Shown in pieces: positions 1-52,105 of a stretch of 52,105 bases of DNA (position 1 is its first letter; the number at the start of each line of letters is the position of its first letter). Below the pieces are notes generated by a model that saw only the letters and a list, made by a program, of their open reading frames with translations, was not told where the DNA came from and searched no databases. Location: NCBI GenBank assembly GCA_944326535.1, contig CALVEJ010000004.1:1-52105 (forward strand), written 5' to 3'. Position numbers and translations under genes: made by a program. This DNA comes from Candidatus Gastranaerophilales bacterium (GTDB lineage: Bacteria; Cyanobacteriota; Vampirovibrionia; Gastranaerophilales; Gastranaerophilaceae).

Positions 1-57
1 TGTTTGAGTACCTTTTCCGCTTGCCGGAGGTCCCATAAAAATCAATTCTTTTTTCAT
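1..57 (-). CDS. adk: Adenylate kinase, N-terminal fragment
   Basis: Only the first 19 codons are inside the window; the gene continues past the left edge. The translation has the adenylate kinase P-loop GPPASGKGTQ directly after a short first beta strand, as in this nucleotide monophosphate kinase family (ATP + AMP to 2 ADP, cytoplasm). The ATG at 57 is preceded on the minus strand by a purine-rich AAGGAGAAAAGGTGG ribosome site. In many bacteria adk lies near secY and ribosomal protein genes, but that cannot be seen here. A related NMP kinase is the only realistic alternative. Confidence 0.82.
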   Translation of the reverse strand, partial: MKKELIFMGPPASGKGTQT

Positions 58-202
58 AAATAACCACCTTTTCTCCTTTTATAGCCCTATTCTATCACGT
101 TATCCCCGGCAGTACAAGAAATAAAAACCACCAGCATGTATTTCATGTATATATACTTAATATATGTATTTTTGTAAAACTTATTCAAAATAGACTTCAT
201 AT

Positions 203-227
203 TTTAGTATAAAAAATTTATACTAAA
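203..227. promoter_or_regulatory. Perfect 11-bp inverted repeat upstream of flagellin 1
   Basis: Arms TTTAGTATAAA (203-213) and TTTATACTAAA (217-227) are perfect reverse complements around an AAA spacer. The site lies in the 331-bp gap between the divergent adk and flagellin genes and runs into the motif TAAAGTTGTA (224-233), which recurs near flagellin 2. It could be an operator or a weak hairpin. The rest of the gap holds a small imperfect hairpin (231-252) and a CCGC/GCGG hairpin near 296; I see no convincing sigma-28 promoter. Confidence 0.45.
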
Positions 228-388
228 GTTGTAGGGACGTGAAAGTCGCTACCCCCATGTAATTACAAGTCTAAACAGAAAAAATCCTTATACCGCTTTG
301 TCTGCGGCATTTGGGTTTGGTTCTGCATGAAAAAACGTATCGTCTGCAGTCCACGGAACGGATTGCGAAAAGAAAGAAAAGGGATTTT

Positions 389-1261
389 ATGTCTATAGTT
401 ATCAATACAAATATGCCGGCATTAATAGCTCAAAATGCTCTTACAAGGGCTACATGGAGCTTGAATACAAGTATGGAACGCCTGACAACAGGCAACAGGA
501 TAAACTCTGCAGCAGATGATCCTGCAGGATATTATTATGCATCAGGATTAAGCAACCAGCTTCGCGGCAATTCGGTAGCATATCAAAATGTCTCCACCGG
601 AGCAAATATGATTACACTTGCCGAAGGTGATTTGAGTGCAATAAATGACCAGCTGGAAAGAATTAAAGATCTTGCGACACAGTATGCAAATGATACAATT
701 ACCGATGAAGAAAGAACAGCCATAAAAGCAGAAGCACAGCAAAGAGTTGATGAAATAAACAGAATAGTTGAAGACTCAGAGTTTAATAAAGTAAAGCTTC
801 TTGACGGATCAAGAGACGGAATGAGACTTCAAATCGGCGCAGGCTCTGATGCAGCAACGAACGCAATCAACATAAACGGTGTCTTTCTTGATGCATCAAC
901 AGGTCAAGATGGTATAAAACTTTTCGGCGATAAATTTGCAGATCTCGACGAAGCATTCGCCGATGCAGAATCAGCCTCTGAATTTATTGATGTTGTACAG
1001 GCTTCAGCCGATATAGTTACCGAAAGAATTGCAACCGCCGGTGTATACCAAGCAAGGCTTGAGTCAATCAGCGACAATCTTTTGACCAAAAACGAAAATC
1101 TCTCTGCAGCGTACAGTTCGGTTATGGAAACTGATATTTCTGCAGAAACCGCAAACTATGTCAGAAACCAGATTTTGCAACAAACCGCATCATCTCTTTT
1201 GATTCAGGCAAACCAATCTTCAGGTGTAATTGCATTAAATCTTATTGGATCTTTGGCATAA
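389..1261 (+). CDS. fliC: Flagellin (copy 1)
   Basis: The protein is a 290-residue flagellin, the filament subunit exported by the flagellar type III system. The conserved N-terminal D0/D1 helix is clear (SIVINTNMPALIAQNALTRA, then LTTGNRINSAADDPAGY), as is the C-terminal helix (NYVRNQILQQTASSLLIQAN). The central region is short, so the outer D2/D3 domains are essentially absent. An in-frame ATG at 311 would add 26 basic residues unlike any flagellin; the start at 389 fits the family and follows AAAGGGA. A second flagellin follows at 1429, separated by a hairpin, so the two are probably separate transcripts. No other flagellar gene is visible. Confidence 0.93.
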   Translation: MSIVINTNMPALIAQNALTRATWSLNTSMERLTTGNRINSAADDPAGYYYASGLSNQLRGNSVAYQNVSTGANMITLAEGDLSAINDQLERIKDLATQYANDTITDEERTAIKAEAQQRVDEINRIVEDSEFNKVKLLDGSRDGMRLQIGAGSDAATNAININGVFLDASTGQDGIKLFGDKFADLDEAFADAESASEFIDVVQASADIVTERIATAGVYQARLESISDNLLTKNENLSAAYSSVMETDISAETANYVRNQILQQTASSLLIQANQSSGVIALNLIGSLA

Positions 1262-1284
1262 TATTTATCATACTTTTGTTTTCT

Positions 1285-1331
1285 AAAAACGTATTTTTTT
1301 TACAACTTTCATACCAAAGTTGTACGTTTTT
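1285..1331 (+). terminator. Hairpin terminator after flagellin 1
   Basis: TACAACTTT (1301-1309) pairs with AAAGTTGTA (1316-1324) across a 6-nt loop and is followed by CGTTTTT. An outer pair AAAAACGTA/TACGTTTTT nests around it. It is GC-poor, so termination may be leaky. The same 9-mer occurs upstream of both flagellin genes, so the hairpin may also be a binding site. Confidence 0.5.
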
Positions 1332-1394
1332 CCAACTTTTTGAGAATTAATATCTACACCCTGATACTTTAATATGAGAATACAAACAGGGATG

Positions 1395-1404
1395 TACAAC
1401 TTTA
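1395..1404. promoter_or_regulatory. Flagellin-associated motif TACAACTTTA
   Basis: TACAACTTTA lies 24 bp before flagellin 2. It is the exact reverse complement of TAAAGTTGTA at 224-233 upstream of flagellin 1, and its 9-bp core occurs twice more in the hairpin at 1301-1324. Shared placement around both flagellin genes suggests a common regulator site; this is inference. Confidence 0.35.
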
Positions 1405-1428
1405 GGATATGCGAAAGGAAATACGATT

Positions 1429-2271
1429 ATGGCAATTATCGTTAATACGAATATGTCTTCTTTGAAAACACAAAACAATTTGAATGCAGCCACAAATTCA
1501 TTGAGTACTGCATTAGAAAGAATGTCTACCGGATACAAAATCAACAGCGCAAAAGACGATGCAGCAGGTTTGTATGTTGCAACCGGTCTTGAAACGCAAA
1601 TCAGGGGTTCAAAAATAGCGCTTTCAAACGTTGAAACAGGTACCAACGTTCTGGATACAATTGAGGGCGACCTCGATACAATTATGGATAACCTCAACCG
1701 TATCAGGGATCTTGCTACACAAGCAGCAAACGGTATTTATGATGATACTGCGCTAGATGCAATGAAATCCGAAGTCGATGCCAGAATGGCGGAAATAGAC
1801 AGAATATCACAAGCCTCCAACTTCAACGGATTAAATTTGTTAGACGGTACAACGACAACAGTGAGACTTCAAGTCGGTGCCAATGCCGATGCGGACGCAA
1901 ACAGTATCTCTGTTACAGGTGTATTTGAAAAAACAGATTCAGACTCGCTAGGTATAAAAACACCGGCAGCTACGGCATTTGACAGTGCTGATGCAGCAGC
2001 AACATTTATCGGTACCGTTGACACAGCCATAGATGAAATTTCTACAAAAAAATCAGCAATAGGTGCTTATATGAACAGGCTTGAGTCAGCACAAAACTCT
2101 TTGACAACAACAATAGAAAACGCAACAGCAGCAAAATCAACAATCATGGATGCTGACATTGCGGAAGAATCGGCAGAATACACAAGACAGCAAATCTTGC
2201 AGCAGACTTCAGCTACTCTTTTGGTTCAGGCAAACCAGCTGCCGGCTCTGGCGTTAACACTGGTTTCATAA
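1429..2271 (+). CDS. fliC: Flagellin (copy 2)
   Basis: The protein is a 280-residue flagellin with the canonical N-terminus (IIVNTNMSSLKTQNNLNAAT, then MSTGYKINSAKDDAAGLYVA) and C-terminus (ADIAEESAEYTRQQILQQTS, then LLVQANQ). It is diverged from copy 1, especially in the centre (about residues 140-220), and ends in LPALALTLVS where copy 1 ends in VIALNLIGSLA. The ATG follows GAAAGGAAATACGATT. Two non-identical short flagellins may form a mixed filament or be used under different conditions. A strong terminator follows at 2307. Confidence 0.94.
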   Translation: MAIIVNTNMSSLKTQNNLNAATNSLSTALERMSTGYKINSAKDDAAGLYVATGLETQIRGSKIALSNVETGTNVLDTIEGDLDTIMDNLNRIRDLATQAANGIYDDTALDAMKSEVDARMAEIDRISQASNFNGLNLLDGTTTTVRLQVGANADADANSISVTGVFEKTDSDSLGIKTPAATAFDSADAAATFIGTVDTAIDEISTKKSAIGAYMNRLESAQNSLTTTIENATAAKSTIMDADIAEESAEYTRQQILQQTSATLLVQANQLPALALTLVS

Positions 2272-2306
2272 TAAACAAATTTTTATATGGTTAACGATAA
2301 TTACCC

Positions 2307-2332
2307 GCCGGAGCTGCGCTCCGGCTTTTTTT
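2307..2332 (+). terminator. Rho-independent terminator after flagellin 2
   Basis: A perfect GC-rich stem GCCGGAGC/GCTCCGGC with a 3-nt loop (TGC) is followed by seven T residues. It lies between flagellin 2 and the convergent valS; the minus strand has no T tract after the hairpin, so it is directional. Confidence 0.92.
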
Positions 2333-2365
2333 ATACCCACAAAAACTCTGTTTAAGCTAAAATAG

Positions 2366-5020
2366 CTACTTTAATGTTTCAATAAGATCATTGATAGCCC
2401 TAATTTGAGCATTCAACTCATCAGCACGGGCTTGAGTTTCTTCAATCAATTCTTTCGGTGCCTTTTCAACAAAGTTTTTATTTTTGAGCCTGCCCTCCAA
2501 ACTCATCTTTTCTTTGTTGAGTTTTTCAACTTTCTTATTCTGTCTGGCGATTTCTTCATCAAAATTAATCAGACCTTCAAGCGGTATAATGATTTTTGAA
2601 TTACCGACAACAGCAGAGGCTGATTTCTTCGGCATCTGCATATCTTCACCCTTAAACTCAACGCTTTCTATTCTTGCAAGACGTTTGAGGTAAGGAACAA
2701 CCGCCTCAAAAATCGGTTTTTCCGCAGAGCTTGCCAGGACAGTAATATTCATCTGTGCTGAAAGCGGAATATTCAAGCCCTGACGAACGTTTCTCAATGA
2801 CTTAATTGTCTCAAATACAAGCTCCATTTCTTTGTTTTCTGTTTCAAAAACAAATTCTTTTTTGTATGTCGGAAACTCTGCCTTGATAATTCCGATAGTT
2901 TCTTTTTCCTGCGGAATAAGCTGCCATATAGCCTCTGTAATGTGCGGCATAATCGGATGCAGCATTCTCAATGCCATATCAAGAACATATCTCAAAACTC
3001 TTTGAGTATTGGCTTTTTGTGATTCATCCTGAAGCTGGATTTTTGCAATTTCAACATACCAGTCGCAGTATTCATTCCAGAAAAAGTCGTACAATACGTG
3101 GGCTGTCTCGCCTATTCTGTATGTTTGGATATTTTCGTTAACTAGCTTTGCAGTCTCATTCATTCTGTGCAAAATCCATCTGTCTGCAATTGTAAGGTTA
3201 TCCATATCAATTGCTTTGTTGTCCACACCTTCAAGGTTCATAAGCACAAATCTTGAAGCGTTCCAGATTTTGTTGGCAAAATTTCTGCCGTATTCAAACT
3301 TGTCTTCACTGACTTTGATATCCTGACCGCCGTATGTACACATTGATGTCATTGTAAATCTCAATGCGTCGCAGCCGTATTTATCAATAATGATAACTGG
3401 GTCAACAGTGTTGCCTTTTGATTTGGACATTTTTTGTCCCTTTTCGTCACGGATTAAACCGTGGATATAAACGGTTGAAAAAGGAGCTTTGCCCGTAAAC
3501 TCATACCCCATGGTAATCATTCTTGCAACCCAGAAAAATATAATATCAAAGCCGGTTACAAGTACTGATGTAGGATAGAATTTTTTGAAATCTTCAGACT
3601 CGGTGTTAGGCCAGCCCATTGTAGAAAAAGGCCACAATCCTGAAGAAAACCATGTATCCAGTACATCTGTTTCTTGAGTGTAATTTTCCGGATCGGGATT
3701 TTCTTTTGCAACAACCATTTCACCGGTTTTATTGTTATAATATGCCGGTATCTGATGTCCCCACCACAACTGACGGGATATACACCAGTCACGGATATTT
3801 TCCATCCAGCCGAGATAGTTTTTCTCCCATTTTTCAGGAATAAACTTAATCTCACCGGTTTTAACCGCTCTGATTGCAGCTTCTGCCAATGGTTTCATTT
3901 TTACAAACCATTGTTCACTCAAAAGCGGCTCAATTGTTGTATGACATCTCTGGCATTTGCCTACATTGTGTTCAAGATCCGTAATTTTGATTAAATCATT
4001 GTGATAGCGGAGCATATCAACAGTTTTCTTACGTGCTTCGTCACGATCCAATCCGTGAAGTTCTTTTGGAACCTCAACACAGGCTTTCATCTTGCCTTCG
4101 CCGTCAATAACCCAGATGGGTTTGAGGTTGTGGCGTTTTGCGATTTCGTAGTCATTCGGATCGTGCGCCGGTGTAATTTTTAAGGCACCCGTACCGAATT
4201 TTTTGTCTACATACTCATCGGCAATAATTGGAATTTCTCTGCCTGTAAGCGGAATCACAACTGTTTTACCGATTAAATCTTTGTATTTGTAGTCTGTCGG
4301 ATTAACGGCAACCGCAGCATCACCAAACATTGTTTCCGGTCTTGTTGTAGCAATTACAATCGCACCCGGCTCATCCTTTAAAGAATAGCTGATTTCCCAC
4401 AGGTGGCTTGCTTCTGTTTCGTATTCCGTTTCCACATCAGAAATAGCTGACTGGCAGCGGGGGCACCAGTTTACGATATAAGAACCTTTATAAATCAAAC
4501 CCTTTTCATACAACCGGACAAAAACTTCTTTAACTGCATCAGAACAGCCTTTATCAAGGGTAAATCTTTCTCTTGTTCTGTCAAAAGAAGCACCAAGGCG
4601 TTTGCACTGATCTAAAATAGCACTCTTATGCTCATTTGCCCAATCCCAGGTTCTGGCGAGGAATTTTTCTCTGCCGAGTTCATGGCGGTTTGTGCCTTCG
4701 GCTCTCAGTTGTTTTTCAACAACATTTTGGGTTGCAATACCCGCATGATCAGTTCCGGGAACCCAAAGAGTCTCATAACCGGACATTCTGTGATAACGGA
4801 CAAGAATATCCTGCAAGGTTTCGTCAATAGCGTGTCCCATATGAAGAACACCCGTAACATTTGGAGGCGGAATAACTATTGAAAACGGTTTTTTAGGCGA
4901 TTTTGCATCTGCTCTAAAGCACTCATTATCTTCCCAAAACTTGTAAATTCTTTCTTCCGTAGCTTTTGCATCATATGTAGTCGGCAATTCGCTAAAATTA
5001 ATACTTTTTGTATTATCCAT
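2366..5020 (-). CDS. valS: Valyl-tRNA synthetase
   Basis: This is an 884-residue class I aminoacyl-tRNA synthetase that charges tRNA-Val in the cytoplasm. The HIGH-type motif is HMGH (about residue 60), GTDHAGIATQ follows near residue 90, and KMSKSKGN lies near residue 530. Between them is the editing (CP1) domain, and the last ~65 residues form the coiled-coil tRNA arm typical of ValRS. Length is normal for the family. The start follows AGAGAGGTTAGGA on the minus strand. No T-box leader is seen upstream. It is probably a single-gene transcript, since repeat copy 1 begins 86 bp upstream. Confidence 0.97.
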   Translation of the reverse strand: MDNTKSINFSELPTTYDAKATEERIYKFWEDNECFRADAKSPKKPFSIVIPPPNVTGVLHMGHAIDETLQDILVRYHRMSGYETLWVPGTDHAGIATQNVVEKQLRAEGTNRHELGREKFLARTWDWANEHKSAILDQCKRLGASFDRTRERFTLDKGCSDAVKEVFVRLYEKGLIYKGSYIVNWCPRCQSAISDVETEYETEASHLWEISYSLKDEPGAIVIATTRPETMFGDAAVAVNPTDYKYKDLIGKTVVIPLTGREIPIIADEYVDKKFGTGALKITPAHDPNDYEIAKRHNLKPIWVIDGEGKMKACVEVPKELHGLDRDEARKKTVDMLRYHNDLIKITDLEHNVGKCQRCHTTIEPLLSEQWFVKMKPLAEAAIRAVKTGEIKFIPEKWEKNYLGWMENIRDWCISRQLWWGHQIPAYYNNKTGEMVVAKENPDPENYTQETDVLDTWFSSGLWPFSTMGWPNTESEDFKKFYPTSVLVTGFDIIFFWVARMITMGYEFTGKAPFSTVYIHGLIRDEKGQKMSKSKGNTVDPVIIIDKYGCDALRFTMTSMCTYGGQDIKVSEDKFEYGRNFANKIWNASRFVLMNLEGVDNKAIDMDNLTIADRWILHRMNETAKLVNENIQTYRIGETAHVLYDFFWNEYCDWYVEIAKIQLQDESQKANTQRVLRYVLDMALRMLHPIMPHITEAIWQLIPQEKETIGIIKAEFPTYKKEFVFETENKEMELVFETIKSLRNVRQGLNIPLSAQMNITVLASSAEKPIFEAVVPYLKRLARIESVEFKGEDMQMPKKSASAVVGNSKIIIPLEGLINFDEEIARQNKKVEKLNKEKMSLEGRLKNKNFVEKAPKELIEETQARADELNAQIRAINDLIETLK

Positions 5021-5105
5021 TCCTAACCTCTCTTTGTTATCAATTGATTATAAAATATCACAAAGAAAGTCAAATATCTAACCTGATAAACAGAATTTTT
5101 TAAAT

Positions 5106-5310
5106 TGTTCGAGAAAAATTCGTGATAAGGAGCACTCTGCCGAATAAAAGCTGACTAAAAGTCAGGTTTTATGAGAGGAAGACGTGAACGAATTTTTGGA
5201 GTGACATATTGAAAAGGTGAGTCTTTGAGCTTCGAAGGCTCGAAGCAAGGACTCCGTTAAGGGTTGACTAAATGTCAAGCCTTAATGGACGGGAAGACGA
5301 CACTAGATTA
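5106..5310 (+). repeat. Dispersed structured repeat, copy 1 (205 bp)
   Basis: This is the shortest full copy of a family also seen at 20712-21030, 39338-39565 and, truncated and inverted, at 39131-39218. It starts TGTTCGAGAAAAATTCGTG and ends GACGACACTAGATTA, and contains the shared core ACATATTGAAAAGGTGAG. AAAAATTCG near the 5' end pairs with CGAATTTTT further in. Two imperfect palindromes are present, one left (CTGAC/GTCAG tip) and one right (TTGAC/GTCAA tip), each with a G opposite a G inside the stem. No protein is plausible inside it. The last three bases form the stop codon of the neighbouring minus-strand gene. Its identity is unknown. Confidence 0.75.
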
Positions 5311-6321
5311 AATTTTAAAGGCAGGTTTTCTTGTTATCTCGGAAAAAGCTATTGCCGGTTTTGTATATCTTTCATCCTCGGCTACCCTTTTGTAGTAATC
5401 CTTTACAAGAATTATCTGGTTTTTAACATTTTTAAATCCGTTTTCCGACAAGAATTTTTCCGTTTTCGATCCGTTAGTCTGATATTTTTTGTTCAAAAAA
5501 TAAAGATTAAATCTTTTTCTGCGCATCATAATCTGGCTGATTGAAAAATTTATTACATCTTCCAGATATCCGTCAAAAGCGCTCACCAGATCCACATCGA
5601 GAGTAAAATTTTCATTGTCATCAGTTTGTATGCAGAAGTATCCTTTTATTGCATGTTCGCTGCCGTCCTCTATTACATATTTAAAATAAGAAGTTTTGTG
5701 CAAACCGCTGAAAATAATATTTTCATACTCACTCGGATTTTTAGCCAGCGAATATCTGAAATGCGGAAAAATCAAGTCATTGTGTATAGATGAAGCAGCA
5801 TCTGCATCAGCATCTTTAAAAGGACGGAAAAATCCTTTATCCAGATTAGAGCTTCCGACCTTAAATTCAGTCATTTTCCACAACTGTTCAGAAGCACAAA
5901 CCCTAAAACCGCAGCCTTTTGAAAAAAGCTCCAAAAGCTCTTCATGATTTTCATCCACTTTTACAGAAAATGTGTTTGCCCCCATCGCTCCGTATTTAGC
6001 AATAGCAAAGCTGACTAATTGTCTGCCTGTGTCATATCCGTTTTCATCAAGAAACAGTTTTGAAATTCTCCAGCTTTGAGGATTTCTCTCCTGAGACTTA
6101 AGAGTAATCAAGCCGCATATTTTATCATCCTCTATAGCAATATATGAATCCGGTGCAAATTTGCAGCTCAAAGGAAGCAGCCTGTTGATGAGATTTAAAG
6201 GAAACGGTACATAAGATTTGTAGCCAAAACCTGCATCAGCACTGTTCATATTAGATATCATTGATATCATTCTTTTGAGTTTTGGTATATCCGGCAATGC
6301 CAGACTTCTAATCTTTGCCAT
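5308..6321 (-). CDS. Putative double GNAT-family N-acetyltransferase
   Basis: The 337-residue protein resembles GNAT acyl-CoA N-acyltransferases. The N-terminal half (about 1-155) has the beta-strand/acetyl-CoA-loop pattern around YIAIEDDKICGLITL, then WRISKLFLDENGYDTGRQLV, then FSKGCGF. The C-terminal half (about 165-320) looks like a second degenerate GNAT fold (DADAASSIHNDLIFPHFRYS). The substrate cannot be assigned. No clear ribosome site precedes the ATG. The TAA stop is made from the terminal TTA of repeat copy 1, so insertion of that element may have reset the C-terminus. It could be a related fold of unknown function. Confidence 0.7.
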   Translation of the reverse strand: MAKIRSLALPDIPKLKRMISMISNMNSADAGFGYKSYVPFPLNLINRLLPLSCKFAPDSYIAIEDDKICGLITLKSQERNPQSWRISKLFLDENGYDTGRQLVSFAIAKYGAMGANTFSVKVDENHEELLELFSKGCGFRVCASEQLWKMTEFKVGSSNLDKGFFRPFKDADADAASSIHNDLIFPHFRYSLAKNPSEYENIIFSGLHKTSYFKYVIEDGSEHAIKGYFCIQTDDNENFTLDVDLVSAFDGYLEDVINFSISQIMMRRKRFNLYFLNKKYQTNGSKTEKFLSENGFKNVKNQIILVKDYYKRVAEDERYTKPAIAFSEITRKPAFKI

Positions 6322-6415
6322 AAAAATAATATATCATTTTTTTTTAAAGTGATAAAGACAGAATTTATGCTACAATAATATCCTGACAGACGACACAAAA
6401 AGAGGAGTATAAATT

Positions 6416-6655
6416 ATGGCGGCAGAACCCAAATTAATTGCTACTATACCGAGAAGCGCTACGGAGCAGCTTCAGATTTCTATCAACGAATACAAAGGCA
6501 AAAGCTATCTCGATTTGAGAATATATTATACTACAGATGACGGAATCAACTGGCTCCCCACCAAAAAAGGTGTAACAGTTTCTCCGGACAATCTTGAGCT
6601 TTTGAAAGATGCTGTTGATGAAGCAATGAAAGAACTTATGACAGTAGAAGAATAA
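6416..6655 (+). CDS. PC4/YdbC-like ssDNA-binding protein
   Basis: A 79-residue protein with the bacterial PC4 (YdbC-type) pattern: a beta-sheet segment ending in KSYLDLRIYYTTDDG, the strand NWLPTKKGVTVSPDN, then a C-terminal helix LELLKDAVDEAMKEL. PC4-fold proteins bind single-stranded DNA or RNA and can modulate transcription. The start follows AGAGGAG. priA starts 15 bp downstream in the same direction, so the two probably share a transcript, which fits a role around single-stranded DNA at replication forks (inference). An extended -10-like TGCTACAAT lies at 6368-6376. Confidence 0.8.
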   Translation: MAAEPKLIATIPRSATEQLQISINEYKGKSYLDLRIYYTTDDGINWLPTKKGVTVSPDNLELLKDAVDEAMKELMTVEE

Positions 6656-6670
6656 TTCGCGATAAAAGAT

Positions 6671-8926
6671 ATGAGCGAAAATACAAAAAAAACTGAAGAA
6701 CAACAAGAGGGCATGTTGAACAAATATGCCCTTGTTCTTACATCGATAAAAGGCATCGGGGTAAAAACATTCAGCTATCTTATTCCGGAAGATTTGAAGC
6801 CCAAAATAAAAATCGGACAGCCTCTGCTTGTGCCATTTGGCAGAATGGGGCTGATAAATGCATTTGTTGTAGGATTTTCAAATTACCTTCCGGAAGGAAT
6901 AAAAGCAAAAAATATTTCAAAAATTCTTGATGAAACCCCGATTTTTGATGTAGATTATCTAAAGTTTCTTGAATGGGTTGCGGATTATTACTTTTGTTCC
7001 ATCCAAAATGTGCTGGAATGTGCCGTACCTTTAAAATTTTTAAATGCAGAGAAAAAAGAACTCAGCCAAAAGTTTGTTGAATTTGTAACATTCGGAAACG
7101 CAAATAAACGACAGAAAGAAATTCTCGAATTACTTGAACAGACCGGCAAAATAAATATTGCCGATTTTGAAAAAGCTGCAAAAACTACCCGTGCAACATT
7201 AAAAAAACTTGAAAATACGGGCTGTATAAAAATTACGGAAGAAAAAATTTACAGAAACCCTCTTGAAATATTTAAAACAAACAACCCGCCGGAACCATTC
7301 CCCAAACTCACGGAAGAGCAGACTGCTGCATATGAAAAAATAGAAAGCCATCTGGGTTCATATGAAAAAATACTGCTTCACGGTGTAACATCTTCAGGAA
7401 AAACAGAAGTATATTTTAAAGCAATACAAGAAGTTCTGAAACAGGGAAAAAATGTTCTTTTTCTGGCACCGGAAATCGCTCTTGCTTCTGTTTTGACAAA
7501 ACGGCTTGCAAAAAGATTTGGTACGGAAATTACGGCAATATGGCACTCAGGTATTTCTGAAGGAGAAAAATTTGACGTATGGCAGAAAATTAAAAACAAT
7601 GAAATCAGAATTCTTGCAGGTGCACGCTCAGCAGTGTTTGCTCCGTTAAAAAACATCGGGCTGATTATAATTGACGAAGAACATGAAAGCGCCTACAAAC
7701 AGACCATGCCTGCTCCAAGATACGATGCAAGAACCGTTGCCCAAAAACTTGCACAGCTCAACAATGCACCCCTTGTTCTCGGCAGTGCAACGCCGGATGT
7801 AAGTTCATATTACTATGCAAAAAATACCGGCAGCCTTATTAAGATGAAAAAGCGCTACAATGATTACCCGCTGGCAAAAGTCCGGGTAATAGACATGAAA
7901 GAAGAACGTTTCAGAGCAAACAACGGAATTTTTTCAAAAGCTCTTGTAAATGCTGTAGAAGAAAATTTAAGAGATAAAAAACAGACAATTATCCTTATGA
8001 ACAGGCGTGGTTTTTCTACCTATACCCAGTGTCTTGCCTGCGGGGAAGTAATACAATGTCCAAACTGCGCAATTCCTTTGATTTTTCATTCCCAAACCCA
8101 GACTCTTAAGTGCCACTATTGCGACCATGAAGAACCAATGCCCGTGAAATGTCCCAAGTGTGAAAGCGAAGCTTTAAAAAACTGCGGAACGGGTGTTCAA
8201 AAAGTGGAATTGATTGCACAAAAACTCTTTCCGGATGCAAAAATAGTGCGTCTTGACAGTGATGCTCTTGCAAAAAAGAACCTGCATATAGAAATTCTTG
8301 ATGAATTTTCAAAGGGAAATATAGATATACTGATAGGAACACAAATGCTGGCAAAAGGACTGGACAACCCGAATGTCACGCTGGTCGGTGTAATTAATGC
8401 GGACAACAGCTTCAACCTGCCGGATTTTCGCTCGAGTGAAAGAGGATTTCAACTGCTGACACAGGTTGCAGGACGGGCAGGAAGAGGAGATAATCCGGGT
8501 GAAGTATACTTTCAAACATACAATCCAGAATTTTTTGCACTTGAGACAGCAAAAGAACAGGATTACGAAAGTTTTTACAAAACGGAAATTCAGTCCCGTG
8601 AAGACTTTGATTATCCTCCGTTCAGCAAAATAATTCGTATAATTTTGTCTTCGAAAAATCAGTATCGTGCAGAACGCTCCGCTCAGGAAATTGCAATGCG
8701 ATTGAATGATGTTGTCAACAAAATGCAAATTTCAGAACCACTTTCAATTCTCGGTCCGGTTGCATGCGTAATTGAAAAACTGCAGGAGCGGTATCGTTTT
8801 CAAATTTTGATAAAAAACAAACTTGAAGAAAAAGGACATAGGTTTATACATTCTTTTTTATCGCAGATAAAACTGCCTGACGATATAAAACTTACTGTAG
8901 ATGTTGACCCGCTGGATATTTTATAG
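6671..8926 (+). CDS. priA: Primosomal protein N' (PriA helicase)
   Basis: The 751-residue protein is the replication-restart helicase PriA. It has an N-terminal 3'-DNA-end binding region (LVPFGRMGLINAFVVGF), Walker A GVTSSGKTEVY (about residues 240-250), DEEH Walker B, and a zinc-binding insertion with paired cysteines (CLACGEVIQCPNC, then CHYCDHEEPMPVKCPKC). The helicase C-terminal motif LTQVAGRAGRGDNPG follows. Length is normal. The ATG at 6671 has no good ribosome site and the 15-bp gap suggests coupling to the PC4-like gene; an ATG at 6713 would remove a polar 14-residue extension and cannot be excluded. Confidence 0.96.
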   Translation: MSENTKKTEEQQEGMLNKYALVLTSIKGIGVKTFSYLIPEDLKPKIKIGQPLLVPFGRMGLINAFVVGFSNYLPEGIKAKNISKILDETPIFDVDYLKFLEWVADYYFCSIQNVLECAVPLKFLNAEKKELSQKFVEFVTFGNANKRQKEILELLEQTGKINIADFEKAAKTTRATLKKLENTGCIKITEEKIYRNPLEIFKTNNPPEPFPKLTEEQTAAYEKIESHLGSYEKILLHGVTSSGKTEVYFKAIQEVLKQGKNVLFLAPEIALASVLTKRLAKRFGTEITAIWHSGISEGEKFDVWQKIKNNEIRILAGARSAVFAPLKNIGLIIIDEEHESAYKQTMPAPRYDARTVAQKLAQLNNAPLVLGSATPDVSSYYYAKNTGSLIKMKKRYNDYPLAKVRVIDMKEERFRANNGIFSKALVNAVEENLRDKKQTIILMNRRGFSTYTQCLACGEVIQCPNCAIPLIFHSQTQTLKCHYCDHEEPMPVKCPKCESEALKNCGTGVQKVELIAQKLFPDAKIVRLDSDALAKKNLHIEILDEFSKGNIDILIGTQMLAKGLDNPNVTLVGVINADNSFNLPDFRSSERGFQLLTQVAGRAGRGDNPGEVYFQTYNPEFFALETAKEQDYESFYKTEIQSREDFDYPPFSKIIRIILSSKNQYRAERSAQEIAMRLNDVVNKMQISEPLSILGPVACVIEKLQERYRFQILIKNKLEEKGHRFIHSFLSQIKLPDDIKLTVDVDPLDIL

Positions 8927-8990
8927 AGTTTCTGTATTGTTTTCAATTCCGAATTAGCTTTTAAAATATTTTGTTAAGTTTTGTAATAAG

Positions 8991-9008
8991 TTTACTCAAA
9001 TGAGTAAA
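8991..9008. other. Palindrome TTTACTCA-AA-TGAGTAAA
   Basis: Perfect 8-bp arms around AA, 64 bp after the priA stop and followed by a T-rich stretch. It could form a 6-bp stem with a 6-nt loop and act as a weak priA terminator, or be a protein-binding palindrome. It lies in a 328-bp gene-free gap (8927-9254) in which I found no credible ORF; that gap also has an orphan terminator at 9136. Confidence 0.35.
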
Positions 9009-9135
9009 TTTTTCATCTTGAGACATCTTATAAAAGTGCGAAGTGTTTAACCCCCCAAAAAATTAAGTGTGAAAGTTTTATTAATAACTCCATAAACTCT
9101 ATAACCTAACTACCAAAATTACTAACCGAATCAAT

Positions 9136-9163
9136 GCCTTTGTCTTAGTGTCAAAGGCTTTTT
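9136..9163 (+). terminator. Rho-independent terminator in the priA-9255 gap
   Basis: GCCTTTG (9136-9142) pairs with CAAAGGC (9152-9158) over a 9-nt loop, followed by TTTTT. It lies 210 bp beyond the priA stop and 90 bp before the next gene, so it ends either a long priA 3' UTR or a small unannotated RNA. Confidence 0.75.
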
Positions 9164-9254
9164 ATTTTACAAATTGTAAACATTGTTAAAATACCGGCAA
9201 TTTTTAGAGTTCACATGTTTTTATTTATATATAGAGTTTAGAAAAAGGAAAACT

Positions 9255-9491
9255 ATGGGCTTTGAAATTCCAAAAATAAATATGTTCCAGCAGCCGGTAT
9301 CACAAATAGGTGCCGTTGGTTCCAGAGGAACCCAGGCTGCAGGCGGCTCTCACAAAACAACCGGAGGACAAACGCCTTATGATGCAGATATGGCAGATTT
9401 CAAACGCTTTTTGCCTGCATTCAACGGAACAGGAGAACTCCGCCCGAATAATGCTGAAGCCGGTTCAAAACTTCAAATGCTTTACGCATAA
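9255..9491 (+). CDS. Small hypothetical protein, Gly/Gln/Ala-rich
   Basis: A 78-residue protein beginning MGFEIPKINMFQQP with a low-complexity middle (GSRGTQAAGGSHKTTGGQTP) and a hydrophilic end. The start at 9255 is preceded by AAAAAGGA; an upstream in-frame ATG (9183) would add residues over an AT-rich leader and lacks a ribosome site. No signal peptide or membrane segment is visible. It faces the small gene at 9540-9809 across a shared bidirectional terminator. I do not recognise the family; coding status rests on the ribosome site, codon use and terminator. Confidence 0.65.
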   Translation: MGFEIPKINMFQQPVSQIGAVGSRGTQAAGGSHKTTGGQTPYDADMADFKRFLPAFNGTGELRPNNAEAGSKLQMLYA

Positions 9492-9503
9492 TAACAAATG
9501 TAA

Positions 9504-9541
9504 TAAAAAAGAAGCCTTGATTTATCAGGGCTTCTTTTTTT
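9504..9541. terminator. Bidirectional terminator between two small genes
   Basis: GAAGCCTTGA (9511-9520) pairs with TCAGGGCTTC (9525-9534) over a 4-nt loop (one G-T wobble). Seven T residues follow on the plus strand, and an A run before it (9504-9510) gives a T tract on the minus strand, so it can serve both convergent genes. Confidence 0.88.
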
Positions 9542-9809
9542 AATGTCTTGGTTTTTTGAATGTTTTTATAAAATCTGCCGCTTTTTGCAAAATAGTTTCA
9601 TCCTTTTTGTTTTGTTCTTCCTCGGGAATAAAAACATCATTTTCATCCTGAGATTGAAAAACATCTATTTCTTTATTTTCCTCTTTTTCATCTTTCTTTT
9701 TTCTTCCACGCTGAAAATAGCCCAAATTACCGCCGCCGCCGTTGTTAAACATACTCTGGGCTTCTTGTATTCCAAATTTAGGACTCGGACCGTTAATACC
9801 GAATGACAT
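9540..9809 (-). CDS. Small charged hypothetical protein
   Basis: An 89-residue protein: a Gly/Asn-rich N-terminus (SMFNNGGGGNLGYF), a highly charged middle (RGRKKKDEKEENKEIDVF) and a C-terminal helix-like end (ETILQKAADFIKTFKKPRH). No signal peptide or known domain is seen. The ribosome site is weak. It converges on the 78-residue gene at 9255 and overlaps the terminator by two bases. A 365-bp gap separates it from the divergent SLH gene. I do not recognise it. Confidence 0.6.
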   Translation of the reverse strand: MSFGINGPSPKFGIQEAQSMFNNGGGGNLGYFQRGRKKKDEKEENKEIDVFQSQDENDVFIPEEEQNKKDETILQKAADFIKTFKKPRH

Positions 9810-10096
9810 CGTTTTTACTCATTCTATTTTTAGTGACACAGAGAAATAACACCTATCTAACTATATTATATACTATCTCCGTAACAATTTAAACCCCATG
9901 GTACTACTGCGTTTGAGTGAAATTGTGAAAAAACATATAATTTCAGCTCAAAAAGTATTAAAAACCAGTCTAAATATTATAATTCCAAAATTTAAATAGC
10001 CCGCAAAGGTAACCGTTTCTGGCAATGTTTTTTTAAAGGTTTCACCGTAATAATGCAACATAAGAAGTCAAAAAAGTTCTTACAAAATATTATCGT

Positions 10097-10148
10097 AAAT
10101 TGGATTTGAATCTGTTTGAGCAGTAAAAACTCTTATGGTATCCAATTT
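10097..10148 (+). promoter_or_regulatory. Inverted repeat in the leader of the SLH gene
   Basis: AAATTGGAT (10097-10105) and ATCCAATTT (10140-10148) are perfect 9-bp arms that end 26 bp before the ATG; an inner GAG/CTC pair lies between them. If transcribed, this forms a stem just ahead of the strong AAGGAGGG ribosome site. The gap 9810-10174 is otherwise AT-rich, with -10-like TATATTATATACTAT on either strand and an unexplained GCCCGCAAAGGTAACCG stretch near 10000. Confidence 0.4.
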
Positions 10149-10174
10149 CAGTTTGTTTAATTAAGGAGGGAAAG

Positions 10175-12292
10175 ATGACAATTAACAAACTTACACTTGC
10201 CGCAGCTTTAACCATAGGTTTGATGGCAGGTACTATGAACTCGGGGATTGCCAGTAATGTAGATATTTCAAATTTAGATATGTCAAAACTTGCTGCATGC
10301 CCGATATCCGGCTGTCAGGCAGATGTCACTCCTGACACTGCCGTTTGTCCTTGCGCACCGGCACCAAAAGAAGATTGCGGCTGCAACACCGGATGTGCTG
10401 CACCATGTGATCCGTGCAATACATGTGCACCGGTAGATCCTTGCAACCCCTGTGAAGCAGCAGCTCCGCCATGCGACTGTCAGCCGGTTGTTCAATCCGT
10501 ATGCAATTCTCAGTATGACGGAAAATCACTTTCAAAACAGCATTACGCCTACCCTGCAAACATTTATTCAGACAGCCAGATGGTAGGTTCACAGGCAAAC
10601 AACGTTATTATCGGTGAAAGTGCTGGATGCGGATGTCCTATTGCGCCTTCTCAGGGCGTAATGGTTTCTGATCTGCCAACCTGCGGATGTGCCTGCGGGG
10701 AAGGTATTACAACAGGTGCTGCATCTGATATGCCGGTTCTCGGTGTTCAATCCGTTGATTTAAATCAAATCATTACAGGCGGTGCCGCTCCTGTGGCAAC
10801 TACCGGATGCCCTGTTGAAATGCAGACTTCTTCGGGCATGGAAGTAATTAAACGCAGCATTATTCCTTACAATCCGCCTATCACCGGCGGTGCATCTCCT
10901 ATCACGGGAGCTTCATCATTTGAAGATGTTCCGGACGGTTTCTGGGCAGGATGTGATATCAATCTGCTTGCAGAAAACAAAGTTGTTGCCGGTTATCCCG
11001 ACAGAACATTCAAGCCGAATCTTCCCGTTACCCGTGCAGAAATAGCTTCTATGGCTGTTAACGGATTTAACCTCAGAGGATGCGGCTGCCCCAAAAAGAC
11101 ATTCAAAGATGTTCCTGCCGACCACTGGGCAAATCAGGCCATCAACACAGCCGTTTCAAACGGTATAATGGACGGTTATCCAAACGATTTGTTCAAACCA
11201 AACAAACCTGTTTCCAGAGCAGAAGCAATGGTTGCGCTTGCCAAAGGTATTCCGTGTGAAATGGACAACTGCAAAGCAGACGAAATTCTCAGCAAATACT
11301 GTGACGGAAACAAAGTTCCTGCCTGGGCAAAAATCCCTGTAGCAAAAGCAATTGAAACAGGTGCTTTAAAAGACATTCCAAACTCAAACGAAATTCAGGC
11401 ATGCAAAGATGCAAGCCGTGCTGATGTTGCATCTATGCTTGAAGCAGTGAGAGTTGCAATGGGCTATTCCAAAAAAGATGTAGCTTATACAGCACCTGAT
11501 TGCGGATGCACAGGCGGAGCCGCATTTGTAGCAAAAGATGAAGTTGTTACAATCCCGACACTCTGCTTGAAGTTCGAAGATGAAATTAACGCCAAAACAG
11601 CAAACATCGGCGACAGATTTGCAGCAAAAACAACAGAATCCGTAACAATCAACGGTCAAACATTCCCTGCGGGCTCCAATGTTTACGGTAAAGTTACGGA
11701 AGTAGACAGACCTACAGGAAACTGCAAAGGCGGCTTGAAACTTTCATTCGAAAGAATTCAATGCCACGACTGCAAGGCAGATTTGCCGCAGCAAGTTTTG
11801 ACCGCACAGGTTAAAACTGACAAAAAACCGAATTTCTTTGCAAAAGTAATTGAAGCTCCGTTCTCATGGGCAGGAAGTATTGTCGGTACTGTGGGCAGAA
11901 CAGTCGGCGGTGCTGTAATTGCAGCAGGAAATGCGGTTGAACATGTTTCTGACGGCGTCGGTCTTACACTTGGTGAAACTCTTCAAGGTCAATTGCCTGC
12001 AGCGGGCAGAAGCTTGATGGATGCATCAAAAGCACTTGTTAAAGCTCCTATTGACCTTACAAGAACTGCTTTATCAGGAACACTCGGTCTTTTACAGACT
12101 ACAGGAGACGAAGTTGCTTACCTTGTAGACCCGAAAGGCAACAGAATTACTTCTGTTAACCCGAGAGAAAACATTACTGTAGCATTCGGATGCAGCTCCT
12201 GCACAGGATGCGCTGCCCCTGTTGAACCTTGCAACCCCTGCGCACAACCGGCGCCATGTGATTGCAACAATGACTGCGGATGCGGTAAATAG
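10175..12292 (+). CDS. Cys-rich SLH-domain surface protein
   Basis: A 705-residue exported protein. Residues 1-27 look like a signal peptide (KLTLAAALTIGLMAGTMNSG). Residues 42-111 hold about 15 cysteines in CxxC, CxC and CDPCNTC arrangements. Two clear SLH repeats follow (FEDVPDGFWAGCDINLLAEN with GYPDRTFKPNLPVTRAE; FKDVPADHWANQAINTAVSN with GYPNDLFKPNKPVSRAE) plus a degenerate third near residue 400. A beta-rich module (INAKTANIGDRFAAKTTESV to VYGKVTEV) precedes an Ala/Gly-rich region and a second Cys cluster ending CDCNNDCGCGK. SLH domains bind cell-wall polysaccharide. There is no obvious SLH-porin barrel. A strong AAGGAGGG site suggests high expression. Disulphide cross-linking is inference. 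Confidence 0.85.
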   Translation: MTINKLTLAAALTIGLMAGTMNSGIASNVDISNLDMSKLAACPISGCQADVTPDTAVCPCAPAPKEDCGCNTGCAAPCDPCNTCAPVDPCNPCEAAAPPCDCQPVVQSVCNSQYDGKSLSKQHYAYPANIYSDSQMVGSQANNVIIGESAGCGCPIAPSQGVMVSDLPTCGCACGEGITTGAASDMPVLGVQSVDLNQIITGGAAPVATTGCPVEMQTSSGMEVIKRSIIPYNPPITGGASPITGASSFEDVPDGFWAGCDINLLAENKVVAGYPDRTFKPNLPVTRAEIASMAVNGFNLRGCGCPKKTFKDVPADHWANQAINTAVSNGIMDGYPNDLFKPNKPVSRAEAMVALAKGIPCEMDNCKADEILSKYCDGNKVPAWAKIPVAKAIETGALKDIPNSNEIQACKDASRADVASMLEAVRVAMGYSKKDVAYTAPDCGCTGGAAFVAKDEVVTIPTLCLKFEDEINAKTANIGDRFAAKTTESVTINGQTFPAGSNVYGKVTEVDRPTGNCKGGLKLSFERIQCHDCKADLPQQVLTAQVKTDKKPNFFAKVIEAPFSWAGSIVGTVGRTVGGAVIAAGNAVEHVSDGVGLTLGETLQGQLPAAGRSLMDASKALVKAPIDLTRTALSGTLGLLQTTGDEVAYLVDPKGNRITSVNPRENITVAFGCSSCTGCAAPVEPCNPCAQPAPCDCNNDCGCGK

Positions 12293-12312
12293 TTGAAATC
12301 TTTTCTCAAAAC

Positions 12313-12349
12313 AAAAAAAGGCATAGGTTTTCAAAAATCTATGCCTTTT
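12313..12349. terminator. Bidirectional terminator between the SLH gene and comM
   Basis: AAAAGGCATAG (12316-12326) pairs with CTATGCCTTTT (12339-12349) around a 12-nt loop. The plus strand ends in TTTT and the minus strand continues with seven T residues. It lies between two convergent stop codons, five bases from the comM stop. Confidence 0.85.
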
Positions 12350-12353
12350 GGTT

Positions 12354-13907
12354 TTAAATATTTTCATTTTCAACAAAATTTCTATATTGCAAAGCCTGTG
12401 CAATATGTGAGCTGTCAATATTCTCACTTGCATCCAGATCCGCAATTGTTCTTGCAAGTTTCAATATTCTGTCATAAGAACGTCCTGACAAGTTGAATTT
12501 TGATATGGCTCCCCGCAAAAGATTTTCACTCTTTTCATCAAGCTTGCAAAAGATTTTTATATATTCTGCAGTAAGCTGTGAATTTGTTAAAATAGGATAA
12601 TCTTTATATCTTTCAACCTGTATTTTTCTTGCTTTTACAACTCTTTCTCTGATTTGCGAGGAAGATTCACTTTTTACTCCCGTATTCAAAAGCTCTTCTG
12701 TAGAGAGTCTCGGGACTTCGATTTGTATATCAATTCTGTCGAGAAGAGGTCCTGAGAGTCTGGAACGGTAGCGTTGAATTTGAAAATCATTGCACGTACA
12801 TTGTTTTGCTTTGTCTCCCAAATACCCGCAGGGACAAGGGTTCATGGCACCAAGAAGCATAAAATCCGCCGGATAAGTGACACGTGTTTGGGCCCTTGAT
12901 ATTACAACCTCGCCGTCTTCTAAAGGCTGTCTCAAAACCTCAAGCACCTGTCTGGGAAATTCGACAATCTCATCCAAAAACAAGACTCCCCTGTGCGCAA
13001 GAGTAATTTCACCGGGTTTCGGATTGGGACCTCCGCCTATTATACCGATTGCAGAAGCCGTATGATGAACGGTTCTGAAGGGTCGTTTGTTTATCAGAGG
13101 ATTGTCCGGATGGAGAAGCCCTGATACGCTGTAAATTTTTGTCAGCTCTATGGCTTCTTCCAGCTCAAGAGGCGGAAGAATAGAGGCAAAACATTTTGCA
13201 AGAAGAGTTTTTCCCGAACCGGGAGGTCCCGACATCAAAAGATTATGTCCGCCTGCAGCGGCAATTTCCATTGCTTTTTTGGCTTTAAGCTGTCCTTTTA
13301 CATCTTTAAAATCAAATTCATATTTTGTAGTGGTGTAAGGATTTAAATAGTCTTCTATATCTATCTCGCAAACATCCAGTTCTTTTTTTTCTTCTTTGTT
13401 TACGCCAAAGTGACAAACAACATCTCTCAGTGTCTCTGCTGACAAAACTTTTATTCCCGGCACAAGTGCGGCTTCTTTTGCGTTTTCTTTCGGTACAACC
13501 ACTTTTGTAATATTAAAATCTTTTAACCCTGCAACAATAGGCAATACACCGTTCACTGCCCTCAATGAACCATCCAGAGACAACTCGCCGAGAAATGCCG
13601 TGTCTTTCATTTCTGTCTCATCAACAACCCCGTCTCTTGCAAGAATACCCATTGCTATTGGCAGGTCATAGTTTGTTCCGACTTTTTTTATGTCCGCCGG
13701 AGCCAGATTTATTACTACTTTCTGGTTTGGGAAACTGTATCCGGAGTTTTTTATTGCCGAGCGGACTCTTTCTTTTGCCTCGGAAATCGCAGCATCGGGA
13801 AGCCCCACAATCACAACGCCCGGAATAGATTGGACAAGGTCAACTTCAACAAGAATTTTATAAGATTCTATACCTAATACTGTAGATGTAATTACCTGAG
13901 ATACCAT
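12354..13907 (-). CDS. comM: YifB/ComM-family Mg-chelatase-like AAA ATPase
   Basis: The 517-residue protein has the three-part ComM/YifB layout: N-terminal Lon-protease-like domain (TSTVLGIESYKILVEVDLVQ, then VGLPDAAISEAKERVRSA), central AAA+ domain with Walker A GPPGSGKT and Walker B VLFLDEIVEF, and a C-terminal Mg-chelatase-like region (GRSYDRILKLARTIADL). A Cys-rich stretch (MNPCPCGYLGDKAKQCTC) is typical. ComM is a hexameric helicase promoting branch migration in natural transformation; wider roles are likely in non-competent bacteria. The ATG follows AGGATAAAG. It lies divergent from lexA, with no SOS box of its own seen. Confidence 0.93.
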   Translation of the reverse strand: MVSQVITSTVLGIESYKILVEVDLVQSIPGVVIVGLPDAAISEAKERVRSAIKNSGYSFPNQKVVINLAPADIKKVGTNYDLPIAMGILARDGVVDETEMKDTAFLGELSLDGSLRAVNGVLPIVAGLKDFNITKVVVPKENAKEAALVPGIKVLSAETLRDVVCHFGVNKEEKKELDVCEIDIEDYLNPYTTTKYEFDFKDVKGQLKAKKAMEIAAAGGHNLLMSGPPGSGKTLLAKCFASILPPLELEEAIELTKIYSVSGLLHPDNPLINKRPFRTVHHTASAIGIIGGGPNPKPGEITLAHRGVLFLDEIVEFPRQVLEVLRQPLEDGEVVISRAQTRVTYPADFMLLGAMNPCPCGYLGDKAKQCTCNDFQIQRYRSRLSGPLLDRIDIQIEVPRLSTEELLNTGVKSESSSQIRERVVKARKIQVERYKDYPILTNSQLTAEYIKIFCKLDEKSENLLRGAISKFNLSGRSYDRILKLARTIADLDASENIDSSHIAQALQYRNFVENENI

Positions 13908-13942
13908 TGTAGCTTTATCCTATCATAAATATTCCGCTCATA

Positions 13943-13970
13943 TTGACTTTTATGGACACATGTCTATAAT
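13943..13970 (+). promoter_or_regulatory. lexA promoter with SOS-type operator
   Basis: TTGACT (13943-13948), a 16-bp spacer and TATAAT (13965-13970) form a good promoter. The palindrome TATGGACACATGTCTATA (13951-13968) fills the spacer and overlaps the -10. Nearly the same 18-mer lies in the umuC promoter at 14589-14606, giving consensus TATRGACANNTGTCTATA. Position and sharing between lexA and umuC support a LexA operator, so lexA would be autoregulated. Confidence 0.8.
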
Positions 13971-13995
13971 AATATTATAGAGGATTTTACGATTT

Positions 13996-14571
13996 ATGTT
14001 AAGTGAAAAACAAAAAACTTTTTTTGAAAACCTGAAAAAAACCTATGGCAAAGAGCCTTTGCCCAGTTTTGAAAACATTGCAAAAGATTTTGGTTTTAAA
14101 CACAAAAATTCTGTCTGGCAGTATTTTAATAAACTAAAAGAACAGGATTTAATAAGAGAAAAAAACGGAAAGTTCTTTATAAATCCCGAATATTTCGGGG
14201 CTATTTTGTTTACGTCTTCCGTTAGAGCCGGATTTGCTACGGTAGCGGAAGACTCTGTAGAAAGAAGAATATCATTGGATGAAAGTTTCGATCTGGACAA
14301 TCCGTCCGTATTTGTTTTTAATGTCTCTGGTGACTCCATGGTTAATGCGGGTATTTTTGACGGAGACAAAGTTATCGTCAAAAAAACTCCGAATGCCAAA
14401 GACGGAGATATTGTGCTTGCATATATAGACAACGGATACACACTCAAAACCTACAGGCAGAAAAACGGAAAAGTCTGGCTTCAACCGGAAAATCCTGATT
14501 ATCCCATAATAGAGCCAAGAGAGGTTTTGACTATTTTTGGTGTAGCCACGGGGATTGCAAGATTTTTTTAA
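13996..14571 (+). CDS. lexA: LexA-type SOS repressor
   Basis: A 191-residue repressor/autoprotease. Residues 1-68 form a winged-helix DNA-binding domain (SFENIAKDFGFKHKNSVWQY). The cleavage site is the Ala-Gly in SVRAGFATVAED (about residues 76-77). The S24 peptidase domain follows, with catalytic Ser in SGDSMVNAGI and catalytic Lys in GYTLKTY. RecA-stimulated self-cleavage would release SOS genes. The DNA-binding domain separates it from UmuD, which lacks one. It sits just before umuC, and both promoters carry the same operator. The N-terminal helix-turn-helix is diverged from E. coli LexA, in keeping with an unusual operator. Confidence 0.9.
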   Translation: MLSEKQKTFFENLKKTYGKEPLPSFENIAKDFGFKHKNSVWQYFNKLKEQDLIREKNGKFFINPEYFGAILFTSSVRAGFATVAEDSVERRISLDESFDLDNPSVFVFNVSGDSMVNAGIFDGDKVIVKKTPNAKDGDIVLAYIDNGYTLKTYRQKNGKVWLQPENPDYPIIEPREVLTIFGVATGIARFF

Positions 14572-14579
14572 AAATCATG

Positions 14580-14608
14580 TTGACATTTTATAGACAGTTG
14601 TCTATAAT
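14580..14608 (+). promoter_or_regulatory. umuC promoter with SOS-type operator
   Basis: TTGACA (14580-14585), a 17-bp spacer and TATAAT (14603-14608) form a near-consensus promoter. The perfect palindrome TATAGACAGTTGTCTATA except for its centre (14589-14606) covers the spacer and -10. It starts nine bases after the lexA stop, so umuC has its own SOS-regulated promoter. Confidence 0.82.
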
Positions 14609-14655
14609 AAAATTGTCAAGAAAAAATCATCCTTCCTAATAGATAAATTAAAACT

Positions 14656-14735
14656 ATGACGAAGCGGAACAGTGTACTTTTCGACTTAGGTTAAAATTTG
14701 CAGATCTCAACATGTCTGTTCCGCTTTATTTTTTT
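14656..14735 (+). ncRNA. Hairpin-terminated umuC leader / candidate SOS small RNA
   Basis: Between the promoter and umuC, AAGCGGAACAG (14662-14672) pairs perfectly with CTGTTCCGCTT (14716-14726) over a 43-nt loop, followed by TATTTTTTT: an intrinsic terminator shape 15 bp before the umuC start. Transcripts starting near 14615 would end near 14735 unless the hairpin is prevented. A 12-codon ORF (14656-14694, MTKRNSVLFDLG) starts just before the left arm, without a clear ribosome site. It may be an attenuator or the terminator of a ~120-nt SOS-induced RNA. Confidence 0.55.
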
Positions 14736-14749
14736 AAGGGAACCCCAAT

Positions 14750-15961
14750 ATGGCAGAAATAGCACTGGTAGACTGTAACAATTTTTTTGTATCCTGCGAG
14801 CAGCTTATGAATCCGGCACTCCAAAACAGAGCGGTATGCGTTCTGAGCAACAACGACGGGTGCGTAATTGCCCGTTCAAAAGAAGCAAAAAAGCTTGGAA
14901 TTCCTATGGGTTATCCTCTTTTTAAAGCAAAAAAAGAGTTTAAAAATGTGGTATATGTCTCCCGAAACTTCGGACTTTACCATGATATATCAAACCGTAT
15001 TATGACAAAGCTTTTAAGCTACACACCCGAAGTTGAACAGTACTCTATAGATGAAGCTTTTTTAGACTTGACCGGACTAAAAAAGCTTTACAGATGTTCC
15101 TATGAAGAAATAATTGCAAAAATCAAATACGAAATAGAAACAGAAATCGGCGTGCCTGTTTCTATTGGTCTTGCTCCGTCAAAAACACTGGCAAAACTGG
15201 CATGCGAAAAAGCAAAAAAAGATGAGGCAAGTTTAGGATTGTGCCGGATACGAAGCAGAGATATAAATGAAATATTAAAAAAAACTTATGTAGAAGATGT
15301 CTGGGGTGTGGGGAAAAACACTGCTGCTCTTTTTCATAAATACGGAATTTATAAATGTTCTGAAATAGTTAAACAGAATGATTTCTGGCTCAAAAAGATT
15401 TGGGGAAAAAGAGGACTTGAGCTGAAAGCCGAACTTTTGGGAAACAGTATATCAAGCGTAAAAAGCAAGATAGAACTACCGAAGTCTATCCAAAAAACTT
15501 GTGCTTTCAGCAAATTTACACAGGACAAAACCTATATAAAAGATTCTTTGCACTATCATACACATCAGGTATGCTCAAAACTCAGAAAATTAGGTCTTCA
15601 GACGGAAATTGTCTGTGTAATGCTGAGGACAAAGGATTTTCGTGTATTTGTTGACAAGATGGTTCTGCCCGAACCATCGGACAGCGAGTTTTTAATAAAT
15701 CAGTATGCCGACAAAATTTTTGAAAAGCTCTATTCTCCTGAAATAATATATCGTTCATCGGGAATTTTTGCGGAAAAACTGACGGAAAAATCAGCATCGC
15801 AGTTGTTCTTGTTTGAAGACAAAAAAGCAGAGAAATCAAAAAAGCTAACCGCACTCTGGGATAATTTTGAGAAAAAATACGGAAGAAATTCTTTCAGTAT
15901 AGGAACAATGAAAGATCCGCAGGAGGAAAACAAAATTCATGGACAAAACTATTTTTCCTGA
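14750..15961 (+). CDS. umuC: Y-family DNA polymerase, UmuC type
   Basis: The 403-residue protein is a UmuC-subfamily translesion polymerase. The catalytic palm has VDCNNFFVSCEQ at the N-terminus and SIDEAFLDL near residue 100. NNDGCVIARSKEAKKLGIPM is the UmuC signature that distinguishes it from DinB. Thumb and little-finger domains follow; the C-terminus is polar. UmuC works with processed UmuD in E. coli; no umuD is present here, so a partner must be elsewhere or be dispensed with. The ATG follows AAGGGAACCCCAAT. Expression is probably LexA-controlled (operator at 14589). Its 3' end overlaps the convergent RWYD gene by 13 bp. Confidence 0.93.
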   Translation: MAEIALVDCNNFFVSCEQLMNPALQNRAVCVLSNNDGCVIARSKEAKKLGIPMGYPLFKAKKEFKNVVYVSRNFGLYHDISNRIMTKLLSYTPEVEQYSIDEAFLDLTGLKKLYRCSYEEIIAKIKYEIETEIGVPVSIGLAPSKTLAKLACEKAKKDEASLGLCRIRSRDINEILKKTYVEDVWGVGKNTAALFHKYGIYKCSEIVKQNDFWLKKIWGKRGLELKAELLGNSISSVKSKIELPKSIQKTCAFSKFTQDKTYIKDSLHYHTHQVCSKLRKLGLQTEIVCVMLRTKDFRVFVDKMVLPEPSDSEFLINQYADKIFEKLYSPEIIYRSSGIFAEKLTEKSASQLFLFEDKKAEKSKKLTALWDNFEKKYGRNSFSIGTMKDPQEENKIHGQNYFS

Positions 15962-16287
15962 TTTTCTTTTTGGGCATTTCTGTCCACACCGATATCTTCA
16001 AGCGTTTTGATAAAGTTTTCGGCAGCTGCTTTTTGAATTTCGGGCGGAACAACCCTGAGAAGTTCAACTGTTTTTGAGATAACAGGATCTTTGTCATACC
16101 AGCGGTTTCCGTTAATGGGTTTAACCATTTCATAGAACTTGTCTATGGTTTCTTTAGATACTTTTTCTTCAATTTTTGCAAGGAAAACTTCTGCCTGAGC
16201 TCTCAATTCATCCTGATAATTTCTCAAAAGCTCAACCACTTCCATTAAAACCGGATCATGATCATACCATCTTTTATATTGAGGCAT
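15949..16287 (-). CDS. Small protein with duplicated RWYD motif (paralog 1)
   Basis: A 112-residue protein made of two similar halves: KRWYDHDPVLMEVVELLRNY and NRWYDKDPVISKTVELLRVV, each followed by a predicted helix (AQAEVFLAKI; AAAENFIKTL). A paralog with the same duplicated motif lies at 20292-20618. No signal peptide, membrane segment or known domain is recognised. The start overlaps the 3' end of murA by 14 bp, implying co-transcription and translational coupling; the 3' end overlaps umuC tail to tail. It is predicted to be cytoplasmic and helical, of unknown function. Confidence 0.75.
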   Translation of the reverse strand: MPQYKRWYDHDPVLMEVVELLRNYQDELRAQAEVFLAKIEEKVSKETIDKFYEMVKPINGNRWYDKDPVISKTVELLRVVPPEIQKAAAENFIKTLEDIGVDRNAQKENQEK

Positions 16288-17605
16288 TTATATTTTCCTT
16301 TACATTAGTAACGCTTGAGTCGGAAATGTCCTTCTCATCATTGTATCTTACTATGTTTGCGCCCAGATTGGCAAATTTTGTTTCAAAAAGTTCATAACCT
16401 CTGTCGATATGGTGCAATGCTTCAATCTCGCTTTCGCCTTCTGCCATAAGCGCAGCAATAATTAACGAGGCTCCGGCACGCAGATCGCTTGCCTTAACAT
16501 TTGCTCCCGTTAGTTTGTCAACACCTCTGACAAGAGCATGGTTTCTTTCCTGATGAATATCCGCACCCATTCTTCTGAGTTCGGGAACTTGCATAAATCT
16601 GTTTTCATAAAGGCTTTCCGTAATAATACTAACGCCGTCTGCCGTAGTGAGCATAGCCATTGCAAGAGCCTGCAAGTCCGTAGGAAATCCCGGATAAGGC
16701 TGTGTAACAATATTAACGGGATTGAGTCTTTGGTTGCAGCTTACTTCAAGAATTGTCGGCTCAATGAGTTTTATATTTGCTCCCATCTTAATCAGTTTTG
16801 AATTGTAAAAAGTCAGATGAGACGGCAAAACATTTTTTATGATGCCCTTGCCTCTTGTAGCAATAATAGCTGCCATATATGTTCCGGCTTCAATTCTGTC
16901 AGGTATTGTTGTGTATTCAATAGGATGCAAATCATCCTGAGTAACACCGTTTATGACAATCTCCGACGTGCCTGCACCGGAAACATCAGCACCCATTGCA
17001 TTCAGGAAGTTTGCCAGATCAACAATTTCGGGTTCCTGTGCGGCATTTTGAATTCTTGTAGCACCTTCAGCAAGGATTGCAGCGAGCATAAGGTTTTCTG
17101 TAGCACCTACAGAAGGAATATCCAGATAAATGTCTGTTCCAACCAGTTTTTCGGCTTTTGCATGGACATAACCGTTTTCGATTTTGATTTCAGCACCGAG
17201 AGATTCAAGCCCCTTAATATGGAAATCAACTCTTCTTTCTCCTATTGCACATCCGCCGGGCAGAGCCACTACAGCTTCTTTACATCTTGTGACCAGAGCA
17301 CCGAGTATGATAAAAGATGCACGCATTTTGCTGACAAGTTCATATTTTGCAGTAATATTCGTAATATCCGTTGCATCTATTGAAACTGTTTTTGCTGCTT
17401 TATTGTGTACTGTTTTTACCCCCAGCCCTTCAATCACTCTCAGCATTATATTTACATCAGTCAGTTCGGGGACATTGTGTATAACAGTTTCACCTTTAGC
17501 AAGGATAGCCGCAGCCATAAGTTTCAGCACGGCATTTTTTGCCCCGCTGATTGAAACTTCGCCATGTAATGCGTTTGAGCCAACAATTTTAAGCTTTTCT
17601 ACCAA
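16274..17605 (-). CDS. murA: UDP-N-acetylglucosamine 1-carboxyvinyltransferase
   Basis: MurA transfers enolpyruvate from PEP to UDP-GlcNAc, the first committed step of peptidoglycan synthesis. The N-terminal SGAKNAVLKLMAAAIL and the loop PGGCAIGERRVDFHIKGLE with the catalytic Cys (the fosfomycin target) are clear. I chose a TTG start at 17605 (LVEKLKIVGSN, 443 residues) because GGAGG lies 5 bases upstream and the family begins there. An in-frame ATG at 17629 would add eight residues (MTSSPEDN) and place that GGAGG inside the gene. The downstream RWYD gene overlaps it and probably shares its transcript. Confidence 0.93.
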   Translation of the reverse strand: MVEKLKIVGSNALHGEVSISGAKNAVLKLMAAAILAKGETVIHNVPELTDVNIMLRVIEGLGVKTVHNKAAKTVSIDATDITNITAKYELVSKMRASFIILGALVTRCKEAVVALPGGCAIGERRVDFHIKGLESLGAEIKIENGYVHAKAEKLVGTDIYLDIPSVGATENLMLAAILAEGATRIQNAAQEPEIVDLANFLNAMGADVSGAGTSEIVINGVTQDDLHPIEYTTIPDRIEAGTYMAAIIATRGKGIIKNVLPSHLTFYNSKLIKMGANIKLIEPTILEVSCNQRLNPVNIVTQPYPGFPTDLQALAMAMLTTADGVSIITESLYENRFMQVPELRRMGADIHQERNHALVRGVDKLTGANVKASDLRAGASLIIAALMAEGESEIEALHHIDRGYELFETKFANLGANIVRYNDEKDISDSSVTNVKENINASI

Positions 17606-17689
17606 ATTATCCTCCGGTGATGATGTCAATCTTTCTATATCATAATATAACCAACATGATTTGTCGTATATAATTTAATTAATGTAAAT

Positions 17690-18982
17690 TTACTGCATAT
17701 GACCTATTTTTTGCAGATATATATTTTTTAAATTCCAGTCATAATGAGGCAGTTCATTTGCCGGAGAGTCTTGCTGCAGCTCTTTTTTTGTAGATTCTGT
17801 CTGCTTTTTTGTTTTTGTATAATTCACGGCAGGCTGTGTTTTTTGCACCTCTCCGGACGGTTTGTTCATAACCGGAGTTATCAATTTCAAATTATTTATA
17901 TTTTCATCTGTTTTTACATCAACAGCCGGCTTGATATTTTCCTCAACCGGTTTTTGAGCCGGAGCAAGAGTGTTCGATACATCGTCTATGTCATCTCTGA
18001 TAGAATCAAAAAGACGTTGATTTGTCTGTTTTTTTGATGGCTGCGTTTGTTGGCGCAGTATAGTTTGTTGTTCTTTTTGAAGCTGCTGCTGCTCTTTTTG
18101 TTTTTCAAGACGTCTTACGTTTTCGATATGTTTTTTCTGCTCACGCTCAAGTCTTTTCTTTTCTATTTTTGTTTTAGTATCCTGCTTGAATTCATTAAAG
18201 TTCTGCTTAACCACATCACCATTGACTGCAGGATAGTAGATTTTTGTTCCTTCATTCACAAATTTGCTTCTCATCTCTACTGATTTTGGTTCTTCAGGAG
18301 GAACAATCCATGGATTTACTTTTTCATCAATAATATTTGTCACATACTCAGACATATTTTTGGAATATTTTTTTACTTTTGCAAGTTGTGCATAACTTGG
18401 CGAAAAATGGACAATACCTATATCATAATTTCTTGCTTCTATATCTCTAAGATACAAATCCTGCCATACAATCCTATATGTACGTTTATCAATCAATGTA
18501 ATAAGAGTAGACAGCTTGTAAGTAGGTTTTACAGGATCCATTCCAGGAACATTAAACTTGTTCCACCAGGTATCCTTCAAAAAATTGCTTTGAACATCCA
18601 GACCGCTTGTAACAAGCAGAAGATAGTCCGCAGGAATGTTTCTTGTAACTCTTTTTAGGTTCACAAAATCAATATTGTAATTGTATTTGTATTCATTTAA
18701 AAAAGTCATATAAAACAGAGGAATATTCTGCTGCGTAATTTTTGACATTGTATCGCCCAAAAGAGGTGCTTTCATCCTGCCCGTCATATTAATACGATTA
18801 ACAATATCTGTAGCAATAATATCTGATGCAGCACCGCAAATCAGATAGTTTGTCCCGTTTCTGTGTCCCGTATCGGTAATTACCGCAACTGTTTTTACGG
18901 GATGAGCCGCAGCACAAAAAGCAGGTGTGCTAACGAACAATCCTAATATCAAAAGAAAAATATATACAACAAATTTTTTCAT
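17690..18982 (-). CDS. Secreted coiled-coil protein of unknown function
   Basis: A 430-residue protein with a signal peptide (KKFVVYIFLLILGLFVSTPA, cleavage near FCAAA). Residues ~30-220 form an alpha/beta-looking domain (VKTVAVITDTGHRNGTNYLI to GIVHFSPSYAQL). Residues ~260-320 are a Lys/Glu/Gln coiled coil (KKRLEREQKKHIENVRRLEK), and the rest is a low-complexity Pro/Lys/Gln tail. The start at 18982 (MKKF) has GGGGATAGG just upstream; an ATG at 18994 adds four residues. It is divergent from cdd. The N-terminal domain vaguely resembles lipoprotein-type regulators of envelope enzymes, but I do not recognise the family. Confidence 0.72.
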   Translation of the reverse strand: MKKFVVYIFLLILGLFVSTPAFCAAAHPVKTVAVITDTGHRNGTNYLICGAASDIIATDIVNRINMTGRMKAPLLGDTMSKITQQNIPLFYMTFLNEYKYNYNIDFVNLKRVTRNIPADYLLLVTSGLDVQSNFLKDTWWNKFNVPGMDPVKPTYKLSTLITLIDKRTYRIVWQDLYLRDIEARNYDIGIVHFSPSYAQLAKVKKYSKNMSEYVTNIIDEKVNPWIVPPEEPKSVEMRSKFVNEGTKIYYPAVNGDVVKQNFNEFKQDTKTKIEKKRLEREQKKHIENVRRLEKQKEQQQLQKEQQTILRQQTQPSKKQTNQRLFDSIRDDIDDVSNTLAPAQKPVEENIKPAVDVKTDENINNLKLITPVMNKPSGEVQKTQPAVNYTKTKKQTESTKKELQQDSPANELPHYDWNLKNIYLQKIGHMQ

Positions 18983-19067
18983 ACCTATCCCCATTATCTT
19001 TAAAATTATTATCTGACATTTTTTATGTATTTATATCCATTAAATACAGGATTTTTACTCGTTCACA

Positions 19068-19081
19068 GTTCAAAATTGAAC
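19068..19081. promoter_or_regulatory. Palindrome between divergent genes
   Basis: GTTCAA-AA-TTGAAC is a perfect 6-bp inverted repeat in the 153-bp gap between the secreted coiled-coil gene and cdd. It could be an operator; there is no second copy to support it. Confidence 0.25.
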
Positions 19082-19135
19082 ATTAATGAAGTAGAATTAT
19101 TTTACACAATCACTATGGGGTAGTATCAAGTTATT

Positions 19136-19525
19136 ATGGATAATTTAGAACTCTTAAATCTTGCAAAAAAAGCCTGCGAAAATGCATATATTCCGTACTC
19201 ACATTTTCCTGTCGGAGCCTGTGCTTTGTATGACACAGGAAACTATTACCTCGGATGTAATGTTGAAAATGCCAGCTATGGACTTACCCTTTGTGCTGAA
19301 AGAAATGCAATGTCAAACGCCGTTGTTGCCGGAGAAAAGGGGAAACTTGTCAAAATAGCTATTTTCTCAAAAAACAGAACAAACTGTATGCCATGCGGAG
19401 CATGCAGACAATGGATGGCTGAGTTTGCAAAAGATAATGATATGCAGATAATTTTGGAAAGCGAAGATTCAAAATGTGCCGTATTTACACTTCATGAACT
19501 TTTGCCTTACGGATTTGAACTGTAA
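19136..19525 (+). CDS. cdd: Cytidine deaminase
   Basis: A 129-residue homotetramer-type cytidine deaminase converting (deoxy)cytidine to (deoxy)uridine in pyrimidine salvage. The zinc site is complete: CNVENASYGLTLCAERNA with the catalytic Glu, and PCGACRQ with the two further Cys ligands. N-terminal IPYSHFPVGA is the substrate-binding segment. Length is typical of the small form. No strong ribosome site precedes the ATG. The convergent tcdA ends 9 bp away and no hairpin terminator is obvious between them. Confidence 0.95.
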   Translation: MDNLELLNLAKKACENAYIPYSHFPVGACALYDTGNYYLGCNVENASYGLTLCAERNAMSNAVVAGEKGKLVKIAIFSKNRTNCMPCGACRQWMAEFAKDNDMQIILESEDSKCAVFTLHELLPYGFEL

Positions 19526-19533
19526 CCGGTATT

Positions 19534-20310
19534 TTAATCAGACATTAGAAAACTTTTCAAGACATACCATCCCATGTAATATCCGGCAACTGCCGGAACA
19601 AATGGCGTTGAACCGGGTATAATTTTATTAAACTCAAAAGTTTCTCCGTTTGCTGTCTTTATATTTTCCGATACGGAAATCTTTTGAAGAACCTGTGGAT
19701 TTTCTCTGCTGCACACAGCGGTAATCCCTGATTCTATCCCCCTCTTTTTGAGCTGGTACAGAACATTTTTTGTAAATGTGCATTTTTTGTTTTCAATGTC
19801 TTTTATGTCAGATATATAAAGTTGTGTTGGGTCTTGCCTGTTGCCTGCACCCATAGATGTAACAACAGGTATTTTATTTTCATAGCAATATGAAAGCAGC
19901 TCTGTCTTTGAGCGCAGGCTGTCTATTGCATCAACTACAAAGTCAGTTTTTTTGTCAAAACAGCTGTTTATATTACCCTCAAAAAAGAAATCATCAATTG
20001 CCGTTACATTAATTTCGGGGTTTATATCTAAAATTCTGTCTTTAAAAAGCTGCGTTTTTTTCTTTCCTACAGAAGAGTTCAGTGCAATAAGCTGGCGGTT
20101 TATATTAGATGCCGATACCGTGTCAAAATCTATAATTGTAAAATTCCCCACTCCGGCTCTTGCAAGAGCTTCAAGGGCAAAGCCGCCAACACCGCCCAGA
20201 CCAAAAACAGTTACATGTTTGTTTTTCAATTTCTGCTGGTTTTTTACACCCCAGATTAATTCATTACGGGAAAAATCAGTCATAACAGCGCCTATTTGAG
20301 TGACATGCAA
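19534..20310 (-). CDS. tcdA: tRNA threonylcarbamoyladenosine dehydratase (ThiF/E1 family)
   Basis: A 258-residue E1-like enzyme. The nucleotide-binding loop GLGGVGGFALEALARAG and DFDTVSASNINRQLIALNSS fit TcdA/CsdL, which dehydrates t6A37 in tRNA to the cyclic form; ThiF and MoeB are alternatives, but the short length and the SRNELIWG start favour TcdA. Two starts are possible. ATG 20310 has GGAAGG seven bases upstream but overlaps the preceding gene by 19 bp; ATG 20283 gives a shorter N-terminus closer to the family and no overlap. It forms a two-gene unit with the RWYD paralog. Confidence 0.85.
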   Translation of the reverse strand: MHVTQIGAVMTDFSRNELIWGVKNQQKLKNKHVTVFGLGGVGGFALEALARAGVGNFTIIDFDTVSASNINRQLIALNSSVGKKKTQLFKDRILDINPEINVTAIDDFFFEGNINSCFDKKTDFVVDAIDSLRSKTELLSYCYENKIPVVTSMGAGNRQDPTQLYISDIKDIENKKCTFTKNVLYQLKKRGIESGITAVCSRENPQVLQKISVSENIKTANGETFEFNKIIPGSTPFVPAVAGYYMGWYVLKSFLMSD

Positions 20311-20618
20311 ATGCCTTCCATGATATTCAAATAATCTGTTTCAGGGAGTGTTGATATTGTTTTTATTGCAACCGAAAGATCCGGATTTTTGTCATACCAG
20401 CGTCTGCCTTTGTTTGTCTGGTAAAGTCCCAGAACCCTCTCAAGACCGATACTCAAAGGAGCGGTTTCATTTTCTCTGTGTACGGTTTTTATTGCACTTG
20501 CAACATTTATAATATCATTGGAAAGTTTGCTTTGTATGGTCGGATGCAGGGTCTTCAAAAGGTTTAATGCCATTTGAGTCTCTTTGTGTTTGTCATACCA
20601 TCTTTTATTGTTCACCAT
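20292..20618 (-). CDS. Small protein with duplicated RWYD motif (paralog 2)
   Basis: A 108-residue protein, paralogous to the one at 15949-16287. It has two motif copies, KRWYDKHKETQMALNLLKTL and RRWYDKNPDLSVAIKTISTL, each followed by a helix (QSKLSNDIINVASAI; YLNIMEGICMSL). The central linker differs from paralog 1. GGGAGGAG lies directly upstream; the ATG at 20618 is close to it and GTG at 20615 is a possible alternative. It overlaps or abuts tcdA, so the two are co-transcribed. No known domain is recognised. Repeat copy 2 and a good plus-strand promoter lie just upstream on the other strand. Confidence 0.75.
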   Translation of the reverse strand: MVNNKRWYDKHKETQMALNLLKTLHPTIQSKLSNDIINVASAIKTVHRENETAPLSIGLERVLGLYQTNKGRRWYDKNPDLSVAIKTISTLPETDYLNIMEGICMSLK

Positions 20619-20680
20619 TCTCCTCCCGATTATTAAATACGGTATACATTATATTTTCTTTTTTAACAAAATACAACAGC

Positions 20681-20709
20681 TTTACAAAGTTGTGATATTA
20701 TTTTATAAA
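20681..20709 (+). promoter_or_regulatory. Promoter ending at repeat copy 2
   Basis: TTTACA (20681-20686), 17 bp, TATAAA (20704-20709). The predicted start point falls in the first few bases of the repeat (20712), so the whole element would be the transcribed leader of rmuC or a separate RNA. Confidence 0.5.
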
Positions 20710-20711
20710 AC

Positions 20712-21030
20712 TGTCCGAGAAAAATTCATGATAAGACTCTACCGAACAAAAACAGCCACAGGCTGTTTTTGTGAGAGGCAAGTGACTTGAACGAATTTTA
20801 GACAAAGCGAACCGCTGAACAAAGTGAAGCGAGTGAGTCTGGCTCCGAAGCTTAACGAAGTTAAGCGTAGACGAGGACACATTGAAAAGGTGAGCAGGTG
20901 ACGGCTGCGGTGATTGTAATCAGACCAGCACGCTGTGGGCGAAGCCCCCAGTGCCACTACGAAGGAAAACGGTGAGTTTTCCGTAGTGTCTGATTACAAA
21001 ACAGCCGGCGGCAACTGCGACACTAGATTA
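20712..21030 (+). repeat. Dispersed structured repeat, copy 2 (319 bp)
   Basis: This is the longest copy. It starts TGTCCGAGAAAAATTCATG and ends GCGACACTAGATTA, 23 bp before the rmuC ATG. The order is: left stem (AAAATTC with GAATTTT) enclosing a hairpin AAAAACAGCC/GGCTGTTTTT; a GACAAAGCGAAC block; hairpin GCTTAAC-gaa-GTTAAGC; core GGACACATTGAAAAGGTGAG; then a long composite right hairpin closed by TGTAATCAGA/TCTGATTACA, with inner GGGC/GCCC and CACTACG/CGTAGTG stems. ORFs here are short, unlike known proteins and not shared between copies. It occupies most of the 435-bp gap 20619-21053. Confidence 0.8.
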
Positions 21031-21053
21031 GATAGGCTTTACGGGAGAAATTT

Positions 21054-22163
21054 ATGAATATCGCAGTCAATATACTTTTGTTTGTTTTAGGGCTTTTGCT
21101 GGGTGCTGCGGCTATGTTTTTTGTTATGAAAAATATGAACAAAAAAAATGAAGAGGACACCCGGAAGGCATATTCTGATATTTACGAGAAAATGCAGCTC
21201 CAGTTTGAAAATCTTTCGAACAGAATTTTCAAAGAAACGACACAGGATTTTTCAAATACTTCAAAAGAAAAAATTGCAGAAATACTTGAACCGTTTAAAG
21301 AAAAATTTGACGAACTCAAAAAGCAATCCACATACAATATTGAGCAGGGTGCAAAACTCGACATGCACATAAAAGAAGTTATAGAAACAGGATTGAAAAT
21401 TTCAAATGACACAAATACACTTGCTTCCGCACTAAAAGGCGATAATATGAAACAGGGAAAATGGGGAGAGCTTATCCTGGAAAAAGTTCTGGAGCTTTCG
21501 GGTCTCAGAAAAGGTGAAGAATATGATACTCAGACGGGTTTTGGCTCAAAAAAACCGGATGCCACCATATTTTTACCTGACAACAAAGCTATATTTATTG
21601 ATGCAAAAACATCTCTGGCTTCATATGATGCATATATAAATGCACAAAATGAGCAAGAGGCTCAAATTGCACTCAAACAGTTTAAAGAGTCCGTAAAAAC
21701 ACATATTGCCGGACTTGCAAAAAGAGAATATTTTGAAATAGAGGATTTTGTTTCACCGGAATATGTTTTGATGTTTATTCCTGTAGAAAGCTGCTATACA
21801 ATGCTTTTTGCCGATAACGGCGAACTCTGGGAACTTGCCTGGAAAAATAAAGTTATGCCGGTCTCACCGTCTACTCTGCTTGCCGCATTAAAAATTATAA
21901 ACAGCTTTAATATGGTAAACAGACAAAACAAAAATGCTCAAGAAATAGCGGGACTAGCCGGAAAAATGATAGACAAATTTGCCGATATGGTAAAAGATTT
22001 GAACGGCATACAGTCAAACCTCGCCAAAGCAATGACAAAGCTTTCCGGACGGGACAATCTCATCCGCCAGTGTGAAAGACTGACCGAACTCGGAGCCAAA
22101 AATGCAAAACAAATTCCCTCTCCGGCGCTGTCTGAAGAAGAAAAAGACACGGTTTCAGTATAA
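21054..22163 (+). CDS. rmuC: RmuC-family DNA recombination protein
   Basis: A 369-residue protein with an N-terminal membrane anchor (VNILLFVLGLLLGAAAMFFV), a coiled-coil stretch (about 30-125) and the RmuC domain (about 130-330: GDNMKQGKWGELILEKVLEL, then DAKTSLASYDAYINA, then VLMFIPVESCYTMLFADN). RmuC limits recombination at inverted repeats and has a restriction-like nuclease fold; its exact activity is unsettled. The ATG follows CGGGAGAAATTT. It lies directly downstream of repeat copy 2, which may provide its leader. A suggestive but unproven link is that RmuC acts on inverted repeats and the leader is one. Confidence 0.92.
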   Translation: MNIAVNILLFVLGLLLGAAAMFFVMKNMNKKNEEDTRKAYSDIYEKMQLQFENLSNRIFKETTQDFSNTSKEKIAEILEPFKEKFDELKKQSTYNIEQGAKLDMHIKEVIETGLKISNDTNTLASALKGDNMKQGKWGELILEKVLELSGLRKGEEYDTQTGFGSKKPDATIFLPDNKAIFIDAKTSLASYDAYINAQNEQEAQIALKQFKESVKTHIAGLAKREYFEIEDFVSPEYVLMFIPVESCYTMLFADNGELWELAWKNKVMPVSPSTLLAALKIINSFNMVNRQNKNAQEIAGLAGKMIDKFADMVKDLNGIQSNLAKAMTKLSGRDNLIRQCERLTELGAKNAKQIPSPALSEEEKDTVSV

Positions 22164-22258
22164 TCAGCCGTGATTTTGTCACAAGAAAGTAAATAATTTT
22201 GCCACACTCCGCAATTTTTAGTAAAATTGTGAAAGACCACAGAATACGGGGTATTTGA

Positions 22259-23011
22259 ATGACACTATCAATTGCAATAACAGGCAAAAGCGGAAGCGGA
22301 AAAACAACCGTAACAAAGAATTTTGTAAAAGTTTTGAAAGAAATGTATCCTGACAAAACTATTCTGCTGTTTGACAATGACCTGTCTACAGAACTGGCTC
22401 ACAGCTATGGTATGGATGTCAGAAATACTATATACGGTATCAGGAGCGGAAAACACGAATACAAAACCGGTATTCCGTCAAAAATGACCAAACAGGAATA
22501 CATTGAATGGGCGCTGGAAGATATTCTTGTCGAAGTGGAAGAAAATGTTGAATTGATAGTCTCATGGCTTGTTCCTTCAAAGGACTGCCGCTGTCCTATT
22601 ACGGGACAGATAAGCGATGCTGTCGTGAAGTTAATAAATCAGTACGATATAGTGGTTTTTGATTGTGAGTTTGACTTAAAATACCTGCATCAGCTCGTGG
22701 ATATACCCATGGATGTGACATTAATCATTGCAAACGCAACTGAAGAATCTGTTTTTCTTGCCCAAAGAATAGAAGAATTTTCCGCAAAATATGCAGCCGG
22801 CGGACAGATGGCTTTGATATTGAACAATGTCGACAATCAACAGTACAACAAGGTTCAGGACTATTTAAACAAATACAGTCTTGAGGTTCTCGGCGTAATT
22901 CCTCAGGATAAAAATCTGTTTGAACACTCTATAGACAAAAACTCAAAAATAGTGGAAGATGCTATAAAATCAATGTATTTTAGACTCAATCTTCCGCAGG
23001 TAATGAACTGA
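22259..23011 (+). CDS. CooC/MinD-like P-loop ATPase
   Basis: A 250-residue SIMIBI-class ATPase. Deviant Walker A GKSGSGKTT carries the signature Lys; DND follows near residue 40 and VVFDCEFDLKYLHQLVDIP near residue 140. A CRC motif (KDCRCP, about residue 105) matches the CxC metal-binding position of CooC, the nickel-insertion ATPase of carbon monoxide dehydrogenase, and the segment IIANATEESVFLAQRIEEFS continues the CooC pattern. It is 11 bp upstream of folD and likely co-transcribed, so a C1-metabolism link is possible, though no CODH gene is visible. A ParA/MinD-like role remains possible. Confidence 0.72.
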   Translation: MTLSIAITGKSGSGKTTVTKNFVKVLKEMYPDKTILLFDNDLSTELAHSYGMDVRNTIYGIRSGKHEYKTGIPSKMTKQEYIEWALEDILVEVEENVELIVSWLVPSKDCRCPITGQISDAVVKLINQYDIVVFDCEFDLKYLHQLVDIPMDVTLIIANATEESVFLAQRIEEFSAKYAAGGQMALILNNVDNQQYNKVQDYLNKYSLEVLGVIPQDKNLFEHSIDKNSKIVEDAIKSMYFRLNLPQVMN

Positions 23012-23022
23012 TAAGGATTTTT

Positions 23023-23877
23023 ATGGCAGTAATTATAGACGGAAAAAAGGTAGCAAAAGAAATACTACAAAATCTTGCTGATGAGACAGTTTTTATGTCT
23101 CCCGCACCAGGGCTTGCCGTAATAATAGTAGGAGATGATCCCGCAAGCAAAATTTATGTCAGCTCAAAAAAGAAAAAAGCATCAGAACTCGGATTTAATT
23201 CTATTGTTGTTGAACTGCCCGAGTCTGTTTCACAGAGTGAACTTCTGGCTAAAATTGAAGAATTGAATGACGATGAAAAAATCAATGCAATACTGGTTCA
23301 AATGCCGCTGCCAAAACATCTGGATAAAAATACGATTATAGAAAAAATTAATCCGATAAAAGATGTGGACTGCTTCCATCCTTATAATGTCGGAAAAATT
23401 GCAACGGGTGACAAGCCGTATGTATATCCCTGCACCCCGAAGGGCATAATCAGGCTTTTGGAATACTATGATATAGCGGTTGAAGGAAAACATGCTGTTG
23501 TCATAGGAAGATCAAATATAGTCGGAAGACCGATGGCTCAAATGCTTTTGAATATGAATGCAACGGTAACAATATGCCATAGCAGAACAAAAAATCTTGC
23601 TGATATTACCCGAACCGCAGATATATTGATTTGTGCGGCAGGCAAAGCCAATCTCGTTACCTCTGATATGGTAAAAGACGGTGTTGTTGTCGTGGATGTC
23701 GGAATGAACAGAAATAGCAGCGGGAAATTATGCGGAGATGTTGATTTTTCTGCAGTTGAAAAAAAGGCATCTTATATTACACCCGTTCCGGGCGGTGTCG
23801 GTCCTATGACAATCTGTTCGTTAATGGTCAATACGGTCGATTTACATAAAATACAAAAGAATGATAAGTATTCGTAA
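23023..23877 (+). CDS. folD: Methylenetetrahydrofolate dehydrogenase / cyclohydrolase
   Basis: The 284-residue bifunctional FolD oxidises 5,10-methylene-THF and hydrolyses the methenyl form to 10-formyl-THF. Signature motifs are present: YVSSKKKKASELG with the catalytic Lys, VQMPLPKHL, the NADP-binding GRSNIVGRPMAQML, and PVPGGVGPMT near the C-terminus. Length is normal. AAGGA lies before the ATG. It probably shares a transcript with the CooC-like ATPase gene upstream; the next gene has its own promoter. Confidence 0.97.
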   Translation: MAVIIDGKKVAKEILQNLADETVFMSPAPGLAVIIVGDDPASKIYVSSKKKKASELGFNSIVVELPESVSQSELLAKIEELNDDEKINAILVQMPLPKHLDKNTIIEKINPIKDVDCFHPYNVGKIATGDKPYVYPCTPKGIIRLLEYYDIAVEGKHAVVIGRSNIVGRPMAQMLLNMNATVTICHSRTKNLADITRTADILICAAGKANLVTSDMVKDGVVVVDVGMNRNSSGKLCGDVDFSAVEKKASYITPVPGGVGPMTICSLMVNTVDLHKIQKNDKYS

Positions 23878-23906
23878 TTTCAATCAGAATTCGGGTATGT
23901 AAAATA

Positions 23907-23935
23907 TTGATATAAAGAATGAAATATACTATAAT
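23907..23935 (+). promoter_or_regulatory. Sigma-70-type promoter for the gene at 23971
   Basis: TTGATA (23907-23912), 17 bp, TATAAT (23930-23935), with the start codon 35 bp beyond. Confidence 0.7.
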
Positions 23936-23970
23936 CCCTATATATATTAGATTATAAATCAGGTGAACAA

Positions 23971-24318
23971 ATGGCAAAACATAACGATACAATTCCAATA
24001 GAAGTATGTATTTTAACGGTGGATCACGATATCAAAGGTACTGTGCATGTATCAAAGTATACAAACACAAATCGTGAATTGACTGACCTGTTAAACGACA
24101 AAGAAAGAAGATTTCTTGCTGTTACAAATGTGGAAATTTATCCGCGTAACTCAAATCAGCCTCCGAGACGATACAACTTCCTTGAAATCCACATGGACTA
24201 TGTTTTGATGGTTCATCCGTCTTCTCAGGTTGTGTTCAAAGAGTCATCAAAAGCACAGGAAGATATTGCAAGATTTAGAGAATTGAGAAACAAACTCAGC
24301 CAGACAAAACCATTCTAG
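23971..24318 (+). CDS. Conserved-looking hypothetical protein (115 aa)
   Basis: A soluble 115-residue protein with no signal peptide. It begins IPIEVCILTVDHDIKGTVHV, then LNDKERRFLAVTNVEIYP, then RRYNFLEIHMDYVLMVHPSS, and ends in a charged helix (AQEDIARFRELRNKL). The pattern of beta strands with a tolerated Lys/Arg end suggests a small beta-rich domain. AGGTGA precedes the ATG and a good promoter lies at 23907. The GT9 gene follows after 32 bp, so the two may share a transcript. I cannot assign a function. Confidence 0.75.
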   Translation: MAKHNDTIPIEVCILTVDHDIKGTVHVSKYTNTNRELTDLLNDKERRFLAVTNVEIYPRNSNQPPRRYNFLEIHMDYVLMVHPSSQVVFKESSKAQEDIARFRELRNKLSQTKPF

Positions 24319-24350
24319 TCTGTTCTGTTTGAGTTGGTATTGGAATATTT

Positions 24351-25349
24351 ATGGAAAAGCCGAAAAAGATTTTAGCAGTAAATTTTGGCGGAATAGGAGA
24401 TGAAATACTCTTTTTGCCTGCCTTGTCAAGTTTGAAAAAAGAGTTTCCTGATGCAAAAATTACACTTGCGCTGGAACCAAGAAGCAAATCCGTAAAAGAT
24501 TTGTCAAATTTGATAGATGACGTTATCTGTATAGATATCAAAGGAAAAAACAAATATCAGGAGCTGATAAAATTTGTCTTTAAAGCCATGACCGGCGGAT
24601 TTGATATGGTTTTTTCTTCCGGAGCAAACAGCCTGATACCGTTATTGCTGTTTATGACAGGTATAAAAAAAAGATACGGGTTTGAAAGCGGGTTTGGAAA
24701 TGGAATTTTGAGCAGATTTCTTCTTACAAAAGCCGTAAAACTTGAAAAACAGCAGTATGCATCTGCTATGTATCATGAGCTTGTGACTCCCGTTACAGAT
24801 CACAAAACACTGTACCCTGAAATAGATGCCGGCGATATAGAAAAAGAGCCGAATTCCGTACTCGTTCATCCGGGTGTAAGCAAAATGAGTGTGGTAAAAC
24901 ACATGGTCAAAACCTGGTCTCCGGAAGTCTGGGCAGAACTGGTAAAAAAAGTTTTGGAAACTGGCAAAAAAGTCTATCTTATCGGCGGACCGGATGACAA
25001 AGATTGTATTGAAAAAATTGTTGAAATTGTCGGCGACGTTCCTAACTTTGAAAACCTTTACGGAACAACAAAAAACATCATGGATCTTGCCCGTCTGACA
25101 AAAAGAGCTGAAATTCTTATCTGTTCCGATTCTGCACCAATGCATATTGGTGTCGGCGTGGGAACAAAAACCCTGGCTTTATTCGGTCCGACTGATGAAA
25201 AGAAACTTATACCGGAAAATGAAAAGTATATTGCAATCAAAAATACAAGCTGTACCTGCAGACCCTGCCTGTGGGATAAAAGGCAAACAACCTGCAAAGA
25301 GCTTGACTGCTTGAAAATAGACCTCAATGAGGTTGTCAAATTATTATAA
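24351..25349 (+). CDS. Glycosyltransferase family 9 (heptosyltransferase-like)
   Basis: A 332-residue GT9 enzyme. The N-terminal Rossmann half begins ILAVNFGGIGDEILFLPALS, the family's acceptor loop. The C-terminal half carries VLVHPGVSK, VYLIGGPDDKD and the nucleotide-sugar site SDSAPMHIGVGVGTKTLALF followed by GPTDEKK. GT9 enzymes add heptose or related sugars to LPS core, consistent with a diderm envelope. A Cys-rich tail (CTCRPCLWDKRQTTC) is common in heptosyltransferase-like members. Specificity cannot be read from sequence. The ribosome site is weak (TTGGA). The phosphohexomutase gene follows after 94 bp. Confidence 0.88.
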   Translation: MEKPKKILAVNFGGIGDEILFLPALSSLKKEFPDAKITLALEPRSKSVKDLSNLIDDVICIDIKGKNKYQELIKFVFKAMTGGFDMVFSSGANSLIPLLLFMTGIKKRYGFESGFGNGILSRFLLTKAVKLEKQQYASAMYHELVTPVTDHKTLYPEIDAGDIEKEPNSVLVHPGVSKMSVVKHMVKTWSPEVWAELVKKVLETGKKVYLIGGPDDKDCIEKIVEIVGDVPNFENLYGTTKNIMDLARLTKRAEILICSDSAPMHIGVGVGTKTLALFGPTDEKKLIPENEKYIAIKNTSCTCRPCLWDKRQTTCKELDCLKIDLNEVVKLL

Positions 25350-25443
25350 AACATTTAAGAAATCAAATTTAATATTTCCGTAATTTACCTTTGTCGTTTT
25401 TTGTGAAATAATGTGAAAAAGAAAGATTTTTGTGAGGCGGTAT

Positions 25444-26943
25444 ATGAGCGGGACACTTGATTTTCGTGCATTTGGAAAAAATGATATAAGAGGCATTTAC
25501 GGAGAAGATGTTACAGAAGAACTTTTCTACTATGCCGGACGGGGTTATGTAAAGTATATTGCAGAAAGGCTCAACGATGGAGTTGAGGACAGAGACAAAA
25601 CCGATGTAAAAGATATATGGGTAAGTATCTGTATGGATGTCAGAACTCATTCTCCGTCTCTTGCTGCATCTTTGATTAAGGGCGTTACTTCAACAGGTGC
25701 AAATGTTTTGGATCTTGGTATTGCGCCTACACCACTCGGATACTATTCCGAATTTGCACAAATTCCTGACAATGTTATTGTAAAAGGCAGGGTAAACGGC
25801 GCTTTGATTGTTACGGCAAGCCACAACCCGAGTGAATATAACGGCTTGAAAATGACATTTGACAGAGCTTCTTTGACCGAAGAACAAATTAAAAAAGTAA
25901 AAGAATTTTCTATGGCGGAAGTAAATGCCAGAGAAACAGCCAACAGGCATGGAATTGTAAGAAAATACAATATTATTGAACAGTATTGTGAAAATATTAT
26001 CAATAAATTTGCATCTGTCGGAAAAGGGATAAAAGTCGTCACTGATTGCGGAAATGCAACGGCCGGACTGGTAGCCCCTCAGTTATACAGAGATCTTGGC
26101 TGTGATGTTGTTGAGCTTTTTACCGAGCCTGACGGAACATTCCCGAACCACCATCCAAATCCGAGCGATGAAAAAACTCTTGATGCTTTAAAGAAAAAAG
26201 TTGTAGAAGAAAAAGCCGATATCGGCATAGCTTTTGACGGTGATTCAGACAGAATAGGCGTGGTTGACTCACAGGGCAGAAGCATGACCGGAGACAAACT
26301 GCTTTTGATTTATGCGGAAGATATATGCGTTCCTCTTGTAAAACGTGGAGAAAAACCTGCTGTTGTGTCAGAAGTGAAATGTTCTCAAGTTTTGTATGAC
26401 ACAATCAATGCTATGGGCGGAAATGCAATTATGACAAAAACGGGTCATGGTTACATAAAAGCAAAAATGAAAGAAGAAAACGCAATTCTTGCCGGAGAAA
26501 TGTCCGGACATACGTTTTTTAAAGACAGATACTACGGATTTGATGATGCAATATATGCAGGATGCAGGATTATTGAAATTATTGCAAAGCAGAAATTGAA
26601 TAATCCCGAATTCAAAATTGAAGATATGCTAAAACCTTTTGACGGAGTATGCACCTCCAAAGAGGTTCGGTTCCGCTGCCCGAATGAATTCAAAAAAACA
26701 GTACTTGATGATATGAAAAAAGCAGTACAGGAAAATCCTGACCTGTTCGGAACAAAAATAAAAGATATTATTACTCTTGACGGAATGAGAATTATTCTGG
26801 AAGACGGTTTTGCAATGATAAGACAGAGTAATACAGAGCCTGTATTTACGCTGCGTTTTGAAGCAAAGTCCGAAGAAAACTGCAGGCACTATGAAAAAAC
26901 AATGGTTGATTTGCTGGACAAAACAGTAAAAAATTATTGTTAG
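25444..26943 (+). CDS. Phosphomannomutase / phosphoglucomutase
   Basis: A 499-residue alpha-D-phosphohexomutase. All four signatures are visible: active-site phosphoserine loop TASHNPSEYNG, metal loop DGDSDR, sugar loop GEMSGH, and phosphate loop RQSNTEP. It interconverts hexose 1- and 6-phosphates and could feed GDP-mannose or UDP-glucose for envelope polysaccharide. I chose ATG 25444 with GTGAGG upstream; an in-frame GTG at 25432 would add MRRY. AlgC/ManB-type specificity is likely; GlmM is less likely given the length and sequence. Confidence 0.92.
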   Translation: MSGTLDFRAFGKNDIRGIYGEDVTEELFYYAGRGYVKYIAERLNDGVEDRDKTDVKDIWVSICMDVRTHSPSLAASLIKGVTSTGANVLDLGIAPTPLGYYSEFAQIPDNVIVKGRVNGALIVTASHNPSEYNGLKMTFDRASLTEEQIKKVKEFSMAEVNARETANRHGIVRKYNIIEQYCENIINKFASVGKGIKVVTDCGNATAGLVAPQLYRDLGCDVVELFTEPDGTFPNHHPNPSDEKTLDALKKKVVEEKADIGIAFDGDSDRIGVVDSQGRSMTGDKLLLIYAEDICVPLVKRGEKPAVVSEVKCSQVLYDTINAMGGNAIMTKTGHGYIKAKMKEENAILAGEMSGHTFFKDRYYGFDDAIYAGCRIIEIIAKQKLNNPEFKIEDMLKPFDGVCTSKEVRFRCPNEFKKTVLDDMKKAVQENPDLFGTKIKDIITLDGMRIILEDGFAMIRQSNTEPVFTLRFEAKSEENCRHYEKTMVDLLDKTVKNYC

Positions 26944-26968
26944 GCAATCTTTTCAAGAAAATTTTTGG

Positions 26969-27009
26969 AAAAAACGGGACAAAAGTATTAGGTTTTGATC
27001 CCGTTTTTT
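26969..27009 (+). terminator. Terminator after the phosphohexomutase gene
   Basis: AAAAAACGGGA (26969-26979) pairs with TCCCGTTTTTT (26999-27009); an inner CAAAA/TTTTG extends the stem. The right arm itself supplies the T tract. Confidence 0.8.
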
Positions 27010-27067
27010 CAATATTTTTTGAAAAAACATAGAAAAAAGTACTAGATTTTTGAGTATTAGATTTTTT
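26984..27067 (+). repeat. Three short direct repeats AGTAYTAGRTTTT
   Basis: AGTATTAGGTTTT (26984), AGTACTAGATTTTT (27038) and AGTATTAGATTTTTT (27053) recur in the gap between the phosphohexomutase and the LE-VFG gene. The last two sit in a second AT-rich hairpin closed by GAAAAAA/TTTTTTC. The meaning is unknown; chance in AT-rich DNA is possible. Confidence 0.4.
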
Positions 27068-27149
27068 CTGTTTAAATGACTTGAGGAGAATTGAGACAAA
27101 GGCAAAAACAGTTTAATTTCAAAACGGAAAGTAAACGGTTTTTGTCATA

Positions 27150-28133
27150 ATGAAGAAAATTATATTATATTTAATCGCAGTTTTTCTGGTATTGCCGCCG
27201 GCTGTTCCTGCATTTTGCGTTGACAATATAACGGCAAAACTGAACGAGATTGAAAAATCATACTATGGCTTTACCTATACGGACAGCACAGAGACCAGAC
27301 TCTCACGTCTGGAAAAATCTGTCTACGGCTCAGCGAGCAAAAAACCTCAAAAAACAAGAGTTGAAAAACTATACCGAGACTTGTCCCTTGGGGTTACATC
27401 AGGTGCTGCTGCTCCTTTAAATACACAAAATGATATAGGTCCCAAAGCAGATGCGGGAATAAAATATCCTGTTGTTGATGAAATGGAAAAAAGAGTTTTT
27501 AAAAAAGCATATGTGAGTGACGATATTTACGCAAGACTTTCAAGACTGGAAAAACAAACTTTCAAAAAAGAAAGCACCCTGTCTCTGAATGAGAGAGTGG
27601 ATGCTTTGCGCAGTAGAATTTTGGGAGGGAAAGAAAACAGAGCGGATTCTGTAGAGATAGATCCTGCGAAAGAAGAGATTGTTCTTGAGAACGGTCAAAA
27701 ATACTATGGAGATGAAGGCAAAGCTTCGGGTTTTAATATAGATGAGCTTGGAGATAATTCTCATTACAATTATTACAGCTATGAAAGCTCCAAAAATCGT
27801 ATTCCCGACCCTTACACACAGAACAATATTTACACAGAAGGTGATTACTCCGAACACTATGCCCAGAATTATGATTTGGACATGTTAGAAAAAACGGTTT
27901 TCGGAAAACGATATTCGGATGAATTGCCTTCCAAACGGCTTGCCCGATTGGAATCAAAGGTTTTTGACAGGACTTTTTCAGATGAAGAAGAGTCCCGTAT
28001 CCAGAGACTTCTGGCAGTAACTACCGCCCAGAAAACATCTCAGGAATATGATTCCAACAAATGGGCACGCCGGTTGAACGCAGGTATGCAGATAGGAAGC
28101 ATCCTGCTGATGGTTCTGGCTATGATTCTTTAG
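27150..28133 (+). CDS. Secreted protein with LE-x-x-VFG repeats
   Basis: A 327-residue protein with a signal peptide (KKIILYLIAVFLVLPPAVPA, cleavage near FC/VD) and a C-terminal hydrophobic segment (IGSILLMVLAMIL). It carries a repeated motif of the form LEK-x-V(Y/F)G followed about 10 residues later by R-L-x-R-L-E: EIEKSYYGFTYTD, LEKSVYGSAS, MEKRVFKKAYVSD, LEKQTFKKES, LEKTVFGKRYSDE and LESKVFDRTFSDE. Similar repeats are, from memory, common in cyanobacteria-related lineages. The role is unknown, probably envelope-associated. No ribosome site is clear. Its stop overlaps the convergent small secreted gene by four bases. Confidence 0.8.
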   Translation: MKKIILYLIAVFLVLPPAVPAFCVDNITAKLNEIEKSYYGFTYTDSTETRLSRLEKSVYGSASKKPQKTRVEKLYRDLSLGVTSGAAAPLNTQNDIGPKADAGIKYPVVDEMEKRVFKKAYVSDDIYARLSRLEKQTFKKESTLSLNERVDALRSRILGGKENRADSVEIDPAKEEIVLENGQKYYGDEGKASGFNIDELGDNSHYNYYSYESSKNRIPDPYTQNNIYTEGDYSEHYAQNYDLDMLEKTVFGKRYSDELPSKRLARLESKVFDRTFSDEEESRIQRLLAVTTAQKTSQEYDSNKWARRLNAGMQIGSILLMVLAMIL

Positions 28134-28429
28134 TCATAGAGGTGTGTGAACGGACCAAAGACAGCATTATATACGCCGGTAAACGGTGTCATAACTTTTT
28201 GAAACATTGTCTTTTTAGCCGGTTGGTTTGAACAGTTGTTGCATGGAGGCAAATATGTTCTTTGCGCTACCGGAGCAACTATGTAAGAAACCGGTGCGGC
28301 AGCACCTGTCGGTATACCGATTGTGCATGCACTCTGTGCAGGCTTCAAAGAACAAGCGCCAAAAGCTGTTGATCCGAGCATTAGTGTTGTTGCAGCAAAA
28401 ATTACTGCTGTTGATAATATCTTTTTCAT
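28130..28429 (-). CDS. Small secreted Cys-containing protein
   Basis: A 99-residue protein with a clear signal peptide (KKILSTAVIFAATTLMLGST, cleavage near AFGA). The mature part has four cysteines (ACSLKPAQSACT; PPCNNCSNQ) and an amphipathic end (FQKVMTPFTGVYNAVFGPFT). AAGGAG lies 8 bases before the ATG. The CNNC and Pro/Ala-rich style recall the Cys clusters of the large SLH protein at 10175, so both may act in the cell envelope; this is inference. The family is not recognised. Confidence 0.78.
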   Translation of the reverse strand: MKKILSTAVIFAATTLMLGSTAFGACSLKPAQSACTIGIPTGAAAPVSYIVAPVAQRTYLPPCNNCSNQPAKKTMFQKVMTPFTGVYNAVFGPFTHLYD

Positions 28430-28562
28430 ACATCTTTCTCCTTGTATAAATGTTTTGTAAGCTATTTGCTTACATTACCATTTTTACACTCCTGAGAAAA
28501 AATACATTGTCCTAATTAGCTAAGTAAAATAATAGCCATGTTTAGTTATGTGTTAATCTTAA

Positions 28563-28592
28563 TTGCTAAAAGTATACGAAAAATGCTATAAT
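28563..28592 (+). promoter_or_regulatory. Promoter of the DRE-TIM metallolyase gene
   Basis: TTGCTA (28563-28568), 18 bp, extended -10 TGCTATAAT (28584-28592), 46 bp before the ATG. Extended -10 elements of the form TGNTATAAT recur in this window (29956, 37613, 46850). Confidence 0.65.
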
Positions 28593-28638
28593 CACCTTAA
28601 TAAATAAGGATTAACAAAAAGATCGGGAGCCGGAACCT

Positions 28639-29952
28639 ATGTCAGAAAAAGAAAATACTATATACTTTGTTGATGTTACAAACAGAGACGGTGTGCAAAC
28701 ATCCCGTTTGGGTCTGGCAAAACTCCAAAAAACTATAATAAATCTCATGCTGGATGATATGGGTATAACCCAGTCAGAATTTGGTTTTCCTACAACAAAA
28801 CATGAGCTGAATTATTTAAACGGTAATCTGGAACTTGTTGACAGAGGTGTTATCAGAAAAACAAAACTTTCCGGCTGGATGAGGGCAATAGCAAAAGATG
28901 TTGTGGAATCTTTCCAAAATGTTCCGAGACTCAAATATGTAAACCTCTCACAATCAACGTCAGACCAGATGATTTTGGGAAAATACGGCGGAAAAAAGAC
29001 AAAGGAGGATATTCTTGCGCAAACATGCGAAGCCGTTGATGCAGCAGTCACCTGCGGCGCTGAAATTATCGGTGTAAACGCTGAGGATGCCTCAAGAAGC
29101 TCGCTTGATTATCTTATAAAATATGCAAAAGAATGCAAAAAACATGGAGCAAAACGGTTCAGATACTGTGATACACTTGGCTATGACGACCCCAAAACTG
29201 CCTATGACAGAATTTATACCATTGCAAAAGAAGTCCAGATTGATATGGAAATGCATTTTCACAACGATCTTGGCATGGCTGTAGGCTGTTCCGTGCTTGG
29301 AGCCAAGGCGGCAATTGATGCCGGTGTTGATGCATATATAAACACTGCGGTAAACGGTATGGGAGAACGAGCCGGAAATGCGGATTTGATATCCTGCCTT
29401 CTTGCCGTAAAAAAATCCAGCGGTTTTGCGGGAAAATACAAAGTCGACCCGCAGATAGATCTTTCAAAATCATGGAAACTTGCAAAATATACATCCCATG
29501 CATTCGGAGTACCTATACCGGCAAACCAGCCTGCCGTGGGCGGCAATGCGTTTGCTCATGAATCCGGAATTCACGCAGACGGTGCACTGAAAGACAGAAG
29601 AAATTACGAACTCTATGACTTTGAAGAGCTGGGAAGAGGCGAGCCGGAAATAGTTGAAACCGGCAGAATGATTACCGTAGGCGAATACGGCGGAATTAAA
29701 GGATTTAGAAACGTATACAAAAATCTTGAACTCGAATTCCATGATGAAGACGAGGCAAGAAATATTCTTGAGCTTGCAAGATATGCTAATGTCCATACCC
29801 AGCTGCCCCTGACAGACAGCGAACTTCGTTTTATATATTATTATCCTGATATTGCAGCAAAGATAATGACAGTGACTCCTTATTATATGCCGACAGGCGA
29901 ACTCAAAAAACGTCTGGAGTCCGGCGCAGAGGCACCTGCATCAATTGTATAA
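28639..29952 (+). CDS. Homocitrate/2-isopropylmalate synthase-like DRE-TIM metallolyase
   Basis: A 437-residue acyltransferase of the LeuA/homocitrate synthase group. The DRE motif appears as DVTNRDGVQ (normally D-x-T-L-R-D-G), metal-binding HFHND follows near residue 205, and the C-terminal signature GGNAFAHESGIHADG lies near 300. The LeuA allosteric domain is reduced or absent, since only ~110 residues follow. Substrate (2-oxoisovalerate, 2-oxoglutarate or another) cannot be decided; no other leu or lys gene is nearby, although ilvD is in the window. The enzyme is cytoplasmic. The gene is likely transcribed alone from the promoter at 28563. Confidence 0.83.
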   Translation: MSEKENTIYFVDVTNRDGVQTSRLGLAKLQKTIINLMLDDMGITQSEFGFPTTKHELNYLNGNLELVDRGVIRKTKLSGWMRAIAKDVVESFQNVPRLKYVNLSQSTSDQMILGKYGGKKTKEDILAQTCEAVDAAVTCGAEIIGVNAEDASRSSLDYLIKYAKECKKHGAKRFRYCDTLGYDDPKTAYDRIYTIAKEVQIDMEMHFHNDLGMAVGCSVLGAKAAIDAGVDAYINTAVNGMGERAGNADLISCLLAVKKSSGFAGKYKVDPQIDLSKSWKLAKYTSHAFGVPIPANQPAVGGNAFAHESGIHADGALKDRRNYELYDFEELGRGEPEIVETGRMITVGEYGGIKGFRNVYKNLELEFHDEDEARNILELARYANVHTQLPLTDSELRFIYYYPDIAAKIMTVTPYYMPTGELKKRLESGAEAPASIV

Positions 29953-29955
29953 CTG

Positions 29956-29964
29956 TGATATAAT
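29956..29964 (+). promoter_or_regulatory. Extended -10 element upstream of scpB
   Basis: TGATATAAT overlaps the region just after the metallolyase stop (29952) and lies 22 bp before the scpB ATG, with TTGGAGAA as ribosome site. No good -35 is visible. Confidence 0.5.
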
Positions 29965-29985
29965 ACATCTTGGAGAAATCGGATT

Positions 29986-30534
29986 ATGTCATTAAAAGCC
30001 AGAATAGAAGCAGTTTTATTTATTACAGCACAGGCTCTCGAAGTAAAGGATATTGCCGAAATACTTAAAGAAGATGAGTCTGTGGTAGAAGAAGCTCTGC
30101 TTGATTTGATTATGGATTATTCATCAAGAGAAGGCGCCCTCGAAATTGACGATGAAAACGGTTATATTTTGCAGGTAAAAGAGGATTATATGGATATTGT
30201 TGAACAACTCTGTCCGGTAGAACTCAAGCCTGCTGTATTAAAAACACTGACGGTAATCGCACTCAAGGAGCCTATCCGCCAGTCATACTTAAAAGAACTG
30301 CGCTCAAATGCTTATGAACATGTACAGGAACTTTTAAAGATGGGGTTGATTTCCCGTCACAGAGACAAAAACGGACGTTCCTTCAACCTGAGGACTACTC
30401 CAAAATTTGCAGAGTACTTTAAACTCAAAGGGGATGCAAAAACACTGGCAAAAATTATGGATCTGGAAAAACAGGCAAGAGAAGATGACGAAGATCCGGA
30501 AAATCTTGATTTGTCAGAATTTATTGAAAAATAA
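29986..30534 (+). CDS. scpB: Segregation and condensation protein B
   Basis: A 182-residue ScpB, the tandem winged-helix kleisin-associated subunit of the SMC-ScpAB condensin. The N-terminal winged helix starts ARIEAVLFITAQALEVKDIA; the second contains TLTVIALKEPIRQSYLKELR, then ELLKMGLISRHRDKNGRSFN. The Gln/Arg-rich motif is as in the family and length is normal. The C-terminus is acidic. scpA is not adjacent. TTGGAGAA precedes the ATG. Its stop abuts the stop of the convergent 1143-residue gene with no spacer and no visible terminator. Confidence 0.93.
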   Translation: MSLKARIEAVLFITAQALEVKDIAEILKEDESVVEEALLDLIMDYSSREGALEIDDENGYILQVKEDYMDIVEQLCPVELKPAVLKTLTVIALKEPIRQSYLKELRSNAYEHVQELLKMGLISRHRDKNGRSFNLRTTPKFAEYFKLKGDAKTLAKIMDLEKQAREDDEDPENLDLSEFIEK

Positions 30535-33500
30535 TTAAATCGGTATGTCATTCAGCTGACAGAATGCTTTGAAAGAAGCAAAATTCTTTTTGATTTCTTC
30601 TTCCTGATCGGGCAGGTTTAAGCTTTCTATCAGCGTAATTGTTTTTTTGTATGTCGTAATTGCATTGTGTGCATAATTTGCTTTGTTCTGCGGTTTTTGC
30701 GTGACCATTTCTTCCAAATATTTTGCATAAAGCTGATAGAGCGATACTTTCAAGAATTTCATATCGTATTCTTTTACTATCATCAATGATTTTTCTATGT
30801 ACATTTTTGCAGCTTCCATATCACCTTTTATAAGATATATTTCAGCCATCAATTTCTGATAAAGAACCATGAAATAGTAATTTGATATTCTAGGATTTTT
30901 TGCCACATCAAACGCTTTTTGTGAAATATCAAGAGCTTTGTCAGTACCTTCGGTAATCAGAGTTATTTTCGCTATATAGTACCAGCACAGCATTGCTCCG
31001 ATTGCAATTTTTTCTCTTGCAAAAATAGTAACCTGTTCGTTAAAAATATCAAGTGCTTTTGAGAGATTTCCTTCTTCTTGCAGCACTTTGCCCAAAAATA
31101 CTTTCAAAAGATTTTTTACAAGCACGTCATTGTAGTTGTTTGCAAATGTAACAACCGAGTATAGATCCTGTTTTATATTTTTCCATTCCCGTTTAAATAT
31201 CTTGTTCAGTATGTTTGTAAAGTTCCACATAGAAATTATTTCAGGTTCTACAATTTCTTTTGCAGTCTGCTGGGTAAATTCAACGAGAATGTCTTCTGAC
31301 TTGCCTATTTGTCCCTGTATAGAATATGCAAGGGCTTTTGTCAGTTTAAGCCTTTGGAGATAGTTTTTGTTATCTACGTTGTTTTTCTCAACAATTTCAT
31401 CAATAACGGAAAGAATATCAAAAGCTTTTTTGTTACCCTGCGATATTAACGCCATTGCTACTGTCAGGTTGCATTCAAGCCATGTTTCATAAATTACATC
31501 CATGGAGATTCCGTTGTTCGGGATTATTCCGGACAGCGCCTGTTCTACAATCGGAATAATTTCAATTGATGCCAGATTGTATATTTCTTCCGCATTGCCT
31601 ATACAGAACATTGCTTTTAGTTTTTTGTATTTTATCAATGCTGATTCAAGTTTTTTCTCAGGAGTTTCAACATATTTCAGTATGGTGTTTACTGCCTCAA
31701 TCACACCGTTGTAATTACCTGTCAGGGAACAGCTTTTTGACAGATAGCCCGAAAGCTCTATAATTTTTGGCTGATTGTTTACTTTCATTGCATTTGTAAT
31801 TGCGTTTGAAAGGAAAGGTATTGCCTCAGCCGGTCTTGATTTGTACAGGAGTTTTCCGAGTCGTTCCTGAATATTGTTTATAATAACCGTGTTGTCCTCC
31901 GGGTTGACTTCCTGCGCAATTTTTAGGCATTGTTTTTGAGATAATGTCCACAGATGTTCATCTCCGAGATATGCACAGAGTTTTATATTCTCTGTCCAAA
32001 TGTTCAACGCCAGAAGTTTCTGGTTTAAGTTTTGGGCAATAAGTGCTTTGAGTGCATTGCTTGATAATGTAAACGAATTAATGATATCGTATATTTTTTC
32101 ATTCAGAACAACAAAATCTTTGCTCTGTTTTGCTTTTTCATATACAAACTTCCACAGAATTGTATTTTTAAATTCAAAAATGTTGTTATTAAACTGAGAG
32201 ATATATGCTGATGCGCTCAGCAAATTGATAATATTTTGAAAATCCTCGGGCTGCTGCTTCATGATTATTTCGAGCAGCCTGATATTGAATTTGTTGCCCA
32301 TGACGGCAGCAGTGCACAATGTTCTGAAAGCGAGGGGCTGTTTCTTTTCCAGATATTTCAAGCGGTATGACAATATCTCGTATATGTTTCTCGGAACACG
32401 TTTTTCAAGCGGTGTCTGCCTGTATTTTATTGTTTTTCCGTCCGTTGTAATTGCTTTATATTCATTCAGAAGTATCAGTATTTGTTCTATATAAGCACTG
32501 TTGCCCTGTGAATAGCTAAAAATTTCTTCAAAAAGAGGTTCAGGCAGAGGATTTGTTCCGTTAAAGAACATTTTTATCAAGTTGTTTGTGTCTGTTTTTG
32601 TAAGTTTAGCCAGCCTGATATCTTCGTATTGGTTTTGTGCAACTTTTTCCGAATAGAAATATCCCTGGGTAATACGATTATCTTTGTATGTTATTATGAG
32701 TTTTATGTTTTCACCAAGATATCCCTGATCTACAAAGTATGACAAAAATGCGTATGAAGCACCGTCAATCATATCAAAATCATCTATGACAATTACCAGT
32801 TTGGCTTTCTTCGAAATTTCGAGAATAATCTTTTCAAGAAGCGCAAATGTTATATCTTTGTTGACAAGAATATCTTCAAAATTTGAGCCCAGATGCGGAT
32901 ACAGGAAATTAAAAAGATTAAAGACTTCTTCCTGAGACAGTGCCGGGAAGGTTGAAGAAAGCATATTTTTTGCCTGTTTTATAAAATCCTGTGACATGTT
33001 TGAGAAATTAGGCATATTGAAAAATGTCAGTATCATCTCCTGAAATATGCCGTAAGGACTTATTTGCGAATTTGCAGAACATTCTCCCCAGAGCCATGCG
33101 TAATTTTGATGCATAAAATCAGCAAAAAGATATTTCAAAACAGTTGATTTTCCTATTCCCTCAGGCGCACTAACACCTATTATATATTTGTCTGGATTTC
33201 TGACCGCTTTGACTATCAGATTTTTGCATTTCATTTGATCAACAATCTGATTTGGTATTTCAGAAAAAGGCTCTTCAATTTCTTCTGCAGGCGTTGTATC
33301 TATTTGTTCAGTCTGCGTTTCTTCTTGATCTCCTGTTTTGTTTTCAGTGCTGTCCTGATTTGCTTCGGCTTTTGTTTCCGCTTTTTCCTCGGTTTGTTCG
33401 GCGTCATCATCTGAAGAGAGAATCATATCATCCAGCTCTTTTTCTTCATCTTCGTCCGGATTTTTGTTCTCTTCTTCTATCTCATTTGCCGCTTCTTCTA

Positions 33501-33966
33501 ATGACTCTTTAATAAGTTCATCATCATGAGGTTCTTCAATACGTATCTGTTCCTTGGCAGTTTCCGTCTGAATATCCTGGGTTTTTGATATTTCCGTATT
33601 TTCTTCTATATTACTTAATTCAAATTCATCGATTTTGCTTAATACAATCGGAGAGTCGTCATCTTCCGATATTGTTGTTTCTGGTGTTACAGATACATCA
33701 GGTTCCGTTAAATCGGATATTGATACAAAACCCTCATCTATTTCAAATGCAGTCTTACATTTTCGGCATGTTAAAGCATCCGGAACATTTACGCAGTGAC
33801 AGTTCGGACAATACTTTAAAAGCTGGAGCCCGCAGCCCTCACAAAATTCTGCGGTTATAGGATTTTTTGCACCGCAAATGGGACATACAGTTCTGACTTT
33901 TGTATGACAAAAACTGCATGTCAAAAGATCATCAGCTATTTCTTTTTTACATTTAGGGCAACGCAT
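30535..33966 (-). CDS. Zinc-ribbon / AAA (STAND-like) ATPase / TPR protein
   Basis: A 1143-residue cytoplasmic protein. Residues 3-76 hold three zinc ribbons (CPKCKKEI...TCSFC; CPICGAK...CEGCG; CPNCHCV...CRKC). A long acidic linker follows (about 90-235). The ATPase domain has Walker A PEGIGKST (about 265) and Walker B LVIVIDDFDMID (about 392). The C-terminal half (about 560-1140) is helical and TPR-like. This resembles STAND signalling ATPases and the AAA-TPR part of some class III cyclase proteins, but no cyclase domain is present. No ribosome site precedes the ATG. Likely a signalling scaffold; targets unknown. Confidence 0.82.
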   Translation of the reverse strand: MRCPKCKKEIADDLLTCSFCHTKVRTVCPICGAKNPITAEFCEGCGLQLLKYCPNCHCVNVPDALTCRKCKTAFEIDEGFVSISDLTEPDVSVTPETTISEDDDSPIVLSKIDEFELSNIEENTEISKTQDIQTETAKEQIRIEEPHDDELIKESLEEAANEIEEENKNPDEDEEKELDDMILSSDDDAEQTEEKAETKAEANQDSTENKTGDQEETQTEQIDTTPAEEIEEPFSEIPNQIVDQMKCKNLIVKAVRNPDKYIIGVSAPEGIGKSTVLKYLFADFMHQNYAWLWGECSANSQISPYGIFQEMILTFFNMPNFSNMSQDFIKQAKNMLSSTFPALSQEEVFNLFNFLYPHLGSNFEDILVNKDITFALLEKIILEISKKAKLVIVIDDFDMIDGASYAFLSYFVDQGYLGENIKLIITYKDNRITQGYFYSEKVAQNQYEDIRLAKLTKTDTNNLIKMFFNGTNPLPEPLFEEIFSYSQGNSAYIEQILILLNEYKAITTDGKTIKYRQTPLEKRVPRNIYEILSYRLKYLEKKQPLAFRTLCTAAVMGNKFNIRLLEIIMKQQPEDFQNIINLLSASAYISQFNNNIFEFKNTILWKFVYEKAKQSKDFVVLNEKIYDIINSFTLSSNALKALIAQNLNQKLLALNIWTENIKLCAYLGDEHLWTLSQKQCLKIAQEVNPEDNTVIINNIQERLGKLLYKSRPAEAIPFLSNAITNAMKVNNQPKIIELSGYLSKSCSLTGNYNGVIEAVNTILKYVETPEKKLESALIKYKKLKAMFCIGNAEEIYNLASIEIIPIVEQALSGIIPNNGISMDVIYETWLECNLTVAMALISQGNKKAFDILSVIDEIVEKNNVDNKNYLQRLKLTKALAYSIQGQIGKSEDILVEFTQQTAKEIVEPEIISMWNFTNILNKIFKREWKNIKQDLYSVVTFANNYNDVLVKNLLKVFLGKVLQEEGNLSKALDIFNEQVTIFAREKIAIGAMLCWYYIAKITLITEGTDKALDISQKAFDVAKNPRISNYYFMVLYQKLMAEIYLIKGDMEAAKMYIEKSLMIVKEYDMKFLKVSLYQLYAKYLEEMVTQKPQNKANYAHNAITTYKKTITLIESLNLPDQEEEIKKNFASFKAFCQLNDIPI

Positions 33967-34148
33967 CTGAAAAACCGCTTAGCTAAACTGATATTATTAT
34001 ATTATAAAGTAAAATTAAATAACATCACGCATAAATACTAGTATTTGGTTAAAAAACATTTAAAATACGTTATTTGACAACAAAACTCCTGTCTTCCATC
34101 AGGCAAACAGCAAAAAGATTAATCTTAAAAAAGCTGCTATCCCTTATA

Positions 34149-34778
34149 TTAGCCGCCAAAATGAGACTTAACAATCTGTGAAAGTTCAACAAGTCTTTTG
34201 CTGATTTCCGATTGAGAAAGATTTGTTTCTTGAGCGATATCTTTTTGTTTTTTCTCTTTAACATATCTTAAATAAAATATTTTCAGATATTCTTTCTCAG
34301 GATTGTTTTTCTGTGCAACAAGAACAATATCCACAATTTTTTGAAGGATATCTTTTCTGACAATTTTTTCTTCAAAAGAATCTCTCGGATCCTCAATCTC
34401 ATATACAAAAGAGACGGGAACATCTTCTGTTCTTTCTTCTTTTTCAACAGCAGTTTTTGCCGGAACCGGATTTATCAGAATTTCTTTTGTGCTGATATAT
34501 TTGTTTTCACGTCTTCTTACTCTGCCGTTTTCTTTCAGCACAGTCAAAATTGCAGTATTTGCAACCTTTGTCATATATGCACTGATAGAGTTTATATCCG
34601 CATTTTCCAACAAAAAGTGTGAACGTTTGTAAGTTTCGGAGCAGAAATCCTCCAAAAGATCCTCGTTCCCGTTAAATTTGTTGTTTGTTTTAATTAATTT
34701 TTCAATATAATCCCGTTGTTCCTGCAATGTATCCAATTCTCTAATCCAATTTTTATCTAATAATATATATATATACAT
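34149..34778 (-). CDS. Sigma-70 family (ECF-like) RNA polymerase sigma factor
   Basis: A 209-residue sigma factor. Region 2-like helices span about 30-95 (LLEDFCSETYKRSHFLLENA, then YMTKVANTAILTVLKENGRV). After an unusually long linker (about 95-135), region 4 ends in the helix-turn-helix EKKQKDIAQETNLSQSEISK. It lies 29 bp downstream of the gene for its likely membrane-bound partner (34808-37534), an unusual order since sigma genes usually come first. ATG 34778 and TTG 34781 are possible starts; neither has a ribosome site. A (TA) tract directly follows the ATG. Targets are unknown. Confidence 0.8.
   Translation of the reverse strand: MYIYILLDKNWIRELDTLQEQRDYIEKLIKTNNKFNGNEDLLEDFCSETYKRSHFLLENADINSISAYMTKVANTAILTVLKENGRVRRRENKYISTKEILINPVPAKTAVEKEERTEDVPVSFVYEIEDPRDSFEEKIVRKDILQKIVDIVLVAQKNNPEKEYLKIFYLRYVKEKKQKDIAQETNLSQSEISKRLVELSQIVKSHFGG
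34763..34775 (-). repeat. TA dinucleotide tract at the start of the sigma gene
   Basis: Six and a half AT units lie immediately after the ATG (codons 2-5). Loss or gain of one unit puts a stop at codon 8 in either case, so slippage would switch the gene off. Six units is short for a hypermutable tract. Confidence 0.6.
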
Positions 34779-34807
34779 CAAGTAACTGATAATATCATAT
34801 CATAGAA

Positions 34808-37534
34808 TTAGAAATTTATGATTAAAGTTAAGAAATAATCAGATTTGAAATCTTTCAGTTTTGGTACACTTACGTATTTTAAGGTATTTTTAATACTTCT
34901 TAATACGATTTCATCAATCTGATCAGAACCGCTGGATTCCAGCACCTGCATACCTTTCATCGTATTATCGGGAGCTATTGTAAAGGAAACTTTAACCATA
35001 TTGTTAAAGTTTATATCAGCAGAATTAGCCAGATCGTTTTGCAAATTCATCTGGATATTTTTACCCGCAGTTTGTAAATATTCCTTAACAGAAGCTTCAG
35101 CAGCAAGTTTTTCGCTCACCTGCCATGAAAGTTTTGTAATTGTAATTGCTGCAGGCTTGTCAGAGAATGAATTTGTCATTGATTTGTTTATATCCTGAGA
35201 TATTGCGGGAGCTTCGTTTTCTTTTTGTCCTGCTTCGTTTGTCAAATCAAAGAATTCTCCATCCTGATTTGCAGTTTCAAGCGCAGTATTATCCTGAGTT
35301 GTTTTTGAATGATTAAAGAACCAGGAAACAGCACCTCCGCCTGCCAGCAGCGCCAATATAGCAGCACCAATTATTATTTTCTTTGTTGCGTTTACTGTTT
35401 TTTCTGAAACAGGCTCTGCCGCAAGTTCAAATTGTGCTGGGTCATTTCCGTTCTGTTCGGGAATTGCTGTATCTCCGTATAAAGACTCAATTGTTTCATT
35501 TTCATCTGCTGAAGGAGATGGTTCTTCTGCAATTGTATCTTCCTGCTGGGCTGTATTGTTCTCATCAAAATCAGAAATTTGTTCTTGTTCTGCATCAGAA
35601 TTTTGGGGTAATACCTGTTCTTCTTCTTGAGGTTCATTTTCATTTCCGTCTGAAAGCAAAGCAAGAAGATCATCATCTAGCAGCGCCTGAATATCCTGAT
35701 CTGTTTCAGACAGACTGTCAGTTTTTTCTTCAGGTTCTTGATTTGTTTCTTCGTCAATATTTGTTATATCTTCTTCCGGAGTCTTGTTTTCCTGTATTTG
35801 ATTTTCTTCTTCGTCATCGTAAACAAGCTCTACAGGCTCTTGAGAGTATGATATCGTTTCACTTGTTTCTTCTTCTTTAATGTCAGGCGTATTTTCTTCA
35901 TCTTTTTCTGCCGGCTGTTCGTCAAGAGAAATCGCATCTTCTTCCGCAGTGTCAGAAACAATATCTTCCGTAGTTTCCGAACTTTCTTCCAGCGGTGTAA
36001 TATCCTGAACTTCTTCAAGGTGCAGCGGTTCATCAAATGAATCCGGTGCGGGAATATCTTCTGAAAGCTCTATTGTGTTTTCTGCTGCATCCTCTTTTAT
36101 TTCTTCTTGCGCACTTAAGTCTTCCTCCAATTGCAATGATTCTTCTTCAGAAACAAGCGGAGCAAGCTCTTCATCGTCCGGCAGACTCAGAGTTTCTTCA
36201 GAGCCGTCGAGTAAAATGTCGTTTTCATCAATTGCTGCATCTTTTTTATTCTCTTCAAGAGTTTCCGTTTCATTAACAGACTCATCGAGTGATAAATCAA
36301 CTTCATCCGGAAGTTCAACGGCATCGTCATTTTCTTCTTTTTCTTCATCAAAGTCTTTTGATTTTTCATTTTGAGAATTGTCTTGTAATTCTTCCTGGTC
36401 TTCTGACAAATCGAGAAGAAAATCATTTTCATCATCTTCTTGGTCATTTGAAACATTTGCCGGTTCGTTCAATGTCTCTTCGGGAAGAGGAGCGCCCATA
36501 GGCAATATCGGCGGAAGATCTTCAGAAAGTTCAAGCGTACCGGCTTCTTCTTCAAGCTGTATTTCCTGCTCTTGAGATGTTTCTTCAGCTTGTTCTTCTT
36601 CCGGCATAGCGATAACAGTGTCTTCTTGAATCTCATCCAAAAATTCAGGATGCTCGTCAAGCACAATATCAGGCTCCTGAGAAAGAGCTTCAAGCGGTGT
36701 TTCTTCTGTTGATACTGGTGCTTCTTCATCAGAAGATACAGTTTCTTCTTGTGCTTCTTGAGCGTTTTCTACAACTGCCATATTTGCAAGAGCTGCTTCA
36801 TCGACTTCTCTTTTGTTGCCTGACAAAACGCTTAAAGTACTGTCATTTAAAAGTTCTGAGTAATTTTTGACTTGAGAAACTATAGTATCGAACCCGCTGA
36901 GCTCGCAAAAAACTTCACGGCAGACAGGGCATGCTATTACGTGTTTCATAAAATACACGTTTTCGCTTTCCGAAAGTTCTCCGTCAATAAATGATGTGCA
37001 TAGTTCTTTAATTTTTTCGTGTTCCGCTGCGGAGAATATCTGCTGTTGAGGTGTTACAGTTGCAAGAAAAACTCTGAGTTCTTCCATTGGTTTTAAAACG
37101 GATATGTCATAAGGCAGGTATTCTGTTTTTGATTGTACTGCAGAAAGTTCATTAGTCGGCACAAATCCGAGAATTTTTGCGGCAGAAAGATCTTTTTCAA
37201 GCTGTACTACTACATACGCATAAGGTTTTGCATCATATTTTTCCTGGACTTTGGGGATGCAAAATGTTTTTCCGTCGATTGAAAGTCTGACATCCAGTCT
37301 GATTCCGCTGATATAAATATCCGCAAGTTCCAAATTTTGAACAAATGCCGGTACATGGCACAAACTCAGATTTGTATCTGCAGCCAGACCGCTTTGGGTA
37401 ATATATTCTGCAGCTACATTTGCTATCAAATTCAGAGCATATGCTCTTTTTCTCAAAGTTTTGTCTTCGATTTTTGATGCAACAATTTTTGCTTTTTCTA
37501 AATTTGTTTTGCTGATATTTATAGTTTCTGACAT
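34808..37534 (-). CDS. DUF1822-like / zinc anti-sigma / TonB-C transmembrane protein
   Basis: A 908-residue protein with a composite architecture. Residues ~20-165 resemble the cyanobacterial DUF1822 family (FCIPKVQEKYDAKPYAYVVV, then LGFVPTNEL). Residues ~175-225 form an anti-sigma zinc domain with H-x3-C-x2-C (FIDGELSESENVYFMKHVIA, CPVC). An extremely Asp/Glu-rich linker runs to ~700. A membrane helix (IIIGAAILALLAGGGAVSWF) lies at ~715-735, and the last ~105 residues look like a TonB C-terminal domain (KVSFTIAPDNTMKGMQVLES to FKSDYFLTLIINF). The N-terminus would be cytoplasmic and TonB-C periplasmic. GGAGAAAA precedes the ATG. It probably controls the downstream sigma factor. Confidence 0.78.
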   Translation of the reverse strand: MSETINISKTNLEKAKIVASKIEDKTLRKRAYALNLIANVAAEYITQSGLAADTNLSLCHVPAFVQNLELADIYISGIRLDVRLSIDGKTFCIPKVQEKYDAKPYAYVVVQLEKDLSAAKILGFVPTNELSAVQSKTEYLPYDISVLKPMEELRVFLATVTPQQQIFSAAEHEKIKELCTSFIDGELSESENVYFMKHVIACPVCREVFCELSGFDTIVSQVKNYSELLNDSTLSVLSGNKREVDEAALANMAVVENAQEAQEETVSSDEEAPVSTEETPLEALSQEPDIVLDEHPEFLDEIQEDTVIAMPEEEQAEETSQEQEIQLEEEAGTLELSEDLPPILPMGAPLPEETLNEPANVSNDQEDDENDFLLDLSEDQEELQDNSQNEKSKDFDEEKEENDDAVELPDEVDLSLDESVNETETLEENKKDAAIDENDILLDGSEETLSLPDDEELAPLVSEEESLQLEEDLSAQEEIKEDAAENTIELSEDIPAPDSFDEPLHLEEVQDITPLEESSETTEDIVSDTAEEDAISLDEQPAEKDEENTPDIKEEETSETISYSQEPVELVYDDEEENQIQENKTPEEDITNIDEETNQEPEEKTDSLSETDQDIQALLDDDLLALLSDGNENEPQEEEQVLPQNSDAEQEQISDFDENNTAQQEDTIAEEPSPSADENETIESLYGDTAIPEQNGNDPAQFELAAEPVSEKTVNATKKIIIGAAILALLAGGGAVSWFFNHSKTTQDNTALETANQDGEFFDLTNEAGQKENEAPAISQDINKSMTNSFSDKPAAITITKLSWQVSEKLAAEASVKEYLQTAGKNIQMNLQNDLANSADINFNNMVKVSFTIAPDNTMKGMQVLESSGSDQIDEIVLRSIKNTLKYVSVPKLKDFKSDYFLTLIINF

Positions 37535-37612
37535 ATAAATTTTCTCCGTTTTTAACTTACATTAAGTCAGATTACATTTTTCAAAAAAATATTCCAAAAT
37601 CATGAAAAAACG

Positions 37613-37621
37613 TGCTATAAT
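37613..37621 (+). promoter_or_regulatory. Extended -10 element for the gene at 37729
   Basis: TGCTATAAT, 107 bp before the ATG at 37729; the -35 region is weak. The leader after it is AT-rich with no obvious structure. Confidence 0.45.
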
Positions 37622-37728
37622 GTAACAAAATGTTTCACAATTAAACACATGTTCTCAACATGGAGCAATAAAAATTTTTTCTGCGTTTTATATGATTATG
37701 AAAGTGTTAACAATACAGGAGTGTTAGT

Positions 37729-38136
37729 ATGTCAGTAAACTTTTCAACAATTCAGCCTATGAGCCAGGCTACAATTTCTAAAGCACCTGCTTATTCAAAA
37801 ACGGCTCAACAGCCGGTTGCCAGCAGTCCTATGGATGCATCTTATCAGGCACCTAAAAAGAAAAGCCGCTGGTTTTTGAAAACTCTTATTGCTGCAGCAG
37901 TAGTTCTCGGCGGTGCAGCTTTGTTGAGAGGTAAAGTCGGCGTATTTAAGGATTTTGATGCTGTGAAAGATAAATTCGGTACAGATGCAAAAATCCTTGA
38001 TAAAGCTAAATACTATGGCAAAAAAGCTGTTGCCGCAGTAGGCGACTTTACTACAGAATACTGGAACAAAGGTGTTAACTGGGTTAGAAATCTTTTCACC
38101 AAAAAACCGTCAACACCATCTACTCCCGCAGCATAA
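37729..38136 (+). CDS. Small single-pass membrane protein (135 aa)
   Basis: A 135-residue protein with a Ser/Pro/Gln-rich N-terminus, a basic patch (PKKKSRWFLK), one membrane helix (TLIAAAVVLGGAALL, about residues 50-65) and a C-terminal amphipathic part (YYGKKAVAAVGDFTTEYWNK, VNWVRNLFT) ending in a Pro/Thr tail. By positive-inside, the N-terminus is probably cytoplasmic. CAGGAG precedes the ATG and a strong terminator follows. The family is not recognised. Confidence 0.75.
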   Translation: MSVNFSTIQPMSQATISKAPAYSKTAQQPVASSPMDASYQAPKKKSRWFLKTLIAAAVVLGGAALLRGKVGVFKDFDAVKDKFGTDAKILDKAKYYGKKAVAAVGDFTTEYWNKGVNWVRNLFTKKPSTPSTPAA

Positions 38137-38154
38137 CTGACATATAGTTATATA

Positions 38155-38188
38155 AAAAAGAGACTATCATTTGAGATAGTCTCTTTTT
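38155..38188. terminator. Bidirectional terminator between the 135-aa gene and era
   Basis: AAAAAGAGACTATC (38155-38168) pairs perfectly with GATAGTCTCTTTTT (38175-38188) over a 6-nt loop, with the A/T ends providing a T tract on either strand. It sits between convergent genes. Confidence 0.92.
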
Positions 38189-38191
38189 GTC

Positions 38192-39079
38192 TTACACCCA
38201 GTTTTCTAAATCAGGAGTCTTTTTTCTCCAGTCTTTTGAAACTTTTACTTTAAGTTCCAGATATACTTTTTTATCCAGCATTTTTTCCAGTTCAAATCTT
38301 GCCTGAGAACCGATTGTTTTTAGCATTTTTCCGCCTTTTCCTATCATAATTCCTTTTTGGCTTTCATGCTCGACATGTATAGTGGCAAATATCCTGTCTA
38401 TATTCTCTTTTTCTTCGTAATTTTCTATTATTACCGCAACACTGTGAGGAATTTCATCTTTTGTATTTTTTAGAATTTTTTCACGGATGATTTCCTGTGC
38501 AATAGAGCGCATACTTTCGTCTGTCAAATCATCCTCATCATAAATGGGGTCGCCGTCGGGAAGTTTTCTCATTATTGTAGAAATCAATGTATCTATATTC
38601 CGCCCTGTCTGAGCGGAAACTTTTGCGGTCGGCATATTGGTTTCGAAAAGCATTTTGTAGGTTAAAAGGTTTTGTTCTTTTTTTATCGGATCTTTTATTT
38701 TGTCTACTTTATTCAGAACAATTATTACAGGTATATTTGTTTTTTTCAGCAGATTTTCTGCAATCCATTTGTCACCTGCTCCGGCAGGCTCTGACACGTC
38801 AACAAGAAACAGTATCAAGTCCGCATCCGGTATTGAACACTTTGCTTCGTCCATAAGATACTCACCGAGTTTATCAAGCGGTTTATGAATTCCGGGTGTG
38901 TCTATAAAAACTATCTGACCTTCTTCATTAGTGAAAATGCCTTTTATTCTTCTTCTTGTTGTTTGCGCCTTGTCTGTAGCGATTGCAATTTTTTGCCCTA
39001 CTATCGTATTTAGCAGAGTGGATTTTCCTACATTTGGTCTGCCAAGAACAGCTACAAAACCGGATTTGAAATTTTTCAT
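38192..39079 (-). CDS. era: GTPase Era
   Basis: Era is a GTPase needed for 16S rRNA maturation and 30S assembly. G1 GRPNVGKSTLLN, G3 DTPGIHKP and G4 NKVDKIKD are present, followed by a C-terminal KH RNA-binding domain (ATIHVEHESQKGIMIGKGGK, then LKVKVSKDWRKK). I chose ATG 39079 (MKNFKSGFVAVLGRPN, 295 residues) because CGGGAA lies upstream and the length fits; ATG 39109 would add ten residues without a ribosome site. The truncated inverted repeat copy lies 51 bp upstream and may affect its leader. Confidence 0.95.
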   Translation of the reverse strand: MKNFKSGFVAVLGRPNVGKSTLLNTIVGQKIAIATDKAQTTRRRIKGIFTNEEGQIVFIDTPGIHKPLDKLGEYLMDEAKCSIPDADLILFLVDVSEPAGAGDKWIAENLLKKTNIPVIIVLNKVDKIKDPIKKEQNLLTYKMLFETNMPTAKVSAQTGRNIDTLISTIMRKLPDGDPIYDEDDLTDESMRSIAQEIIREKILKNTKDEIPHSVAVIIENYEEKENIDRIFATIHVEHESQKGIMIGKGGKMLKTIGSQARFELEKMLDKKVYLELKVKVSKDWRKKTPDLENWV

Positions 39080-39130
39080 GTTTAATTCCCGACTATTATT
39101 GCTTTTCATTTATACAATAAACAAAGAATC

Positions 39131-39218
39131 TAATCCAGTGTCGCAGCTGCCGTCTCGAGCCGCCCGCCCCTCAAGGCGGCGGGCGTGGACGCCACTGCTC
39201 AACTTTTCAGATGACACT
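39131..39218 (-). repeat. Dispersed structured repeat, truncated copy 4 (inverted)
   Basis: Read on the minus strand it begins near GTGTCATCTGAAAAGTTGAG, matching the family core GGACACATTGAAAAGGTGAG, and ends GCTGCGACACTGGATTA. The left part of the element is missing. The right hairpin is very GC-rich (CGCCCGCC paired with GGGCGGGCG), far above local base composition. The 3' end faces era. It is the mirror image of copy 3 across 119 bp. Confidence 0.7.
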
Positions 39219-39337
39219 CAAATACGGACCGATTTGTAAAATTTACTGTTAACAAAGATTAATATACAACCGTACTATTTAGTGATTTTTTGTGCCCATA
39301 TATTCGTTTTTTTGATACAATAAACATGCTTATATGA

Positions 39338-39565
39338 TGTCCGAGAAAATTTTGCGATAAGAAGGACTCCGTTTTGAGTTGACTAAATGTCAAGTCAAAA
39401 TGGATGGGAAGAGCAAAATTTTTGACAAAGCGAACACGCACAGCGAAGCGAGCAGTAGTGAGCCTGTCTCCGAAGCTTAACAAAGTTAAGCGCAGGTGAG
39501 GACACATTGAAAAGGTGAGCAGTGACGGCTCGAATGCTCGAGGCGGCAGCTGCGACACTAGATTA
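39338..39565 (+). repeat. Dispersed structured repeat, copy 3 (228 bp)
   Basis: It starts TGTCCGAGAAAATTTTGCG and ends GCGACACTAGATTA, 41 bp before the secD ATG. The left stem is AAAATTTTGC with GCAAAATTTT, a changed but still paired version of the AAAAATTCG/CGAATTTTT stem in copy 1. The left hairpin (CCG, TTTTGA, TTGAC loop GTCAA, TCAAAA, TGG) matches the right hairpin of copy 1 with compensating changes. GACAAAGCGAAC, GCTTAAC/GTTAAGC-type and GGACACATTGAAAAGGTGAG blocks follow as in copy 2. A promoter-like TTGATA-15-TATGAT (39312-39338) touches its 5' end. Confidence 0.8.
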
Positions 39566-39606
39566 TACAAAAATACTAGAAATTAAGGGGTATAAGAGAG
39601 GCAAAA

Positions 39607-40914
39607 ATGAACAACAAGAAATTAATGTTTTGGATGATTATTGCGCTTGTTATTGCTGCAGCTTTTGTAATCATCAAAAAACCTACAAAACTGGGATTGG
39701 ATCTTGTCGGCGGTTCAAGAATTGTTCTTGAAGCACAGACAACCGAGACAATTGCAAAAATTACACCTGATATGATGAGCAGTTTGCAGTTTGCAATCGA
39801 AAACAGAGTCAATGCTCTGGGTGTAGCTGAGACCGTTGTACAGCAAAACGGAGAAAAAAGACTGCTGGTTGAAATTCCGAATATTTCCGACCCTGCAAAG
39901 GCAAAAGAATTTTTGGGCGAAACCGCAGAGCTGGAATTTAAAAAACCACTTGACGGAAAATACGGCACGACCGGCTGGGCTCCTACAGGTTTGACAGGTA
40001 AAGATGTAAAAAAAGCATTAATTTCTACAAACCCCGGAGGGCAGTGGGTTGTGTCACTCGAGTTTAATGACAAAGGTACAAAGAAATTCGGTGAATTGAC
40101 TTCAAAAATGGTTGGTCAATCAATGGCCATATTCTTTAACGGAGAAATGCAGTCAGCACCTACAATCCAAGAACCTATTCTGGGCGGACATGCACAGATT
40201 TCAGGAGGAGACACAGGGTTTGCTTATGAAGAAGCAAAGAAAATGGTTGACCTCTTGAATGCCGGTGCATTGCCGGTTCCCGCAAAGATAATAGAAGAAA
40301 GTCTTGTCGGTCCGACTCTCGGTGCTGACAGTATTGCAAAAAGTAAAACAGCAGGCATGATCGGTATCGGTCTTGTTATGTTGTTTATGCTTTTGTATTA
40401 CCGCTTGCCGGGTGCAATTGCCGATGTGGCTTTGCTTATATATTCGGTTCTTGTATTTGCGGTATTCAAAATTGTACCGGTTACTCTGACACTGGCGGGT
40501 ATAGCCGGTTTTATACTGAGTATCGGTATGGCGGTTGATGCGAATATCCTTATTTTTGAAAGAACCAAAGAAGAACTTAAAGCGGGAAGAACTCTCTTTA
40601 CTGCAATAAATGCTGGTTTTGACAGAGCATTCACCTCAATCTTTGATTCTAATATGACTACAATAATTACATGTGTAATTTTATATTTCCTTGGTACTAG
40701 TATCATCAAGGGTTTTGCTTTGACACTGATTATAGGTGTTTTGATTAGTATGTTCACGGCAATTACCGTAACCAAAAACTTTATGCACTTATTGTTCGGT
40801 GCAGGTCAGCTCAAACATCCGGGCTGGTTCGGTATCAAAGAGTCCGAAATAGGCAAAGCTTACGAAGCCAAAGAAACAAAGAAAGAAAAAGCAAAATTCG
40901 GTATTCTTGACTAA
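39607..40914 (+). CDS. secD: Protein translocase subunit SecD
   Basis: A 435-residue SecD, the RND-type membrane partner that uses proton motive force to help Sec-dependent export. An N-terminal membrane helix (LMFWMIIALVIAAAFVI) is followed by the SecD signature LGLDLVGGSRIVLEAQ, a periplasmic P1 region, then five C-terminal helices including GMAVDANILIFERTKEE. The periplasmic part is shorter than in E. coli, as in many non-proteobacteria. AGAGAGG lies upstream. secF follows after 48 bp, so this is a secDF operon. Confidence 0.96.
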   Translation: MNNKKLMFWMIIALVIAAAFVIIKKPTKLGLDLVGGSRIVLEAQTTETIAKITPDMMSSLQFAIENRVNALGVAETVVQQNGEKRLLVEIPNISDPAKAKEFLGETAELEFKKPLDGKYGTTGWAPTGLTGKDVKKALISTNPGGQWVVSLEFNDKGTKKFGELTSKMVGQSMAIFFNGEMQSAPTIQEPILGGHAQISGGDTGFAYEEAKKMVDLLNAGALPVPAKIIEESLVGPTLGADSIAKSKTAGMIGIGLVMLFMLLYYRLPGAIADVALLIYSVLVFAVFKIVPVTLTLAGIAGFILSIGMAVDANILIFERTKEELKAGRTLFTAINAGFDRAFTSIFDSNMTTIITCVILYFLGTSIIKGFALTLIIGVLISMFTAITVTKNFMHLLFGAGQLKHPGWFGIKESEIGKAYEAKETKKEKAKFGILD

Positions 40915-40962
40915 GAACCGGTCAAAGTTTGAAATTATAAAAACACAAGGAGAAAAAATATA

Positions 40963-41955
40963 ATGAGTGAAACAGTTTTACATCAACACAAATGGATTGA
41001 TGTCGTAAAATACAGATGGGTATGGTTCGGACTGTCTTTGCTGCTCGTCGTACCCGGCGTTGTTGCTATGATATATTCGATGGTTACTTATCCGACACAT
41101 TTCCCGGTAAAAGTTGGTATTGATTTCACCGGAGGTACTATCACACAGTATTCCGTTACAAAGGATGTACCTAACAGCGAAATTGAAACATTGAGAACAA
41201 AACTGATAAAAGAGGGGATAGAAAACCCTGTTATACAGGTTCTTAAGACAAACAATGCCATTTCAAAAGCAGAAAAGCTGAATGCAACAACTGTAATTTC
41301 TGTAAAAACAGCTTTCAAAAGCAACGACAAAACATCAGAACAAAAAATTGCAAATGTAATCAAGGCAGATTACCCTTCAGCAGAACTGGTTCAGGTTAGT
41401 TCAATCGGACCTTCTCTCGGTAAAGAACTTTTTACAAACTCATTATATGCGCTGGGTTTGGCGTTTTTGGGTATTGTTGTGTATCTTTCTTTTAGATTTC
41501 AGCTTGATTATGCGGTAATCGCTCTTGTCTCTTTAGCGCATGATGCATTGTTTGTACTGGGATTTTTCTCTATTCTCGGTATATTCTTTGATGTACATAT
41601 TGATGCTTTGTTTATTACGGCAGTATTGACGGTTATCGGTTTTTCAAACCACGATACAATTGTTGTGTTTGACAGAATCAGAGAAAACTGCAGATTTCTT
41701 GCAAAAAAAGCGTCATTCCCTGAAATCGTTAATGCCAGTGTAAATCAGACTCTTGCAAGAAGTATTAACACTTCTTTGACAACATTGATTACACTTTGTG
41801 CTTTATACATTTTTGGCGGAGAAACAACAAAAGAGTTTGTTCTTGCAATGATAGTCGGTATTGCTATCGGTACATACTCAAGTATTTTCTTTGCATCCAC
41901 ACTGCTTGACTGGTGGAGAGAAAGACAGGAAAAAGCAAAGGGAGCGGCTGCATAA
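40963..41955 (+). CDS. secF: Protein translocase subunit SecF
   Basis: A 330-residue SecF with six predicted membrane helices: the first near residue 20 (WVWFGLSLLLVVPGVVAMIY), a periplasmic loop with GIDFTGGTITQYS, and a C-terminal membrane bundle with FSNHDTIVVFDRIREN and NTSLTTLITLCAL. It works in complex with SecD. CAAGGAG precedes the ATG. The XRE gene starts 1 bp after its stop, suggesting that gene belongs to the operon. Confidence 0.96.
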   Translation: MSETVLHQHKWIDVVKYRWVWFGLSLLLVVPGVVAMIYSMVTYPTHFPVKVGIDFTGGTITQYSVTKDVPNSEIETLRTKLIKEGIENPVIQVLKTNNAISKAEKLNATTVISVKTAFKSNDKTSEQKIANVIKADYPSAELVQVSSIGPSLGKELFTNSLYALGLAFLGIVVYLSFRFQLDYAVIALVSLAHDALFVLGFFSILGIFFDVHIDALFITAVLTVIGFSNHDTIVVFDRIRENCRFLAKKASFPEIVNASVNQTLARSINTSLTTLITLCALYIFGGETTKEFVLAMIVGIAIGTYSSIFFASTLLDWWRERQEKAKGAAA

Positions 41956-41956
41956 T

Positions 41957-42391
41957 ATGACAGAAAACAGTGCAAACAAAGAAAAATCTCTTGCACTCTT
42001 TGTTTCCGAAACAAGGGAAAAAATCGGTTTATCTCAGACAGGGCTGGCAAAAAAGTCAGCTCTGTCTTTAAAAATTATAGAAGAAATAGAAAGCGGGCAA
42101 GAGCTTTTTCTTGCTTCAACAATACGTCAAAAGCTTGCAAACGGCTTAAAACTCAAACCCGCAGACATAAAAAAATATGAAAAACATCCTGATCTTTCGC
42201 TGCTTCCTGACACAGAGGCTGCGGTATTTATCAAAAATCAAATACTTGCTCACAATGTAGAAGATTTGGAGTGTCCTGTCTGCGGTTCAAAACTTATTAC
42301 AAGAATTGCAAAAATGTACGATCTTGAGGATAATCTTATACTTGTTCCCAAAGCAAGATGCACAAAATGTCCGTTCCAGATTAAAGGCTAG
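41957..42391 (+). CDS. XRE-type HTH protein with C-terminal zinc ribbon
   Basis: A 144-residue protein. Residues ~10-70 form an XRE/Cro helix-turn-helix (VSETREKIGLSQTGLAKKSA, then EEIESGQELF). The end carries a zinc ribbon with two CxxC pairs (LECPVCGSKLI and ARCTKCPF). The start at 41957 follows the secF stop by one base; an upstream in-frame ATG lies inside secF and is unlikely. Co-transcription with secDF suggests a link with export or envelope state, but this is inference. The stop overlaps the convergent PHP gene by four bases. Confidence 0.8.
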   Translation: MTENSANKEKSLALFVSETREKIGLSQTGLAKKSALSLKIIEEIESGQELFLASTIRQKLANGLKLKPADIKKYEKHPDLSLLPDTEAAVFIKNQILAHNVEDLECPVCGSKLITRIAKMYDLEDNLILVPKARCTKCPFQIKG

Positions 42392-43041
42392 AAAATACTT
42401 TCAATTTCTCCGTGGGAGTCGGAGCCGCCAGTCATAATCAGGTTGTATTTTTGAGCTATTTTTTTGACGGTATCCGCTTTGTGAAATTTTATTATTCCTC
42501 TGTGTCTTCTGTATGGATAAAAGACTTCTATGCCGTCAAGACCAAGATTAATTAATGTTTTTACAAAATAATCAAGACTGATTGCCCAGTAACATGCAGG
42601 ATGCGCCAAAACAGCAAGACCGCCCGCTTTGTGAATGATTTTTATTACATCTTTCGGATGTCTGTGATTGAAAAGTCTTACGATATCTGCTTCTGTCTCT
42701 TTTTTTGTCTTTGCACATATGCTCAAGAGCTCTTCATTAAAGACATCTATTCCGTATCCGAGAATGTGGACAAGAACACCTCTGTACCAGCAGTCAAATT
42801 CGATTGCCGGCAAAATCTTTATTCCTTTAGCATTGCATTCTTTTTGATGTCCCTCAACCGTATTGTGATCTGCTATTGCAATGAGTTTATACTTTTTGTT
42901 TTTTGCATCTTCAACAAGTTGTTCAAAAGACAGCTTTCCGTCAGAGCATGATGAATGCATATGAAGATCTGTCCCGTTACGAAAGTCATTTTCGGTTAAG
43001 CTGTTTAATATTTCTCTGATATTATTGTCTTGTCCGTTCAT
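42388..43041 (-). CDS. PHP-domain metal-dependent phosphoesterase
   Basis: A 217-residue PHP protein of the YciV/TrpH type. Metal ligands fit the family: DLHMHSSCSDGKLS, ADHNT, LPAIEFD, a HPAC His and SDSHGE near the C-terminus. YciV-type members act as 5'-3' exonucleases or 3',5'-nucleotide phosphatases; the specific substrate cannot be read. It is somewhat shorter than E. coli YciV and lacks its insertion. No clear ribosome site precedes the ATG. It lies alone between convergent and divergent neighbours. Confidence 0.88.
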   Translation of the reverse strand: MNGQDNNIREILNSLTENDFRNGTDLHMHSSCSDGKLSFEQLVEDAKNKKYKLIAIADHNTVEGHQKECNAKGIKILPAIEFDCWYRGVLVHILGYGIDVFNEELLSICAKTKKETEADIVRLFNHRHPKDVIKIIHKAGGLAVLAHPACYWAISLDYFVKTLINLGLDGIEVFYPYRRHRGIIKFHKADTVKKIAQKYNLIMTGGSDSHGEIESIF

Positions 43042-43080
43042 AATTACATGTTAATATAAACATAATTACGAGGGAAAATA

Positions 43081-44070
43081 ATGGCAAAAAAAGATAAAGC
43101 AAATATTCTTGCGGATGTATTCAAGATATTTGCAAACGGTACAAAATTATACTTTTTGAATTTTGAAAAGTTTTTCAGATATCTGGCTTTTCCCATTTTT
43201 GGACAGATAATAGGGATTGTTTTGATTTTTGCGGCTTCTTATGTTTTTACCGTTCATATTTCATCTTTGACAACAAAAAGCCCTGTATTTGACAACATAC
43301 CGTTAGTCTTTTTTCTGCTGATTGTACTTACACTGCCCGGCTTTTTTATATTTTGCAAGGCATTTTGGGAATACCTGATAGCAATGGCATCATTGAACTC
43401 TATGGCAAGCACTCTTCTTGAAGGCGGAAAATTGGATGATACTGGAATTCATGCTGAACTTATCAAAAGAAGAAGCGGTTCTTATATTCTCTTTTTGTTC
43501 TTGATTTCTATAATTTATCTTGTGCTTTCGTTTCCGATATTGTGGGGATTGCTGGTAATAGTTTTTGTATATCTTTCTTTGTGTTTTCAGGTGTTTGCAC
43601 TGGAAGAAGACAGGGGAGCTTTTGATGCTGTAAAAGCGGGAATAAATCATGTTAAGTTTAACTTTCTAAAAACAGCTCTTCTTCTTATTCTTTTGGGAGT
43701 GGTCACATACTGGCTTGTACCCGGATTAATTTGCTGGGGATTTAAAACAGGAGACTTGACCGGATTTTTCTCTTTCCCTGTTGAACAGTATGTCAGGATG
43801 CTGCCTATAGACGATTTTAACTCAATTCTTGCTTCGGCGCATATTCCATACCGGTTGAAAAGTTATGTAATAGCACAAGAAATAGTTCTTGCTTTCGTGT
43901 CATTTGCTGTTATCGGATTTTCTCTTCCCTTAAGATGCATCTGCTGTACACAGCTTTATAAAGAAATAAATAAAAGAAATTATGCAGGGAAAATTGCAGC
44001 GGAAAAACTTGCACAAAGAGCGGGAAAACCTTCTAAAAGAAAAATAAAAGAAGAGGATGACGAAGACTAA
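43081..44070 (+). CDS. Polytopic membrane protein of unknown function
   Basis: A 329-residue protein with about six membrane helices (around residues 35-60, 75-100, 135-165, 200-220 and 265-290) and a basic then acidic cytoplasmic tail (KPSKRKIKEEDDED). GAGGG precedes the ATG. It has the same general layout as the membrane protein at 46865, with N-terminal helices, a charged loop with AAAS/GGKLDD and a final Tyr/Lys-rich tail, but the similarity is weak. It is translationally coupled to the 72-residue zinc-ribbon gene (TAATG overlap). The family is not recognised. Confidence 0.8.
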   Translation: MAKKDKANILADVFKIFANGTKLYFLNFEKFFRYLAFPIFGQIIGIVLIFAASYVFTVHISSLTTKSPVFDNIPLVFFLLIVLTLPGFFIFCKAFWEYLIAMASLNSMASTLLEGGKLDDTGIHAELIKRRSGSYILFLFLISIIYLVLSFPILWGLLVIVFVYLSLCFQVFALEEDRGAFDAVKAGINHVKFNFLKTALLLILLGVVTYWLVPGLICWGFKTGDLTGFFSFPVEQYVRMLPIDDFNSILASAHIPYRLKSYVIAQEIVLAFVSFAVIGFSLPLRCICCTQLYKEINKRNYAGKIAAEKLAQRAGKPSKRKIKEEDDED

Positions 44071-44288
44071 TGTTTGTCTGTAAAAATTGTAAATCCATAG
44101 ACAAATTTGAACTCATGTTTGCTCCGGACTATAAAGGGGCAAAGAATTTTAAGTGGGAATACAATAAAAACGGAGACATTGTAATAACAGTTGACGGTTA
44201 TACTTTTATACCGGATTTGAATTTTATGAATACCCATGCCGTATGCAGATATTGCGGTCAGATTTATATGTGGGATTACAAAAACTAA
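44070..44288 (+). CDS. Small zinc-ribbon-like protein (72 aa)
   Basis: A 72-residue protein with CKNC near the N-terminus (FVCKNCKSIDKFELM) and CRYC near the C-terminus (AVCRYCGQIYMW), four cysteines placed as a zinc ribbon, with beta-strand-like sequence between. Its ATG shares one base with the stop of the membrane protein gene (TAATG), so translation is coupled. Function unknown; it may be a partner of that membrane protein. Confidence 0.75.
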   Translation: MFVCKNCKSIDKFELMFAPDYKGAKNFKWEYNKNGDIVITVDGYTFIPDLNFMNTHAVCRYCGQIYMWDYKN

Positions 44289-44335
44289 TCCCGCAATATC
44301 TTTGATTATATAGCTCCCGTTTTACGAACAAATAT

Positions 44336-45088
44336 TTACAGCTGAACTTTATCCATTACTTCATCAGGAATATCAAAGTTCGAATATACATTTTGAACAT
44401 CGTCATGTTCTTCAAGTTTGTCCATCAATAACAGAATCATTTTTGCAGTTTTTTCATCCGTAATTTCAAGAGTGTTTTGCGGAATTTTTGTAAGCTCTGC
44501 AGTTTTGTGTTTAAAGCCGGCTTTTTCAAGACCCTCTACAACACTCTGGAAACTGTCAGGTGTAGTAATAACTTTGTATTCGTCATCTTCATCCACAAAA
44601 TCATCAGCACCGGCATTGATTGCTTCGTTGAACAGCTGTTCATAATCAACTTCATCTTTGTCAAATGTTACAACACCGGCATCTTTGAACATCCAGCCTA
44701 CGCATCCTGTTTCTCCAAGGTTTCCGTTGAATTTTGTGAAAAAGCTTCTGATATCGCCTGCGGTACGGTTTCTGTTATCGGTCATTGCCTCAACAATTAC
44801 CGCAACGCCGCCTGCCCCGTATCCTTCGTAGGTGAGTTCTTCATAGTTTTCGCCTGCACCTGCGCCGACACCTTTTTCAATTGCTCTTTTGATATTGTCG
44901 TTTGGCAAACCGCCTGCTTTTGCCTTTTCAATAGCAGTTCTCAAACGGAAATTGCCTGCAGGGTCGCCGCCGCCCATTTTTGCTGCTACTATAATTTCTC
45001 TTGAATATTTTTGGAAAGCCACGCCTCTTTGTGCATCGACTTTGGCTTTTTTGTGTTTAATTGTTGACCATTTTGAGTGTCCTGACAT
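44336..45088 (-). CDS. yebC: YebC/TACO1-family protein
   Basis: A 250-residue YebC-family protein with the hallmark N-terminus [20 protein letters not shown] and [20 protein letters not shown], then [20 protein letters not shown]. Family members were annotated as transcription regulators; the TACO1 and YebC2 members act in translation elongation at difficult motifs. AAGGAA precedes the ATG. It is 20 bp downstream of ilvD in the same direction and probably co-transcribed with it. Confidence 0.95.
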
Positions 45089-45108
45089 ATATATTTTCCT
45101 TTATTAAT

Positions 45109-46767
45109 CTATAACGTTACAGCACCTGAGTTGGCGCTCTGTACAATTTTTGCATATTTTGCAAGATATCCCTTTACTTCTTTAGGTTGTGGCGCAATAA
45201 AGTTTTTGCGGCGTTGTTCAAGCTCTTCGTCCGAAACAAGAAGTTCTATACTTCTTTTAGGTATATCTATTTTAATTTTATCACCGTTTTTAATCAAGCC
45301 TATAATTCCGCCCATTGCCGCTTCAGGACAAATGTGTCCCACGCACAGACCTCTTGTTCCGCCTGAAAAACGTCCGTCCGTAATCAAAGCAACTTTTGCA
45401 CCGAGTCCTTTACCTACAAGCATCGAAGTCGGAGCAAGCATCTCTCTCATGCCGGGTCCGCCTTTGGGTCCTTCGTAGCAGATTACTACAACATCACCCT
45501 CTTTTATACGGTCTTTGTCTATTGCTTCCATTGTTTCTTCTTCGGAATTAAATACCTTTGCACTGCCTTCAAAAGTTAACGCCGAAGGATCAACGCCGGA
45601 AATTTTGATAACAGCGCCGTCTTTTGCCAGATTGCCTTTTAAAATTCCAAGTCCGGGATTTGAGGTAATCGGGTTATCCAGCGTGTGGATAATTGAGTTG
45701 TCAGCCCAGGCATGTTTGGCTATTTCGCTGATTTTTAAGCCAGATACGCCTTTTGTGTCTTTAAATTCCGGAGTTTTGCCGTAAAGTGTTTTTAAAACAG
45801 CCGGTATGCCGCCTGCATTGTGCAAATCTGTCATAGTCGGAAGTGCGGACGGGTCGAGTTTAATTATTTGAGGAATTTTGTAGCTCAATTCATCAAAATC
45901 ATCGAGTGTAATTTTAATCCCGCCCGAGTTTGCTATAGCCAGAAGGTGAAGAATTGAGTTTGTGGAACCACCGAGCGCAAGGTCCGTTACAATTGCATTT
46001 CTCAAAGAATCACGTGTGATAATGTCTGACGGCTTAATGTCTTTTTTTACAAGTTCAACAACCCTCATGCCGGAGTCAAAAGCAATTTGTTTTTTCTTAG
46101 CTGAAACCGCCGATGCCGTTGCGCAAAACGGAAGACTCATTCCCATAACTTCCGTCAGACAAGCCATTGTGTTGGCAGTATAAAGTCCCTGACAGGAACC
46201 TGCTGACGGGCAGCACTCTTCTTCCATTTCATGCAGGCGTTCTTCTGTGATTTTGCCTGCAGATAGTTTTCCTATGGCTTCAAAAGAACCTCTTATCATT
46301 GTTAAAACTTCATTTTTTGAACAACCGTCCATCATCGGACCTGCCGTTACAACAATACAAGGAATATCAAGTCTTAAAGCGGCAATCAGCATTCCGGGTG
46401 TTATTTTGTCGCAGTTTGTAAGAAGAACAAGACCATCCAGCTGATGTGCCTGAGCAACCGTTTCTACACAATCCGCTATCAAATCACGGGACGGCAGCGA
46501 GTATTTCATTCCGCAATGTCCCATTGCAATTCCGTCGCATACAGCGGGGACGCCAAATATAAAAGCCTGTCCCCCGCCTGTGTGGATACCTTTTTCTATC
46601 TGTCGTTCAAGATCTCTCATTCCGGCATGACCGGGGACCAGATCTGAGAAGGAACTGGCTATGCCGATAAACGGTCTTTTTAATCCTTCTTTAGAAACAC
46701 CCGCCGCATAGAGCAATGAACGATGAGGTGCTTTGTGTATACCTTTTTTTACGCTGTCACTTCTCAT
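45109..46767 (-). CDS. ilvD: Dihydroxy-acid dehydratase
   Basis: A 552-residue IlvD, the Fe-S dehydratase of branched-chain amino acid synthesis (2,3-dihydroxyisovalerate to 2-oxoisovalerate). Fe-S ligands are in [11 protein letters not shown] and [17 protein letters not shown]; the C-terminal [15 protein letters not shown] segment is typical. Length is normal. GGGATAATAAATT precedes the ATG. No other ilv gene is nearby. Its product is also the substrate of LeuA, so the enzyme at 28639 could be a pathway partner, though it is unlinked. Confidence 0.97.
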
Positions 46768-46849
46768 AATTTATTATCCCGCTTTTTTACTGTCCTGCCA
46801 TATTAGACCGATTATTATAAAAAATTATACTACAAGTTTCCAAATAATG

Positions 46850-46858
46850 TGATATAAT
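46850..46858 (+). promoter_or_regulatory. Extended -10 placing the start point at the ATG of 46865
   Basis: TGATATAAT ends only six bases before the ATG, so transcription is expected to start at or within a base or two of it. No ribosome site is present between them, consistent with a leaderless message. Confidence 0.5.
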
Positions 46859-46864
46859 CCAGTA

Positions 46865-47731
46865 ATGAGCTTAAGTGACAAAAATTTTATACAAAAGGCT
46901 TTTGACATAACAAAAGAAAATATAATTCTTGCGCAGCCTTTGATTATTTTTATGATTGTGTTGAGCTTTACACTTGCCGGACTAGCAATGCAGGCAAACA
47001 GATCTTCTTATATGGTGTTTTCTGTTGCAAATATACTGCTTTGTACAGCCTTTTTTGCCGGCTGGTGCTATATGATAAAGCAGGGAATATATCTGGATAA
47101 ACGAGTTCAAAACGGTGAATATAAAAAATCAGAAGAAAGAGCGGCTGCTTCAATGGCACTGGGAAAAGAATTTTTTCCGGGAGTAGGAGAATATTTTCTT
47201 CCCATTACATTAACTGCAGCAGTATATTCAATTGTTTTTTTCTCAGCGGCTTTTTTATTTTACAAACTGGGGCTAAATATCCTTCCTCATCCGCATCTTG
47301 ATTTGAACAAACTGTATGCGGTGATGAATTCTTCTCCTGTGGAAATGCAAAAGTTTGTATACAGTTTGAGCTATGAGCAGCTCAGAGCAATAAATCTCTG
47401 GGTGCTATATGCTTTCAGTGTTTTTTGTGCATTGACGTTTGTGACAATGTTCTGGATACCGGCAGTGTTTGATACAAATCCGGACAAGAAAGAATTCTTT
47501 TTGTGGTCGCCTTTTTTGTCCTTCAAAAGAAATGTTGTTTTTCTTTTAAAAAATTTCTTCGGTTCTGCAGGAATTCTTGTCTTTTTGTTTGTTCTGAACA
47601 TTATATTGTCTTTGTTCAGTATTATTTTTAATCTAAATATTATTCTTTCCATTGTAGGATTGATTATCTCTTTTTATTTTATGACGTACGCAATAGTTTT
47701 GATATTCTTGTACTATGAAGAACGAAAATAA
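46865..47731 (+). CDS. Polytopic membrane protein of unknown function
   Basis: A 288-residue membrane protein with about six helices (PLIIFMIVLSFTLAGLAM, SVANILLCTAFFAGWCYM, ITLTAAVYSIVFFSAAFLFY, LWVLYAFSVFCALTFVTMFW, SAGILVFLFVLNIILSLFSI and a final one) and an N-terminal amphipathic segment. The loop after helix 2 is charged (KSEERAAASMALGKEF). It resembles the membrane protein at 43081 in layout. The message may be leaderless. The 3' end overlaps miaA by 17 bp, so the two are likely co-transcribed. Family not recognised. Confidence 0.8.
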   Translation: MSLSDKNFIQKAFDITKENIILAQPLIIFMIVLSFTLAGLAMQANRSSYMVFSVANILLCTAFFAGWCYMIKQGIYLDKRVQNGEYKKSEERAAASMALGKEFFPGVGEYFLPITLTAAVYSIVFFSAAFLFYKLGLNILPHPHLDLNKLYAVMNSSPVEMQKFVYSLSYEQLRAINLWVLYAFSVFCALTFVTMFWIPAVFDTNPDKKEFFLWSPFLSFKRNVVFLLKNFFGSAGILVFLFVLNIILSLFSIIFNLNIILSIVGLIISFYFMTYAIVLIFLYYEERK

Positions 47732-48659
47732 AAAGAAGGTAATAGCGCTGACCGGTCCCACTGCATCTGGCAAGACTGCCCTGGCGGTTGAAATTGCAAA
47801 ATTTCTTGATACAGAGATAATATCTGCTGATTCAAGACAGATATTCAAAGAGTTTGATATTGCTACGGCAAAACCATCCGTAAACGAAATGCAGGGTATA
47901 AAACACCATCTCATTGATGTTGTAAATCCGGATGAAGAGTTTACTGTGGCTGATTTTGCAGACAGAGCCTCAAAAATCATGGAAAATCTGTTTGAACGGG
48001 GAAAAACTCCGGTTGTTGCCGGAGGAACCGGTCTGTATTTTCGCATATTGCTTGAAAATTATGACATGCCCCGTGTTGCTCCCGACAAAGAACTGAGGGA
48101 AGAACTCAAAAACATTGAAAAAGCCAAAGGTACAGAAGCCCTTTACAATATGCTCAAAAAGCTTGATCCTGTATTGGCTGAGAAAATGCATCCGAACAAC
48201 ACTGTAAAAATAATCAGAGCCATTGAGGTATGCAAAACTTTGAATATTCCTATGTCTCAGGCACAAAAGAAAAAGCCGCCTTTGTATGATATAAAATGGT
48301 TCGGACTGGGACATTTAAACGGACCGGACAGGCAATTTCTCTACGACAGAATAGACAAACGTGTTGATATTATGCTTGAAAAAGGTCTGGAAGCTGAAGC
48401 AAGATATTTGTATGAAAAATACGGTAAAATTTCCAGCCTGATGAACACGATAGGTTATCAGGAGTTTGTTGAATACTTTGACGGTAATTTGACATATGAT
48501 ACGGCTGTTGAAAAGATAAAACAGAATACCCGCAGGTATGCCAAAAGGCAGTTGACATGGTTCAGACAGAATTCTGAAATTCAATGGCTGGATATCAAGG
48601 GTTGTTCGGTGCAGGATATTTTTGATAAAATCAAATCAAATGCTTTGCAAAACTTTTAA
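47715..48659 (+). CDS. miaA: tRNA dimethylallyltransferase
   Basis: A 314-residue MiaA, which attaches a dimethylallyl group to A37 of tRNAs reading UNN codons. Motifs: P-loop GPTASGKTALA, ISADSRQIFKEFDIATAKPS, GGTGLYFRILLE, and the C-terminal NTRRYAKRQLTWFRQN. Length is normal. No ribosome site of its own is obvious, and the 17-bp overlap with the preceding membrane gene suggests coupled translation. Confidence 0.96.
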   Translation: MKNENKKKVIALTGPTASGKTALAVEIAKFLDTEIISADSRQIFKEFDIATAKPSVNEMQGIKHHLIDVVNPDEEFTVADFADRASKIMENLFERGKTPVVAGGTGLYFRILLENYDMPRVAPDKELREELKNIEKAKGTEALYNMLKKLDPVLAEKMHPNNTVKIIRAIEVCKTLNIPMSQAQKKKPPLYDIKWFGLGHLNGPDRQFLYDRIDKRVDIMLEKGLEAEARYLYEKYGKISSLMNTIGYQEFVEYFDGNLTYDTAVEKIKQNTRRYAKRQLTWFRQNSEIQWLDIKGCSVQDIFDKIKSNALQNF

Positions 48660-48720
48660 ATTGTGAAACAATAGGATAAAAAAGTTGTTTTCTCATCATT
48701 TATTATGAAAGGATAAAATT

Positions 48721-50106
48721 TTGTTTGAACGTTTTACCGAAAAGGCAATAAATATAATTTCTCTGGCTCAAAAAGAAGCTGCGGACTCATTGACGTACAA
48801 AATTTATCCGGAACATATTCTGCTCGGTATTCTTGAAACAAAAACAAATATTTGTTCAAGGCTGCTTGTATATGCAGGCATGAATACAGAAGCATTCAGA
48901 GAGTATGTCTATAACAAATACAAAGATGTACAGCACAAATTTAAACACACTAATATTGCATTCAGCGAGTATTCACAAAAGATTATCAAACTTGCATCAG
49001 AGCTTGCAAAAAAAAGAACGGGTTCTTATATTATGCCGGAACATATTCTTCTGGCGCTTATTCTTGTCAGCGAAAAAGCAGAACCGTCTGTCAGAAAAGA
49101 CTTTGAAAAATGCGGAGTAGATACTGAAAAGATTAAACAAACTCTTCTCAAACTTGTTGAAAAGAAAAACAAACGGGGAGATTTCCATCCGGAACTCGTT
49201 AAAAAAACGGACAAAAGCGAGTATTCTACCGTTCAATCTATTTTTAAAGAAGGTGAAGCAAAGGATATACTCGATAGAGCCGTTGCAAAACTGACTGCTT
49301 CTCATTATGAAATTTTGGGAACGGAACAAATTGTTCAATCAGTGCTGGAAGATACAGACTCCGATATAACAAAGCTTTTGAATGAGTCCGGTATAAATCT
49401 TGACAGTTACTGCTCGAAACTAAAAGAGGTTTCATCCCGTCAGGCAGAGTTTGAAGAAAAGCAGATTATTTTTACACCAAATGCTTTTAAAACAATGCTG
49501 CTGGCTTTTGAAACAGCAAAAGAGCTCGGTTCGGCAAGTGTGAAGCCGGAGCATATTATCCTCGGATTGCTGAAAGCAAAAAGCGGCATAGCATACAATA
49601 TTTTTAAAGAACTAAATGTTGAAGACAATAAACTGGCGGAAAAAATTATTAAACCGATAGAAAAACAAATGCCGGAAACTCTTACAATACTCAGACTTGC
49701 AAAAATAGAAGCCCAGTCAATGAACAGAAATATTGTGGGCAGTGAATTTATTTTGCTCGGTATAATCGGAGAAGGTGCCGGTATTGGTGCGAGAGTTCTT
49801 GCTCAGCTCGGAATTACAACAAAAGATGCCCGTATTGAGGTAGAAAGAGTTCTGGGGTACGGAAATTCTTATACTTTTGGCGAAGTGGTTTTCTCAGACA
49901 GGGCAAAAAAGATACTTGAAATAGCATGGGAAAAAGCGAAAAAACACAAGAATACAAAAATTGCCTCTGAAAATCTGCTCTGGGCAATAACACAAACTCC
50001 CGATTCCGTTGCAATGCAGGTACTGTCAAATCTGGGTGTTGATGTTCTTGAAATAAATCAGGGAATAATAAAGGCTCTTGAAGAATACAAAAATTCTGAA
50101 GAATAA
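48721..50106 (+). CDS. Clp_N-repeat protein without an ATPase domain
   Basis: A 461-residue protein built from Clp N-terminal (Clp_N) repeats: FERFTEKAINIISLAQKEAA...YPEHILLGIL, then FSEYSQKIIKLASELAKKRT...MPEHILLALI, and further copies near residues 175, 250 (VKPEHIILGLLK), 320 and 395 (ASENLLWAIT). That makes six half-repeats, about three Clp_N domains. No Walker motifs follow, so it is not ClpC/ClpB. It may bind Clp substrates or adaptors, or compete with ClpC. The start is TTG with GAAAGGATAAAATT upstream. Length and domain count are unusual for the family. Confidence 0.85.
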   Translation: MFERFTEKAINIISLAQKEAADSLTYKIYPEHILLGILETKTNICSRLLVYAGMNTEAFREYVYNKYKDVQHKFKHTNIAFSEYSQKIIKLASELAKKRTGSYIMPEHILLALILVSEKAEPSVRKDFEKCGVDTEKIKQTLLKLVEKKNKRGDFHPELVKKTDKSEYSTVQSIFKEGEAKDILDRAVAKLTASHYEILGTEQIVQSVLEDTDSDITKLLNESGINLDSYCSKLKEVSSRQAEFEEKQIIFTPNAFKTMLLAFETAKELGSASVKPEHIILGLLKAKSGIAYNIFKELNVEDNKLAEKIIKPIEKQMPETLTILRLAKIEAQSMNRNIVGSEFILLGIIGEGAGIGARVLAQLGITTKDARIEVERVLGYGNSYTFGEVVFSDRAKKILEIAWEKAKKHKNTKIASENLLWAITQTPDSVAMQVLSNLGVDVLEINQGIIKALEEYKNSEE

Positions 50107-50123
50107 AAAGCTTTGTAATTCTG

Positions 50124-50876
50124 TTATTTTGTACTGATATAAAACAAAATTGCTCCTGCAATACTGAGGTTTAAAGATTCCGTATTTTTTGATATAGGTA
50201 TTGTTGTTTTTATATCAGATAGTTCTATTGCTTCTTGGCTTAAACCGTCAGCTTCCGATCCCAGCATAATAACAAAAGGCTTTTTGTAGTCAATTGTTTC
50301 GGGATTAACAACATTGCTGCAGTTTACCACTGTGGCAATGAAATTGTGCTGAGGGTACAGGGATTTTATTTCTTTCAAATTTGATTTAACAATCGGCAAT
50401 TTGAACAGCCCGCCGACTGTAGAGCGTACAACTTTCGGGTTATATATATCAATTGTATCTGCGCACAGGACTATTGCTTCTATAGAAAATGCGGCAGCGG
50501 AACGAATGAGTGTTCCTAGGTTTCCTGCATCTTTAATGTTTTCAATCAGTGCAATTCTTTTTTTGTTTTTTATATTTTTAATATCTGTTTTTAGCTGTTT
50601 TGCTACGGCAACGGCTTCTGGTTTGCTGTCCGTTGTGGAAATTTTTTCCATAACGGCATCTGTTACAACTATCAACTTGTCAGAAACAAACTCAAACTTT
50701 TGAATATTTGTTTTTGTGACAAATACGGTTTCAATTTCTGCTTTTTCCTGATAAGCCTCAAAAATAGGTTTGTAACCCTCTATCAAAAACAGACCGGTTT
50801 CATTTCTGTATTTTTTTTGATGAAGTTTAACCGTATCTTTTATTTTGCTGTTAGATACACTTGTTATTTCCTGCAT
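50124..50876 (-). CDS. SpoU/TrmH-family RNA 2'-O-methyltransferase
   Basis: A 250-residue SPOUT methyltransferase. An N-terminal substrate-binding domain (IEGYKPIFEAYQEKAEIETV) precedes the SpoU knot with motif 1 NIKDAGNLGTLIRSAAAF, motif 2 MLGSEADGLSQEA and motif 3 IPISKNTESLNLSIAGAI. It would methylate a ribose in tRNA or rRNA using SAM; the precise target is unknown. I chose ATG 50876 (MQEITSVSNSKIKD) with GCGGGAAAACA upstream; the longer frame to 50972 runs into the upstream gene. It overlaps the aminopeptidase 3' end by 13 bp, implying an operon. Confidence 0.9.
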   Translation of the reverse strand: MQEITSVSNSKIKDTVKLHQKKYRNETGLFLIEGYKPIFEAYQEKAEIETVFVTKTNIQKFEFVSDKLIVVTDAVMEKISTTDSKPEAVAVAKQLKTDIKNIKNKKRIALIENIKDAGNLGTLIRSAAAFSIEAIVLCADTIDIYNPKVVRSTVGGLFKLPIVKSNLKEIKSLYPQHNFIATVVNCSNVVNPETIDYKKPFVIMLGSEADGLSQEAIELSDIKTTIPISKNTESLNLSIAGAILFYISTK

Positions 50877-52105
50877 TGTTTTCCCGCTTTTTTCTGCCAT
50901 TCTTCCAGCCAGATTTTTTCCTGTTTGTTTAACAGAGTATAGTCTATTGCTTCTTCCTGAAAAGGTACACAAGACAATGATTCAATTTTTAATACGCCGT
51001 TTTTCTTTGTCAGGTATACGGAATTTTCCAATCTTACCCCGCCAAATCCTGTTTTGTACAGTCCGGGTTCAATTGTAAATACCATGTTTTCTTTCAATAC
51101 CCGCCTGCCTGCTTTTGAGCATGAAATAGTCGGAGGGTTTTCATGGACATTTATTCCGACCCCGTGACCCAGACCATGGTTAAAATTGAAATCTTTTAGT
51201 CCCGATTTTTTGTGAATATTTCTCGCTGTTCTGTCAAGAGTATAACCTGTAGTTCTTGAAGTAACTTTGTAGTTGTATACGTTTAAAAACATTTTCAAAA
51301 CAGTGGTATAAACTTTTTTTTGCAATCCGGATGCATTGCCTTTTACAAAAGTTCTTGTGATATCTGTTGAATACCCTCCCTCAAAATGCCCGCCGCAATC
51401 AAGAAGCACAAAGTCTCCGTCTTTTACTTTCACATTTTTGTCGGGATGAGAATAGTGGATGACAGAGGAGTTTGCTCCTGCTGCGAGTATTGTTTTAAAA
51501 CTCAGCTGTTTTGCACCTTGTGCAAGATATTCCTTTTCTACAAAATCAGAGATATCAAATTCGGACAAGTTGTTTTTTGTTTTCAAAAGTTCAAAAGTTT
51601 TGTTTACAACAATATCCGTTCTTTTGTAATTTTTTTTGAAATGCTCTATTTCCGCATCATTTTTTATTGCTTTCATTTCTTTTATGTAATCTTTGGGAGA
51701 CTCTTTAGCTTTGTTTTTTATTAAAGAGTAATCATAGTAATTGATTGCGGAAGGATTGAAGATTACACATCCTGATTTTTCAAAAGCTTTGTCAAAGTCT
51801 TTTAGCGGGCGTATCCAGAAATGCTCGCCTATTTTGCCTTCGATTTTTTCATCAGTGTAAATGCAAGCCGCCATTTTGCACAAAACCATTTTTGCTTTAA
51901 ATGTTGAAGAAAAAGGTGTCTTGTACTGTCTCAGGTTTGTCAGATAGGCAATATTTTCCAGATTTGTTTCAAGGTAAAGCTCATCTTTTTTAATTTTTCT
52001 TGCAAGTTTTTTAAACTTTTCATCAGCGCTCAAACCCGAGATTGAAATATCGATGTGTTCTAACGGTTTATCGTTGTTTGCGGATTTTAGTTCAACAATT
52101 TTTGA
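50864..52105 (-). CDS. Aminopeptidase P (M24 family), C-terminal part
   Basis: At least 413 residues; the frame stays open to the right edge, so the 5' end is missing. The visible part has a second creatinase-like domain (about residues 25-150: GLSADEKFKKLARKIKKDEL, NLENIAYLTNLR) then the pita-bread catalytic domain with metal ligands LLDCGGHFEGGYSTDITRTF (Asp, Asp), HGLGHGVGINVHENP (His), TIEPG (Glu) and RLENSV (Glu). This matches the three-domain Xaa-Pro aminopeptidases of ~600 residues, which remove an N-terminal residue preceding proline. A TTG at 52033 is not a likely start, since upstream codons are open and family-like. It is co-transcribed with the SpoU gene. Confidence 0.9.
   Translation of the reverse strand, partial: SKIVELKSANNDKPLEHIDISISGLSADEKFKKLARKIKKDELYLETNLENIAYLTNLRQYKTPFSSTFKAKMVLCKMAACIYTDEKIEGKIGEHFWIRPLKDFDKAFEKSGCVIFNPSAINYYDYSLIKNKAKESPKDYIKEMKAIKNDAEIEHFKKNYKRTDIVVNKTFELLKTKNNLSEFDISDFVEKEYLAQGAKQLSFKTILAAGANSSVIHYSHPDKNVKVKDGDFVLLDCGGHFEGGYSTDITRTFVKGNASGLQKKVYTTVLKMFLNVYNYKVTSRTTGYTLDRTARNIHKKSGLKDFNFNHGLGHGVGINVHENPPTISCSKAGRRVLKENMVFTIEPGLYKTGFGGVRLENSVYLTKKNGVLKIESLSCVPFQEEAIDYTLLNKQEKIWLEEWQKKAGKQCRK

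Follow-up and report, generated by a model that had tools for sequence, protein, structure and literature searches.

Optional G-opposite-G hairpins on the tips of a small folded mobile element in Candidatus Gastranaerophilales

The stretch of DNA that we analyzed (the window; 52,105 nucleotides of contig CALVEJ010000004.1, assembly GCA_944326535.1) comes from a Candidatus Gastranaerophilales genome of 1.97 Mb in 107 contigs that is 93.4% complete. The window carries three copies of a small interspersed element on the + strand and a truncated copy on the - strand, and these copies and the parts of copy 1 can be delimited as follows.

5106 to 5313, + strand: element copy 1, TGTTCGAG ... CGACACTAGATTA followed by AAT, with identical 205-bp copies at C7:39251 and C52:4847
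5102 to 5105, + strand: left-flank target tetranucleotide AAAT, the same as the element's 3'-terminal AAAT (5310-5313)
5114 to 5197, + strand: left-end hairpin hp1, in which AAAAATTCGT (5114-5123) pairs with ACGAATTTTT (5188-5197), from fold and covariation
5135 to 5178, + strand: passenger hairpin at the hp1 tip (site A), CTCTGCCGA...GAGAGG, with G5150 opposite G5166, from fold and module family
5216 to 5304, + strand: right-end hairpin hp2, GGTG-A-GTCTT ... AAGAC-GA-CACT, from fold and covariation
5247 to 5293, + strand: passenger hairpin at the hp2 tip (site D), AAGGACTCCG...GGGA, with G5263 opposite G5279, from fold and its presence or absence in loci L101/L148
5298 to 5313, + strand: conserved 3' end CGACACTAGATTA and terminal AAT, from genome-wide end matches
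20712 to 21033, + strand: element copy 2, in which tip A has other passengers, an insert separates hp1 from hp2, and tip D carries a long insert
39338 to 39568, + strand: element copy 3
39362 to 39412, + strand: passenger hairpin at the hp1 tip of copy 3, with G39378 opposite G39394
39131 to 39215, - strand: 5'-truncated element copy, right half only, about 120 bp upstream of copy 3 and in opposite orientation

The first-pass annotation of this DNA had proposed that the left and right hairpins of copy 1 and the left hairpin of copy 3 share one plan, with a YTGAC-TAAAW-GTCAR tip and a G opposite a G, and direct reading confirms it. The left hairpin of copy 1 reads CTCTGCCG-AATAAAA-G(5150)-CTGAC-TAAAA-GTCAG-G(5166)-TTTTAT, the right hairpin of the same copy reads AAGGACTCCG-TTAAGG-G(5263)-TTGAC-TAAAT-GTCAA-G(5279)-CCTTAA-TGGACGGGAAGA, and the left hairpin of copy 3 (39362-39412) reads AAGGACTCCG-TTTTGA-G(39378)-TTGAC-TAAAT-GTCAA-G(39394)-TCAAAA-TGGATGGGAAGA. 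The outer stems, said to vary while staying paired, do so in all three; the flanks given for the modules are present in copies 1 and 3, and the supposed shift of the module from the right in copy 1 to the left in copy 3 corresponds to a D-like module at site A of copy 3. The hairpin tip TGACTAAANGTCA occurs three times in the window versus 0.44 ± 0.62 expected, a count that none of 100 shuffles reached, and across the whole genome CTGACTAAANGTCAG with up to two mismatches gave 54 matches versus 12 for a reversed-pattern control. As a single strand, copy 1 folds far above shuffles (z -7.2 as DNA, z -6.2 as RNA).

These hairpins are carried by an element with a core of 106-124 bp, TGTYCGAG...CGAYACTAGATTA plus NNN, which reaches up to 319 bp with passengers. 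The core consists of two structured end units in tandem: LE (TGTYC-GAG-hp1-GAG-T-GRCA), then RE (GGTG-A-hp2-GA-CACT), followed by the tail AGATTANNN. Two-ended elements form a size series, with cores mainly of 110-124 bp and then forms of 154-319 bp, and the added sequence lies at four fixed places: the hp1 tip (A), between the hairpins (B), within TTGAAAAGG (C) and the hp2 tip (D). The left G-G hairpin of copy 1 occupies site A and the right one site D. Across element copies the module proved optional, 75 of the 160 copies being bare cores (≤124 bp). At one orthologous site in relatives (L101/L148), the element is 155 bp long in the genome that has the D module and 112 bp in the one that lacks it, and its terminal NNN differs too, which fits recombinational exchange with another copy.

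The fold of the core is supported by an alignment of 24 cores, in which the two tandem units hold 28 pairs, 13 of them changed on both sides. Paired cells make up 95.2% of this alignment, versus 83.7% in shuffles and 37-53% in slid controls, and doubly changed cells number 83, versus 27.2 in shuffles. Because G-U pairs (about 63) greatly outnumber A-C pairs (about 7), the strand as read here is the folded strand, and fold and covariation place hairpins near both element ends on that one strand. Two internal loops, GATAAG and GTGAG, are conserved, and the feet of the hairpins are CGAG and GTGA, not GTAG/GTGG.

A DNA search of the window's own genome gave 50 matches to copy 1; about 45 copies of the element lie in this genome. 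The 3' end RCGAYACTAGATTA with at most one mismatch occurs 47 times there (versus 2 in the control) and the 5' end with up to three mismatches 50 times. Among the 191 family genomes compared, all of them metagenome assemblies, the exact 3' end is present in 21, from 7 of 41 genera, and is absent from most, while the highest numbers were 93 (G118), 58 (G103) and 49 (G049) copies. Such a patchy copy number, from 0 to 93 among family genomes, is the pattern of a mobile element. Almost all named records that match the middle of the element are metagenome assemblies of Candidatus Gastranaerophilales; one match in Gammaproteobacteria lies in coding sequence and was set aside as chance. The core element was not found in viral contigs or in phage and plasmid collections, two 3'-end matches in viral contigs looking like coding chance. 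The same collections gave 25 module matches, only one of which looks real: viral contig IMGVR_UViG_3300011008_000426 (L314) carries at 3448-3494 the module AAAAA-G-GTGCC-TTGAAT-GGCAC-G-TTTTT, with G opposite G. An Rfam search at gathering and relaxed thresholds returned no match, and neither the element nor the CTCTGCCGA hairpin family is described in the literature that could be searched.

Three pairs of occupied and empty sites (L099/L145, L141/L144, L086/L225) define the insert precisely as TGTYCG...ATTANNN, with the target not duplicated; the insertion in L099 versus L145 disrupts a reading frame. All three empty sites have the same polarity, the left tetranucleotide coming from the target and the right one from the element. 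For copy 1, an empty site was sought in relatives, where the gene order differs at this place. Position -4 to the left of insertions is A in 146 of 160 copies, and the other three target bases are free. In 27 copies, versus 11.9 expected (0 of 5000 shuffles), the four bases on the left are identical to those that end the element, and the resemblance is confined to that register. Across the 160 copies, the right terminal NNN is mostly one of a few types (AGAT, AAAT, AGAA), indicating that it travels with the element. In IS200/IS605 elements, a target tetranucleotide on the left flank has an equivalent terminal tetranucleotide at the right end (PMC6006769). The first-pass annotation had set double-strand-type terminal inverted repeats with target duplication against its own reading; neither of these two features, which mark MITEs of DDE transposons, was seen, duplication having been checked at the three empty sites. 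Truncated copies are of both kinds, 5'-truncated with an intact 3' end and also 3'-truncated.

When GC skew was taken over 20-kb windows in four genomes, 73 of 105 copies lay on the skew-positive strand, a count partly confounded with coding strand. The bias is strong in G049 (20/25) and G077 (16/21) and weak in G118 (21/34) and the window's own genome (16/25), and local skew from short flanks carried a weaker signal (50/84) than the 20-kb windows. The coding-strand majority likewise favors the element strand (69/105); since this overlaps the skew bias, we regard the strand bias as support and not as proof. With positive skew taken as a mark of the leading strand, the element strand belongs to the template of lagging-strand synthesis, into which insertion has been reported for IS608 and ISDra2 (PMC6006769). 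The right-hand gene is co-oriented with the element in 57 of 84 copies.

TnpA genes with matching ends, which the first-pass annotation had suggested looking for, were not found. Y1_Tnp (PF01797) had no match in the window's own genome (93% complete), and direct protein search found no Y1 in the element-bearing genomes G043, G049, G077, G159 and G185 (96-99% complete), although G043, at 99% completeness, contains identical young element copies. Across the family, RAYT-size Y1 genes (PF01797) occur in 62 of 191 genomes, 11 of the 21 with the element and 51 of the 170 others, and those RAYT genes whose flanks were read are bordered by their own GTAG-type hairpins, not by the element. TnpB was found in none of the 191 genomes, and RVT_1 reverse transcriptase neither in the window's own genome nor in the element-bearing G118 (93 copies), G005, G072, G098 and G171 of the same genus. 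A search for an autonomous copy, with a gene between matching ends, found none; one 2.5-kb end pair in G049 turned out to be two relics around hpt, tilS and cupin-like genes. Given these absences and the RAYTs' own repeats, a Y1 enzyme as the mover is unproven. Separately, loci L253, L254, L263, L251 and L257 hold RAYT genes with GTAG-type hairpins (GTTGGGCT...AGCCCAAC, GTGCAATT...), that is, an ordinary REP/RAYT system in the same family.

The target logic, the lack of duplication and the strand bias lead us to hold, with moderate confidence, that the hairpins are passengers in a small non-autonomous element that most likely moves by single-strand, IS200/IS605-like transposition in trans. A trans-acting enzyme would fold one DNA strand and cut it twice, following the flanking ANNN on the left and the terminal ATTANNN on the right; the excised single strand would then be inserted after ANNN in single-stranded DNA, mainly on the lagging-strand template. 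Several observations sit uneasily with this: neither an enzyme nor an autonomous copy was found, several element-rich genomes have no Y1, and strong constraint falls on the first target base alone, where the studied IS200/IS605 elements have fixed tetranucleotides. The frequent G-U pairs, moreover, would suit RNA equally well. If the hairpins were a selected functional RNA, such as a regulatory or processing signal, with dispersal only secondary, then the covariation, the conserved GATAAG and GTGAG loops and the frequent co-orientation of the right-hand gene (57/84) would be accounted for; however, copy number ranges from 0 to 93 between related species, gene context is not fixed and a reading frame has been interrupted (L099 versus L145), so that we find this explanation improbable. 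Spread through an RNA copy and reverse transcription, as in introns or SINEs, draws on the same RNA-like fold and its many G-U pairs, and on the 5'-truncated copies with intact 3' ends. Yet 5' truncation is ruled out as proof of reverse transcription by the 3'-truncated copies, the window's own genome has similar numbers of 5' and 3' ends (50 and 47), and RVT_1 is absent from this genome and the five others named above, which makes this route very improbable.

Two further explanations would supply a DNA-level mover. The element might travel as a small double-stranded circle under a tyrosine or serine recombinase with a 3-4 bp overlap (ANNN): the likeness between the left and right ANNN looks like overlap homology, the target is not duplicated, and the donor-borne NNN can be likened to the coupling sequences of conjugative transposons. 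Such a circle should, however, give both polarities, whereas all three empty sites show one; a few types predominate at the right NNN across 160 copies, and the element ends are not inverted repeats, so we consider this unlikely. Resident RAYT transposases could instead mobilize the element as a REP-type substrate, as their frequency in element-bearing genomes might suggest. This we rate as quite unlikely, given that the RAYT genes read have their own GTAG-type hairpins, that the element's feet are not GTAG and that at least six element-bearing genomes have no Y1. Single-strand movement of the element is plausible. The HUH/IS200/IS605 reading of the first-pass annotation was right in style for the host element, which bears single-strand signs, while its enzyme is unproven and was not found.

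The same reading had also made the mismatched G-G hairpin an element end, and this part did not hold, because the hairpin is located on the tip of either hp1 or hp2 and is missing from about half of all copies. Cores that lack the G-G hairpin are mobile too, which rules it out as the transposase end, and a role as the recognition end of a Y1 enzyme is unlikely; it is a passenger that the tips of the mobile element may or may not carry. Under single-strand transposition, tip hairpins would leave movement undisturbed and could therefore pile up and be swapped between copies by recombination, the YTGAC-TAAAW-GTCAR tip with its G opposite G being one such passenger.

The module at the hp1 tip of copy 1 belongs to a wider family with a life outside the element. 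The pattern CTCTGCCGA-N-GAGAGG is present in 179 of 191 genomes, from 38 of 41 genera, and the control matched in none of the genomes listed. At stem position 7, G opposite G is more frequent than any other pair without being universal: among 72 distinct CTCTGCCGA...GAGAGG modules, the pair there is G-G in 20, C-G in 18, A-T in 13 and T-A in 8. Stems are symmetric in 69 of 73 distinct inner sequences, and outer-arm pairing in the commonest length class falls from 0.78 to 0.53 when arms are exchanged between modules. The module flanks, with a TGCC bulge and GA opposite GA, resemble a k-turn, as judged from sequence. D-type modules (AAGGACTCCG...) have the same tip as the CTCTGCCGA family and different flanks, and a common origin of the two types is unproven.

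Of 91 distinct modules found elsewhere than in the element, 56 have a tRNA gene within 300 bp, versus 2.3% of the sequence; the figure is indicative, since these loci had in part been retrieved because they carry the module. In 52 of 82 module-tRNA pairs (27 of 399 in an unrelated-tRNA control), the ten bases leading up to the module match the neighboring tRNA; on the sense strand the match ends at tRNA position 11-12 or 17-20, and on the antisense strand in most cases at 11-14 from the 3' end. This tRNA-associated family includes at least the left hairpin of copy 1. Tandem arrays occur at tRNA-Val, Lys, Thr, Pro, Leu and Phe genes; each repeat consists of part of a tRNA end whose arm contains the hairpin, and an intact tRNA gene adjoins the array. 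Loci L389 (G077:C1:292000-294000), L390, L391, L392, L393, L394, L395 and L399 show this arrangement as 84-127 bp units with a CTCTGCCGA...GAGAGG hairpin, and many module arrays lie at contig ends. It is possible, and we propose it tentatively, that CTCTGCCGA-stem-loop-GAGAGG is a separate, very old class of nested hairpin in this bacterial family that enters loops of folded nucleic acids (partial tRNA D-arms, T-arm ends, mobile-element tips), with tandem duplication of the gene end around each hairpin keeping the tRNA gene intact.

Two observations concern this family and RAYT genes. A CTCTGCCGA hairpin lies within 1.2 kb of the RAYT gene at 5 of 28 RAYT loci (L241, L252, L253, L257, L262) versus 0.66 expected, an after-the-fact observation. 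One of these loci (L252 2163-3361, in G098) has a second large repeat (GACCCCGAC...GGTCCCACTCAGACAA) on both sides of the RAYT gene, with a CTCTGCCGA hairpin in one copy and a short loop at the same place in the other.

If our interpretation is correct, single-strand logic governs the movement of a 120-bp element that has two covarying hairpins and no enzyme yet seen near it, and its tolerance of large insertions at the hairpin tips makes it a natural experiment on the features that a single-strand transposase must recognize. The wider hairpin family, for its part, occurs within partial tRNA copies in nearly all genomes of a bacterial family that is abundant in the gut.

Among known systems, Rickettsia palindromic elements are, by general description, similar in being short selfish hairpins that nest in other sequences. 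The pneumococcal BOX element (PMC3049150) is also a modular, strongly folded small interspersed repeat with constant ends and an optional internal module, and its ends have been proposed to resemble the terminal inverted repeats of ISSpn2 (PMC3049150). The element described here differs in that its optional modules are of several kinds, at hairpin tips and intervening sites, and that no duplication is seen at three empty sites. REP/BIME sequences with their TnpA-REP (RAYT) proteins (PMC8266576, PMC2817692) share imperfect, mismatched palindromes and dispersed intergenic copies, whereas the element is a larger two-hairpin unit, has no GTAG/GTGG foot and is not the repeat that flanks RAYT genes here. 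Compared with IS200/IS605 elements, it differs in that no TnpA or TnpB with matching ends was found, in its single fixed target base and in ends that carry optional hairpin passengers of up to 200 bp. With IS200/IS605 and their non-autonomous derivatives (PATE), however, it shares subterminal hairpins at both ends, strand specificity and the absence of target duplication, and the likeness of the left target tetranucleotide to the right terminal one and a preference for the lagging strand may be further points in common.
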